This document shows positions 1-64,000 of a DNA stretch of 64,000 nt, piece after piece (positions within the stretch are counted from its first letter, which is position 1; each line of letters begins with the position of its first letter). The notes under the pieces are model-generated. The model did no database searches. It was not told the DNA's origin and saw only the letters and a list, made by a program, of their open reading frames with translations. A program made the translations under genes and the position numbers. Source of the stretch: Spiroplasma litorale (GTDB taxonomy: Bacteria > Bacillota_I > Bacilli_A > Mycoplasmatales > Mycoplasmataceae); NCBI RefSeq assembly GCF_001267155.1, contig NZ_CP012357.1, positions 434,001-498,000 on the forward strand. Direction: 5' to 3'.

Positions 1-1690
1 AGTTCCTATTGGTAGTTACAGAGGAACTAATAAATCTACACCTGAAATAATCTTTTCAGTTTTGCATGCTGGAGGTAAGTTTGGTGGAGAAGGATATAAA
101 ACATCAGGAGGACTTCATGGTGTTGGATCTTCTGTTGTTAATGCTTTGTCTAGTAAATTTAAAGTTACTATTTATAGAGATAATAAAATATCTACTATAA
201 GGTTTGCTAATGGTGGTAAATTAACACAACCATTAAAAGAAACAGGTTCTACAAAACAAACAGGTACAATGGTAAATTTTTTACCAGATGAAACTATTTT
301 TTCAACTACTAAATTTTCTTTTTCAACAATCTCAGAAAGGTTAAAAGAATCAGCTTTATTAAATTCAGGACTTAAAATCACATTAAAAGATAATAGAAGT
401 GATAAGTATATTGAGTACAAATATGAAAATGGTTTAATAGAGTTTGTTCATGAGTTAAGAGGTAGTCAAAAAGCTTTAACCTCTCCAATAATTATAAAAG
501 GTAATAATCAAAGTATTGATGTTGAAATAGCAATGCTTTATACAAATGAATTTTCAGAAACAGTACTAGGGTTTGCAAATAATGTTAAGACTAGCGAAGG
601 TGGAACTCATGTAGTTGGATTTAAGTCTGGTTTAGTTAAAGCACTTAATGATTATGGTAAAAACCAAGGAATTTTAAAAGAAAGAGATAAAAAACTTGAC
701 GCATCAGATATAAAAGAAGGTTTAATTGCAGTGGTAACTGTTAAAATACCTGAAAACTTAATTCAGTATGAAGGTCAAACAAAAGGTAAATTAGGAACTG
801 CAGAAGCAAAAGTGGTTTGTGAAAAGATAACTGAAACTAGTATTAATTTTTGATTACAAGAAAATAAAACTTTAGCGATTTCTTTAATTGAAAAAGCTCT
901 TTTAGCAAGAAGAGCAAAAGAAGAAGCTAGAAAAGCGAGACAAGCAGTTAGAGATCAAAAAAACAAATCAAAATCAAGAAATATGCTTGGTAAATTAACA
1001 CCAGCTCAAGGTAAAGAAAAAGAGTTAAATGAATTATTTTTAGTTGAAGGTGATTCGGCTGGAGGAAGTGCAAAATCAGGAAGAGATAGAAAATTTCAAG
1101 CTATTTTGCCTCTTAAAGGTAAGGTAATAAATGCAGAAAAATCTAAACTTGTAGATTTATTAAAAAACGAAGAAATAGTTACTATAATGAATGCTATTGG
1201 AGCAGGTGTGGGTAGTGACTTTGATGTAAATGATATAAATTATGGTAAAATTATAATAATGACTGATGCAGATACAGATGGAGCCCATATCCAAACTTTA
1301 TTGTTAACATTCTTTTATAGATATATGAAAGATTTGATTATAAACAAAAAAATCTACATTGCATTACCTCCGTTATTTAAGATAACTGGATCTAATAAAA
1401 AAGATTTCAAATACTTATGAACTGAAGATGAATTAGCTTTATATATGAAAAAAAGCAAATCAAAATTTGAAATTCAAAGATATAAAGGGTTGGGTGAGAT
1501 GAATGCCTCTCAATTATGGGAAACAACAATGGACCCCGAGAAAAGAAAGTTAATTTTAGTAAAAATAGACGATGGACTGGCTGCTGAAAACTCCTTTAGA
1601 ACATTAATGGGAGATAATTCAGACAAAAGAAAAGAATGAATTGAAGAAAATGTCAAATTCACTCTTGAAGAAAACGTTGACTTTATTTAA
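1..1690 (+). CDS. parE: Topoisomerase IV subunit B, 5' truncated
   Basis: ATPase subunit of topoisomerase IV, which with ParC decatenates daughter chromosomes. The frame is open from base 2 and enters in the middle of the GHKL ATPase domain ([15 protein letters not shown] near 110-155). The Toprim part follows, with [10 protein letters not shown] near 1045-1075 and DTDGAHI near 1270-1290, and the C-terminal block RYKGLGEMN near 1480-1504. In-frame TGA codons (for example 851-853, 1418-1420 and 1637-1639) must be read as Trp. It ends at TAA 1688-1690, 19 bases before the next gene. ParE rather than GyrB is chosen because a clear parC lies downstream. The N-terminus lies outside the window. Confidence 0.93.
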
Positions 1691-1709
1691 AAAATAAAAG
1701 ACTAGAATC

Positions 1710-2696
1710 GTGGTGAACAAAGTGAGCAAAAAACCATCATATGACAAATTAATAGGTGCAGTATTAAAAAAAATTGATGAGTATAATAAAATTAACTCAG
1801 ATATTAAAAGATATAACATTTTTAATAGTTTTAGCATTTCTTATGAAATTGAAGAAAACTCACTTTATTTCGAAATCCACAATACTGAAGATACAGAGGA
1901 TCTTTCTTTAACATCGCTTTCTTCAGAACAATCAATTAGAATTGATATTGAAAAATTAAATGAAGTTAATTGGTTGATGAAAACAATAAATAGATTTATA
2001 GAAAAATCTAACGAATCACTTTCTAAAGCAAGAGAACTTGCAAAACCACATGTCGGAATTTTAATTTATGATGAATTTACAGATACATATTATTTAAATC
2101 CATCAAGTGGACCTATTCTTTTAAGGACTAAAGAAATTGAAAAAGAAATTGCCGCAACAAGATTTGATATTTTTTCAATTTTCATTAATTTAAGATCGGC
2201 TCTAATTGGTAATGATAATTTGGCTGAAATAATAGGTGCCTCACCAAAAAAAATATTAGATAGAATAAAAACATCGATTGAGTTTATTAAAAATTGTGAA
2301 ACAAAATTAGTGAAAATAGAAGGTATCCCTAGATATATAGTTAATTACAATGAATTTAATAATATTATTACTTATTCAACATTTGCAACAAATGATTTTG
2401 GTCCAAATATAATAACTCCAAAAAGAATAAACGAAAAAGTAATAACTGCTTCAATTGATAGATTAAGAGATTTGGATAAAGTTTACGCTCAAGTAAGAAA
2501 AGATGAAGAAGTTTCAAAAAATATGTTAGACTTAGCAAGGAGTTTGGTTTCAAAAAATAACCCAAAACTGTTTGCTTTGGATGAATCTAGTAAATTGTGA
2601 GTTTTAACTCGTGAAGGAAGAACTACAATAAAAAATCTTAATATTTTAGATTTCTTAGATAATGATATGAGTGAAATTGATTTTTATTTAAATTAG
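1710..2696 (+). CDS. Unknown protein between parE and parC (328 aa)
   Basis: I do not recognise this family. It starts at GTG 1710 (a second GTG follows at 1713) and ends at TAG 2694-2696, reading one TGA as Trp near 2598. The protein is soluble-looking, mixed helical and charged, with no signal peptide or membrane segment. It has a stretch rich in Glu and Ile around residues 40-90 and a helical region around residues 110-200. The parC ribosome-binding site (AGGGGG) overlaps its stop codon, so it is almost certainly co-transcribed with parE and parC. Its position inside a topoisomerase operon suggests a link to DNA topology or segregation, but that is inference from location only. Confidence 0.8.
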
Positions 2697-2708
2697 GGGG
2701 AGCATTTA

Positions 2709-5318
2709 ATGTCAGATAATAATAAAAATGGTATTATTGATTATTCGCTTGAAGATTTAATGAGTGAAAGATTTGGTAGATATGCTAAGTACATAATACA
2801 AGAAAGAGCTTTGCCAGATGTCAGAGATGGATTGAAACCTGTTCAAAGACGTATATTATATACAATGAATGAAATTAATCTTACTCATGATAAAGCTTAT
2901 AAAAAATCTGCACGTATCGTTGGTGATGTAATTGGTAAATACCATCCACATGGTGACACTTCTGTTTATGAAGCGCTTGTAAGGATGTCTCAAAGTTGAA
3001 AACTTAATATGCCATTAGTTGATATGCAAGGTAACAATGGTTCAATTGATGGAGATAGCGCAGCCGCTATGCGTTATACTGAGTCAAGACTATCAAAAAT
3101 CACCAGTGTGCTACTTGAAGATCTTCAAAAGAATACTGTTTTATTTGCACCTAATTATGATGATTCAGAAAAAGAACCAACAGTTTTACCCGGTTATTTT
3201 CCAAATATTTTAATAAATGGTTCAACTGGTATTGCTGCAGGATACGCAACTAATATGCCACCACACAATCTTGGTGAAATAATTGATGCAACTATACAAT
3301 TAATTAAAAAACCAAAATCAACATTGAAAGAAATTTGTAAAATTGTACAAGGTCCAGATTTTCCAACTGGTGGTATTGCAATGGGGTCTGAAGGTATTGA
3401 AAATGCTTTTGATACTGGTAAGGGAAGATTGATAATACAATCAAAGATTAGAAAAGAAGAAGACAAAATAGTTATCGAAGAAATCCCTTATGAAATTATT
3501 AAACAGGATTTAGTCAAAAAAATTGGTGATGTTGTTGAATCTAATCCACAATTAGATGTTAAAGATGTTAGAGATGAAACTGATAGAACTGGTTTAAGAA
3601 TTGTTATTGAGTTAAACCCTGGTGCTGATTATGAATTCATACGTAAGTTTTTATTAAAAAATACGTCTTTGCAGGTTTCTTACAACTATAACAATGTAGT
3701 AATTGTTGATAAACAACCAAAACAACTTGGGATTATAGAAATTATTAAAGCTTACATTTCTCACTATAAAAATGTATTCTTGAAAAGAACAAAATTTGAC
3801 TTAGATAAGTCAGAAAAAAGACTTGAAATAATTGATGGCTTAATAAAAGCGATTTCAATACTGGATGAAGTTATTAAAATAATTAGAAATTCTTCAAATC
3901 GTAGTGATGCAATCTTAAATTTAATTAATAGATTTAAATTTACTGAAAATCAAGCAATAGCAATAGTTGATTTAAGATTATATAGATTAACTTCAACTGA
4001 TATAGTTAAGTTGAATGAAGAAAAAGACTTTTTGATAGGATTAGTAGAAAAATTAAAATCAATTATAAATAATCCTAGTGTTTTAGATAATGAGATAATA
4101 AGTAAATTATCTGAATTTAAAAAAGAATTTAGCATTCCTAGAAGAACAAAAATAGTAAGTGAAATTGAAAATATAGATGTTGAAATTAAAAAAACAATTG
4201 TTGAAAAAGATTTTACAATTTGAGTTTCACAAGATGGGTATTTAAAAGCAATTGACGACTCTCACTTAGGTAAGTATTCGTTATCTGACTTTAAAAGAAA
4301 ACCAAATGATATTTGAATTGCGCAATTTCCAGCTTCGAGTTTAGATTACATATTAATGGTTTCTAGTGCAGGGACATATTTCTCAATTCCAGTATATAAA
4401 ATAAATCCTAGTAAATGAAAAGAAATCGGTATGCATTTAAATGAAGTTGCTACAATTTCAGGGAATGAAAAAATTTTAGCAGCATTTGTAGTTAAAAAAT
4501 TTAATGGTGCTAAACAAGAAATATTATTAGCATCAAAAAAAGGTATGATAAAAAGAACACCAATTGAAGACTTGGAAACTAAAATGTTCTCTAAAGCGTT
4601 TAGAATTATGAAACTTCAGGATGGAGATGAGTTAGTATCAGCTTCATTAGTTACTTCAAAAACTAAGGTTGTAACAATGCTAACTAAAAATGGTTTTTCT
4701 GTAAGATATGATATTTCTGAAATACCAAGCGCTGGGCAAAATGCAAAAGGGGTAAAATCAACAGTTGTTAAAGATGATGATATAATTGCTGGTAAAGCAT
4801 TCGAAGAAAAAGGAGACATATTAATACTTACAAATAAAGGTAATGTTAAAAAAGTAAAACAATCACTTGTACCTTTAATGAGTAGACCTAAAAAAGGGGT
4901 AAGATTATATCCTTGAAACAAAAAAAGAGATGAGTTTGCAACTTTCTTGTATAATGTTCAAGATAAAGATGTGCTTAACATTTTAGATGAAGAAGATAAT
5001 CTTGTACAATTAAATATTAAGTCATTTAAGTATGCTGATCTTGAAGATGTACCCGAAGATCTAGACATGACAAGTATTATTACAACCACTTTAGAAAAAT
5101 CGTTTATTGTTAAAAATGGTGATGTTCCAATTCCTCCTAAATCAGGAGATGATGAAGGCGAAACTAACAAAGAGGCGATCATTAAAAAACCTAAAAGTAT
5201 CCCAACCCCAAAACCAAAACTAGTAAAAACCAATAATACCAATGATAAATTAAATGACGAAAGTGATGATGAACTAAAAACTGAAGAGTTGAAAATAGAT
5301 ATTGATGATCTTGTTTAA
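2709..5318 (+). CDS. parC: Topoisomerase IV subunit A (869 aa)
   Basis: DNA-cleaving subunit of topoisomerase IV. The start ATG 2709 follows a strong AGGGGG Shine-Dalgarno. The breakage-reunion domain is clear: [19 protein letters not shown] around residues 66-83, and the catalytic tyrosine in AAMRYTESR at residue 123. In the quinolone-resistance region the residue after HPHGD is Thr84, where several species have Ser; Glu88 is kept. Beta-pinwheel repeats follow in the C-terminal half, then a roughly 70-residue acidic and Pro/Lys-rich tail (residues about 800-869) that is longer than usual. Several TGA codons are read as Trp (2997-2999, 4221-4223, 4914-4916). A hairpin terminator follows directly. 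Confidence 0.95.
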
Positions 5319-5326
5319 ACTATATT

Positions 5327-5352
5327 AAAACCAGTAAGTATTTACTGGTTTT
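5327..5352 (+). terminator. Intrinsic terminator after parC
   Basis: Inverted arms AAAACCAGTAA (5327-5337) and TTACTGGTTTT (5342-5352) with a 4-base loop, running into T-rich sequence. It closes the parE-parC operon. Confidence 0.75.
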
Positions 5353-5356
5353 ATAA

Positions 5357-5385
5357 TGTTAACTTAATATTTAATGTTATATAAT
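5357..5385 (+). promoter_or_regulatory. Candidate promoter for the P-loop gene and recD2
   Basis: A TATAAT -10 box lies at 5380-5385 and a weak -35-like TGTTAA at 5357-5362, with a 17-base spacer. It sits just after the parC terminator and about 20 bases before the AAAGGAG ribosome-binding site of the gene at 5408. Confidence 0.5.
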
Positions 5386-5407
5386 TATATAAATAAAAGG
5401 AGCATCT

Positions 5408-6295
5408 ATGATAATACAAATTATAGGACAACCATTTTCGGGTAAGACTTCTTTAGCGAAATATATAGCAAGAAAATTAAATATAAAATACTATTCAGCT
5501 GAAAATATTTATTACAATGAGTATAGAAATGTTACAAATGATTATGCAGATATAATTAATAACAATGTTGATTTTGTAATTGATGGTTCAATTAGTTGAT
5601 TTTTAAAAAGTGCTTTTTTTAATAGAGACTTACTTATTTGAATTGATTTGGATGATTATGAAAGAATTGAAAGAATTAATAATTTAGAAATGCAAATTGA
5701 ATGACTCAAAAATCAAAACTATAATAATTATTGAAAATACAATGAAGAATATTTTGAGTTATCAAAAAATATTAATGAAAAAGAAAAAATTCTTAAGTTG
5801 TTATATATGGAATTTGAAATAGCTAAGTCAAAAAAAATTATTATTGATGGTAAAACTTCTATAAAAGAACAATTTATGCTTGTTCTGAAATTAATACTAG
5901 AAAATAATAAAAAGAATTATTTAAAAGGTAATGTTGATCTTTTCAAAGTCTATGATATCGAATTTCATAAAAAACTAAAAAAATTACATTTAATTACAAA
6001 AGAGTCAAAAAAAATAAATGAAAAACAAATAAAAACTATTAATAATCAAATTATTAAATATGAAAAAATTATATCTAAAGATAAATATATTGATTATAAA
6101 AAGAAATTAATAAGTAATTTTAAAAATCATAAAAAGAAAAAAAATGATAAAGATATTGAAATTGATACTAATGAAAAATTAATTAGAATTAAAAAAGTAG
6201 ACAAAACAATTAATGAATTAAGTAATTTTGAATTATTAATTAATCAATCAAAGTTTATTAAAAACATAATTAATTTAATAAAAAAAGAAAAATAA
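5408..6295 (+). CDS. P-loop kinase-like protein with Lys-rich C-terminus (295 aa)
   Basis: The start ATG 5408 follows AAAGGAG. Residues 7-15 form a Walker A loop (GQPFSGKTS). The next 150 residues resemble cytidylate kinase-like or AAA_17/18 folds by eye: a substrate-site-like IDGSISWFL near 58-66, then a hydrophobic strand with IDLDDYERIERI near 78-90, the usual shape of the lid region with Arg residues. From about residue 165 the protein is extremely rich in Lys, Ile and Asn and probably helical. The substrate is unknown. Several TGA codons are Trp. The gene sits 26 bases before recD2 and probably shares its transcript. Confidence 0.75.
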
Positions 6296-6321
6296 CATTA
6301 AAGATTGTGGGTACATAAGTT

Positions 6322-8508
6322 ATGAAAACATTTAAAGGTAAAATATATAAATTTATATATTTCTCAGAAACTGGATATGGAGTAGCGTTATTTAGTTTTT
6401 TAGACAATCCTAAAAAGATTATAAAAATTGTTGGAGATATAGCTCATATGAAAAAAGATTACATATATGAGATTGAAGCTGAACAATTTGAAGATAAAAT
6501 TAGAAAAGAAATAAATTATAAAGTTAATCTCATTAAAAATATAAAAGACTTTGATGATAATGAAACTGTAATTAAATATCTTAGTTCCCCACTATTTCCA
6601 ACAATTGGAAAAAAACTTGCTGAAAACATTGTTAATTATTTTGAAAAAGATATTATAAATAATATATTAAAAAACAAAAATGATTTATTAAATATAAAAA
6701 ACATGACTAATGTTAAAGCTGAAATAATTTATAATACTGTATTAGAATTAAAAAATAATTTTATAGATATATTTATAACAAAAAAATTAAAAAAAGAATT
6801 TTTATATAAACTTACAAAAGATTTTAATGATAACAAAATAATTGAAGATATTTTAAATAATAATTTTTATAATTATGCTTTTGAAAATAATTTAGGACCT
6901 TTTGAAGAAGTTGATAAAGTTGCTTTAGCATTTAATGCCGATGAATTAGGGGAAGTTAGAATATCTTTTTTAGTTTATAACATTGTAAAGGAAATTCTTT
7001 ATCAAACAAAAAATACATATACAGATATAGATACAGTAAAGAAAAAAATTAACTTAAACTTAACATATAATGAAGTATTTAATAAATTATTATATGCTAA
7101 AAAAGAAAAATTATTATATTTTAAGGATAAAAAAATTTATACAAAAGAAAGTTATGAAGATGAAGTTTTTATATCAAAAAAACTAATTGAGATAAAAAAT
7201 AAAAACAATTTACAAAATTTTGAAGAAGCTTTTATTGATGAAAAAATAAAATTAATTGAAGATGAATTTAGTAAATCAAAAAAAATTGATAATTTTAAAT
7301 TTAATAAAGAGCAAATTAACTCTTTAAAAAGTTTTGTGCATAATAATGTATTGATAATAACAGGTGGACCTGGGACAGGTAAAACAACTTTAATAAATGC
7401 AATAGTTCGACTTTATGAAATTATATATAACAAAAATGAAGACGACTATTCTATCCTTGCTCCAACTGGAAGGGCAGCATCAAGAATTAAAGAAGACTTT
7501 GATAATTTAAAAACTTCAACAATACATAGACTTTTAAAATATTCAGGCAATGATTTTTATGAAATTAACAAAAACAATATGCTTAGAAAAAATATGATAG
7601 TTATTGATGAGTCTTCTATATTAGGTAATCATTTATTTTCAAATTTACTAAGTGGAATTTGTGATATTGAAAAATTAGTTTTAATTGGAGATATAAACCA
7701 ATTACCAAGTGTTGACTATGGGAATCTATATGAAGACCTAATAAATAGCGAATTTTTTAAAACAGAATATTTAATTTTAAATAACAGACAGTCAGAAGAA
7801 AACGACATTCCAATTTTAGCAAATCAAATTTGATCAAATTCAAATAATATTCAATTTGATAATTTTAAAAATATTACTTTTTATCATAATGATAATATTG
7901 ATGAAGTATTTGATAAAATCAAATACTATTATAATAAATATAGTCCATTAGAAATTAAGGACTCAATCAATGGGATACAAGTAATTGCTCCTATGTATAA
8001 AAATATGTTAGGATTAGAAAATCTAAATAATTATCTTCAGGGATTTGCTAACCTTAATCCAAGCATAAAACTAAAAAAAGGTAGTGTGGTCTACAAAGAA
8101 AATGATAAAGTAATTTTTAATGAAAATAATATTAAGTTATTACTATTTAATGGTGATGTAGGTTTTATTAAAAAATATGTTAAGAATGATGAAGAATCTA
8201 AAATTTATTTAGATTTCTATTCAAGGAACATTGAACTCCCAATAGAATATTTAAAAAACATTGATTTGAATTATGCTTGTTCAATACATAAAACGCAAGG
8301 TAGCGAATATGAAAATGTAATATTAATATTAGATAATACCAATTCATATACCAGTAGATTTGTAGATAAAAGAATGTTGTATACTGCAATTACCAGAGCG
8401 AAAAAAAATCTTGTCATTATATCGGATAAAAATTTATTATTAAAATGTGCAAATTATTTAAGTCCTTCAAGAAAAACTACATTAATTGAATGTATTAAAA
8501 ATAATTAA
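6322..8508 (+). CDS. recD2: RecD2-type SF1B DNA helicase (728 aa)
   Basis: 5'-3' superfamily 1B helicase of the RecD2 family, acting in DNA repair in bacteria without RecBC. The N-terminal OB-like region and helix-hairpin-helix segment (residues about 75-135) precede the motor. Walker A is GGPGTGKTT at 348-356, followed by the motif Ia-like APTGRAASR. Walker B is VIDESS with D429/E430, then GDINQLPSV. The late motif SIHKTQGSEYENVIL has its HKTQG at 656-660, and the TAITRAKKNL motif VI follows. The length is typical of RecD2. No recB or recC is visible in the window. The ribosome-binding site is weak. TGA 7831-7833 is read as Trp. Confidence 0.92.
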
Positions 8509-8660
8509 TAATATATACCATTTAATATTTATTTTTTAAAATATTTAAATAAATTTTAGTATGTGTATAAAGTGCTTTATTTTAAGAAAGTTTTAATAAA
8601 AACATTAAAAAAATGTAAAATCTTATTAGAAATCAATTTTAAAAATTTGAGAGGAAATTT

Positions 8661-9833
8661 ATGAAGCAAAAAGGAATATTCTTTACATTGTTGTTTTTTA
8701 CGTTATTGTTTTTAGTGTCGATAATTATGAGTGTTTCATTATTTAAAAGTATAAATATTAACAAAGAGTTACAAAATTCAGGTGTTGATGAATCAATATG
8801 AAATAACATAACTAATCCATTTGAATTAGCATACTTTATTTTTGGATATAAAGGTTTTTGATCTATAATGACCTTAAACTCATTTAACTTTGTAGTATTT
8901 TCGTTATTTTGAGTTTTTTTAACACCTTTGTCTTTTTCTTTCTTCTTTCTTTTTCTAACAATATATATTTTTACAATTATAATTCATAATATAAGAAGAG
9001 ATTATAAATATAAAACTGCAAAATTTCTTGGAAAATGAGGAATGTATATATCATTTATTGTGTTACTAGTTTTTATTTCAATAACTTTGGGGTTGTTTTC
9101 AGGATTAGAAGTTGAATTTAAAAAAGTTGATTCTTTAAATGATTATTTCAAAAGTGGTTTCTTTGATTCATTTTCAGTTATTTCTTTATTAAAAGTAATT
9201 TCAAATGGATACTTATTTAAAATCAACAAATTTAATACTCAATATATACTTGGTGAAAATTTTAATTATGGATTACTTGTAGCTTCTTTAGTATTTGGTG
9301 TAGTTTTCTTACCTATTATAGGAATAACATTTATAATTTTTGGATCAATTTGAATTGCAACTTTCATATCAATAAGAAATAGTTCGCACTCAAAATTTAG
9401 AATGTGATTAAAAAACATTAGAATTGACTCTAAAAGAGAATTCTATTCACTTATTTTAAAAAATGAATGATTATGAATTGTTACTGCAGCCTTTTTAGTA
9501 ACTGTAGCAGTTCCAGGTTTGGTTCATCCTTACAAAAATAGTTTTCAAATAATATTATCAATCATATCAATATGTAGTATACCACTTGTATTTACACCCC
9601 TAATAATTGGTATGGCAAGAGTTGTTAAAATCAAAAGGTTTAATTATAACTTATTAATGTTTCTTCAAATTATGATTCTATTATTTACTGTTTTGTCTTT
9701 GCAACTAATTATATGAATATTATTCAAAGAAGAAATAAAAGTTCATTCCTCAGTATCATCTTTCGTTCCGTTTTTAACAATTACTGCAGCAATTTTTGCT
9801 GAATTTGGATTTGTAAAACTCCAAAAAAGATAA
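8661..9833 (+). CDS. Multi-pass membrane protein, unknown (390 aa)
   Basis: The start ATG 8661 follows GAGAGGAAA; the stop is TAA 9831-9833. About ten codons are TGA-Trp, which hides the gene from a standard-code scan. Hydrophobic segments are evident near residues 8-30, 70-110, 128-150, 210-240, 275-295, 305-325, 330-355 and 365-385, with a soluble loop around 150-190. No signature motif was recognised. It is flanked by terminators or promoters on both sides, so it is probably a single-gene transcript. Confidence 0.75.
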
Positions 9834-9854
9834 AATTTATTTTATCTTTTTTTT
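9823..9854 (+). terminator. Intrinsic terminator overlapping a stop codon
   Basis: AAAAGATAAAA and TTTTATCTTTT form a hairpin followed by a T run. The TAA stop of the membrane protein gene lies inside the left arm. Confidence 0.75.
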
Positions 9855-9902
9855 AACAATAAATTAATAATTTAAATTAAAATATACATATTGGAGGTTA
9901 AT

Positions 9903-11051
9903 ATGATTATTAAAAATGCAAAAATAGTTTTGGAAAACAAAATTATTAATAATGGTTGATTGGAAATTGAAGATGGAATTATAAAAAAAATAAATGAAGG
10001 TTCATATGATGCTGACGGTCTTGATTTAAAAGGTAATTGGTTGTTACCTGGATTTATTGACTGCCATGTACATGGTGGTTATGGTGTCGATTTTGAAACA
10101 GGTACTCTAGAAGGATTTGAAACTTTTTCTAGAAAAGTAGTTCAAGAGGGTATAACAAGCTATGTTCAAGGAAGTGTGACTAACTCATTGGATAATAATT
10201 TAAATTATATGAAACAATTTAGCCTATTTATGAATAAAAAGAACATTAGTGGAGCAAAATGTTTAGGAATTCATTTAGAGGGACCTTTTATTTCACCTGA
10301 AAAAAAAGGTGCACATGAACTTTCATTATTAGAACCCCCAAATATTAGTACTTTAAAATTATTAATTGATGCTTCAAATAATAATATAAAAATTGTAACT
10401 TATGCACCAGATCTTCAAGATGGTAACTTTACAAAGTACTTGTTAGATAATAATATAATTCCAAGTGCTGGTCATACAAATATAAGTTTTTCAGAATGTG
10501 AAAAAGACTATAAAATTGGTTTTAGACACATTACTCATCTCTTTAATGGAATGAGTGGTGTATCACAATATGAACCTGGACTCGCATCATTTTCGTTATA
10601 TAAAGACGATATTTTGTGTGAAGTTATTAGTGATGGTATTCATATTAATCCTGATACTTTAAAGCTTATATATAAAATAAAGGGTCCAGAGGGGATTTGC
10701 ATAATTACAGATGCAATGAATGCAAAAGGATTAAATGATGGAGAGTATAAATTAGGAAATTTAGAAGTTATTAAAAAAGGTATGAAAGTTAGTTTAAAAG
10801 ATAGTGGTGTTTTAGCAGGAGCTGGGGCAACTTATGATCATAATGTAAGAACTTTCTTTAATTCAATTGGAAATATTAAAATGAATGAACTTATTAAAAT
10901 GACTTCTATAAATATATCTAAACAGTTAAATATTTTTGATAAAACAGGAAGTATTGATATTAATAAAAAAGCAGACTTGGTTGTTCTTGATGATCAATTA
11001 AATATATTAAAAACAATAGTAGAAGGTAGAATTTTATATGAATCAAAATAA
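9903..11051 (+). CDS. nagA: N-acetylglucosamine-6-phosphate deacetylase (382 aa)
   Basis: Amidohydrolase converting GlcNAc-6-phosphate to glucosamine-6-phosphate plus acetate. The start ATG 9903 follows TTGGAGG. The metal and substrate motifs are intact: DCHVHGG with His55/His57, LEGPF with Glu126, GHT with His191, HLFNGM with His212, and the catalytic Asp270 in ITDAMNA. Both TGA and TGG are used for Trp. The last 14 bases overlap the start of the next gene, so this heads a tightly packed operon. No nagB is present in the window. Confidence 0.93.
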
Positions 11052-11646
11052 AATAAATCCAAGAAGTCTTATAATAAATAAATTTTTATTTACTTTTGGT
11101 TATTTATTTATTTATTTAATAAGTTTTATTTTATTACTAAAAGTTTTAAAAGAACAAAAAGATGCAAATTCTTTATTTATAGAAAATAAAACTTATTTAG
11201 CTCTAACTATTTTCTTTCTAATTGCTTCAATGATTGCTTTTACATCTTTTTTTATTATTAGATTTACAGTTAATAAAAAAACTGGCTATAAATATAGTAA
11301 AAAAGAATTAATTTATGTTTCAATTACAATTATTTTATTATTTCTATCTTATGTTATGTCAATTATTGTAATTTCTAGTATTTATTTTATAAAAAGTAAT
11401 ATTCTTGCATTTATTATTTCTATTCTTGTAATTCAAATAATTTTTGGTATCATATCTTCAATTTTAGAGGGTTTAACAAGAATTAAAGAACAACATATGA
11501 TTAATAGTGCATGAGATGAAGTAGAACCAAAAACTAATTTGAAAAATAAATCCCAAACAAAACCTAAAGAAGACAAAATGATGGATTTAAAAAAATCTGG
11601 TAAATATGTTAACCCATTTAAAGATGGAGAAAAAGAAAATGATTAA
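11038..11646 (+). CDS. Four-helix membrane protein in nagA operon (202 aa)
   Basis: The start ATG 11038 lies inside the end of nagA in another frame; the stop is TAA 11644-11646. Four hydrophobic helices are visible (about residues 12-36, 58-80, 98-128 and 128-155). A charged cytoplasmic tail of about 45 residues follows. TGA 11512-11514 is Trp. No family recognised. Its start and stop both overlap neighbours (14 bases with nagA, 8 with the oxidoreductase), which supports translational coupling. Confidence 0.7.
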
Positions 11647-12610
11647 GTTTGGTACAATTGGAACTTCTAAAATTGTTGAGGATTTTATCAAAGCAACACT
11701 AACAAGCAGTTTGGTAAAAGTCTCATGTTGTTATTCTAGAGATAAAACAAAAGCAAGAGAACTAATTAATAAATATTCTATATATGCTACTTCAGCTAAT
11801 AAGTTTGAAACTTTAGTTGATGAAGTTGATGCTGTGTATATTGCTTCACCAAACGGAATGCATTATGAACAAGCAAAATATTTCTTATTACAACAAAAAC
11901 ATGTTTTATTAGAAAAACCACTTACACTAGATTACAAACAAGCAATTGAATTATCTGAAATTGCAAATAAAAATAAAGTAATATTTATGGAAGCCTACAA
12001 AACAATCCATTTACCACAATTTAGACATTTAATTGAATTTACAAAATCATTTCAACCTTTTATGGTAAATTTAAATTTAAATAAAGTTACATCTAGAATA
12101 AATAACTTAAAAAATAGAATCATTGATAATATATTTGATTATAATCTAGGAAGAGGATCAACATATGATTTATTAGTTTATCCTGTTGAACTTAGCGTTG
12201 CATTGTTTGGTGATGTAGAAATAGTAAAAGCTCTAGGACAAAAATTAGATAATAAAAGTGGTTTAAATGATTGTGTAATATTAAAGCATAAAAGTGGTGT
12301 ACTCGTTAATATAACTTGCAGTAAAGTTTCTAATGGTACAATAAGCAACGAAATATTATCTGATGGTATAACTCTAAGTTTTGAAGATGTAATAAATATT
12401 AAATCTATAAAAATACACAAGTATGACAATAATTCAGTTAATGAAATTGACTTCCAACTAGAAGAAAATAATTTAGTATATGAAATTATGGTTTTTGCAA
12501 AAATGATTAATGAAAATGATTTTGCTTTGAGAGACTATTTAATTAAAATATCTTTAGAGGCATTAAGAACATTAAATAGAGTTGAAGAAGATCAACTAAA
12601 TAGGGGTTAG
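11639..12610 (+). CDS. Gfo/Idh/MocA-family oxidoreductase (323 aa)
   Basis: NAD(P)-dependent sugar or sugar-acid dehydrogenase family. An N-terminal Rossmann fold begins IKFGTIGTSKIVEDF, has YIASPNGMHYEQAKYFL near residues 72-88 and then the family signature LLEKPLTL, with the conserved EKP near residue 98. ATG 11639 is chosen over upstream in-frame codons because the Rossmann strand begins immediately and GGAGA lies 8 bases upstream. It overlaps the previous stop by 8 bases and precedes deoC by one base. Its substrate cannot be told from sequence; the neighbours point to amino-sugar or deoxyribose catabolism. Confidence 0.85.
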   Translation: MIKFGTIGTSKIVEDFIKATLTSSLVKVSCCYSRDKTKARELINKYSIYATSANKFETLVDEVDAVYIASPNGMHYEQAKYFLLQQKHVLLEKPLTLDYKQAIELSEIANKNKVIFMEAYKTIHLPQFRHLIEFTKSFQPFMVNLNLNKVTSRINNLKNRIIDNIFDYNLGRGSTYDLLVYPVELSVALFGDVEIVKALGQKLDNKSGLNDCVILKHKSGVLVNITCSKVSNGTISNEILSDGITLSFEDVINIKSIKIHKYDNNSVNEIDFQLEENNLVYEIMVFAKMINENDFALRDYLIKISLEALRTLNRVEEDQLNRG

Positions 12611-12611
12611 T

Positions 12612-13277
12612 ATGAAAAATTTAAATAAATATATAGATCACACAGTTTTAAAACCAGATGCTACATTAGAAGATATCAAAAAAATTTGTAATGAAGCAAT
12701 TGAAAATAATTTCGCAACAGTTTGTATAAATCCTTTTAGAATATCAGATGCTAAAAGAATTTTATTAAATAAAAATGTTGGTATTACAACAGTTATAGGT
12801 TTTCCTTTAGGTGCTAATTTAACAGATACTAAGGTTTTCGAAACAAAAAAAGCAATTGAAGACGGAGCAACAGAAATTGATATGGTAATTAACATTGGTG
12901 CAGTAAAAGATCAAAATTGAGATTATGTTTATAATGATATTAAAAAGGTAAAAGAAGTCGCAAAAGATAAAGTAGTAAAAGTAATACTTGAAAATTGTTT
13001 ACTAACTAAAGAAGAAATTGTTAAATGTTGTGAAATTGCTTTAAAGGCAAATGTGGATTTTGTAAAAACTTCAACTGGATTCTCTAAATCAGGAGCAACT
13101 TTTGATGATGTTAAATTAATGAAAAGTGTTGTAAAAGATATTTGTAAAGTTAAAGCAGCAGGAGGTGTACGAACTACAGAAGACGCAATCAAAATGATTG
13201 AAAATGGAGCTGACCGACTTGGCACAAGTGGTGGAGTACAGATTGTAAATGGAGAAAGCAACAAAAATAATTATTAA
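12612..13277 (+). CDS. deoC: Deoxyribose-phosphate aldolase (221 aa)
   Basis: Class I aldolase cleaving 2-deoxyribose-5-phosphate to glyceraldehyde-3-phosphate and acetaldehyde. It starts at ATG 12612 after AGGGG. The Schiff-base lysine is Lys152 in [10 protein letters not shown] and the second catalytic lysine is Lys181 in VKAAGGVRT, both intact; [14 protein letters not shown] lies near residues 83-97. One TGA-Trp is present at 12918-12920. It is the last gene of the nagA operon and ends inside a bidirectional terminator shared with the convergent gene. Confidence 0.95.
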
Positions 13278-13303
13278 AAAAAGTAGTGTAAACTACTTTT
13301 TTT
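13276..13303. terminator. Bidirectional terminator between convergent genes
   Basis: AGTAGT (13282-13287) and ACTACT (13292-13297) are flanked by an A run on the left and a T run on the right, so the hairpin works on both strands. It overlaps the deoC stop at its left edge and contains the stop codon of the minus-strand gene at its right edge. Confidence 0.8.
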
Positions 13304-14798
13304 AAAATAATCATTTAATTTTATCTAATTTTTCAATTGGAAGTGATTTTTTTCACTCTGAGATTGATAGACCATCAATAATTTTAAGTTTAATATAATC
13401 TTCTTCTAAATCATCAAACAAGTATCTAACCAAACCACCCTTAGATGACTCTAATATTAATTTAAAAGACTCTCTTTGTAATAGTACATTTTTATTATTA
13501 ATTTTTGCAAACGTAATTTTTTGGTTTATATTTAAAGAATCTTTTTTTATGCTACAACAATAACTAGTAGCATCAATACCAAATAAAATATTACTGGTTG
13601 CATAACCCATTTGCTTCAATAAACTAAATATATTATCTGATGTTTCATAAGTAATGTTTCCTACAACAATTATTCCAACTTTTTCATTTAATACTTTATA
13701 TTCATAGTTATTTATAGTATGTCCGAAAAGTTTATCTAGGTACTTAATAAGTCCAACTTTTTCACTTTCAAATATTTGTCCTAATACACTTGTTTTTGTT
13801 TTACCAATAAGGAAATCTAAGGAATCTTGTAAATCAAGTTTAATAAGTGTTTTTCCATTTCTTTTTAAAATCCTATCTTTTAGTTTAGGAATATAAACTT
13901 CTACTAAATTAATGATATTGGAAGCATCAGTATAAATAGATAAATCTCCATCTGGATATTTATCTAATATTTTTTCATAGTATTCATATTCTCCTTCTTT
14001 TGAACCTGAAAAAATTATTGAATTGTCTAATGCATAGATACTTGAACCAATTAATGGAGTTTTTGTAACAATAAAATTTGTTAGGTAGTTTGATAGTTCT
14101 TTGATACTGGGAAGATTTTCACTACCTACAAAATTCATTAAATGACCAATTCCTGTTTTTATTGATCCATAATTAGTGCATATTCCTTTTTGTGAGTAAT
14201 CATGAAATTGATATTTTACATGATTTTCATTATCGCAAGTTTCTATTGAATATTTTAATGCTAATTTTTTTAGTTGGTAGCTAACATTACCAGATGTTAA
14301 AATTGGTCATAATTCACTAATGAATCATGTTTCTATATAATCAACTAACCATCAATATCTTGGATTTGTATTTCATAAAAATACAAGTGGTGTATCTTCT
14401 GTTAATCTAATTTTTTTATTTATTTTTTTTTCATAATATTCAATTGTTAGAAAATCTATTGGTAATTTTTTAATTTCTGAGTGTAGATACTTAAAATCTT
14501 TTATCATTTCTGATGAAAATTTAATATTTGTATGATTTGTTAATTTATTTATATCTTCAATTACATCAGCTCAATTTTGTTTAAAAAAATTATTATTTCA
14601 TTCTTCTTTTAATTTATTAATGGTGTAATCAACCCCATATGAATAAATGTATTCAATAGGATTTTTATTTATTTTTAAATCTTTATTAAAGGAGTCAAAT
14701 TTTTTAGGGGTTATATTTGCAAAAAGGAATGTTGTATTTTCTGGAAAAAGATCATTGTGTCCAATCTTGTAACCATCTGTTTTAAATAAACTTATCAT
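13302..14798 (-). CDS. Nicotinamide phosphoribosyltransferase-like protein with altered active site (498 aa)
   Basis: The length and overall order match the NAMPT family: the N-terminal FKTDGYKIGHNDLFPENTT, NPRYWWLVDYIET, YQFHDYSQKG near 196-205, HLMNFVGSEN, PLIGSSIYALDNS and NILFGIDATSY. Aligned by eye to human NAMPT from memory, R196 becomes Lys204, D219 becomes Glu227, H247 becomes Asn259, and the RPDSG loop is replaced by KLDLQDS. The GGG of the FGSGGG loop is also lost. The frame itself is intact, with many TGA-Trp codons, so it is not simply decayed. It may be a pseudoenzyme or have a changed substrate. It is convergent with deoC. Confidence 0.75.
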
Positions 14799-15016
14799 TA
14801 TATCAAATTATCTCCAACTACATCTATTTATTGATTGTTTTATATACTTTGCTTAACAATCTAATTATATATTTTTTTTATTTCTTATTAACCTATATTT
14901 TTTTTATATAATTAAATTGTAGTTACTAGTTGTCTATAAGTGTTTATTATGCTTCTAATTACATTATTATTTATTTTTCATAAATATTTAAAATGATATT
15001 TATGTTCGGAGGAAAA

Positions 15017-16288
15017 ATGAAAAAAATATTATCTATTATTGGAGGGATTTCAATTTTAGTAGCACCAGTATCATCAATAATTTCTTGTGGAGGAGATGAT
15101 GGTAATACATTTAACATATCTTTTGTACCATCAATTAATGCGACAGATATTCAAAATACAGTAAAACCACTTCAAGATAAATTAGAAAGTTATTTAAAAG
15201 CAAAAGACCCTAATTTTACTAAAAAAGTAAAAATTACTACATCTTTAAACTATGAAGCTGCAGGAAGCTCGATGAAAGCAGGCAAATCTGATTTAGCATT
15301 TTTACCAGTAAATACTTATGATTCATTTAGAGGTGAATCAAATAATGATGGTACTTATAGTGATGCAGGAGTACTATTAATTTCATCTAGGGATGGTTTA
15401 GCAGCAGAAACCAATTATTCTGCATTTAAGGATAATGGAGTATTTTCTGACTCAAAAGGAGCAAGTCAAGACTTAACTTTAGAAAGTTTAGCTAATTTAT
15501 CAATGGAATATAATGATTTATTAGACAAAAATTTTGATTTAAATAATAAAAGCAAAGAAGAATCGAAATTAGAACTTAACAGCGATAATATTAACAAAGC
15601 ATTGTATGACAAAAATAATCAAGTCAGTTATTATAGATCATACATTTTTGCAAATAAAGATTATTTATCAAAAAAAGAAGATTTTAATGAGAAAAATATT
15701 CGCGAATCAGTTAAAGATAAAGATAAAATGGCTAAACTAATTAAAGAAGCAGGAAAAAGTTTATCATTAGGTCGTAGCAAAACTTCAAGTGGTTCTCTTT
15801 TATACCCATTACTTTGAATGAATAAAACATTAGGTATAGATAAACCTACTGAGTTAAGAGATATTTATAAAAGTAGTACAGAGCAATCAAATTATGTAAA
15901 TGCAGCACAACAAGTAGCTGATGGAACAGTTGGTTTAGCACTTGGTTATGCAGATATAAGATATGATTTAAAAAATGACTTAGCAGAATTACAAAAAGCA
16001 TTCAAAAATACAATTGTAATTGGTGCAACAACTGGAATACCAAATGATGGAATAATGTATTCAAGAAAAAAAGTTGATGAAACATTAGCAACAACTTTAA
16101 GAACAGCATTTAAAGAATTTGTTAAAGATCCAAGTTTAAAAGAAGTATTTGATTTATACGGTCACAATGATTATGTTGGAGTTGGTAATGATCAAACTTC
16201 TAAAGAATTTGAAATACAAAGAGATAAAATAATATCAAATAACGTTGAAAATCTTGCAAGTATAAAAGAAATAGTTGAAAGTTTATAA
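15017..16288 (+). CDS. phnD: Phosphonate-type ABC transporter binding lipoprotein (423 aa)
   Basis: Extracellular solute-binding lipoprotein. The signal peptide ends in the lipobox SIISC with Cys24. The mature part has the PhnD/PstS-like order: FNISFVPSINATDIQ near residues 32-46, then a periplasmic-binding fold with KAGKSDLAFLPVNTYDSF near 90-107 and ADGTVGLALGYADIR near 300-315. ATG 15017 is chosen over an in-frame ATG at 14993 because CGGAGGAAA directly precedes it and the signal peptide starts there. TGA 15815-15817 is Trp. It heads a binding protein, ATPase and permease operon. The true ligand could be phosphonate, phosphate or another anion. Confidence 0.87.
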
Positions 16289-16333
16289 TACTTTAAAATA
16301 TGTAATGTTTACATATTTTTTTGTGGAGGAAAA

Positions 16334-17092
16334 ATGATTAAATTTATAAATGTAAATAAAGTATGGCCAAATGGAAAACATGCTTTAAGTAACATTAATT
16401 TAGAAATTAAAGATGGAGAATTTTTAGCAGTTGTAGGTTTATCTGGTGCTGGTAAAACTACATTACTAAAAACGATAAATAAATTTACTTCAATTAACTC
16501 AGGTGATATATTTATAGAATTCAATGATTTAAAATTTGATGTAAATAAGTTAAAAGGCAAATCATTAAAAGAACTTAGAAAATTAGTAGGACTTATGTCA
16601 CAAGAATATAATAATATTGAAAGACAAGTAGCTTTAAGAAACGTTTTAAATTCAAGAGTTGCTAAAATGAGTTTTTTAAGATCATTAATAGGATATTTTA
16701 ATAAAAAAGATAAAATGATTGCACTAACTAACTTAAATAAATTAAACTTACTAGACTATGCATATGTAAGAGTTGATAATCTAAGTGGGGGTCAACAACA
16801 AAGAATTGCTTTGGCAAGAACTTTATCACAAGAGCCTAAGTTAATTATTGCTGATGAACCAGTTTCTGCTCTTGACCCAATACTTGCAAATCAAGTCATG
16901 CAAGATTTCAAAAAAATTAATAAAGAAGATAATATTACAATTATTATAAATATTCACCATATTGACTTAGCTATTAAATATGCTGACAGAATAATTGGCC
17001 TTAAAGATGGAATAATTGTTTACGATGGAAAACCTAATGATTTAAGTGAAGAAAAATTAAGGATAATATATGGAGAAGATTTTTCAAAATAA
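16334..17092 (+). CDS. phnC: Phosphonate-type ABC transporter ATPase (252 aa)
   Basis: ABC ATPase energising the neighbouring permease. Walker A is GLSGAGKTT at residues 35-43. The signature LSGGQQQRIALARTL and Walker B DEPVSALDP follow, and the H-loop lies in IIINIHHIDLA. It matches PhnC in length and order. The start ATG 16334 follows GTGGAGGA. Only two bases separate its stop from the permease start. Confidence 0.92.
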   Translation: MIKFINVNKVWPNGKHALSNINLEIKDGEFLAVVGLSGAGKTTLLKTINKFTSINSGDIFIEFNDLKFDVNKLKGKSLKELRKLVGLMSQEYNNIERQVALRNVLNSRVAKMSFLRSLIGYFNKKDKMIALTNLNKLNLLDYAYVRVDNLSGGQQQRIALARTLSQEPKLIIADEPVSALDPILANQVMQDFKKINKEDNITIIINIHHIDLAIKYADRIIGLKDGIIVYDGKPNDLSEEKLRIIYGEDFSK

Positions 17093-17094
17093 AA

Positions 17095-19656
17095 ATGATT
17101 AAAAGAAAAATAAGTTCAGTTTTTTCACGAAATGTATTTAAGGTTGGAAACAATATTTCAAAAAAACCAACTAGGTTGTTTGGTATTTCTATAAGTATTT
17201 TAACAATATTAATTGTTATTTTTGGTTTTGCATATCTAGAGGGAAGTTGAGCAGAATTTTTTAATAGCTTTGATAATTTAGGCAAAACACTTAAAGAAAT
17301 GATTAAGTGAGATTTTAAAGCATACACTACTCCAAATATATTTGGAGAGAAATTTATTGATAATGCTTTTAAATCTGTTTTAGACACAATAATAATGTCT
17401 TTTGCAGGAACAATTGTTGGGGTTATTATATCCATTCCAATAGCACTGTGTTCTTCTAATAACATAGTTCATAATAAAATAATTAATGGTTTTTTTAAAT
17501 CTATAATGGCAATTTTCAGAACAATTCCAGCATTTACCTTTGCATTATTTTTAATTGGATATTTTGGACAAACTACGCTATCTGTTGCAATTGCAATTGC
17601 AATATTTACTTTTTCTGTTACAGGTAAATTATTTTATGAAAGAATAGAAAGTATTAATTTTAATATTTATAGATCTTTACAAGCTACGGGTGCTTCAAAG
17701 TTTAGATCTTTTAAAGCAGCAATTATTCCTCAAATTTCTCATAACATAGTATCAATTACGTTTTACTCTTTAGAAACTAATATTAGATATATTGCTATAA
17801 TTGGTGGTCTTTCATCAGTTGGTATTGGTCAATTAATTCAAGATAATATAAGTTTACAAAAATGGGATCGAGCAGGTTTTCTATTATTTTTATTAATAAT
17901 GGTAGTAATTATAATGGAAGTTTTAATCTACGTTATTAAAAAGTTTATATTAGAAGATAGTGATTATTTATTAGATAAAAGAGAAAACAATAAAATAATT
18001 AATAAAGTCAAGAAAAAAACAAGAATGAATAATTTAAGATTTTATATTAATAATGAAATTATTAGAGATTTTAATATAAATCATCCAAAAAATAGGAAAT
18101 CTATTAAAGAAAAAATAAATTATTGATTTTTAAAAAAAATGAAAATTAAAGATTTTAAAAAAATTCATAATAAATTAATTTTAGACGATAAAAGAAAATT
18201 TAAGGAATTAAAATCAAAAGAAGTTAACTCCAAAAAATGATTCATTTACAATGAAGATTTATCATCATATGTTAGAATAGATAAAATATATCTAACAAGT
18301 TTTAATATTAAGGTTGAAAAAATGAAATCAGACTTGTTAGAAAAATCAAACTCCGAATTAAAAATAAAAAAAGAGAAGTATTTAAAAAATTTAACAATAG
18401 AAAATGTTTATAAAAAATCTCCTAAATTTTGAGTTAAAAGAACGCTTTTTTATGGATTAATTTTAGTTTTTTTTATTTATTCATTTTCAACAATAGAGTT
18501 CCATATTGAACCAAGTGAAACTATAAAAACAAATAATAAAAATCTGCTAGAAATATTTAAAATAAACTGGGAATCATTATTTTCAAAAACTGATAGTGCA
18601 CCTTATTCTGTAATTAGTTTAATTTTTGAAACTTTATCGATAGCAATTGTTGGAACTACAATAGGGGTTGTATTTGCATATATATTAGGTTTATTAAGTT
18701 CTGAAACAATTGTAAACTTTTACATTGCAAAATTTTTCGTAGCTGTTAATTCAATAATCAGAGCAATACCCACATATATTTATGCAATTATATTTATAGT
18801 ACTTGTTGGTTTGGGTCCTTTTAATGGAGCTATTGCGCTTGCTATGGGAACTATAGGTATGCTTACAAAATATAATAGAGAAATTTTTGAAGATATTAAT
18901 AAAAAAATAGTTATTCAACTTCAAGCAACTGGCTTAAATAGACTACAAAGATTCAAGTATGGAATAATTCCTCAAACTTCAAGTAACATTGTTTCTTATA
19001 TTGTTTATAGATTTGATATTAACTTTAAAGAGGTATCTTCACTTGGAATTATTGGTGCTGGTAATATGGGTTATTTATTAAACACTTATTTTTCAGATCA
19101 TTACTTTCATGAATTTGGAGCACTATTATTTGGAATAATAGTATTTACATTTTTAATAGAAGCATTAACAACAGTTTTACGAAATAAAATTAATTATAAT
19201 ATAAACCCAATTTTTATAGATTGAATTATATTGATAATTAAAAAAAGAAAATTTATTTATTACAAAGCTAATGAATTTTTATTAAATCAAAAAATTGAAT
19301 TATCATATGATGAATCAAGTGCACTTTATTCATATACAAATAAAAAATTGTTTAGTTTATCTAAAGATATGAAAATAAATAATGAAAGCAATAGTTTATT
19401 AAAATCTGTAAATCAAACTTTCAAATTTTACAAATTTGATAGTATGAAAAGCTTTATTAAAGAGTACAAAAAATCTTTAAAAGTAGTAAAAAACTTTAGA
19501 TTTGAATATCTAAGTGGCTTAAAAAATGAATACCAAGAAAATATTGCTAATATTAAAGAAATATTTAATAAAAGCAAAGATAAAACTGAGTTTAAAAAAA
19601 ATAAAAATAGTTTAAAAAAAATTTATAGATTTAAAAAAAATACTCTTAATTATTAG
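17095..19656 (+). CDS. phnE: Fused double permease of phosphonate-type ABC transporter (853 aa)
   Basis: Two PhnE-like permease domains in one polypeptide. The first spans roughly residues 20-290, with the EAA-like loop around SLQATGASKFRSFKAAIIPQIS. The second spans roughly 450-715, with LQATGLNRLQRFKYGIIPQTS. They are joined by a charged, Lys-rich linker of about 150 residues, and a Lys-rich tail of about 140 residues follows. In most bacteria PhnE is a single-domain protein that dimerises, so the fusion supplies both halves. Several TGA-Trp codons occur (18124-18126, 18238-18240, 19222-19224). nrnA starts 15 bases downstream. Confidence 0.88.
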
Positions 19657-19670
19657 AAAGAAGCAAAAAT

Positions 19671-20618
19671 ATGATCAATATACTTATTAAAGAATTGTTA
19701 AAACACAATAAGATTATAATTTTGAGACATATTTTTCCAGATTTAGATGCAATAGGTTCACAAATGGGTTTATATCAATTTATAAAAGATAACTTTAGTG
19801 ATAAAGAAGTTTTGGTCTCAGGTCACGTTCCACCAGAATATAGCTCAATTGGATTATCAAATGATTTAAAAAAAGAAGACTATAAAAATGCTTTAGTCAT
19901 TATTACTGACACACCAATAACTTCCAGAATAGATATTAAAGACATTAATTATTTGAAAGAGGCAAAAACAATATTTAAAATCGATCATCATATTAATGTT
20001 GAGAATTTTGCTGATGTTGAAATTGTTGATGACTCATATCCAGCAACTTGTGAATTATTAACTGTTATATTTAATTCTAAAAATTATATATTTTCAAACA
20101 AAACGGCTTATTATTTATTTCATGGTTTAGTTACTGATACAGATAGATTTTTATATAGAAATGTTACTTCAAGAACTTTTGAAGCGGCTTCAATTTTAAT
20201 GAATAAAAAAATTGATATAAATAAAATTTATAATAATATTTATTCATTAGAAGATAACTATTTACGAATGAAAGGTTATATATTGTGTAATTATGTTTTG
20301 ACGCAAAATAATCTTGCTTATATAATTATTGATAAAAAAATTCTAGATAAATATAAAATAAAAAATCCACACCAAGTTTCTTTATGAGTAAATATTTTAG
20401 GTGAACTTAAAAGTGCTAAAATATGGATTTTCTTTGTTCAAAATGATAATCATATCAGAGTTGAGTTTAGATCTTCAAAATATTCAGTTAGAGAAATAGC
20501 TATTAAATATGGCGGTGGCGGTCATAAAAGCGCATCAGGTGCTAAAGTAAAAGATTTTATAGAATGTCAAAAAATTATAAGTTATTGCAATGAATTATTA
20601 AAAAATAACCAAAATTAA
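19671..20618 (+). CDS. nrnA: DHH-family oligoribonuclease / pAp phosphatase (315 aa)
   Basis: NrnA degrades nanoRNAs and dephosphorylates 3'-phosphoadenosine 5'-phosphate. The DHH domain shows HIFPDLDAIGS near residues 16-26, an ITDTP motif near 82-86 and the name-giving DHH in KIDHHINVENF near 104-114. The DHHA1 domain ends with KYGGGGHKSASGAKV near 282-296. The start ATG 19671 follows AGAAAGAAGC; the stop is TAA 20616-20618. TGA 20385-20387 is Trp. It probably reads through from the transporter operon. Confidence 0.92.
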
Positions 20619-20926
20619 AACCAAATTATGTACCGAATATTAATAAAGAACCTTATTATGCAGAAAAAAATATTTAAAATAAAATAATTAAAATTAATAT
20701 TTTTTCATAAAGTATAATAAATTCAATTTTATTTATGATTAAAATAAATGTAATTATTATTAAAAACTTAATAAGGTATAAGTAAACTTTTATTCTTTAA
20801 TTTTTGTTAAAAAATATAAGTTATATTAATAACTTTAAAATTTAATTAACGAGTCAAATGGACCTTTAATTTTAACTAGGTTTTTGATATAATAATATAG
20901 TATTATCTATTCAAGAGGTGCTTTTT
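20619..20926. other. Intergenic region with one promoter
   Basis: 308 bases of very AT-rich sequence without a plausible ORF. An extended -10 promoter lies near the right end (20865-20893). A CCTTATTA near 20650 and a TAATAAGG near 20769 are inverted copies too far apart to be a convincing hairpin. Confidence 0.6.
20865..20893 (+). promoter_or_regulatory. Extended -10 promoter
   Basis: TGATATAAT at 20885-20893 (TGn followed by TATAAT) with a weak -35 TTTAAT at 20865-20870. It lies 33 bases before the start of the coiled-coil protein gene. Confidence 0.6.
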
Positions 20927-22291
20927 ATGAAAAAAAATGGTTATGATATACCACATTTTAATCTATCCGCTCCAATAAGGAAAAGAATTAATGATTTAGT
21001 AAAATTAAATATTAGTCCAACTACTATTAATATTATAACTGGAGAATTTTCAAAAGCTGATGATGAAACTAAAGAAAATATAGGTAGATATATTGCTAGA
21101 TTAATTGAAATTCAAAATGAAATTTTGGAAAAACATTATGAAGGTATTAAACTTAGTGGTGGAATATTAAACTTGAAACAAGAGTTAAATATAACAAAAA
21201 CTAAAAATAACCTACAAAGAATACAACAAATATTTTTGAAAAAAGACATTGATTTAGAAAGAATAACAAAACATAATAAAAACTCAATTATTAATTCTGA
21301 ACATACACTAGAAAATCTAAATTTTAGAGATGCTATGATGATAGATAATAATTTTTCTACTGCTGAACAACAAAAAAAAGAATATTTAGAAAAAATTGCC
21401 ACTCAAAAAACTAGAATAAATAACGTAATTAGTTTAGAAAAGTCAAAATTAAAAAAAGCTAAATTATTATATTTAGAATTTCAAAAAAATAAAGAATTTG
21501 ATAAAGCTGAAAAAATTAAGCTATATAGTAGACAAATTATAAAGAGAATACAATCAATTATTCATGCAAAAAATAATTGCAAAAATATTTTGGACATACC
21601 AGATAGTTTAATAGATGGAACTGCTTTCTCTAATGAAAAAAAAGAATCACAAAGCAGTGTTTTTTTAAAAATTAAAGAAAATATGAAAAAAAGCGCTACA
21701 AAAACGTCATTAAACATTGATCTTAAAACTTTTTTTGATGTACCCGAATTTGATGAAAAAAAAAATAGTTTTCTAGACCAAGAATTAATTGATAATACAG
21801 TTGAATCAAGTTTAAAAAAAAAATATAAAGATGATACTTTAGATTTATCAGATGACTTAAAGAAAATCAACGAAATAAATGACATAAAAATACATCATAA
21901 AAAAAAATATGTTGATGATAAAAAAGAAAAAATTATAAAAAAAATAAAGAAAAAATCAAAAGCAAAGGATTTAAAAATCCAACAAGTTGAAAATGATAAA
22001 AAATTAATAGAAGAAGAATTAATTCAACTTAAAAAAGATCTTAAAGTTGAAGAATTAAGGTCAATTGAATTACACAAAAAGAAATCAATTGAAAATACAA
22101 AAAAAATCTTGAAAAGAGATCGACAAAAGTACGAAACTTCATTTAATATATTAGAAAAAAAATGAAAAGCGTCTGTAATAAATAATTTTTTATCATCAAA
22201 ACAAAAAGCTTTTAATGTAATGACTAATATAAAAAGTAAAGCTGGTATTAAAAATAAAAAGAATTTAATTGAAGATGAAAATAAAGAGTAA
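20927..22291 (+). CDS. Coiled-coil protein with UVR-like segment (454 aa)
   Basis: ATG 20927 is preferred to in-frame GTG 20918 because AGAGGTG upstream forms the ribosome-binding site. No annotated family was recognised. An N-terminal acidic-basic region (residues 1-80) is followed by long helical stretches rich in Lys, Glu and Ile. Residues about 182-205 (YLEFQKNKEFDKAEKIKLYS) resemble the UVR motif seen in UvrB, UvrC and McsA, that is, a helix pair for protein contact. The last 120 residues are almost uninterrupted charged coiled coil. TGA 22163-22165 is Trp. A hairpin follows the stop. Confidence 0.72.
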
Positions 22292-22317
22292 ATAGTGTAT
22301 TAAATACTATTTTTTTT
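22290..22317 (+). terminator. Intrinsic terminator
   Basis: ATAGT and ACTAT arms around a small inner stem, then a run of eight T. It directly follows the stop codon of the coiled-coil protein. Confidence 0.7.
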
Positions 22318-22341
22318 GTATAACATTATATTGTGATTGAT

Positions 22342-23886
22342 ATGAATAAACAAAAAACAAAAAACAAAAAATTATTTTCTATTAGTCAAGAGACTAAAAA
22401 TAGAATGAAAACTTTTTTGCAAAAACTATCATCTTCATTTGGCTTTGTTATAATACTTATGCCAATTTTTGGTCTTTTTTATTCTATAGGTTCTTTATTT
22501 GATGAAAATACAGCAGGTTTATTATTTAAAAGAATGGGGACAATTTTATTCTCAAACATAGGTTTGTGATTTTGTTTGGCAATAATAATTGGTTTTACAA
22601 ATAATAAAGGTGCTGCAGTCTATAGTGGAATAATTTCTTATTTTGTATTTAATTTATTTATATCTGTTTTTATTTGAAAAAATAACGAAAAAACATTTAC
22701 TGTTTGATTTTGAAAAGAACTAGAAACAAAAATTTATTTGACTGAATTTTTATTTGGTAAGTTTCAAACATTTAACACAGGTGTAGTTGGTGGAATTGCA
22801 ATTGGGTCTTTAATTACATTTATTTATAATAAATATAAAGATCAAAATCTAATCAAGAGTTTATCTTTTTTTTCAAAAGAAAAATTTGTGATTTTATTAA
22901 CTCCATTTGTATCTATTATATTAGCTTCGTTATTTATCATAATTTGACCAATAATTGGGTATTTAATGATGTGAATTGGTAAAGGTGTTTCGAAATCTCC
23001 AATAGGTTTAGATGCGTTTATTTTTAGAACAGTTCAAAGAATGTTAATTCCTTTTGGTTCAAGTTTATTATGACAAGCTCCTATGTGATATAGTTCAATT
23101 GGTGGTAATGTAAATGATTATGAGCTGCCTTTACTAGCAGAGTATATTTATAGAACAAATCCAAATCTTACAAATGATTCAATAAATAAAATAAAAGATG
23201 CAATTGAAAATTTTAAAGATTTTAATAACTTTATAGACTATTTAAAATCAAACTTATCTTCAGAAATAAACAATATATTTGAAATTGAAAGTAATTGAAA
23301 AAACGAATTTGAAACATTTTCAAAATTAGAAGGAGATCAATTTTTATCTTATGCCGCATTAACAAATAATTATATTACGATTAATGATTGCTGGAACGTG
23401 GGTCTTAGATTTTCTAGATTTATAACTGGTGGATATGTTAATTCAATGTTCACACTTCCAACTATTGCATTAGTATTATTATTAAATGAAAAAAAAGGTG
23501 AAAGACGCAAAGAAATGGGTGTTTATATAACTGCTGCACTAACTGCATTTTTGCTTGGTATTACAGAACCTATTGAATATATGTTTTGCTACACAGTTCC
23601 ATTATTCTTTTTCACCATTTATGCGCCTTTTAACGGAATAGTTGCAATGTTTACATCAATTTTTAAAGTTAAAATTGGAACCATGTTTTCTACTGGATTG
23701 TTTGATTTTACATTAAGCGGTATTATACCAAGTGTCAACAACCAATCAACAAATATTTGAATACTACCAATTATTGGTATTTTATCTTCAATAACAATGT
23801 TTTTTATATCATATTATTATTTTAAATATAATAAAAATAAAAAAGATAAAATTGAAAAAATAAATTTAAAATTAGATCAAAATTAA
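22342..23886 (+). CDS. Stand-alone PTS EIIC component, glucose family-like (514 aa)
   Basis: Membrane channel of a sugar phosphotransferase system. The order matches glucose/N-acetylglucosamine-type EIIC: an N-terminal amphipathic region with SSFGFVIILMPIFGLFYSIGSLF, then several transmembrane helices, TGGYVNSMFTLPTIAL and the conserved GITEPIEY at residues 406-413. About 95 residues (255-353) form an unusual soluble loop before GLRFSRF. No IIB or IIA domain is attached. There is no good ribosome-binding site; ATG 22342 or GTG 22333 could be the start. Its stop touches the stop of coaBC with no bases between. About ten TGA codons are Trp. Confidence 0.85.
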
Positions 23887-25056
23887 TTATACTAGTTGAT
23901 TTATTTTTTGTAATATTATGTCTGCAACTTCACTTTTTTTTAACTTTTCAAATTCATAGATATCATTTGATTTTGTTAATATTTTAATTTTGTTATATTC
24001 AGAGTCTAACGTATCTACTAAATTAATAACAATCATATCTAATTTTTTTTCGATTAATTTATTTTTTGCTTTATCGATATCAAAATCATTTGCTAATGAA
24101 AAACCTACAAGAAATTGATTTTGTTTAATTTTAGATAACTCTTTTAAAACATCAATTGATTCTTTAAGACTGATTTTATCAAAATTTTTGTTATCTCTTT
24201 TTTCAATTTTTCCTTGATAAACTTCACAAACTTCATAATCAGTTAAAGCAGCGCAACAAATAACAATATCTGAACTATTATAATATTTCATCATTTGTTC
24301 CAACATTTCTACATTTGTATTTGCATATATATTATTTTCATTTTGAGTAATGTTAAGGTCATTATCTCCAAAAACACTAATAATATTATTGCATTTATTA
24401 TAAAGTTTTTTTACAATTTCATAACCCATCTTACCACTAGATGAGTTTGTAATATAACGAACTTTATCTATATAACTTCTAGTTCTACCGAAGTTAATTA
24501 AGATATTCTTATTTTTTAAATTATTATAATCTTTAAAGTATTTATCTACAATTTCCAAAACTTCAATTGGTTCATGGGCTCTACCGATTCCATAATCGCC
24601 GCTTGCTAGTCTACCATATTTAGGTTCGTATCAAAATACATTTGAGAGATTGGACAAGTATTTCTTATTCTTTTCTAATGTTTTGTTAGTATACATATTT
24701 GTATTCATGCTCGGAAACAATAAACAATCAAATTTACATACTGCAAAAAGTAGGGAAGCTAAATCATCACTAATTCCTGATGAAACTTTACCAATATAAT
24801 TATAAGTAGCTGGATAAACAACATTTAAATCACTGTTAAACGCTATTTTAATATGATCTGCATAATGGTGATTATCTTCATAAAATTCTTTATCAAATAT
24901 ATCATCATATGTGTTGATATTGTTAAATTTGACAAATTTATGAGCGTTTTTAGTCATAATTACATTAACTTTATATTTTTTACTTAATAAATCATATAAA
25001 TGATTAGATTTGCTAGCAGCTATTCCCCCAGTTATAATCAAATTTATTACTTTCAT
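23887..25056 (-). CDS. coaBC: CoaBC bifunctional coenzyme A enzyme with altered CoaC motif (389 aa)
   Basis: Phosphopantothenoylcysteine synthase and decarboxylase. The CoaC half (residues 1-165) has ITGGIAASKSNHL, the His in YADHIKIA, PATYNYIGKVSSGISDDLAS and PSMNTNMY. The conserved ACGD motif reads ASGD, with Ser152 replacing the catalytic Cys. The CoaB half has NFGRTRSYIDKVRYITNSSSGKMG and VGFSLAND-like blocks. The start ATG 25056 follows AAGAGGTAACA. TGA-Trp occurs at the Trp before the motif. It is convergent with the PTS gene and divergent from rpsU. Confidence 0.88.
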
Positions 25057-25127
25057 TTGTTACCTCTTTAATAATGCTATTTTATACCTTATTTTACAAA
25101 TATTTTTAAATAATTTATAAAAAAATA

Positions 25128-25156
25128 TAGACATATTCATAATAGTTATTTATAAT
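25128..25156 (+). promoter_or_regulatory. Strong promoter of rpsU
   Basis: TAGACA (25128-25133), a 17-base spacer and TATAAT (25151-25156). One of the closest matches to consensus in the window. Confidence 0.75.
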
Positions 25157-25182
25157 TTAATTGTATTGGAGTTGAATAATAA

Positions 25183-25347
25183 ATGGCAAGTGTTGTTGTA
25201 AAAGAAGGAGAGCCTATTGAGAAAGCTCTTAAGCGTTTCCAAAAAGTAGCTGCTGCAAATAAATCAGAAGCTAGAAAACGTGAATATCACTTAAGTAAAA
25301 AAGAAAAACGCATTTACAAACAAAATCAAAATAAAAAATTTGGATAA
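25183..25347 (+). CDS. rpsU: 30S ribosomal protein S21 (54 aa)
   Basis: Small basic ribosomal protein. The translation begins MASVVVKEGEPIEKALKRFQ and continues with SEARKREYHLSKKEKR, the S21 pattern of acidic N-terminus and Arg/Lys-rich helix. The start ATG 25183 follows TTGGAG. It is short enough to be missed by a 60-residue cutoff. The stop codon lies inside the loop of the terminator hairpin. Confidence 0.93.
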   Translation: MASVVVKEGEPIEKALKRFQKVAAANKSEARKREYHLSKKEKRIYKQNQNKKFG

Positions 25348-25364
25348 TTCCAAATTTTTTATTT
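25334..25364 (+). terminator. Intrinsic terminator overlapping rpsU stop
   Basis: AAAAAATTTGGA and TTCCAAATTTTTT flank TAA, the stop codon itself; T-rich sequence follows. On the minus strand the same stem also ends in a U run. Confidence 0.8.
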
Positions 25365-25469
25365 TTATATAATAAATAGTAAAAGAAAAAAATAAATTTA
25401 TTTAGTACTTTATTAAAAATCTCAACTAATATATAATTAATTTAAGCATTAATTTGAGAGGAAAATAAT

Positions 25470-26069
25470 ATGGGAACTGAAAATCAAATGTTTGATTCAA
25501 ATATTGAATTTAGCGATAGTGTTGGAACTAAAAGTGACACAAAATTAAAAGCTGTAAAAAGACCAGCTATTTTAGCTGATAATTTTAGTAAGGTTGATTT
25601 GATAAAACAATCAAGAGTATTGATGTCAAGTAAAAAAGGTAAGGCAAATATTAATGAATTACCCGCTGGTGTTAGAGTATCAATAAAAAATAAAGAAAGA
25701 ATTGAAAAGATTCTTAATACTAAAGATCATAGTTCAACAGAAGAGATTAGAAAAAAACTTTATATAGAAGGTAAACCTTTAAACAAAAAAAGAGCAGAAG
25801 AATTAAGAGAGGAAAGAATCTCGTTTTTTCAAAAAAACATTAATAAAAGTAAATCAGGTCATCTTGACAAAATGCCAGATTTTTCAAAACCTGTAGCAAT
25901 TAAAAAAACAGCAGTAAAATCTTTAAAAGAACTAAAAATGGAAGAGATTAATAATATTGCAAAATCAGTTAAAAAAACTACAAAGTCTAATACTTCTGCT
26001 AAACCAAAAACTTCAGCAACCACTAAGACAACAAAAAATGCTTCTGCAAAGTCATCAAAATCAAAATAA
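25470..26069 (+). CDS. Unknown protein with basic Lys/Ser/Thr-rich tail (199 aa)
   Basis: The start ATG 25470 follows GAGAGGAAA. The first 120 residues are charged and mostly helical, without a recognised domain. The last 55 residues are low-complexity Lys, Thr, Ser and Ala (KKTTKSNTSAKPKTSATTK and on), similar in composition to histone H1-like or nucleoid-binding tails; DNA or RNA binding is therefore a guess. A TATAAT at 25432-25437 gives a likely promoter. It has its own terminator. Confidence 0.75.
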   Translation: MGTENQMFDSNIEFSDSVGTKSDTKLKAVKRPAILADNFSKVDLIKQSRVLMSSKKGKANINELPAGVRVSIKNKERIEKILNTKDHSSTEEIRKKLYIEGKPLNKKRAEELREERISFFQKNINKSKSGHLDKMPDFSKPVAIKKTAVKSLKELKMEEINNIAKSVKKTTKSNTSAKPKTSATTKTTKNASAKSSKSK

Positions 26070-26077
26070 TTTTTTAT

Positions 26078-26113
26078 AAAAACTCTTTCGAAAAAATGGA
26101 AAGAGTTTTTTTA
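26078..26113 (+). terminator. Intrinsic terminator
   Basis: AAAACTCTTTC and GAAAGAGTTTT arms followed by seven T, after the basic-tailed protein. Confidence 0.85.
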
Positions 26114-26224
26114 TTTAAAAATTATTTCATTTTATAAAATTAATTCCAAAGTTAGTTACTAATATTTTATAAAATTATTCATATGTTATTATTACCGTAG
26201 CCATTAAGGCAATGGAGGAAACTA

Positions 26225-27334
26225 ATGAAAAAATTATTAGGTTTATTAGCGGCTACTGGTTTGATTGCAACAACTAGTGCAACAGTTGTGTCATGTGGGG
26301 AAACAGATAAAACTGATTTATCATCTTTATCAAAAAAAGATTTAGGAGATATTAATGGTGAAGGAGAAAAACCTTCAATTTCAGATATAGTTAGTGCTAT
26401 AAATAGCAAAAACTCAGGATATGGATTAAAATCTTCAGACGTAGAATTTGAAGGAGAAGTAACTGTTTTAAAAGCAAAAATAAAAGCAAAAGCAGACTCT
26501 GAAAAATTCACAGGTAGTGTTGAAGTGAATTATAATTATTCAAAAAAAAGTGAGTCAACACCCGAAGCTACAAAATTATCAGATATAATCAAAAAAACTG
26601 ATTTAGGAACAATTAAAGTAGCTGATGCACAAAAAGCACCTTCACTTGAAGAAGTTTATAATGCAATTAAAACTGCAAACTCAACTACAATTGGTAAATT
26701 AACAAAAGATGATCTTAAATTTAGTGGTGAAGCAAAAACTACTGAAGCAACAGTTACAAATGCAAATGATAAATTTACAGGTTCAATTAAAGTAACTTAT
26801 AAATTAGAAAATAAAGAAGCAGAAGCTACAAAATTATCAGATATAATCAAAAAAACTGATTTAGGAACAATTAAAGTAGCTGATGCACAAAAAGCACCTT
26901 CACTTGAAGAAGTTTATAATGCAATTAAAACTGCAAACTCAACTACAATTGGTAAATTAACAAAAGATGATCTTAAATTTAGTGGTGAAGCAAAAACTAC
27001 TGAAGCAACAGTTACAAATGCAAATGATAAATTTACAGGTTCAATTAAAGTAACTTATAAATTAGAAAATAAAGAAGCAGAAGCTACAAAATTATCAGAT
27101 ATAATCAAAAAAACTGATTTAGGAACAATTAAAGTAGCTGATGCACAAAAAGCACCTTCACTTGAAGAAGTTTATAATGCAATTAAAACTGCAAACTCAA
27201 CTACAATTGGTAAATTAACAAAAGATGATCTTAAATTTAGTGGTGAAGCAAAAACTACTGAAGCAACAGTTACAAATGCAAATAGCAAATTTACAGGTTC
27301 AATTAAAGTAACTTATAAATTAGAAAATAAATAA
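26225..27334 (+). CDS. Repeat lipoprotein, spiralin-like (369 aa)
   Basis: Surface lipoprotein: the signal peptide ends in ATVVSC with Cys24. The mature part is four copies of one module of about 86 residues. The first (residues about 34-113) is diverged. The other three are almost identical and each contains LSDIIKKTDLGTIKV, PSLEEVYNAIKTA, LTKDDLKFSGE and KFTGSIKVTY. The alternation of short strands and a helix resembles spiralin by eye; that assignment is tentative. GGAGG at 26214-26218 precedes the ATG. An inverted repeat CCATT/AATGG (26201-26215) overlaps the ribosome-binding site. A strong terminator follows. Confidence 0.85.
   Translation: MKKLLGLLAATGLIATTSATVVSCGETDKTDLSSLSKKDLGDINGEGEKPSISDIVSAINSKNSGYGLKSSDVEFEGEVTVLKAKIKAKADSEKFTGSVEVNYNYSKKSESTPEATKLSDIIKKTDLGTIKVADAQKAPSLEEVYNAIKTANSTTIGKLTKDDLKFSGEAKTTEATVTNANDKFTGSIKVTYKLENKEAEATKLSDIIKKTDLGTIKVADAQKAPSLEEVYNAIKTANSTTIGKLTKDDLKFSGEAKTTEATVTNANDKFTGSIKVTYKLENKEAEATKLSDIIKKTDLGTIKVADAQKAPSLEEVYNAIKTANSTTIGKLTKDDLKFSGEAKTTEATVTNANSKFTGSIKVTYKLENK
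26564..27334 (+). repeat. Three tandem 258-bp repeats in a lipoprotein gene
   Basis: Unit starts at 26564, 26822 and 27080, an exact period of 258 bases (86 codons); the last unit is cut by the stop codon. Comparing by eye, units 1 and 2 are identical and unit 3 differs at one place (AATGAT to AATAGC, near 27281). Such identity means recent duplication or ongoing conversion. Confidence 0.95.
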
Positions 27335-27342
27335 TTAATAAC

Positions 27343-27377
27343 AAAATCTGCAACTAAATTAATTGCAGATTTTTTTT
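27343..27377 (+). terminator. Intrinsic terminator
   Basis: AAAATCTGCAA (27343-27353) and TTGCAGATTTT (27363-27373) followed by a T run. Confidence 0.85.
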
Positions 27378-27409
27378 GTACCTAATTTAGTTTTCGTAGT
27401 TCAAAGTAT

Positions 27410-27440
27410 TATAATTAATTTATAAGTTATTAACTTATAA
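27410..27440 (+). promoter_or_regulatory. -10 box and palindrome upstream of aldo/keto reductase
   Basis: TATAAT lies at 27410-27415. Right after it, TTATAAGTT and AACTTATAA flank ATT, making a perfect 21-base palindrome at 27420-27440, ending just before the AAGGAGG ribosome-binding site. It could be an operator over the transcription start, or an mRNA hairpin. Confidence 0.55.
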
Positions 27441-27451
27441 AGGAGGATTGT

Positions 27452-28276
27452 ATGATTAATATTTTAAATGAAAAATATATTATGAATAATAATTTGGAAA
27501 TACCAAAAGTTGGTTTAGGAACTTATAAACTAACTAACGAACTAGAAGGAGTTGAATTAATAAAAGCTGCAATAACAGCAGGTTATAGACTCATTGATAC
27601 TGCAAAAGTATATGAAAATCATAAAATTATTGCAAGAGCAATTAAAGAATGTGATGTAAAAAGAAAAGATTTATTTATAACTTCAAAAATATGAAATAAA
27701 GATCATAAATATGAGGATGCAAAATTAGCTATAGATACAATTTTAAATGAGCTTGAATTAGACTATATTGATTTGATATTAGTTCATTGACCTACAAAGT
27801 ATAGAAATGAATGTTATAAGGCTTTAGAAGAAGCAGTTGAAGAAGGGAAAGTTAAATCTATAGGTGTTAGTAATTATCAAAAGCATCATATTGAAGAATT
27901 AATTTCCATTTGTAAAATAAAACCAGTTATTAATCAAATAGAACTACATCCAGCTTTAAGGAATCAAGAAGTAGTAAATACATGTAAAAAGCATAATATA
28001 TTGGTTGAATCATGAGGTACTATGATAAGAGGTAAATGTTTTGAAATCGAACAAATAAAAAAACTTGCATTAAAGTATAACAAAAGCGAACCACAAATTT
28101 GCTTAAGATGAGCTTATCAAAATGGTTATGTAATAATACCTAAAACTTCTAAACCTTCAAGAGTTGTAGAAAATACAATGATTTATGATTTTCAGTTAAA
28201 CGATGAAGATATTGATCTTATAAATAGTATTAATGAGTTTAGAGATGGTCCAGATCCAGATAACTTTAATTTTTAA
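27452..28276 (+). CDS. Aldo/keto reductase (274 aa)
   Basis: NADPH-dependent carbonyl reductase of the AKR family. The catalytic tetrad is intact: Asp49 and Tyr54 in LIDTAKVYEN, Lys79 in ITSKIW and His112 in LVHWP. The family signature GVSNYQKHHIEEL lies near residues 139-151, with NQIELHPALRNQE and IIPKTSKPSR later. Length is typical. The start ATG 27452 follows AAAGGAGG. Trp is encoded by TGA throughout. It is a single gene behind its own promoter and palindrome. Confidence 0.93.
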
Positions 28277-28316
28277 TATTTCTTTAGATATTATATAATA
28301 ATAGTGGAGGGAAAAA

Positions 28317-28751
28317 ATGAAAAAAATATTAGGATTATTAGGAACAGTTGGCATTATATCAACAACTACATCAAGCATTATTTCGTGTGGTAGCGATGAT
28401 GTTGAAGGATATAAAACTACTGAAAATAAAGTATATACAAATAAAAATGACCTTAACAGTTTAGAAGATCAAATCTCAGTTTTTTTTATTATTGGTAATA
28501 ATAATTTTACAGATAAAGAATATGTATTTGAGGTAAAGGCAGAAAAAGAAAATGTTGAAGTAAATTATTTTAAACTTAAAAATCTATCAAAAAGATCAAA
28601 TGATTATAGAATCTATTCAGCAGATTTGGTTATAGAAGTCTTAGAGAGCAATCAAAAACCAAGCAAAAACGATAAATTTAATATTAAGTTTTGTGTTAAA
28701 GATAGTACAAATTACTTCGGTAACTTTGAACTAGTTTTTACAGGCGAATAG
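28317..28751 (+). CDS. Small lipoprotein, paralogue 1 (144 aa)
   Basis: The signal peptide ends in SSIISC with Cys24. The 120-residue mature domain is beta-rich by pattern. It shares an arrangement with the next gene: YKTTENKVYTNKNDL here against YKVNVYQDKDDF, then VFFIIGNNNF against FMIIVGNDYY. Function unknown. ATG 28317 follows GTGGAGGG. Confidence 0.82.
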   Translation: MKKILGLLGTVGIISTTTSSIISCGSDDVEGYKTTENKVYTNKNDLNSLEDQISVFFIIGNNNFTDKEYVFEVKAEKENVEVNYFKLKNLSKRSNDYRIYSADLVIEVLESNQKPSKNDKFNIKFCVKDSTNYFGNFELVFTGE

Positions 28752-28761
28752 GGGGATAATG

Positions 28762-29217
28762 ATGAAAAAAATTATAGGTTTATTAGCAACTACTAGTTTA
28801 ATAGCTTCAACTACTACAGCTGTTGTTTCTTGTGGTGATGAAGAATCTGGATTTACAACTTATAAAGTTAACGTATACCAAGATAAAGATGATTTCATAG
28901 GAAAAACTGATAAAATTAATTTTATGATTATAGTTGGAAATGACTATTATGCAAATAGCGAACAAGAATTTAAATTAATGTTTCAAGGTTCGGTAAAAGG
29001 TGATGATAATTGAGTGAATTATTCAATGAATCCGTTTGTATCAAGTAAAATTTCAAAAAAAGATGATAACAATAGGATTTACATGGGTCAAATATATTTT
29101 AATCCAAATCCTTCTGAAGATGATAAACCAGAACAATATCAAAAATATAAAGTAAGTTTTAGCGTAGAAAATTCATATGAACTTGATTCATTTCAATTTA
29201 ATTACAAAGAAAAATAA
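28762..29217 (+). CDS. Small lipoprotein, paralogue 2 (151 aa)
   Basis: The signal peptide ends in TAVVSC with Cys24 when counted from ATG 28762. That start is preferred to ATG 28759 because it has the better spacing from the GGGGG ribosome-binding site. It is a diverged tandem paralogue of the preceding lipoprotein, separated by 10 bases and so co-transcribed. TGA 29011-29013 is Trp. No recognised domain. Confidence 0.82.
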
Positions 29218-29285
29218 GATATTTTAAATTGACATCTAGATTAAGAGATACCTATAACGGTTAGACTTATTTTAGGTGTTTTTAT

Positions 29286-29316
29286 TTGTAAAAGAGCCCT
29301 TAAAATATGATATAAT
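29286..29316 (+). promoter_or_regulatory. Extended -10 promoter
   Basis: TGATATAAT at 29308-29316 is an extended -10 box. TTGTAA at 29286-29291 is a possible -35 with a 19-base spacer, slightly long. It serves the gene at 29346. Confidence 0.6.
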
Positions 29317-29345
29317 ATATAAGTTATTTTATTAAGGAGAAATTT

Positions 29346-29729
29346 ATGAATAGTGGGAAATTAATTATTTTATCTTCATCTGCGTTTATTGCACTTGTTG
29401 GTTTTATTGAACTTCTAATCACATTATTTTTAGGCGGTAAATTATCTGTTGTAATTCCATTGGTAATTGGTGGATTATTAATTATTACTGCTGCTATGGT
29501 AAATATATTATTCTGTTTTAGACAAGTGGTAAAAATTAAAGCATCTTTAATTTTATCATTTGTTTATACAATAGTAGTATTAATTTTATTTATCACATAT
29601 CCATTGGTTGTTGATTTTTCAATGAATACAATTTATGTTTATAGTACAATTCTAGTATTCACAATTATATTCTTTACAGTTTTAGTTATTACTAACTTTA
29701 GTGAAAGAATTAAAGGGTTAGAATATTAG
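29346..29729 (+). CDS. Four-helix membrane protein, unknown (127 aa)
   Basis: The start ATG 29346 follows TAAGGAGAAA. Four hydrophobic helices (about residues 7-30, 36-58, 68-88 and 95-118), short loops and no motif recognised. Single-gene transcript: its own promoter upstream and a clean terminator 3 bases after the stop. Confidence 0.75.
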   Translation: MNSGKLIILSSSAFIALVGFIELLITLFLGGKLSVVIPLVIGGLLIITAAMVNILFCFRQVVKIKASLILSFVYTIVVLILFITYPLVVDFSMNTIYVYSTILVFTIIFFTVLVITNFSERIKGLEY

Positions 29730-29732
29730 TAT

Positions 29733-29757
29733 AAACCAAGCTTGCTTGGTTTTTTTG
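29733..29757 (+). terminator. Intrinsic terminator
   Basis: AAACCAAG (29733-29740) and CTTGGTTT (29745-29752) followed by more T. Confidence 0.88.
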
Positions 29758-29802
29758 TCTTAAAGTATAAAATATATTTAATATTAAAAGGATATTTTAG
29801 TT

Positions 29803-30414
29803 ATGGATATTAAATTATTAGAAGATTTTATCTCTAAAAAAGGGATTTATAAGTTGTTTAATAAAGCTTTATTAAAAGACTTTTTAACAATAAATGAAAA
29901 TGATATTTTTTTCGAAGATAAAGTAATTGAATGTTCAAAAAATTATGCGGAAAAAACTCTTAGTAAAATTAAAAAAACTATTAATATTAAAATTGAAATA
30001 AGTGAATTAATGGACATGTTAAGTTTTGAGTTTTATTCTGATACTGAGTTTTTAGTAAAAAAAATAAATAATGAGGACGAAATTAAATCTTTTATTGTTA
30101 GCGTAATAAAAGGAAAAGAAAAAAATATTAATAATATTTATTTAGAAGGAAGTGCAAGAGTTTGATTGCTTAAAAAAATTGACCTTAGTAAAGAGATTGT
30201 TAATAGAAATATAAAAAATTTATCTAGTAATATTTTTTTGTCAAAAGAATCAAAAATAATAAATGAATTATATAACATTAACAAACTATCATATGATAAA
30301 AAATATGTTACTGTAGATATAATAGATTCAACAAATAAAATTGCAAAAATTAGGCCTTGCAACGGATTTAATGGCCCTTATTATTTGAATGAAGAAATTA
30401 TTGTTAATTTCTAA
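29803..30414 (+). CDS. Unknown soluble protein (203 aa)
   Basis: The start ATG 29803 follows AAAAGGA; the stop is TAA 30412-30414. No signal peptide or membrane helix. Lys, Ile and Asn rich, predicted mostly helical; the end TNKIAKIRPCNGFNGPYYLNEEI looks like a small beta segment. TGA 30163-30165 is Trp. Its last 11 bases overlap the end of the convergent GDSL gene. Confidence 0.65.
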
Positions 30415-31501
30415 TTATATTTAACTCTTCTTTTATTTGATCTTTTCCATTTAATCAAAGCTCACAAATTTTATTAAATATTTTAATACCCATAAATTGA
30501 TGCACATATCTTGTTGGGTGTACATTATCAATATAAAAAAAGTCATCTAAATTTACATTTTCAATTTTTTTAATTGTAGTATTATGGTTTGTATAAATTT
30601 TATTCTTATTATCATAAATTAATTTATCTACACCATAGTTATTTAATGTATTAACTTCTCTATTAAAAGTTTTTCTATATAATTTTGAATATTCATCAAC
30701 TAATGAACCAAAATTTTTATATAAATCAAATACTTCAATTTTATCTTTATACTTATTTTTTAACAAGTCGATAGTATTCATTATTTTATTGTAAAAATAA
30801 TCACAAATACAATTAATAAATTCCATCTCTTTCTCATTTTTGTTTATAAAACTTGAAAATTCAGTAACTTCACCATATTCGTTTAACTCACCACCTTGTA
30901 TCAAAGGTAATAATCTTATATCTGAAACTGTTGTATATAACACGCAAGCACCCTTGCTCATTACTTTTTCTAAAGAAATATTTATACCAGATATTGCTAA
31001 GTCAATTATATTTTTTGCACCTTCAAAATTTTTTTCTTTCAAACCTTTTTGGATTGCATCTAAGATATCATTACCACCAATTTCAAATATTATTAATCCA
31101 TTCTCATCAATACTATTTTATTCTATTAATGAATCAGTTTGAGAATTTAAATCTGCACTCATTTTTTTATCAATAATATTGATTTCGTTAAATGAAATCG
31201 AAATATCTCTATGTGATCTTGCACCACCAATAGCATAATTTCTGCCATTAATATTATCTTCGTTTAAAAACATTGCTCCGCCTGGTTTCATTGGCGAATC
31301 AAATCCTAAATAATAATTAACTCATTCTACAGCGCTTGTTCTATTTGAATATGAAGGATAATTATTAGAAATTTCAAAATTCCCCCCAAATTCATATTTA
31401 ATTTTGTTTTTTGTTTTATTCAAAATAACTTGTGCAATACTTTTATAACCTCCAGCATCACTTAAACTGTTACCTAAAACATAAAAATTTTTGAATTTCA
31501 T
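30404..31501 (-). pseudogene. GDSL/SGNH hydrolase interrupted by an in-frame TAA
   Basis: Reading from ATG 31501 (after AAGGAGAATT) gives a GDSL-type lipase or esterase of about 365 residues. Block I is VLGNSLSDAGGY with Ser12 (Asn in place of the usual Asp), block III is IFEIGGND near residue 142, and block V is DNVHPTRYVHQF near the C-terminus. Codon 128 (plus-strand 31118-31120, TTA) is a TAA stop in mid-domain, between SLIE and NSIDENG. The surrounding frame is otherwise intact. A TGA-Trp changed to TAA by one transition is the simplest reading. A sequencing error is possible. No signal peptide is obvious. Confidence 0.75.
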
Positions 31502-31519
31502 ATAATTCTCCTTAGATAG

Positions 31520-31551
31520 AACACTAATAATATTAACAAATTATTAGTGTT
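31520..31551 (-). promoter_or_regulatory. Hairpin in the leader of the GDSL gene
   Basis: A perfect 12-base stem, AACACTAATAAT (31520-31531) and ATTATTAGTGTT (31540-31551), sits just upstream of the GDSL ribosome-binding site on the minus strand. A third partial copy AAAACACTAAA lies at 31557-31567, which would permit an alternative pairing. Confidence 0.5.
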
Positions 31552-31633
31552 TTTGAGAAAACACTAAATTATTTTGATATTTAGAATAAATATATAATTT
31601 ACATTTAAAAAGTAAAAATTATATTAAAATTTA

Positions 31634-31662
31634 TAGTTTTAACTATTGTAAAAGTGTATAAT
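31634..31662 (+). promoter_or_regulatory. Promoter of the P-type ATPase
   Basis: TATAAT at 31657-31662, preceded by TG. The -35 (near 31634) is weak. This places the GTG at 31654 within the promoter and rules it out as a start. Confidence 0.5.
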
Positions 31663-31695
31663 TTTTTAAAGCAAAGGAACGTGAAATTTAAAATT

Positions 31696-34575
31696 ATGGA
31701 AGATTATCTGTCGTCAGATGCAAAATCTATACAAGAAAAATATAAAGTTAGCTTAGAAGAAGGTCTATCTAGTAAACAATTAGAAGAAAATTATAAACTA
31801 TATGGAAAAAATGAAATATCAACAAAAAAACAAAAACATTGATTTTTAATTTTTTTAAAAGCTCTTGTAGAACCAATTTTATTAGTTTTGCTTATTGCTG
31901 CTGTAATTTCTGTAATAGCACAGCTTTTAAGTAACGATTGAAAAGTCGAAGTTGAAGAATTTATTGATGCTTTTGTTATTGTTGCGATTGTTTTATTGGA
32001 TGCAATTTTAGAAACGATACAAACCATAAAAGCTAGAAAATCAACAGATGCTTTAAAAAGTCTATCAAAACCAATAGCGGTTGTTATTAGAAATGGACAA
32101 CAACAAGAAATTCCTGCAAGCGAATTAACTATTGGTGATATTGTTGTTCTTGAAGCTGGAAGATACGTACCTGCAGATCTAAGAATAATTGAACAAAGTG
32201 ATCTTTTTATTGATGAATCAATATTAACAGGTGAATCTATTCCTGTGGCAAAAACGCATTTAAAAATAACTAATAATACGGATATTCTTGCAGAAATGAA
32301 AAACATTGCTTTCATGTCAACATTTACAACAAATGGTAGGGCAATAGGTATTGTAATTAAAATTGCTAAAGAAACAGAAATTGGTAAAATTTCAGAATCG
32401 ATAAATAATAGTGATGAAGAATTGACACCACTAGAAAAAAAATTAAATAAATTTACTTATTGTGTAGCTGGTCTAAGTGTTTTAATAGGTCTTTTAATAT
32501 TTATTACATTATTTTTTGTTGGAAATAAAGGTGCATGAGTAAATTACTTAATGGTAGGTATAACTTTATCTATTGGTGTAATTCCAGAATGTCTTGCAGC
32601 AATTGTATCAATAACATTAAGTTTAAGTACAAAAAAAATGGCATCAGAAAATGTTATTGTAAAAAAATTACAAGCAGTAGAAACATTAGGAAGTGTAAAT
32701 TATATTTGTACTGATAAAACAGGTACACTAACTCAAAATAGAATGACTGTAAAAAGGTTAATAATTAATAATTCAATAGAGGATGTAAATAAATTCTTAT
32801 ATAAAAATGAAACCCACAAAGATTTTTTTATGAAGGCACTAGTTTTATGTAATGATTCAATTACAGAAGGCGAAGAAAGAATCGGAGATCCAACTGAACT
32901 AGCTCTAGTTGACTATGCAGAAATTCATAAATATGATGAAAAATTAGCTAGAAAAAAATGAAAAAGGGTTTTTGAAATACCTTTTGATAGTGAAAGAAAA
33001 ATGATGACAACCGTCAATCTAATCGACGATGAAAATGTTGTTTTTACTAAAGGTGCAATTGATGAATTATTAAAAGTTTGTAGTAATATAATGGTTAATG
33101 GAATAGTTAGATCAATTACAAGTGAAGATATTAATTCAATGATGTCATTGTATCAAGAATTATCAGAGCATGCTTTAAGGGTATTGGGTTTTGCATATAA
33201 AAATATAAAAGACTATAATAATAAAAATTTATTAGAAAAAGAACTAACTTTTGTTGCTGCTGTTGCAATGATAGACCCGGTTAGAGAAAGTGCTGTTAGA
33301 GCAGTTCAACAAGCACATAATGCTGGTATAAGGGTTGTTATGATTACTGGAGATCATGCTTCAACTGCCTTGGCAATTGCAAAAGATTTAGATTTAGCAC
33401 AAAATCAAACAGAGGTTTTAAGTTCTGATGATTTAAATAAAATGGATGATGATCAACTAGCAAAAATCATAGAGCAAATAAAAGTTTTTGCTCGTGTAAA
33501 TCCAGAACATAAAGTTAGAATCGTTGATGCTCTTAAAAAACATGATTATATAGTTTCTATGACAGGTGATGGAGTTAATGATGCACCAAGTTTAGCAAAA
33601 GCAGATATTGGTGTAGCCATGGGGATAACTGGTACAGATGTTGCAAAAGAAGCTGCTGATGTTATATTAACAGATGATAATTTTGAAACAATTATAAAAG
33701 GTGTAAATGAAGGTAGAAATGTTTATCAAAAAATAAAAAGAGCAATTTCATTTATTATTGGTGTAAATTTAGCAAATGTTCTAGCTATATTTATTCTTTC
33801 AACAATTAATACCATTTCTCCTCTTGAAGCAACAAACATATTATGGATGAATTTAGTTGTTGAATCAGTTATAGCATTATCAATAGGTATGGGTTCTAAT
33901 GACCCAACATTAATGAAAGTAAAACCAATCAAAGGTAAAAATCCGATTCTACAAGGTCTTTGATTCACTTTTGCAAAAATTATTGTATTCTTATCAATTG
34001 CAACAATTGGATCATTTTACATTGGTATGATATACACAACTGAGGCTGAGGTATTAGCTTTAACAGATAATAAATATACTTCTTGATACGAAGCTCTTAG
34101 ATCATCGGATATAAGTTATGCTAATAAGTCATTAATTCAAAATCACGGTAGACTTACAATGTTTGTTACAATTACAAGTGCTCCATGTTTTTTTGCAAAT
34201 TTTATAAAATTATCAAACTGAAAATCAAGTAAAAAAGTAAATGTACTTCCAAATAAATCATTATGAATTTCTAGCTTTGTTTCAATTGCAATAAATATTT
34301 TAATAATATTTATACCCGTATTTAATAGCGAGGTTATGAAATTACCAACTTTGAATGAATACACAACAAAAAATTGATATTTAATTCTATTTGCTGTTTT
34401 AATTTCTTTCATTCCTGGTCTTGCAATGTTAATTCTAGATGGAATTATATTTTTTAGTTATCACTATTTACCAGACCCATGAAGAAGAAATCAACTTATT
34501 TCTAAAGAATTTGTAAATGAAGATATCAAGCTTAAAAAACTTAAAAAAAGACAAAAAACAAAAAATATTGATTAA
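31696..34575 (+). CDS. Cation-transporting P-type ATPase, P2 class (959 aa)
   Basis: Membrane pump with all P-type motifs: TGES at 178-181 (actuator), IPECLA in the fourth helix, phosphorylation motif DKTGTLTQN with Asp340, MITGDH, and the hinge GDGVNDAPSLAKADIGVAMG starting at 624. The N-terminal EEGLSSKQLEENYKLYGKNEI is the cation-ATPase N domain of the P2 (SERCA/PMCA-like) class. Calcium is the usual substrate in such mollicute pumps, but the ion is not proven; the helix-4 motif is PECL rather than PEGL. ATG 31696 is chosen; GTG 31681 is possible. TGA-Trp is frequent. Confidence 0.9.
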
Positions 34576-34613
34576 TTTGTATATAAATCTATAACAAATT
34601 TTCAATTTTTTTT
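34574..34613 (+). terminator. Weak terminator after the P-type ATPase
   Basis: AATTTGT (34574-34580) and ACAAATT (34594-34600) followed by a T-rich tract. The stem is all but one pair A-T, so it is weak. Confidence 0.4.
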
Positions 34614-34619
34614 ATTTAA

Positions 34620-34636
34620 AATTCAAGATTAGTTAT
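34620..34636 (+). repeat. Direct repeat left of the IS element
   Basis: 17 bases beginning AATTCAAG, repeated exactly at 35878-35894 on the other side of the IS. Confidence 0.85.
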
Positions 34637-34640
34637 GTAG

Positions 34641-34659
34641 TGTAACCTTTTTCCGGACA
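34641..34659 (+). repeat. Left terminal inverted repeat of the IS
   Basis: 19 bases identical to the complement of 35855-35873. Confidence 0.9.
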
Positions 34660-34714
34660 TAATTTAAAATTAATCTAAATAAGAGTATAAAATTATAAGG
34701 AAAGAGGTTATATT

Positions 34715-35011
34715 ATGAAAAGATACACTAAAGAAGAAAAAATAAAAATATGTAAATTATTTTTAGAAAGTAATTCTAAATACGAAAATTTTTAAAAAAG
34801 TTATAAACTATCATCAATTAGTTTAAGAAATTGAGTTAAAAACTATAATTTATTTGGAGAAGAAGCTTTTGATAATTCAAAAACACATTTAGAATAAAAA
34901 CTTAAAAGTTTACAAAAAGAAAATAAACAACTAAAAAAACAACTTAATGATCAAGAATTAAGAGATGAAATGTATTCGGATTTAACAAGGTTAATAAATA
35001 AAAAAAAGTAA
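34715..35011 (+). pseudogene. IS3-family OrfA with two premature stops
   Basis: Starts at ATG 34715 after GGAAAGAGG with MKRYTKEEKIKICKLFLE. The helix-turn-helix-like region and LKSLQKENKQLKKQL coiled coil are recognisable. TAA occurs at 34793-34795 and 34895-34897, both inside the domain. The natural stop is TAA 35009-35011, after an A8G run at 35000-35008 that would be a suitable -1 frameshift site into OrfB. Confidence 0.75.
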
Positions 35012-35847
35012 ATAAGTGACAACTTTGCATATATAAATTCACTGTTGTATACAATAAAAAAAATTTGAGCAACGAAATAACAATAAGAAAACTTTGCAAA
35101 ATAAGAAAACTAGGTAAATCAACTTATTATGATTGAATTAAAAATAAAAAACCAAAGTTTAAACATATAGATTATGAATTACTATCAAATATTGAGAAAA
35201 GTTTTATTGATTCTGGGAAAACATATGGTTCAAGAAGATTAGTGATTGATTTAAATAATATATGCTCTCATAAAAAAATAAGAAGATATATGATTTTTTC
35301 AAATTTTAAAGTAAATAATTACAAAAACCCAAAGAAAACAACAAATCACATAGAAAAAGTTGGTAAATATGAGAAATTAATAAAAACAAACGCAGATTTG
35401 AAAAAATTTGGCGATGTTTTTAGTGTTGACATAACAGAAAAAGTTATTAATAAATCAAGACTTTACACTTGTGGTTTTTATAATATTAAGCATAAAAAAA
35501 TTTATGGATTAATTACAAAGACATCAAAAGGTATATCACTTGTTGTTGAATCATTTTTAAAAATGGTTGATGAGCTTGGAGTTTTTAAACCAAATAGCGT
35601 TATTCACTCTGATAATGGTTCAGAGTTTAAATCCTATACATATAAATTAATGCTGATGAATTTTGACTTAAATATAAGCATGTCTAGAGTTGGTAGATCA
35701 ACTGATAATGGTTATATAGAAGGCTTTTGAAGCGTATTAAAAAGAGAAGCTATAATAGAGAATAAAAAATATAAATCAATTGAAGAATATGTATATAATT
35801 TTAATTTATACTCAAAATTTTATAATGAAAGGAGAATAAAGTTATAA
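35008..35847 (+). pseudogene. IS3-family transposase OrfB, catalytic core intact
   Basis: This frame is reached by a -1 shift at the A8G run. It contains LCKIRKLGKSTYYDW and then the DDE core: Asp at 35428-35430 (SVDITEK), Asp at 35611-35613 (HSDNGSEF) and Glu at 35719-35721 (GYIEGFW), giving D-35-E spacing as in IS3. The end FYNERRIKL at 35847 is about 25-30 residues short of typical OrfB. With OrfA broken, the frameshift fusion could not be made. The core frame itself has no stop other than TGA-Trp. Confidence 0.75.
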
Positions 35848-35854
35848 AAAAAAG

Positions 35855-35873
35855 TGTCCGGAAAAAGGTTACA
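35855..35873 (-). repeat. Right terminal inverted repeat of the IS
   Basis: 19 bases, complement of 34641-34659. Confidence 0.9.
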
Positions 35874-35877
35874 GCAC

Positions 35878-35894
35878 AATTCAAGATTAGTTAT
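35878..35894 (+). repeat. Direct repeat right of the IS element
   Basis: Identical 17 bases to 34620-34636, four bases outside the right inverted repeat. Confidence 0.85.
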
Positions 35895-35975
35895 ATATTT
35901 TTAAAAAAATAAAAAATAATATAAAAATAAAATATAATGTGGTATCATAAAATTATTATGGAGGAAAACGAAAAT

Positions 35976-36083
35976 ATGTTACTTTTCAGTTTAGCTATGA
36001 ATACTAAGTTGAATATTAAAAATAATGCCAAAAGTATTATGATTTTGTCATATAAAAGTAAATATTTTTCGTTGAAACAATAA
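35976..36083 (+). CDS. Possible small ORF (35 aa)
   Basis: ATG 35976 to TAA 36083, preceded at 11 bases by GGAGG (35960-35964). Translation starts MLLFSLAMNTKLNIKN, without homology I recognise. The strong ribosome-binding site is the main support. Confidence 0.3.
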   Translation: MLLFSLAMNTKLNIKNNAKSIMILSYKSKYFSLKQ

Positions 36084-36120
36084 AGTATAAGTAGAGAGTA
36101 GCTATGTAAATTTTTAATTT

Positions 36121-36163
36121 AAAACTCCTGTTTGTGATAAGTTTCACAAACAGGAGTTTTTTT
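36121..36163 (+). terminator. Very strong intrinsic terminator
   Basis: Perfect 16-base arms, AAAACTCCTGTTTGTG (36121-36136) and its complement (36145-36160), loop of 8, then T. It is the longest perfect terminator stem I found in the window. Confidence 0.9.
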
Positions 36164-36200
36164 ATGGCTATCCTTCATAAGTAGAGAGGAGAAATTTTAC

Positions 36201-36216
36201 AAAAAAAAAAAAAAAA
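36201..36216 (+). repeat. Homopolymer of 16 A
   Basis: Sixteen consecutive A at 36201-36216, directly after the stop codon of the minus-strand gene, where the transcript would carry a 16-U run. Length may vary by slippage. Confidence 0.9.
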
Positions 36217-36684
36217 TTATTTTAAAGTGAATATAAAAATAATTGTAATTACTAATAAGGTTAAAAAAGTTAAAAGCAAAATCTTAATAATTCTTCGCAT
36301 AAAACCTTCTTCAGTAGATAATGTTGTTTGATATCGTCTACGTTTATCATTAAAAAATTTTGCAACATAATTATTTTTAACTCAACCTGTTACTATTGCT
36401 GCTAGCAAAGTAAAAATTGTAAAACCAGCTGAAACTCATTCTGTTTTATTGATATTTTTAAAACCATATATAGAAATTAAAAATGAAATACCAATTGATA
36501 CTAAAACGAGTCCAGCAACAATAAAGTAATCGTAAAATTTTAGCTTTTTGGAACTTCTAAAAGAATAAAGTTTTTGAACAGGGTTCTCAAACATTTCATC
36601 AATTTTTCCATCAACATAATTCTTATGATCTTCTTTAATAGATTTTTTTAAAGATTTTATATCTTGTTTATTATTTTTGTTCAC
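36217..36684 (-). CDS. Small membrane protein, unknown (155 aa)
   Basis: Starts at GTG (complement of 36682-36684) after TTGGGGGTG and ends at TAA 36217-36219. A charged cytoplasmic N-terminus of about 50 residues (KSLKKSIKEDHKNYVDGKID) is followed by three hydrophobic helices (about 53-75, 85-103 and 133-155), the last one at the very C-terminus. Two TGA-Trp codons. No family recognised. It is divergent from oppB with about 80 bases between. Confidence 0.7.
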
Positions 36685-36764
36685 TTTAACACCCCCAAAA
36701 TATTATTATAATATATTAATTTAAAAATATTAACACAATGTAATTTTAAAATAGAAAGGTTATT

Positions 36765-37994
36765 ATGAAAACAAATAAAAATGATGTTAATCATGAAAGC
36801 AAAAAAAAAGCTATAGATGAATTAATTAACAACATTGAAAATAAAGTCTCAAGTACAAAAGATAAGAGAGCATTTCTTGAATATGCTAAATATATTTTTT
36901 TAAAGTTTTCAAATATTAATAAAGAATTCATTAAAAAAACACCATTGTTAACATATTCGCTTAAAAGAATTGTTTATGCATTTATAACTTTATACATAAC
37001 AATCGCAGTTGTTTATGTATTAATGACAACATCAATTGATGATAAATCAATTATGAATGATTTCAACTATGCGCACCCGCCAGTAAAACCAGATAGTGAT
37101 GATTGAAATGAATGAGTAAAAAATAAGAAGATAGCTTTAGGGGTTTATGGTCCGATGTTTGGCCAAATTTTAAACTATTGAAAAAATATTACATTTTTTA
37201 TACCAAAGGACATCTCGCTTCCAATAAAAGTTAGTCACTTAGGAATTGTTTGAGGTGAGCCTGAAAGAAAATGATTTTGATTAGGATTGATATCTAATAG
37301 TGCCAATGGAATAATTAACTATCCAGTTTTCGATGCTTTCAAAGAAGCAATCCCATTATCATTTACAATCGGCGCTTCTGCAGTAGCGTTATCATATTTA
37401 TTTGGTGTTCCTATTGGAATAATCGCTGCAAAAAACAAAGAAAAACCAATAGACAGTACCATAAGTTGATTGTTTTTAATATTGATTTCTACACCAGCTA
37501 CAATACTAATTTCTATATTTTGATTAATAGGAATAAAATACTTAGACTCGGCTGGAAGATGAGAAGAAAATGATTATACAAACTTCTTAGCTATTATTGG
37601 TGTAGTACTTCTAATTATGCCAAGCATAGTTATAGAAACAAGAAGATATATAATTGATGAAATGACTGCAGACTACACTAGGTTTGCACAATCTAAAGGA
37701 CTTAGTTCAACATATATTTTTTATGTTCATATATTTAGGAACGCAGGTATAAGAATCGTTAGATTAATACCAGCCGCACTAGTATTATCATTGTTCGGAT
37801 CAAGTATATTAGTTGAAAGTTTCTGGTCAGTTCCAGGTATGAGTAAATATATATTAAATGGTGTTTCAACCAGTGACTTATTTGTGGTTCTAGGATACAT
37901 AACTATGTCTGCCGGTATTGGTGTGTTTGCATCACTATCAAGTGACTTGATTATGGTGCTAATGGACCCAAGAATTAAATTAAGTTCGAAATAG
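36765..37994 (+). CDS. oppB: Oligopeptide ABC transporter permease OppB (409 aa)
   Basis: First gene of oppBCDFA. After a cytoplasmic extension of about 60 residues, TM1 (SLKRIVYAFITLYITIAVVYVLM) is followed by an external loop and the permease domain: EAIPLSFTIGASAVALSYLFGVPIGIIAAK and the EAA-like loop YTRFAQSKGLSSTYIFYVHIFRNAG. WSVPGMSKYILNGV matches the typical OppB end block. Ten or more TGA codons are Trp. The start ATG 36765 follows AGAAAGG. oppC begins 11 bases after its stop. Confidence 0.9.
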
Positions 37995-38005
37995 TAAGGA
38001 GATTT

Positions 38006-38974
38006 ATGAAATTTAAATATATAAAACAAAATTTTGATATAAGTAAAATTGATGAATCTTTATTTACTTATTCAAATGAAAAAAAAGATATTAAAGTTGA
38101 ATCTATTGATTCAAAACCGTATAGTTACTGAAAGTCGGTTTTAAAAACAGTTATTAAAAACAAAGTTTTTATAATAGCACTAATAATCTTGATTGTGTTC
38201 TTGGCCATGGTTGCAACCATTGCTAAAGGAGCGGTGCCAACACCAACTGACAGACCGGGAATAGGGCCTGAAAGTCCAAGTTCAGAACATTTGTTTGGAC
38301 TTGGTTTAATGGGTGAGGATTTATGAAATAAAATCTGAGTCGGAACAAGATCAACATTATTATTCACAATTATTATTGCTGCAGTTGAAATATCGTTAGG
38401 AATAATTTTAGGGCTAATATGAGGGTATTATTCAAAACTAGATATTTTATTTATAGAAGCTATTAGATTTATTACATTAATACCTTCGCTTATATTATGG
38501 TTGTTAATAATATTTTTGTATAATGGTAAATCAACTATTTGAGTGTTAGTGTTTGCGATATCAATAACAAGTTGGATTGGTATGGCAACTGTAATTAGGG
38601 TTCAAACTATTCTTGTCAGAAATGCAGAATATAACGTTGCTTCAAAAATAATGGGAACTAGAGGTCCTAGAATTATGGTAAAAAATATATTACCTAAAAT
38701 ACTTCCTATAATTATTCAAACAGCTTCATTTGCTATACCTAACGCAATTGCATTGGACTCATTGCTATCATATTACAAATTCGGTTTTGTTAAAAATATA
38801 ACTTATGAAGCTTCTCTTGGTTCAATTCTAAATGAAATTATAGTTGATACTAACTGGCAGTTATATCCTCATTTAATATTGATTCCTGTAGGTTTCATAG
38901 GAGGAATTTCATTACTATTCTTTATAGTTGGGAAAATTTTTGCGGATTCATTAGATCCAAAATTACATAGATAA
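38006..38974 (+). CDS. oppC: Oligopeptide ABC transporter permease OppC (322 aa)
   Basis: Partner permease of OppB. It has an N-terminal OppC-type cytoplasmic segment, TM1 (VFIIALIILIVFLAMVATIA), the HLFGLGLMGEDLW block corresponding to HPLGTDxxGRD, and the EAA loop YNVASKIMGTRGPRIMVKNILPKI. GGISLLFFIVGKIFADSLDPKLHR matches the usual OppC end. The start ATG 38006 follows AAGGAG. Length is normal. Confidence 0.9.
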
Positions 38975-38984
38975 GGAAATAATT

Positions 38985-40910
38985 ATGGAAAGAAAAATAC
39001 TATCTATAAATAATATTGAAGTAAAATTTCAAGTCAGGCAAAAATTCTTAACAGCAATAAGAAACGTTTCCTTGGATGTATATGATCAAGAGATACTTGC
39101 AATTGTTGGAGAATCTGGAAGTGGAAAATCAGTTATTACAAAAACCTTTACTGGAATGTTAGAAGCAAATGGTTTTATAAGCGATGGATCAATAATCTAT
39201 AATCCAAATCCTGAAGTTAAAAGTTACTTTAAAGAACCTGTTGATTTAGTTGATCTACAAAAAAATATAATTGATAAATATACAAAAAAAACATTTATTA
39301 AAAGTTTTAATAAAGAATTAAAATTAACTAAAAAAGAAATAAAAAGAATAAATAAATTAAATTATGAAAGTTTAGAAAAAATAATTAGTAGCTTAAAAAA
39401 TAAAATTCAAGTTTTAATTAATAAAAACAACGAATTTAGTTCTAGCAATAAATTAAATTTTAAAATAACTTATTTAGAAAAAAAACTAAAAGAAGTTAAT
39501 GAGTTAAAAGATCTTATAACAAATGCTGATGAAAAAAGTAAATACGATTTAAAAAAAGAAGAGCTCCTATTCAACATAAAATTAAATAAAAGAAAATACA
39601 AAGGACTATCATTTTTTAATAAATATAAAATATATAGTACAAAAAAGTTTTTACAAACCTTTACAGAAAAATATAAAAATAATAAAGAATTAAATATTTC
39701 TGAAGCTTTATTTAAAAAATATAAGTATGATTTTATAAGTTCAATTATTTCTAAATATAAAAATAAAACTTTTGTAGAAATTCAAAAATTATATATAGAA
39801 AATAATTTAAATAGTTTTTACTCAGAAATTAAAAATAAATTAGATAGTAAAGATTCTTTAGTTCAAGTTAACATAGAATTAAAAAAAGAATTAATAAATT
39901 TATTTAAAAATAAAAAATATAAATTTATTAATAATAAAAAAATATTTAGTTTTCTATCTTACTTTGCAACAAAAGAATATAACTTTGATTTAGAAATAAA
40001 ATTAGAAAAAATAATTAATGGCATATTTCAAAAAGATATAGCATGAGTAAATGATTTCCAAGAATTTTTAAACAACAAAAGTTATAAATTATTTAATATA
40101 GGAATATATCAAAAATTTAAATCATTAAAAGATATTAGAAATTTAAGAGGAAAAACAATAGCAACAATATTTCAAGATCCTATGACTTCGTTAAACCCTT
40201 TGTTATCAGTTGGTTTTCAAATCACTGAAGTTTTAAGAAAAAAATTAAAAATGTCAAGAAAGAATGCAAAAAAAGAAGCAATTTCATTATTAGAAAAAGT
40301 TGGAATACCTAATGCAAAAAAAAGATACAAAGATATTCCCGGACTATATTCTGGTGGTATGAGACAACGTGTTGTTATTGCAATTGCACTTGCCGCAAGA
40401 CCTAATATTTTAATTTGTGACGAACCAACAACAGCATTGGATGTAACAATACAAGCGCAAATATTAGATTTAATAAAAGATTTACAAAAAGAATATAAAT
40501 TCACAGTAATATTTATTACTCACGACTTAGGAGTTGTTGCAAAACTAGCAGATAGAGTAGCTGTCATGTATGCTGGACAAATTATTGAATATGGATTAAC
40601 AGATGAAATATTCCATGATCCTAAACACCCATATACATGAGCACTTCTCTCTTCATTACCACAACTTGGTGAAAAAGGTAAAGATTTATATTCAATAAAA
40701 GGTTCACCACCGTCATTATTCAAACCTATAAAAGGAGATGCATTTTCAGAAAGAAGTGATTATGCTTTAGAAGTTGACAAAAAATATGAACCACCAATGT
40801 TTAAAGTTAGTGAGACTCATTTTGCAAAAACTTGACTATTAGATAAAAGAGCACCTAGTGCAAAAAAACCCGAGGTTTTAAATAACTTAAAAAGTAAAAT
40901 TGAAGATTAA
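38985..40910 (+). CDS. oppD: Oligopeptide ABC transporter ATPase OppD with large insertion (641 aa)
   Basis: ABC ATPase of the Opp importer. Walker A is GESGSGKS at 42-49. The Q-loop FQDPMTSLNP is at about 396 instead of about 90, because some 310 Lys/Asn-rich, mostly helical residues are inserted between. Afterwards come YSGGMRQRVVIAIALAARP and CDEPTTALDVT, then the C-terminal oligopeptide ABC domain. A usual OppD is about 330 residues. Large insertions of this sort are known in mollicute OppD/OppF. The start ATG 38985 follows AAGGAAA. Confidence 0.9.
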
Positions 40911-40926
40911 TAGAAGGAAAAAAATT

Positions 40927-43092
40927 ATGTCAAATTTAAAAAGAAACAATGCATTTTTAAAAATTAGAGATATTAGTATTGTTTTTAGAAACAAAGGAAA
41001 AAAATTAAAAGCAGTTAATGAAACAACAATAGATATTCAAAAAGGCGAAATCTTTGGTTTGGTTGGTGAATCTGGAAGTGGTAAAACAACTATTGCTAGA
41101 TCAATTGTAGGTGTACAAAAATTAAATGACGGTGCAATTTATATGAACGACGTAATTATTGCTGGTAGATCTGCAAGCCTTCATAAATTAAACTCTTCTA
41201 TAACTTTAAAATTAAAGGATTTTGAAAATAAAGTTTATTCAGTAACAAAATATTTAAAGTATTTATTGTTAGACTTAAAAAAAACATATGAAAATAATAA
41301 AAATTTATCTGAAATATCAAAAAAAGAATTTATAAAAAAAATAAACTTTGAAAAAATAGTTTTTATAGATGAGATGTATAAATTTAGTTTAAAAATTATA
41401 AATGAAATAGTAAAAAATCAAGAAAGGATAGTTAGGTTTGTAAAAAATATACATGTGCAAATTCCTAAAATCCCTTTAGAACTTGAAGAATCAATTTTAC
41501 ATAAACAAAATCAAGTAATTGATTTAATCGAAAGTATAAAAATAAAAGTTGAAGATATTTATAAAACAACTAATTCATTTATAGACAAAACAAAAGATAA
41601 AGAAAATGTAAATTATAATTTTCTAGATTTAATGAGTAACCTTTTTAAGAATATTGATTATGTTATTACAAATAATAAGGAGCTTATAAAAACAATAAAT
41701 AGTGCAAAAGTTATCCAATATGAAACTACTTTGTTAACAGCTCCTGTAAGAATTAAAGATAAAAAGTTACCAAGTTATTATAAAAAGGTTTATGTATCTA
41801 GAAAAGATTTTATTGAGGAGTGTCACTCCCAGTTAAATAAAATTAAAAATTCAAATGTTGACAATAAAGAAATAGAAATAATTAATACTTTTATTAGGGA
41901 CTTTTGATCTGAATCAAATATAAACTATTCAGTATGTAAAAAAATTATAAATTACTACAAATCAAATAAATTAAATTATGAGTTGTTAGATAAATTGATT
42001 TTGAAATTAAAAAATACAGATTATGAAAATAAAATAAAGGAGTTGGTTGCAAGTAGAAAAAAAATGAGTGATAAAGAAATAGCTTCATTAGATGAAGAAA
42101 TTAATTATATTATTAAAATTATAAAAAGAGATGTTGTTAAAGATGATGAATTATTAGATAAATATTTTTCATGAAAAAATATTAGCATAAATATGTCTGA
42201 TGATGAAATAAAAAATCTTAAACAATTTATTGAATTTTTAGAATTACCTTCGATAGATAAGTTAGTAAAAAAATCTTATGTATTCAAAACAACAAGTAAA
42301 AAAATTCAAAGAGAAAATAGAAGAAATATTCAAATGATATTTCAAGACCCAGGTTCTTCATTAAATGATAGAATGGCTGTTGAAGAAATTGTTGGTGAAG
42401 GGTTAATAAACTTTAAGGAATTATACAAGTCTGATGAAGTTAAACAAGAATATTTAAATTATTATAATCAAAACAATAATGTAAAAATAAATGATTATAA
42501 GAAGGTTAAATATAAAGATATTAAAAAATATCTAATATTAAAATCAATTAAATCAGTTGGATTACTGCCAGAGCATTTATCAAGGTATCCTCATGAATTT
42601 TCAGGAGGACAAAGACAAAGGATTGGTATAGCTAGGTCTCTTATTCTTAAACCAAAAATAATTGTCGCAGATGAGCCAATCTCTGCGTTGGATGTATCGA
42701 TAAGAGCTCAAGTATTAAACTTATTTAAAAAATTTCAAAAAGAACAAGAGATTACATTCATATTTGTAGCTCATGATTTAAGTGTTGTCAGATTTATAAC
42801 TGACAGGATCGCAGTTATATATCATGGTCAAATAGTTGAACTTGCTGAAGCGGATGAATTGTTTAAAAATCCAATTCATCCATATACAAAATCATTATTA
42901 TCAGCAATTCCTCAACCAGAGCCATCACTTGCTAAAAATAAAAAAAGTTTTATTTATGATCCAAGCAAAGAGCATTTTGATTATATATTCGACTTACCTC
43001 AATTTAAAGAAGTTGAGAAAAATCATTATGCTTATTTAAATGAGAGAGAATTTAATAACTATAAAAATATTAAAAAAAATAATGAAAGGTAA
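40927..43092 (+). CDS. oppF: Oligopeptide ABC transporter ATPase OppF with large insertion (721 aa)
   Basis: Second ABC ATPase of the Opp importer. Walker A GESGSGKTT is at 47-55. The Q-loop FQDPGSSLNDRM only comes at about 471, so nearly 380 residues are inserted at the same place as in OppD, again Lys-rich and helical. The signature FSGGQRQRIGIARSL and Walker B ADEPISALDVS follow. ATG 40927 is used because AGAAGG precedes it and the upstream in-frame ATT is within oppD. oppA begins 5 bases after the stop. Confidence 0.9.
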
Positions 43093-43097
43093 AATTT

Positions 43098-45344
43098 ATG
43101 AAAAAATTAATGTTATCACTAATGTCGCTATCAGTATTATCAGCGCCAGTTAGTGCTATAGTTTCTTGTGGTAATAAAGTACAAGATCCAGAAAAAACTT
43201 TAATAACAACTTTTTCAGCAAACCCAAATAACTGAGTTACTGCTCAAAGTATGAGGGCATGAGATTTTGAGTTTTTAGCAAATACAAATGCTAACCCATT
43301 ATCAACTGACCAATATGGAAGAGAATATGGTGACTTATTTGAACCAGTTGATTATAAAAAAGATAATAAAGTAGGAACAGAGTCAAACTCATCTAAGACA
43401 TGGGTTTATAAACTTAGAAGTAATGCAACTTGAAGTGATTATAAAGGAAATAAAGTCTCAGATATAACAGTTAATGACTTTTTAAACACAGCTAAATATG
43501 TTTTAAACCCTAGCAATAATGCTGAGGTTTATCCATTGTGAGCAGAATTTATAAAAGGCGCTGCTGAGATATATAACCTAGCGAATAAACCATCTGCAAA
43601 TTTTGATGAAATATTTGAAAGTAATAAAAGTAAATTAGGTTTAAAAGTAAATGAATCAACTAGAGAAGTTACATTTGAACTTGAAAAATCAGCGCCATAT
43701 TTTGAAACACTACTTACTTATTCAGTGTTTTCACCAATACATAGTCAAGTATTAGTTGACTCAACAATAAATAAAGACTATAGAAAAGGATACTATTCAG
43801 GTGCATTTGTTCCATCTGAATATGTTCAAGATAGTAAAATGGTATTAGATAAAAACCAAAATTATCATTTTGCCGATAAAACTAATTTAGACAGAGTTAG
43901 ATATTTATTTAACAAAGGACCTGCTTCTACTTCTAGAGAATTGTATAAAGCTGGAACAATAAACAGTTTTACACTAAATGCAAACGATGCAAGTGGTTGA
44001 TCACAATATGTTGGAGAAGAAGTAAGTGCTCCTAAAAAAACACCAGGTATGGTTAAATATACTGATTCTCCAAATACAGTATCTTCAATGGCATTGTACT
44101 TTAACTACTTAAATAGTGAATATTTAAGTGGATCTGCTGATGATAAAGCTAGAACTTTAAATTCATCAAGATTATTACAATACTCAAAAACTAGAGAGTT
44201 TATAGCATCTGCATTAGATAGAACAAAATTTGTTACTTATTATTCAAAACCATATGATAAAGGACATGAAAATATATCATCACAATTAAGAAATACATAT
44301 GTTCCTGGCGAAGGATTTGTAAGTGATGAAACAGGTAAAAGTTATCAAGATATATTTGCAAACTCTTATAACAAAATATTATCACCAGAAAGTTCTGTAA
44401 AAGGTTCTGACTTGGCTGATGGTGTTGACTTTTTAAGAAATAGAGTATATGGGGAACAAGTAGTAAATGATAAAAACCAATTAAAAGTAGCTCGTCAAAA
44501 AAAAGCCCAAGAATTAAAAAGTGAAGTTATAGACAAAGACGAAGTACTTAAAAAAGCTTCAGGAAAAATAAAATTAATCGCTTTACAAAACCCAGTCTTA
44601 TCAAACACAAGTGGTAAATACTTACACGATATGTATACTGAATTTAATGAAATACCTGATAACCCAATAGAAATAGTTGAAAAAACACCAACTACAGATA
44701 CTGAGTATAACCAATTAAAATCTAATGGTAAAATGGACCTTGAATTTAGTGGTTGAAGCCCTGATTATGCTGATCCAATGACATATCTAGGAACAATAAA
44801 ATTGGGTGGTGACCTTGATTTATATATAGGTCTTTCAAGATTGTTTAATTTCCAAACATATGAAGATATAAAAGGGGATGGAGATGCTAAAAAAGCATAT
44901 GAATCTCTAAAAAGTAAAAATAAAGAAGAGTTTGAAAAAATTGTTGTAGAAGATGAAACAGGAGTATCAGATCTATTTGTTGATAGATTTAATTTCACTA
45001 AAAACTTAGAAGATTATGATAAAAATAATGTTGATACATCAAAAAGTTCAGTAAGATATTCTAAACTTTCAGAACTAGAAGTTGAAACACTTTATAAAGA
45101 TACATTTATGTTACCAGTCTATAGAAGTGCACCTGCGATGACATTTTCAATATCTCCTTCTACACCATTTAGATTGTCAAGAACTGGTTATGGTACAAGT
45201 CAATATAAATTATTTAACTATAACTTTGACAAAACAAAACTTTCTTATGAAGAAATAGAAAAATTAAGAGAAGAATATCTAGCTAAAAAAGAAGAAGTTT
45301 CAAAAGATAAAACTAAATATCAAGACCCAGATATATGATCTTAA
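43098..45344 (+). CDS. oppA: Oligopeptide-binding lipoprotein OppA (748 aa)
   Basis: Family 5 solute-binding lipoprotein. The signal peptide ends in SAIVSC with Cys24. The mature part begins with TLITTFSANPNNWVTAQSM, and the SBP family 5 order follows: TWVYKLRSNATWSDYKG near residues 99-115, VNDFLNTAKYVL, and in the last third GWSPDYADPMTYL followed by LFNFQTYEDIKGDGDAKKAYESL. It is placed last in the operon, unlike many bacteria. Typical mollicute size. A terminator follows. Confidence 0.9.
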
Positions 45345-45349
45345 TATTT

Positions 45350-45377
45350 AAACAAACTTTAATAAGTTTGTTTTTTT
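45350..45377 (+). terminator. Intrinsic terminator of the opp operon
   Basis: AAACAAACTT (45350-45359) and AAGTTTGTTT (45364-45373) then a T run. Confidence 0.88.
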
Positions 45378-45490
45378 ATTTTCCATTATAAAAAATATGA
45401 AATCTTTTATAAAACTTATAATTATAGGTATTTATTTTTTAAATAAAAATAACAATAATATATTTAAACATATTAATACAATTTTAATTC

Positions 45491-45519
45491 TTTTATAAAT
45501 TAACCATACATTGTATAAT
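45491..45519 (+). promoter_or_regulatory. Promoter of the sucrose operon
   Basis: TATAAT at 45514-45519 with a weak -35-like TTTTAT at 45491-45496 and a 17-base spacer, 26 bases before gntR. Confidence 0.55.
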
Positions 45520-45529
45520 TAATTCAATG
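45509..45529 (+). promoter_or_regulatory. Candidate GntR operator
   Basis: CATTG and CAATG are inverted around 11 A/T bases (21 bases in total), spanning the -10 box of the gntR-scr promoter. Position and symmetry fit an autoregulatory site for the GntR/UTRA repressor encoded next. Confidence 0.45.
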
Positions 45530-45545
45530 ATAAGGATAAAAATTA

Positions 45546-46244
45546 ATGGATAAAAAGTGAGAAATTGTATTTGATTATTTGATGTATTTAATTCGTGAAA
45601 ATAAAGTGCATCCAGGTGAAGTTTTACCAAGTCAAAATATGTTAAAAACAAAGTTTAAATATTCTGAACAACCAATAAGAATTGCATTCAATAAATTAAT
45701 TGAACTTAAAATTGTTAAACCTGTTAATGGTAAAGGGTTTGTTGTTCAAGACAAGATTACTAACAATTTGTTATTTAGTTTTAGGGAATTATTTCCAGAT
45801 TCTATTAATAAATACATATATTTTAGTGAAGTAATTTGTGATAAAAATTTGTCGCTAGAAAGTGGTTATTTAGAAAATTCAATTCTATATAAAATTAAAT
45901 GCATTAGATGATCAAATAGCAATAAAATAATACTATTTCAAATTAGTTATGTCCTTAAAGATAAATATTTAGGTTTAACCCTTAAACTTTTAAATGAAAA
46001 AGGTTTAATGAATTTTATAGAAAATAAAACAAATTCAATTGTTAGTCATGCAACTAAAAAAATATTATACACAAAACATTTACAAGAAGTAATATCTGAA
46101 TTTGAAGAAATGGATAGTGATTTAGAAGGTTTAATACTTGATCAAGGAAGAGTTTATGATATTTTTGGAGAAATACTTGAATTCAGAAAAAGTTATTATA
46201 AAGCTGAACAATTTGAATGAAACTTTGTTGAGTGAAGAAAATAA
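45546..46244 (+). CDS. GntR-family sugar operon repressor (232 aa)
   Basis: DNA-binding regulator with an N-terminal winged helix of the GntR type (residues about 5-75: VHPGEVLPSQNMLKTKFKYSEQPIRIAFNKLIELKIVKPVNGKGFVV) and a C-terminal UTRA effector domain, as in TreR. It probably senses sucrose-6-phosphate or a similar sugar phosphate and controls the scrA-scrB-scrK genes behind it. ATG 45546 follows AAGGATAAAA. Five TGA codons are Trp. The next gene begins 21 bases later. Confidence 0.87.
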
Positions 46245-46265
46245 TTATATTTAGAAAGGAAATCT

Positions 46266-48170
46266 ATGAAGAAAGTAAATTATGCTGAAGAAGCCAAAAG
46301 GTTTTATGAGGCAGTTGGCGGAAAAGAAAATGTTAGTTCATATTTACATTGTGTAACAAGATTAAGATTTAACGTAATTGATAAAGACAAAGTGGATATT
46401 AACAAAATTAAAGAATCACCAATTGCAAAAGGTACCAACTGAACACAAAATCAGTTACAAATAATTTTGGGTACAGGTGTTGTTGAAACTGTTTATGGTG
46501 AAGTACAGAAAATATATAAAAAACTTGAAAATAATGATAATTTAGAATCAACTAATAAAAAAGAAAGTTATGAAGACTTTAAATTAAAAGCAAAAGCAAA
46601 CAAAGAAGCCATAAGAAATAAAGGCGGTAAGTTTGCTTGAATACAGTTAAGTATGAAAGCTCTAGGAGATATATTTTTACCAATTATTCCAGCAATTGTA
46701 GCTGCTGGATTAGCAATGGGTGTTGCGGCAACATTCCAAATGATTTTTAAATATAATTCAAGTTCCTTAATGGGAAAAATAATTGAAATTATCACAAAGA
46801 CTGCATTTAGTTCTTTATCAGTTTTGGTTTGTTGATCAACTGTAAAAAAATTTGGTGGAAGTCCAGTGCTAGGTATAATAATTGGACTTATGCTTATAAG
46901 CCCACTATTACCTGATAAAGGTGCAATAGCAACGTGAAATGCACAAGAAGAATTTAGAAAATCATTTGAAGGTGATGGTTGAGAAAAAGTTTGAGAAACA
47001 ACAACAGGATTATCAATTATACCAGAAACAACCCCAATAAAACTTGGGTTTATACCTATAACTGGATATCAAGGATCTGTTTTACCAGCATTGATTATAG
47101 GAATTGGTGTTGCATATCTTGAAAGATGAATTAAAACTTGAATGCCAAAATCAGTAAATATTATTTTTACACCATTTTTAACTATTGTAGTTTCTATATT
47201 AGTTGCGCTTATAGTTTTAGGGCCACTATTATTACAGGTTGAACAAGGAATATTAATTGCCACTACTGCTATTTTAAAATTACCATTTGGAATTGGAACG
47301 GGTATTGTAGCTGGTATTTTACAAGCTATAGTTATAACAGGTTGTCATCAAATCCTTCAAGGATTAGAAATGCAACTTGTTATTCAAGGTAATATTCCAG
47401 ATGCTACTGGACATATGACTGGATCAATATTTAATGCCATCTGAACAGCATCAATAATTTCGCAAGGTGGAGCTGCATTAGCTGTTGCATTAAAATCAAA
47501 ATCAAAACAACATAGAAATTTAGGAATATCTTCTGTAATATCGACTGCATTTGGTATAACAGAACCTGCAATTTTTGGGGTTAATTTACCTAAAATAAAA
47601 CCATTTATATATGCATTGGTCGGTGGTTTTGCAGGTGGATTATTTGCAGGAATATTTAGTGTTACTTGTAAAGGTATGGGGGTAACTGTATTACCAGGTC
47701 TACTTTTATATACAGGTAATATTAAAAACTTACTTCTTATAATTGTTGTTAATTTATTATCATTCGGTGTAGCATTTGCATTAACATTTTTCTTTTATTG
47801 AGAAGCAGGGAAAAAAGTTACACAAAAAAACATTGATTCATTTAAAATAAAATTTGAAAACTTTAAAAATCAATTATCTACTTTTAAAACACAAACAAGT
47901 ATTGCTAATCATGAGTTGAAAATTAAGAAAATGGAAACATCTTTAGAAAAATTGAAGAAAAAAGAAGAAAAACTAAATAATGATAAAGAAAAGTATGATA
48001 ATTATATAAAAGAGGTTAGAGAGTTAAGAGCTAAAGAAAAAGCTGAAGCTAAAAAAGAAAAAGAAGATAAATTAGCTCATAAAAAAAGGATTAGCGAACT
48101 TAAGACTGACCCTTTAAAATGAAAAGAATATAAAGAAAATCTTAAAAAGGAAAGAAAAAAGAATAAATAA
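46266..48170 (+). CDS. scrA: Sucrose-type PTS EIIBC with coiled-coil tail (634 aa)
   Basis: Membrane transporter that phosphorylates its sugar during uptake. The N-terminal IIB domain has the phospho-cysteine Cys29 in YLHCVTRLRF. The IIC domain follows (residues about 120-520) with GYQGSVLPALIIGIGVAYLERW, VITGCHQILQGLEMQL and FGITEPAIFGVN, the sucrose/trehalose EIIC pattern. No IIA domain is attached. After the last helix, some 110 residues form a Lys/Glu coiled coil (about 521-634) that is not a normal part of the family. The sucrose assignment rests on the adjacent hydrolase and kinase. Confidence 0.88.
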
Positions 48171-48183
48171 AAAAGGTGATTAT

Positions 48184-49635
48184 ATGAATTGAGAAAAACA
48201 TAGCATTATAAATGAATCAAATCTTGAGTATTTTCAAGAACTTCACGATAAAAAAGAAAAAGATTGATATAATAATCAATTTCATTTAACTGGTTTTTGT
48301 GGTTCAACAAATGATCCAAATGGTTTAGCATATTTTAATGGTCAATATTACATATTTATGCAAAATTGTCCATTTAGTATATATCATTATAATAAATCAT
48401 GAGCTTTATACACAACTACAGATTTTATCAATTATACTTATGAAGGAATTACCTTAACTCCGTCTAATAAATATGATAAAGATGGTGTATTTTCAGGAAG
48501 TGCTTATGTAAACAAAAATGGTGATCTAGGAATTTATTACACTGGTAATATAAAATTCAATGCTGTTGATAGAACTAGCTATACTTTAAAAGCTTTTATA
48601 GATTTAAAAAATAAAATTGTACAAAAAGAATTATTGTTTGAATGTGACTTAACTAAATACACTGGGCATTTTAGAGATCCAGTTGTTTTTGAAAAAAATA
48701 ATAAATTATTTATGATTAATGGAGCACAAACAATAGAAAAACAAGGAATTTTAAGTTTATATGAATTTAAAAACAACAGTTGAGTTTATTTAAAAGATGT
48801 AGAATTGGATGAAGGCCAAAGTGAAAACTCTTATATGGTTGAATGTCCAAATTATTTTCAAATAAAAGATAAAGAATATGTATTTGCGTGTTTTGAACAA
48901 GATGCTCCATTAGTTGAAGGAAGTCATTTTGTAAAATATAGAGAAGTAAAAATAGATGAAAAGGGCGATTTTAGTTTTCTTAGTGATCTAAAAAAAATTG
49001 ATTTAGGTTTTGATTTTTATGCACCACAAGTTTTTGCAAACGTTAAAGATAGAGTTATTATGCTAGGTTGATTAGGTAACTCTAAATCAAATCCATTCCC
49101 ACCAGAATTAACCACATGAAGTAACAACCTGACTATCCCTAGACAATTAACTACAAAAAATAATCAACTTTACCAATATCCAATTAAAGAAATTGATAAT
49201 TTAAGAGAAAATGAAATAACTTCATCTAATAATGTGTACAAATATGATAAGGGAATTGTTGAAATAGTGTCTGATAACATTAACAATAAAGACTTTAGTA
49301 TTTATTTAAAAAGCGAAAATAAAGAATTAAAAATTTCAAATTATAATAAAAATTTTGTTATTGATAGAAGTAATATGGACTATAATGATATTGAAAACCT
49401 ACCTCCAAAAATTGATTTTAATAACTTAGAAATTGAATCTTTAAGAATTTTGGTGGATAGAAGTTGCATAGAAATATTTGTTAATGAAGGTCAACAAGCA
49501 ATTTCTGTTAAGTTTTTTATAAAAAATCATAATATAGTTGATATTGAAAACCTAAAAGCGAGTGTCTTTCAATTAAAACCATATAAATATAAATGAAATA
49601 ACATAATTTTTGAAAACAAGTTAAAGGAAGTTTAA
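48184..49635 (+). CDS. scrB: Sucrose-6-phosphate hydrolase, GH32 (483 aa)
   Basis: Cytosolic glycoside hydrolase splitting sucrose-6-phosphate into glucose-6-phosphate and fructose. The GH32 motifs are present: nucleophile Asp44 in STNDPNG, FSGSA, FRDP in HFRDPVVF and the acid/base Glu in MVECPNYF. The C-terminal beta-sandwich contains LRILVDRSCIEIFVNEGQQ. The start ATG 48184 follows AAAAGGTGA. About a dozen TGA-Trp codons. scrK starts 3 bases after the stop. Confidence 0.92.
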
Positions 49636-49637
49636 AA

Positions 49638-50564
49638 ATGAAAAAAATTGTATCTATTGGTGAAGTTTTAATGGATGTATATTCAGATGAAAATGGTGTA
49701 AAAGCAGAAGTGGGTGGAGCTAGTTTTAATGTATCTTGTTCAATAGCTGCTCTTGGAACAAATGAAAGTTACTTTATGGGTAGTTTAGGGAATGATGAAT
49801 ATAAAGATGAAATACTAAAATATGTAGATAAATATGACGTGAAAAAAGATTTTATTCAAAATTCAAATAAACCAACAACAATTGCAAAAGTAACTTTAGA
49901 TGAAAATAAGGAAAGATTCTTTCAATTTATCAGAAATAGTGATGCTGAGTTTGATTTAAATAAATACAAAAATGATGAACTTAATAAAATTGATTTAATC
50001 CATTTTGGAAGTGCAACAGGTTTTTTAGAAGGCAATTTAAAAAAATCATATTCAATGTTGTTGGAGCTTGCTGTTAGAAATAATATCAAAATATCTTTCG
50101 ACCCAAACTTCAGAGATAAGCTTTGAACAACTCCTAATGAAGTTGAAGAATTTAAAACTCATTGTAAAAAATATATTGAATCAGCTGATTTGATTAAACT
50201 TAGCGATGAAGAACTAATCCTTGTAACAGGAATAGAAGATGAGGTAAAAGCCTTAGAACATTTAATTAAACTTAATAATAAAAGTCTAATTTGTATAACT
50301 CGTGGATGTGAAGATACAATGTGTGTTTGAAACGGTGAAATATTATATGTTCCAGTAAAGATTTGTGATAATCTTGTTGACACAACTGGAGCTGGTGATG
50401 CATTTATATCAAACTTAATTAATGAATACGTTAATGAAAATATAAATCAAAACTCTTCTAAAGAAAAAATAATAGACATTGTTTCTAAATCAAATATATT
50501 TGCAAATAATGCAGTTAGATATATTGGTGCAATAACATTTTTAGATAATTTAAATAAAGAATAA
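49638..50564 (+). CDS. scrK: Fructokinase, PfkB family (308 aa)
   Basis: Phosphorylates the fructose released by the GH32 hydrolase. The substrate-binding GGASFNVSCSIAALG is near residues 29-43, FDPNFRDKLW near 154, and the anion hole and catalytic base are in DTTGAGDAF (residues 248-256, base Asp254). ATG 49638 follows AAAGGAAG. Last gene of the sucrose operon, with a hairpin at its stop. Confidence 0.92.
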
Positions 50565-50580
50565 TTTCTTTATTTTTTTG
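50556..50580 (+). terminator. Intrinsic terminator of the sucrose operon
   Basis: AAAGAA and TTCTTT arms around the stop codon, then TATTTTTTT. A short stem, but a long T run. Confidence 0.6.
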
Positions 50581-50620
50581 TTTAGAATGATAAAATACTT
50601 TTATACAAGCAGACACTTAT

Positions 50621-51130
50621 TTGAGAATTTTACCGCATGAACTCTTAAAATATGCACCAGATAATACACTTACAGCACTTAGAAAAGAATTTGGTATGTA
50701 TGATTATTGCTTAAATGTAAATCCTAATAACCGTGCGATGCAACCATTTTTAGATTTAGGTAGAAATTATTTTAATCTATTATTATCATTTTGAATAAAG
50801 GAAATGAAGTCAAGAAATCATTATGTAAATAGCTTTCATTTATGTTACTCGATTAATAATGATTTTGTTGATGTAACTACTGACGAATATTTACTTTTAG
50901 AATGTATTATTCAATGAGATTTAAAACAATTTATTCCTTACAATACTGTAAAATCATGATTTGAAATTGCAAATCTTTTTATAACTATTGATTTAGATCA
51001 ATATAATTTTTTTTGTGAATATTATAAAGAAAATTATATGGGAATTAATGATAAAGGTAAGTTAAAACCCAAACAATTAGATATAATAAAAGTAATTGAC
51101 TTTATTAAAAATAATATTAATAATAAATAG
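50621..51130 (+). CDS. Unknown protein upstream of nuclease-helicase, start unclear (about 169 aa)
   Basis: The frame is open from 50594 to TAG 51128-51130 with three TGA-Trp codons. It has plausible protein character (HELLKYAPDNTLTALRKEFGMYDY, then FLDLGRNYFNLLLSFWIKEMKSRNHYV and YLLLECIIQWDLKQFIPY). No ATG precedes 50690 in frame; TTG 50621 is my best guess. There is no recognisable ribosome-binding site, so the 5' end may be lost or frameshifted. No family recognised. It ends 20 bases before the DUF2075-type gene, suggesting a shared role. Confidence 0.55.
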
Positions 51131-51150
51131 TTTAAAGATGGGAATTTTTT

Positions 51151-52806
51151 ATGATATGTTATAAAAATAATATAAAACAATTTATAGATGATATTCTTTG
51201 AAAAGATTTTGAACAAATATTCCCAGATATATATAAAAATGCATCTGAAGGCGAAATTTCATCATGAAAAGTTTCGTTAAAAGAATTATGAAACGTTATT
51301 ATACTGTCAAATCTAAATGAAAATGTAGATATTTATTTAGAATATAAGTTTGAATTTAGTGAATCTAGATGTGATGCTATAATAGTTGGTAAAGTTAATG
51401 AAGTAGAAAAAGTTGCAATTATTGAATTGAAACAACACTCAAACTTTATGAGAATTAATAAAGAGAATGATATTTTATTAAGAAAAGGAACTGAAGAATT
51501 TGGTTATTTAGGATCACAAATAATTAGATATATTAATTTTTTTAATACAATTTCAACAAATAATAATCCAGACTTTTGCTTTGAAATTATTGGAATAGCT
51601 TACTTACATGATTTAAAAAAAGAAATAGCAGATAAGAAAAAACTTAATATTAATAATAACGATTGAATAGTTAAAGATAACAAACTAAAATTTTTTTTTA
51701 AAAATGAAAAAATAGAGTTTTCAAAATACTTGTCAAATTTATTTAAAGATGCTAAAAGAAGTGAATTTATTAACGACTATGAAAAAACAAAATATTTGAG
51801 AGGTTATAAAACAACGTCTGTTTTAAAAAATAAAATTAATGATAAGGAAATTATATTAACTGATAAGCAAGTTAAAATTGCAAAAGAAATTAAAACAGTT
51901 GTTAAAGCACCAGATAATAATAAAAAATTATTTATAATTGAAGGTGATGCGGGTACTGGAAAAACTATTTTTTTATACTATTTATTTTTATACTTTAAAA
52001 ATATTAATAAGTATAAAGATGTTAGTTATATTATGGCAAGAAACCATACGTATGTAAAAAATGTAAACGCTCATTTAGCAGAAGGTTACAAATTTAAACC
52101 ATCAAGTTACATAGAAAAAAAATTTAAAAAACAAAACCAAATTATGTTGTTAGATGAAGCCCAAAGAATTACAATGAATCAAATTATTAAAGCAATGGAA
52201 TATTCTAAGGCAGTTATATTATGTATGGATGAAAAACAAAAAATAAATTCTAGAGACAATGTTACAAAAAAATGAATTATTAATCAATTCAAAGAAAAAT
52301 ATCCAGATGGAACTTGTTTTGAATATAAGTTAGATAATAAAATTAGGTTTTTAAATAATATAGAATATATATCAATGGTTGATTCTTTGTTTTCAGAATC
52401 TGATAATTATATTAATAATTTAAAATCAAACATAAAGTTATTTAATAATCAAAGTAAAATGCATCAAGAATTAATAGAGTTAGCTTCAAGTAATAAAAAT
52501 CTAGCAATAAAAGCTTTTAGTGTTGATGATAACGATAAATTATTTGAAGTTAATTGATTAAATTCACATTATAGAATGAATGAAATTGCAAGTATTTATT
52601 ATGTTCATGGTTTAGAAGTTGATTATGTGATTATATATTTATCTAAAAATATAAAAATTAATAATTGTAATTATATTTCTTTTAAAAATAAAATAAAAAC
52701 GAATAGATTAAGAACGCTTCTAACAAGAGCTCTTGTAGGAGCATATATATATTGTGAAGATGAAAATTTATATAAAATTATTGATAAAAAATTAAATCCA
52801 AATTAA
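51151..52806 (+). CDS. PD-(D/E)xK-like nuclease fused to DUF2075/Schlafen-type helicase (551 aa)
   Basis: The N-terminal region (residues about 1-200) has the DUF2075-protein pattern SSWKVSLKELW, then CDAIIVG with Asp75 and AIIELKQ with Glu92 and Lys94, spaced as in PD-(D/E)xK nucleases. The C-terminal motor has Walker A EGDAGTGKTIFLYYL (Lys271), Walker B LLDEAQRI, CMDEKQ, HGLEVDYVI and a motif VI-like LLTRALVGAY. This organisation is known from P-loop proteins near restriction or phage-defence genes. ATG 51151 is the best start; its ribosome-binding site is weak. Several TGA-Trp codons. Confidence 0.8.
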
Positions 52807-52821
52807 TTTAAACACTTTTAA

Positions 52822-52850
52822 TGTAAATTATAAAGTTTATATTGTATAAT
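52822..52850 (+). promoter_or_regulatory. Promoter of the J-domain-like gene
   Basis: TATAAT at 52845-52850 preceded by ATTG, with a weak -35 TGTAAA at 52822-52827 and a 17-base spacer. Confidence 0.5.
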
Positions 52851-52878
52851 TTTAACAATATATAGGTTGAAAGAAAAT

Positions 52879-53829
52879 ATGTCTGTTGATTGAGAAAAAA
52901 AACATTTAAATCAAAAAAAACAAGTTAATAAATTTATTAACTCTCTAAGAGAAGAAAACATTGATGATGTTGAAGACTTGTTTAGTGATGATGATACAAT
53001 TGGATTTTTAAACTATGATGATGATAATTTCATAAAAATTAAATTTAATAAGTTTCATTTTATTAACAATAAATTAAAAGAAATAAATTGTAATAATGTT
53101 TTTTTTGATAAATTAGCAAAAGTATATTATGATCTAACATTAAAAATAAATATAGACAATATTTTTTTTAATAGTATAGATATAAAAAACTTTAAAACTA
53201 AAATTATGAATTGTTATTTAAATATATATAAATTTCCTACTTTAATTAAATCAAATGAATTTGATTCAATATTTATTAATAATGATATTTTAAATAAATT
53301 TTCTTTTTCTTTATTAAAAGTTTGTTTTTATAAGTTTGTTTATCATATTAGTAAAACGATAATTAATGGAATTAATGAAAACATTTCTGCATTTAATGAG
53401 TATATAAAAAATAAAATATTTATAAGAGAAGTTATAAAAATTACAGAATATTATATAAATCATCTGTTAAATAATTTGTGTATGTCGTTAATAGATCATA
53501 ACGTGTCTACCAAAAATAAAAATTTAGTAAATTCATTATTGAATGAAAACTTTTTATTTAATAATTATAATAGCTTCTCTAAAAGATATAAAATTTATTT
53601 AGAAAATTTCATTAGTAACATAAATGCATTTCACGTCAATAAAGAAATTCAAAATGCATTAATATTTTTTGGACTTAAAATTGATAATAGCTATGATGAT
53701 TTTAAAATTGAACTTAGAAAACTGTCTAAAAAATATCACCCAGATTTAATGCATAACCAAAATGAAGATCAAATATTAAAAGTGAATTACTATCGTTTAA
53801 TTTTAGAAGATTACTTTAGAAATAATTAG
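52879..53829 (+). CDS. Protein with C-terminal J-domain-like segment (316 aa)
   Basis: Most of the protein (residues 1-250) is Asn, Lys, Ile and Phe rich and unrecognised. The last 60 residues resemble a J domain: ALIFFGLKIDNSYDDFKIELRKLSKKYHPDLMHNQNE, with the HPD tripeptide at 287-289. J domains at a C-terminus recruit DnaK to a client held by the rest of the protein. ATG 52879 follows a weak GAAAGAAAA. Two TGA-Trp codons near the N-terminus. It has its own promoter, so its link with the upstream helicase is positional only. Confidence 0.72.
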
Positions 53830-53908
53830 AGATTGTATATTTTTATATTAGATATAAATTAAATAAAAGTTTATAATTATATTGTTATTAATTAATAAGG
53901 AGTTTTAA

Positions 53909-54583
53909 ATGAACTGAGCAAATAAAATAACATTAATTAGAATTGCTTTAATACCTATAATAATTGTTTTAATGATTTTGTGTAATTTTAATAATGATGC
54001 AAATTTATTATATGGAGTATTTAATAAAGCAATTGTTTTTGGTAACTATAGTTTACCTTATCTTTATTTGATTGCCGGAATTTTATTTATTATTGCAAGT
54101 TTAACTGATGCATTAGATGGATATATAGCAAGAAAGTATAATCAAGTGACAACTTTTGGAAAGTTTTTTGACTCAATAGCCGACAAATTATTGACAAATA
54201 GCGTTCTAATTGTTTTTTCAATAGCAGGTATTATCCCTGTTTGAATGTGCGTCATATTAATATGTAGAGATTTTTTAATTGATGTTGTAAGACAAATACT
54301 TGCATCAAATAATTCAATAATGTCAGCTGATAAACTTGGCAAATACAGAGCAACTTTTGAAATGATTGGATTAACAATTCTATTTTTTGTTGGCTATAGA
54401 TTTTTTAATGGCAGTGCAAATGATAATGGAATGTATGATAACTATGGATGAATTAATCAAATTGTAATGATACCCATGTATATAACAACAATATTATGTA
54501 TTGTTTCTGCTTTGAATTATATGTATAAAAATAGAAAAATATTATTTGATGTAAAAGGCAATAATAGTGGAGATAAAAAATAA
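53909..54583 (+). CDS. pgsA: CDP-diacylglycerol-glycerol-3-phosphate 3-phosphatidyltransferase (224 aa)
   Basis: Membrane enzyme making phosphatidylglycerol phosphate. The CDP-alcohol phosphotransferase motif is complete: Asp67, Asp70, Gly71, Ala74, Arg75, Gly84, Asp88 and Asp92 in TDALDGYIARKYNQVTTFGK and on. The N-terminus NWANKITLIRIALIPIIIVLMIL is typical. ATG 53909 follows TAAGGAG. The stop overlaps the start of the next gene by one base (TAATG). Confidence 0.94.
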
Positions 54584-55386
54584 TGCCTAAATGTAAAAAC
54601 CTTGATAATAAATATGCAGTTGTTACAGGAGCTAGTAAAGGTTTGGGTTACGAGTATTGTAAAGAACTTTTAAGACTTGGTTATAATCTTATTGGGATTG
54701 CGCGAAATACAGAAAGTTTAGAAATTTTAAAAAAAGAATACTCTAATAGAGACATCCAAAGATGAGATTATGACTTAAGTGTATTTGAAAATAATAAAAA
54801 AATTGTAGATAAGTGCATTGGGTATGAAATTGATATTTTTATTAATAATGCCGGATATGGAGTTTGAGGTTTTTTTAGTGAAAGTGATATAGATAGAGAA
54901 ATGAATATGATTGATTTAAATATTAAATCTCTACATTATCTAACTAAAAAAATGATACAAAGATTTTCTGAAAAAAACTTTGGAAGAGTAATTAATGTTG
55001 GATCTATGGCATCTTTCACTCCCGCTCCAGTTTTTGCATCTTATTATGCATCAAAAGCATATGTTTTTTCTTTAGGTGTTGCGGTGAATACAGAATTAAA
55101 GAAAATGAAATCCAAAGTTAGAGTAATAACTGTTTGCCCAGGACCTCTTAAAACCGATTTTTGAAATAGAAGTAGTAACCAAAAAAACGCAAAATACAAA
55201 TCTTCAATAAAAGTAATGAAAACTTCAGTTTACGCAAAAAAAAGTTTAAAAATTGCTATTAAAACTAAAAATAAAAATTATGTAGTAACTGGGTTATCAA
55301 ATAAATTTATCAAAAAAATTACTAAATGAGTTCCAATGTCATGAACATTAAATTCAGTTTATAATTATCAAAGAAAAAGAAAATAA
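54583..55386 (+). CDS. Short-chain dehydrogenase/reductase (267 aa)
   Basis: NAD(P)-dependent oxidoreductase of the classical SDR type. The cofactor loop TGASKGLG (Gly16, Gly20, Gly22), INNAGYG near residue 90, GSMASF with the catalytic Ser, and Tyr154/Lys158 in YYASK are all present. PGPLKTDFW follows. The substrate is unknown. It is translationally coupled to pgsA. One base separates its stop from the stop of the convergent tag gene. Confidence 0.88.
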
Positions 55387-55387
55387 A

Positions 55388-55936
55388 TTATTTTTTAAAA
55401 CAAGAATTAATATGGTCATTTATTAAACCTGCAGATTGTAAAAAAGAATAGATAATTATTGGTCCTATAAACTTGAAACCTTGTTGTTTCAAATTTTTTG
55501 TTATATATTCAGACAAAGTAGTTTTTGAAGGGACTTCGTCTTGGTTATTATAATTATTTATAATTTGTTTTTTATTTACAAAAGATCAAATATACTCGCT
55601 AAATGAGCCAAATTTATTTCTTATTAATATAAATTTTTTAGCATTATTTACCATAGCTGTTAATTTTAATTTATTTTTAATTAAATTTTTATCGTTTAAA
55701 AACTGCATTAGTTTGTCATTGTTATACATTGATATTTTTTCAAAGTTAAAACCATCAAAAACTTTCATCATATAATTTCTTTTATTTAAAATAATATTTC
55801 AAGAAAGTCCTGATTGCATAATTTCAAGAGTTAATTTTTCAAATAGATTTAAATCATTAAAAGTTTTAACTCCTCACTCTAAATCATGATATCGTTTTAA
55901 CTCTTCGTTTTTATTCGCTCACAAACATCTTTTCAT
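55388..55936 (-). CDS. tag: DNA-3-methyladenine glycosylase I (182 aa)
   Basis: Base-excision repair enzyme. The N-terminus MKRCLWANKNEELKRYHDLEWGVK matches the Tag pattern (zinc Cys, Trp, and the YHD-EWG block), followed by FEKLTLEIMQSGLSWNIILNKRNYM. The C-terminus has QQGFKFIGPIIIYSFLQSAGLINDH and a final Cys. Start 55936 is preferred to in-frame 55960 because Tag proteins begin at this point. Length is typical. Confidence 0.92.
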
Positions 55937-56121
55937 TTTTACTCTTTTCTCTTGAGACATATAAATTTATTTATTTTATATAAATATATTTTAAATCTTT
56001 TATAAAAAAAATTTTATTTTATAAAATTTATATTTTTTATTTTTATTTAAACTAAAAAGTTTATGTATTGTTTTAAAAAGGAATATAATATTTTTGGATA
56101 TTAAATGAAAGGAGAATATTA

Positions 56122-57117
56122 ATGTTCATTTATAAAACTGAATGTGTTGACCCAAAATATAATTTGGCAACAGAAGAGTACTTAACTATAAATAATAAAT
56201 TTGAAGAACCGATTTTATTTTTATGACAAAATGATAACACAATAGTTGTAGGAAGAAATCAAAATGCTGCTTCCGAAATTAATTTACAATTAGCAGAAGC
56301 TGATAAAGTTAATATAATTAGAAGAAACACAGGGGGTGGAACAGTTTTTCACGATTTGGGAAATATGAACTTTAGCATAATTTATAATGATAAAGACAAT
56401 AAAGCTGTTTCAATGTTTTCTTCAATGTTAGAGCCAGTTATTGAAACACTTAATAAAATGGGTGTAAATGCAAAATTTTCAGGAAGAAACGATATTGTTT
56501 TAAATGATAAAAAAATATCTGGAAATGCAATGTGAAAATATAAAACAAGATTCCTTCAACATGGAACAATATTATTTAATGCAAATTTAGATAAATTATC
56601 AAAGTATTTAACCGTAGATAGAGCTAAAATTCTATCAAAGAATATTGCTTCAATTTCAGCAAGAGTTACAAACATAAATTCTGAAATAAAAAATAAAATC
56701 GAAATAAAAGATTTTTGAGAAGAGTTGGTGAAAACATATGAAAAGACAGATTCAATAAAACATTTAATTTTAAATGAAAAAGACTTGAGTGAAATAGAAA
56801 ATATTTATAAAAATAAATATTTAGACCCAAAATGAACATTTACAAAAAACTCTACTTTTGATTATGCAAACAAAACGAGATTAGAAGGTAAGGGTAGTTT
56901 TGAAGTTTATATGAATGTTGAGGATAACTTAATTAAAAAAGTTAAAATATTTGGTGATTTTCTGGGGTATGCAGGTACAAACGAATTAGAAAAAAAGTTA
57001 GATGGAGTAGTCTATAAAGCTAGTGAAATAAAAAAAATAATAGACTCTATAAATATAAAAGAAGTTTTTGGAGAAAATATAGAGTCTCAAGATATATTAA
57101 ATTTGCTAATACAATAA
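56122..57117 (+). CDS. lplA: Lipoate-protein ligase A (331 aa)
   Basis: Attaches lipoate to the lipoyl lysines of the dehydrogenase complex encoded right behind it. Motifs: RRNTGGGTVFHD at residues 67-78, GRNDIVLNDKKISGNAMW with the catalytic Lys, and a C-terminal accessory domain (residues about 250-331). ATG 56122 follows AAAGGAG. pdhA starts 10 bases after the stop, so both are on one transcript. Confidence 0.93.
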
Positions 57118-57127
57118 AGGAGTTAAA

Positions 57128-58243
57128 ATGAAAACAAAATTTTTAAATAATTTTGATCCATTAAAAAATGAAAGAGTCGAAATTATGGATCAAAATGGTA
57201 AGATAATAAATCCAAAATTGATGCCCAATATTAAAGATACACAAATTTTAGAAGCTTATAAAATAATGAATTTATCAAGACGTCAGGATGATTTTCAAAA
57301 TAAAGTACAACGACAAGGTAGATTGCTTTCATTCTTATCCTCAACTGGTCAAGAAGCTTGCGAAGTTGGGTACACTTTTCCTATGATTAAAGGAAAAGAT
57401 TGATTAGTACCAGGTTATAGAAATAATGCTGCTTGATTAACTGCTGGAATGCCAATGAGAAACATAATGCTTTATTGAATGGGAAATGAATATGGTGCAA
57501 AGTCTCCAGATGGAATAAACTTATTACCTCCAAATATAATAATTGGTTCACAGTTTTCTCACGCTTCTGGAATTGCATTTGCTGAAAAATATAAAAAATC
57601 AGGTGGTGTTGTAATTACTACTACAGGTGATGGTGGAATGAGTGAAGGTGAAACTTATGAAGCTATGAATTTTGCAAAATTACATGAGCTTCCAGTTATT
57701 TTTATAAGTGAGAATAACAAATGAGCTATTTCTACTCCATATTCTAAATCAACTAAATCAATTAATATTGCAGTAAAAGGAATTGGAGTTGGAATACCGT
57801 CAATTAAAGTTGATGGAAATGATTTTTTGGCTTGTTATGGAGTTGTCTCTGAAGCTTTGGAGTATTCAAGAAATGGTAATGGGCCTATTTTAATAGAATT
57901 TGACACTTATAGACTTGGAGCTCATTCATCATCAGATAATCCAAAAATATATAGACCTGAAGAAGAATTTCAAGAAGCATTAAAAAGGGACCCATTAATA
58001 AGAATGAAAAACTATTTAATAGAAATTGGTTTATGAGATGAAAAAAAACAAGAAAAACTAGACAAAAAACAAGATGAGACAATTGCTGCAGAATTTGAGT
58101 ATGCTGAAAAAAACAAAGATTACCCCTTAGAAGATGTTTTTAATTATATTTATTCTGAAAAAACTCCAGAACTTAATGATCAATATAAAGAAGCAAAGGA
58201 TTTCTTTGATAAATATCCTGATGCAAAAGGAGGACATCACTAA
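57128..58243 (+). CDS. pdhA: Pyruvate dehydrogenase E1 alpha (371 aa)
   Basis: Thiamine-diphosphate-dependent E1 subunit. The ThDP motif runs from GDGG at 167-170 (TTGDGGMSEGETYEAMNFA) to the SENNKWAIST block. STGQEACEVGYTF and SQFSHASGIAFAEKY are also diagnostic. Phosphorylation-loop-like RLGAHSSSDNPKIYRP is present. ATG 57128 follows AAGGAG. Its stop overlaps the pdhB start (TAATGG). Confidence 0.95.
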
Positions 58244-59235
58244 TGGCTAAAATTTTAAATAATATTAAAGCGGTTTCTGAAGCATTAGATGTAGCAATGG
58301 ATAAATGAAAAGAAGTTGTTGTTTATGGCGAGGATGCTGGATTTGAAGGTGGGGTTTTTAGAGCAACAGAAGGTTTGCAAGCAAAATTTGGTGAAGAACG
58401 TTGTTTTGATGCGCCAATTAGTGAAGCTTTATTTGTTGGTTTAGCAATTGGTATGTCTTTGAATGGGATGAAACCTGTAGTTGAACTTCAATTTGAAGGT
58501 TTAGGATGAGCATCATTACAAAATATTTTTGGTCATATGGGTAGAATGAGAAATAGAACAAGAGGGAAATACCCAACACCAGTAGTAATTAGAATGCCCA
58601 TGGGAGGAGGAATTAGAGCACTAGAACTTCATTCAGAAGCGATGGAAGCAATATATGCACATACACCAGGAATAAAAATCGTATGTCCTTCAACTCCTTA
58701 TGATACAAAGGGTTTAATTTTGGCTGCTATTGATTCGCCAGACCCAGTTATTGTTTTTGAACCAACAAAACTTTATAGAGCTTTTAAACAAGAAGTTCCA
58801 GATGGATTTTATACAGTTACAATTGGCGAGGCATTTAAAATACAAGAAGGTAACGATTTAACTGTTGTTACTTATGGTGCTCAAACTATAGATTGTCAAA
58901 AAGCAATTGAAAAATTTGAAGAAAAAAATCCAAACTTAACAATAGAATTAATTGACCTTAGAAGCATTAAACCATGAGATAGAAAAATGATATTTGATTC
59001 TGTTAAAAAAACAGGAAGAATGTTAGTTGTACATGAAGCCGTTAAATCTTTTTCGGTATCATCAGAAATAATTGCTTCAGTACAAGAAGAATGTTTTGAA
59101 TATCTAAAAGCACCTTTATCAAGATGCACTGGTTATGATATTGTAATACCTTTTGACTCTGGTGAAGGATATCATCAACCTAATCCAACAAAAATATTAG
59201 TAAAAATAGAAGAATTAATTAATTATAAGTTTTAG
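58243..59235 (+). CDS. pdhB: Pyruvate dehydrogenase E1 beta (330 aa)
   Basis: Transketolase-like beta subunit of E1. Diagnostic blocks are VYGEDAGFEGGVFRATEGL, FDAPISEALFVGLAIGMSLNG, RGKYPTPVVIRMPMGGGI and LIDLRSIKPWD. It is translationally coupled to pdhA by a one-base overlap. Length is normal. Confidence 0.95.
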
Positions 59236-59254
59236 TTAATAAGGAGATAAAATT

Positions 59255-60595
<1,341 letters not shown>

Positions 60596-60607
60596 GGAGT
60601 TAAAATT

Positions 60608-60918
60608 ATGTTTAAAGTAAAATTTGCAGATATTGGAGAAGGTTTAACCGAAGGAACTGTTACAGAAATACATGTAAAAAAAGGTGATAATGTTAAAAGT
60701 GGAGACCCATTATTTAATGTTGAAACTGATAAAGTTAATTCAGACATTTTTGCACCAACTGATGGTAAGATATCAAAAATCTTGATATCACAAGGTCAAG
60801 AAATAAAAGTTGGTGATGTTGTAATAGAAATTGATGATGGAAAAGATTTAAAAGATACTAAAAGTGAGCCGATTGAAGAAAATGCTTCAGTTGTTGGGTC
60901 AACTCCAGTTTCAAATGA
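60608..60918 (+). repeat. Lipoyl-domain duplication, copy in pdhD
   Basis: Partner of 59255-59565. Confidence 0.95.
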
Positions 60919-62485
60919 TCTATTAAAAAGAGGACGTAAAATACAGATATCAAAAAACATTAGTGAAAATGAAGTTGTTAATAAAGTTAATAGTATTTTA
61001 GATGGTCATACACCTAATGTTTTTATTAATAATACAGAAAATGACCTTAGACCTGCACCTAAATATTCACCAAAAATCATTGAAAATCATTTTGACGTAA
61101 TTATGGTTGGTGCTGGAGTTGGAGGATATGTTGGTGCAATTAAATGCTCTAGACTAGGTCTTAAAACTCTTATAATTGAAAAGCAAAATTATGGTGGAGT
61201 TTGTTTAAATATCGGTTGTATTCCGACAAAAACATTACTAAAATCAGCAGATTTATATGAACAAATAATAAAATCTGAAAAATATGGTATAAAAGTTGAT
61301 TTAAAAGCAGTTAAAGCAGATTGAAAGGCAATCCAAGAAAGAAAAATCGACGTAGTATCAAAATTAACTAATGGTGTTAAAGGTTTGCTTAAAAAAAATA
61401 ATGTAAATATTGTAGAAGGTGAAGCAAAAGCATTAGATAAAAATACAATAGAAGTAAATAAAAAAATATACACATGTGATAATTTAATAATTGCGACGGG
61501 TAGTGTTCCAAATAGCATGAATTTGCCAGGCGCAAAAGAAGCTATTGAAAGTGGTTTTTTGGTTGACTCAACTGGAGCGTTGGCATTACCTAAAATTCCT
61601 AAAAAATTAGTCATAATTGGTGGCGGTGTAATTGGTGTTGAGTTTGCTTGTGTTTATAAAAGACTTGGAGCCAAGGTAACAATACTTCAATTTCTACCAA
61701 CTATTTTAGAAATGTTAGATAGTGATGTTTCTAAAGAAATGACAAAAGAGTTAATGAATAGAGGAAATTTGGAGATAATAACTGGTGCTTCAACTAAAGA
61801 ATTTAAAGGCAACTCAGTTATATATGAAAAAGATGGTAAAACATTTACAATTGAAGCTGATTATTGTTTACAATCAGTTGGTAGAAAAACTGTTACAACA
61901 GGTTTTGACAATATTGGTTTAAATAAAAATGAAAGAAATCACATAATTATAAATGATCACTGTGAAACAAATATCGATGGAGTTTATGCAATTGGTGATG
62001 TTACTGGAAAAATGATGTTAGCACATGTTGCTTCTTATCAAGGCTTAATTGCAGCAAATAGAATTGCAAAAAGACTTGGCAATAAAGATGCAGAAGACAT
62101 CATTATGAACTATAATAAAGTACCAAGTTGTATATACACTCACCCAGAAGTTGCGATGATTGGTAAAACTGAAGACCAACTAAAAAAAGAAGGCATTGAA
62201 TACAAAGCGTATAAATTTCCTTTTGCAGCAATAGGAAAAGCACTAGCTGATGGTAATACAACAGGTTTTGTGAAACTAATTTGTGAACCAAAGTATAAAG
62301 AAGTTATTGGCGCACATATAATTGCAAACACTGCAACTGATATGATATCTGAAATTACAACTTTGATGGAAGCAGAAGGAACAATTACTGAATTATCAAA
62401 AGCAATACACCCGCATCCAACTTTAAGTGAGGCAGTATGAGAAGCGGCAGAAGCTCTTGAATTTGGAAAACCAATTAATTTCTAA
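60608..62485 (+). CDS. pdhD: Dihydrolipoyl dehydrogenase E3 with N-terminal lipoyl domain (625 aa)
   Basis: Flavoprotein reoxidising the lipoyl group. Residues 1-103 are a lipoyl domain with Lys42. After a linker of about 50 residues the FAD-binding [20 protein letters not shown] begins. The redox-active pair Cys199/Cys204 is in [13 protein letters not shown], the NAD site in [20 protein letters not shown], and the active-site His603/Glu608 in HPHPTLSE. A lipoyl domain on E3 is known in several mollicutes and firmicutes. ATG 60608 follows AAGGAG. Ends the pdh operon. Confidence 0.95.
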
Positions 62486-62520
62486 AAAAAATTTTACTAG
62501 TCTATCTTTAATAAAATTAT

Positions 62521-62541
62521 GTCGACATTGTCGACTTTTTT
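62521..62541 (+). terminator. Intrinsic terminator of the pdh operon
   Basis: GTCGAC (62521-62526), loop ATT, GTCGAC (62530-62535), then six T. The stem is unusually GC-rich for this genome. Confidence 0.85.
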
Positions 62542-62594
62542 AATTTATTTAAAAAATTAATTATTATTCAAGTAAGTAATTTTAAATAATGGTA

Positions 62595-62735
62595 TATAAT
62601 TATTAAAAATAAAGAAAATAGGAATTGAAAATAGAAAAAATTTAAATTAAAAGATAACTTGGAAATATTAAATTATTATCAAATAGCAATAAGTACACTT
62701 TTTAGAAATGTTTCTATTCATAAAGTGTTTTTTTT
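62595..62735 (+). promoter_or_regulatory. Leader with terminator hairpin before the ABC exporter
   Basis: A TATAAT at 62595-62600 would start a leader of about 130 bases. It ends in a hairpin (ACACTTT 62695-62701 with AAAGTGT 62722-62728, inner AGAAA/TTTCT) and eight T, only a few bases before the GGAGG of the next gene. This is the arrangement of a transcription attenuator. No known riboswitch was recognised. Confidence 0.5.
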
Positions 62736-62747
62736 ATGGAGGTATGA

Positions 62748-64000
62748 ATGCAAAAAGTAAAAGAAAGAGTTAAATTCTTTTCAAAAGATAAATTTAAAAA
62801 ATATGGTGCACTTCTTAAAGGTTCAATAAAAGCATATCCATTTTTATTTTCAACTTATATATTTTTAGCAATATTTGATACTACTTTATTCTCATGTATG
62901 TCACTTGTAATTGCGAATTTAATTAAAAATATTACTGGTGAAGGTGGTGCAACTTTATTTGGTTTGCAAATGCATTGATATAGTTGGACTGCAATTGGAA
63001 TTTCAATGGTAGTTACATATGCAATTGTTGAATATTTTTTTAACTATGTTGGTGGTGTTTGAACTAGAAAAATCGAGATATGACTTAGAGTTAAATGTTT
63101 AAAAGCTTTAGTTGATGTTGATTTAACATTCTACTCAAAAAACCAAATTGGTAATTACATGACTAAAATTATTGGTGATTCACAAGGGGCAGCTGATGGT
63201 TTGAATGAATGAACAAATAACTTTATTTATATAATTATTATGTTGATTTTAATTAATATAATAATGTTTGCTCTTGACCCTTTAATTGCTGCTATTGCAC
63301 TTAGTGTATTTGTAGTTTTGCTTATTTTATCTTTATTTGTTTTTTTTGCATATCGTAAGTCAACAATAGAATCAATTGACTACAAACAAAATTTAGATGC
63401 AGATAATACAGATAGATTAATGAATATAAGATTAATTAAATCAAGCGGAACAGAATTAAGTGAACTGGAAAGAATTAAAGTAAACAATAAACTATATGCA
63501 AAAAAAGTTAATAAAACAGTTTGATGAGGAACATTTCTAATTATATTTGCAAACTTTTTTGGTTGAATACTACCAGGATTAATTACAATATCTATAATTT
63601 TAATTTATAATGGCACATATAGTATTTCACAAATATCTGCTTTAATAATTCCGTTTGTATCAACGGTTACAATATTAACTGGAGCAATGTTTTTACTACC
63701 AATGGTTTTAAGAGCGCTATCAATTTCAATGAATTGTAACTGAAGGTTAAATTATATTTATTCTCAAGAAAGTTTAATAAAATATTCACTTGAACCAGTT
63801 AAAATCGATAGTATTGATAAAATTGAAATTAAAGACATGGAATTTATATACCCAGAATCTCCAAATAAGGTTATACTTCCTAAAACTTCATTAACTTTTG
63901 AAAAAGGAAAAAGCTATGCGTTTGTTGGAGAAACAGGTAGTGGTAAATCTACAATTGCAAAAGTTTTATTAAGATTTTATGATCCTTCACAAGGAAAAGT
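62748..64000 (+). CDS. ABC exporter, membrane and ATPase domains, 3' truncated
   Basis: Start of a fused ABC exporter (TMD-NBD), likely an MdlB/MsbA-type multidrug or lipid transporter. ATG 62748 follows GGAGG. Six transmembrane helices span about residues 32-330, with the intracellular loop DVDLTFYSKNQIGNYMTKIIGD typical of exporters. The ATPase domain begins at about residue 360 with IEIKDMEFIYPESPNKVI and reaches Walker A GETGSGKST before the window ends. Several TGA-Trp codons. The partner half-transporter, if any, lies outside. Confidence 0.88.

Follow-up and report, generated by a model that had tools for sequence, protein, structure and literature searches.

The window analysed here, 64,000 nucleotides of the Spiroplasma litorale chromosome (NZ_CP012357.1, positions 434,001 to 498,000), carries a gene (26225..27334, plus strand) for a predicted surface lipoprotein of 369 amino acids in which one diverged module is followed by three nearly identical tandem modules encoded by in-frame 258-bp repeats. 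We read this protein as a lipid-anchored, recently expanded module array whose length can be changed by recombination or slippage, and put the probability of that reading at about two in three; its directly observed part comprises the anatomy of the protein, the identity of the copies, the wide module family, the repeated and independent formation of arrays and a change of stalk length in an orthologous relative. The repeat alone is ordinary and its context is more useful: the module connects lipoproteins of Spiroplasma with spiralin-type domains, the stalks of GH18 chitinases and Vmp-like proteins of phytoplasmas.

The open reading frame (369 codons plus stop) contains no TGA and translates identically under codes 4 and 11; other open reading frames in the window read TGA as a sense codon, as in Spiroplasma. 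A ribosome-binding site read directly from the DNA, GGAGG at 26214..26218 (plus strand), has a form common to two downstream lipoprotein genes, and the three gene starts align (repeat family D3). The signal peptide and its lipobox ATVVSC (26225..26296, plus strand; residues 1–24) were recognized by the Mollicute lipoprotein model NF038029 (LP_plasma) with 34.7 bits, above its cut-off of 24. Cys24 is accordingly the predicted lipidated residue and a surface location is probable, and a preliminary description of this DNA as encoding a surface lipoprotein stands as a prediction. The membrane-proximal module (residues 30–105; 26312..26539, plus strand) scores 95 bits with the module Hidden Markov Model (HMM) and shares 37% amino acid identity with the repeat unit, in agreement with its earlier characterization as diverged; its nearest relative, at 64% identity, lies in another congener. 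The protein ends in ...IKVTYKLENK without a hydrophobic segment, and the stop codon lies immediately 3′ of unit 3, with no head domain beyond the array. With its anchor at the N-terminus and its third repeat at the C-terminal end, the protein should present the young repeats outermost. A probable transcription terminator, read directly as an inverted repeat (I6) followed by a T run, occupies 27343..27379 on the plus strand; a terminator scan places this inverted repeat on the minus strand.

Tandem Repeats Finder (TRF) reports a single array at 26564–27331 (period 258, 3.0 copies, 99% match, score 1515), the sole long-period array that it finds in the window. Together with the repeat finder, which sets the unit bounds at 26564–26821, 26822–27079 and 27080–27337, and a base-by-base comparison, this defines plus-strand units of 86 codons: unit 1 (26564..26821), unit 2 (26822..27079), identical to unit 1 at 258 of 258 nucleotides, and unit 3 (27080..27331), whose sole difference before the stop is GAT to AGC at unit positions 205–207, replacing Asp by Ser. 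The three near-identical 258-bp repeats of the preliminary description are thus real, and so is its account of two identical units and a third differing at one spot, with the limit that in unit 3 a stop also replaces the last two codons; its span of 26564–27334 starts correctly, whereas its end is that of the stop codon and the third unit proper ends at 27331. A 20-nucleotide probe from the unit occurs three times in the window against a mean of 0.03 in shuffled sequence. Gene conversion from a paralog was considered as the source of the GAT-to-AGC change and is not claimed, a single multi-base mutation being equally possible.

Within the same genome, the paralog regions examined held no other array of this kind. 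Downstream of the gene lies an aldo/keto-reductase-like gene (27452..28276, plus strand), a conserved neighbour that serves for synteny; at the syntenic site upstream of it, two relatives carry lipoproteins of other content, so that, of the species compared, only the window's lineage has this array. The reductase-like gene is followed in the window by two small paralogous lipoproteins (28317–28751 and 28759–29217), and a similar pair follows it in another genome (G019, locus L110), which points to a lipoprotein cluster with changing content.

The copy number of three is known for this species from a single assembly, and 258-bp repeats exceed many short reads, so that the true number of units could in principle be other than three. 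We consider such an artefact very unlikely: the genome is a single contig of 1,225,519 bp, 99.5% complete, and at least two units must exist, since unit 3 can be told from the others and the array is bordered by unique sequence at both its first and its last unit. If the substitution rates of S. poulsonii apply (6.4e-6 to 1.8e-5 per site and year; PMC8208695), the lack of any difference between the first two units places the most recent copying within roughly the last 300–900 years, a figure that is only indicative. A single recent triplication without further variation is possible.

The repeat unit belongs to a family of alpha/beta modules of about 76–86 amino acids. An HMM built from the window's modules detects copies of about 76 residues in numerous lipoproteins, both in this genome and in related ones, and a fixed profile (A1, 23 sequences), used for all distribution counts, matches at 27 places in the genome itself, in 19 of 20 congeneric genomes, in 58 of the 148 sampled genomes of the order (Mycoplasmatales) and in 36 of 395 sampled for the class. 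Outside the order, its matches are limited to seven genomes of one genus (g158). Six of these contain 8–24 SVM signal sequences, which are typical of phytoplasmas; on that basis we treat the g158 genomes as phytoplasmas. Their matching proteins begin with a signal peptide, have between one and three modules and in most cases carry a transmembrane segment at the C-terminus, the layout described for Vmp proteins; the module profile matches these Vmp-like proteins with E values down to 1.8e-27, reversed sequences giving none. A search of plasmids and phages with the unit produced a match in S. kunkelii only. The module family, unnamed by Pfam or NCBIfam in this protein, recurs across Mollicute surface proteins. 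Several database matches were set aside: Pfam Asp_decarbox and Colicin_Ia, for which no single stretch passes, and NCBIfam TraC (PRK13848; 46 bits against a cut-off of 127) reflect chance similarity summed over identical repeats, and a PDB sequence search returned only chance matches to calmodulin.

The nearest named family is that of spiralin. The Pfam Spiralin domain (PF05215, gathering score 25 bits) does not match the 369-residue protein at E values up to 0.1; it does match modules of a sister type in proteins of this sort, including the sister-type arrays of genomes G008 and G017, and window-type and PF05215-type modules are mixed within the same paralogous proteins. Aligning profiles of the two module types (A1 and A2) with hhalign gave a probability of 95.6% (E 1.3e-8, 76 columns), compared with at best 11.8% in 40 column-shuffled controls. 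Given this alignment and the lack of a PF05215 match, the unit is best called a distant, profile-level relative of the Spiralin domain rather than a member by Pfam's own test. The spiralin lipoprotein model NF038030 (cut-off 140 bits) had no match above cut-off in any of the 20 genomes of the genus, and the matches that it did give lie mostly in the N-terminal region that holds the signal peptide.

AlphaFold2 (AF2), given a single unit and the three window sequences, predicts a compact beta-alpha-beta-beta-beta module (strand, helix, three strands) with a pLDDT of 84.8 and a pTM of 0.75; the full-length protein, modelled without an alignment, reaches a pLDDT of 35, too low to support a rod shape. 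Foldseek with the module model found nothing at E ≤ 0.001, and the fold relatives proposed by VIA-align are too weak for a fold relation to be claimed, the best being the ribosomal L9 C-terminal domain (Z 6.5), followed by the Unique domains of SRR adhesins (about 5) and Rib domains (3–4). With no significant Foldseek match and middling VIA-align scores, we assign no fold.

Adjacent modules in this family are usually diverged, with a median identity of 29% over 118 adjacent pairs. Near-identical arrays nevertheless arose repeatedly, in about ten species: 3×258 bp in G008, 7×228 and 3×228 bp in G006, 2×252 bp in G005, 6×234 bp in G141, about 16×228 bp on the S. kunkelii CR2-3x plasmid, and further arrays in others, every period being a multiple of 3 and in frame. 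Of 187 modules, 91 have their closest relative within their own gene, where 4.5 would be expected. One G006 array (L050:2418–4682) encodes a 755-residue lipoprotein in which two unit types alternate as A/B/A/B, a dimeric higher-order repeat whose alternation implies that a two-unit block was duplicated. On the S. kunkelii plasmid (NZ_CP012424.1; L099:1067–4684), about 16 modules of 228 bp lie in one lipoprotein, and linked variants turn up in copies that are not neighbours. Both patterns indicate recombination between copies. In another genome, a frame at L100 (G098:C1:487500–494500) is open for about 1,680 amino acids and contains some 22 diverged modules, partly as 438-bp pairs.

These arrays bear on whether the window's repeats are simply a neutral recent tandem duplication whose copy number has no selected role. 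Several arrays looked rich in amino acid changes, but the count pooled over related arrays (137 synonymous and 227 nonsynonymous codon changes, 62% nonsynonymous against 71.5% expected) shows no positive selection between copies; such within-array changes and the zero synonymous differences in the window, which show youth only, fit neutrality. Repeated in-frame arrays in about ten species, on the other hand, are more than one accident would suggest, though a conserved frame needs only purifying selection; we regard a purely neutral origin as rather unlikely.

Evidence for a change in array length comes from chitinases. In several congeners, modules lie between the lipid anchor and the GH18 chitinase domain of a lipoprotein, in 0, 1, 3 or 7 copies. 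The G014 chitinase has three modules that are 92–96% identical to one another in nucleotide sequence; the syntenic G002 chitinase has one, about 80% identical to each of G014's three, while the two GH18 heads share 91% amino acid identity. Synteny is anchored by what we read as an oligopeptidase-F-like gene adjoining the G014 chitinase. One versus three modules in a syntenic chitinase means that module number changes over evolution, and since the G014 copies resemble one another more than they resemble the G002 module, lengthening from one to three in G014 is favoured over shortening in the G002 line. The pair also offers a concrete case for measuring length variation. In the chitinases of other species, the window's own included, a proline-rich linker replaces the module stalk; chitinase lipoproteins with such linkers, for example (PTTPEN)n and (PTEPEQ)n, were seen at L173, L174 and L176 (G019, G005 and G000). 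This interchange of modules and proline-rich linker between anchor and GH18 domain makes it likely that the module serves as a spacer in the chitinase proteins.

The same observations weigh on the idea that the repeats are themselves adhesive or lectin-like, extra copies raising avidity for insect glycoproteins and length being secondary. Spiralin, to whose domain the module is distantly related by the hhalign comparison above, acts as a lectin (PMC4804543), the VmpA repeats of a phytoplasma promote adhesion to insect cells (PMC7135369), and the array closes the window protein as its only exposed domain. Elsewhere, however, the same module looks like a spacer between anchor and chitinase in varying copy number, and a proline-rich linker can stand in for it. 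We hold this idea tentatively, at a little below even odds.

In the reading we prefer, that of a resizable lipid-anchored array, the N-terminal lipidated cysteine would tether the protein, with one old module followed by three young, spiralin-related copies that probably stem from a recent in-frame tandem duplication. The identical 258-bp blocks could then support unequal recombination or slippage, which would keep the copies alike; RecA would be available, recA being full length in this genome (494 bits). The array would form an extracellular stalk or brush, multivalent and variable in length, in which identical folded modules follow one another, its copy number setting the reach and the number of identical surfaces for binding host (arthropod) material or for shielding the cell. 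There is no head here, so the stalk role of the chitinase relatives may not transfer. In S. poulsonii, adhesin-related genes and lipoproteins are among the genes that change within years (PMC8208695). A broader proposal, which we rate as possible but short of probable, is that the module is a common Mollicute surface block, used in spiroplasma and plasmid lipoproteins, chitinase stalks and phytoplasma Vmp-like proteins, whose arrays are repeatedly and rapidly resized, so adjusting reach and valency where these cells meet arthropods; the window protein would then be a headless, all-stalk form.

The preliminary description had proposed that recombination may change the copy number, a route to antigenic or size variation. 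This is partly supported: the youth of the array, the full-length recA and, in related arrays, length differences between species and recombination patterns favour a possible change in size, whereas antigenic variation lacks support and immune escape of this kind seems very unlikely. A surface location and unstable repeats do resemble the MBA lipoprotein of Ureaplasma. The three modules, however, are all but identical in sequence, and adding or losing a copy would therefore alter length and valency and leave epitopes unchanged; the congeners come mostly from arthropods, among them insects, and from plants, hosts without antibodies; and the pooled codon changes given above contain no excess of amino acid changes. 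No MBA-like pair of long inverted repeats was noticed flanking the gene, the inverted repeats in 25000–29500 being imperfect and A+T-rich only. The array is better understood in terms of adhesion, length or shielding than of antigenic escape.

Other features of the window involve repetition or mobility. The lipoyl domains at the starts of the pyruvate dehydrogenase E2 and E3 genes (59248–59545 and 60601–60898) are nearly identical in DNA, with exact blocks of 134, 89 and 44 nucleotides, a similarity that suggests a recent duplication or gene conversion between the neighbouring genes. An (AAT)14.7 tract at 59585–59628, encoding poly-Asn in the E2 linker, is a possible slippage site, and an IS3-like transposase ORF lies at 35065–35847.

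Among known systems, spiralin and PF05215 resemble the window's modules in size, lipoprotein setting and overall profile, but the Pfam model does not match this protein and no spiralin of the genus exceeds the NF038030 cut-off. The ScARP/SARP1 proteins are likewise spiroplasma surface proteins with repeats tied to adhesion, those of S. citri ScARP binding leafhopper cells (PMC3485318); sarpin repeats, however, measure 39–42 amino acids and precede a C-terminal transmembrane segment, whereas the window unit has 86 and the 369-residue protein lacks the C-terminal transmembrane anchor by which both the ScARP/SARP and Vmp groups are recognized. Ureaplasma MBA, also a Mollicute lipoprotein, carries tandem repeats at its C-terminus and changes their number under antibody (PMC3511179); it differs in its repeat units (for example 12 bp) and in its recombinase-linked phase-variation locus with inverted repeats.

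The phytoplasma adhesins VmpA and VmpB are also close: they are Mollicute surface proteins with one to four near-identical tandem repeats of 234 bp (about 78 amino acids) whose number varies among isolates, and the VmpA repeats bind insect cells (PMC7135369). The module HMM matches proteins with a signal peptide, modules and a C-terminal transmembrane segment in the presumed phytoplasmas; the Vmps are anchored by that C-terminal segment, the window protein by an N-terminal lipid. The periscope proteins (SasG, Rib and Sgo_0707) share highly identical folded tandem domains encoded by long DNA repeats that permit length change (PMC8201768, PMC9704523), and the window protein matches them in having highly identical tandem domains (units 1 and 2 agree at 258 of 258 nucleotides), each of them predicted to fold, in a protein with a lipoprotein signal. 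It departs from them in being headless, the stop codon taking the place of a distal functional domain, and in its N-terminal lipid anchor, although its chitinase relatives do carry a head; periscope length variation occurs between strains, whereas the change seen here is across species only and in a chitinase relative. Should array length be adjusted in nature, wall-less bacteria associated with arthropods would share a length-variation trick with the surface proteins of streptococci and staphylococci. On our best reading, the window protein is a recent addition to an already known class of surface proteins with variable length, close to the Vmp repeats and the periscope proteins.
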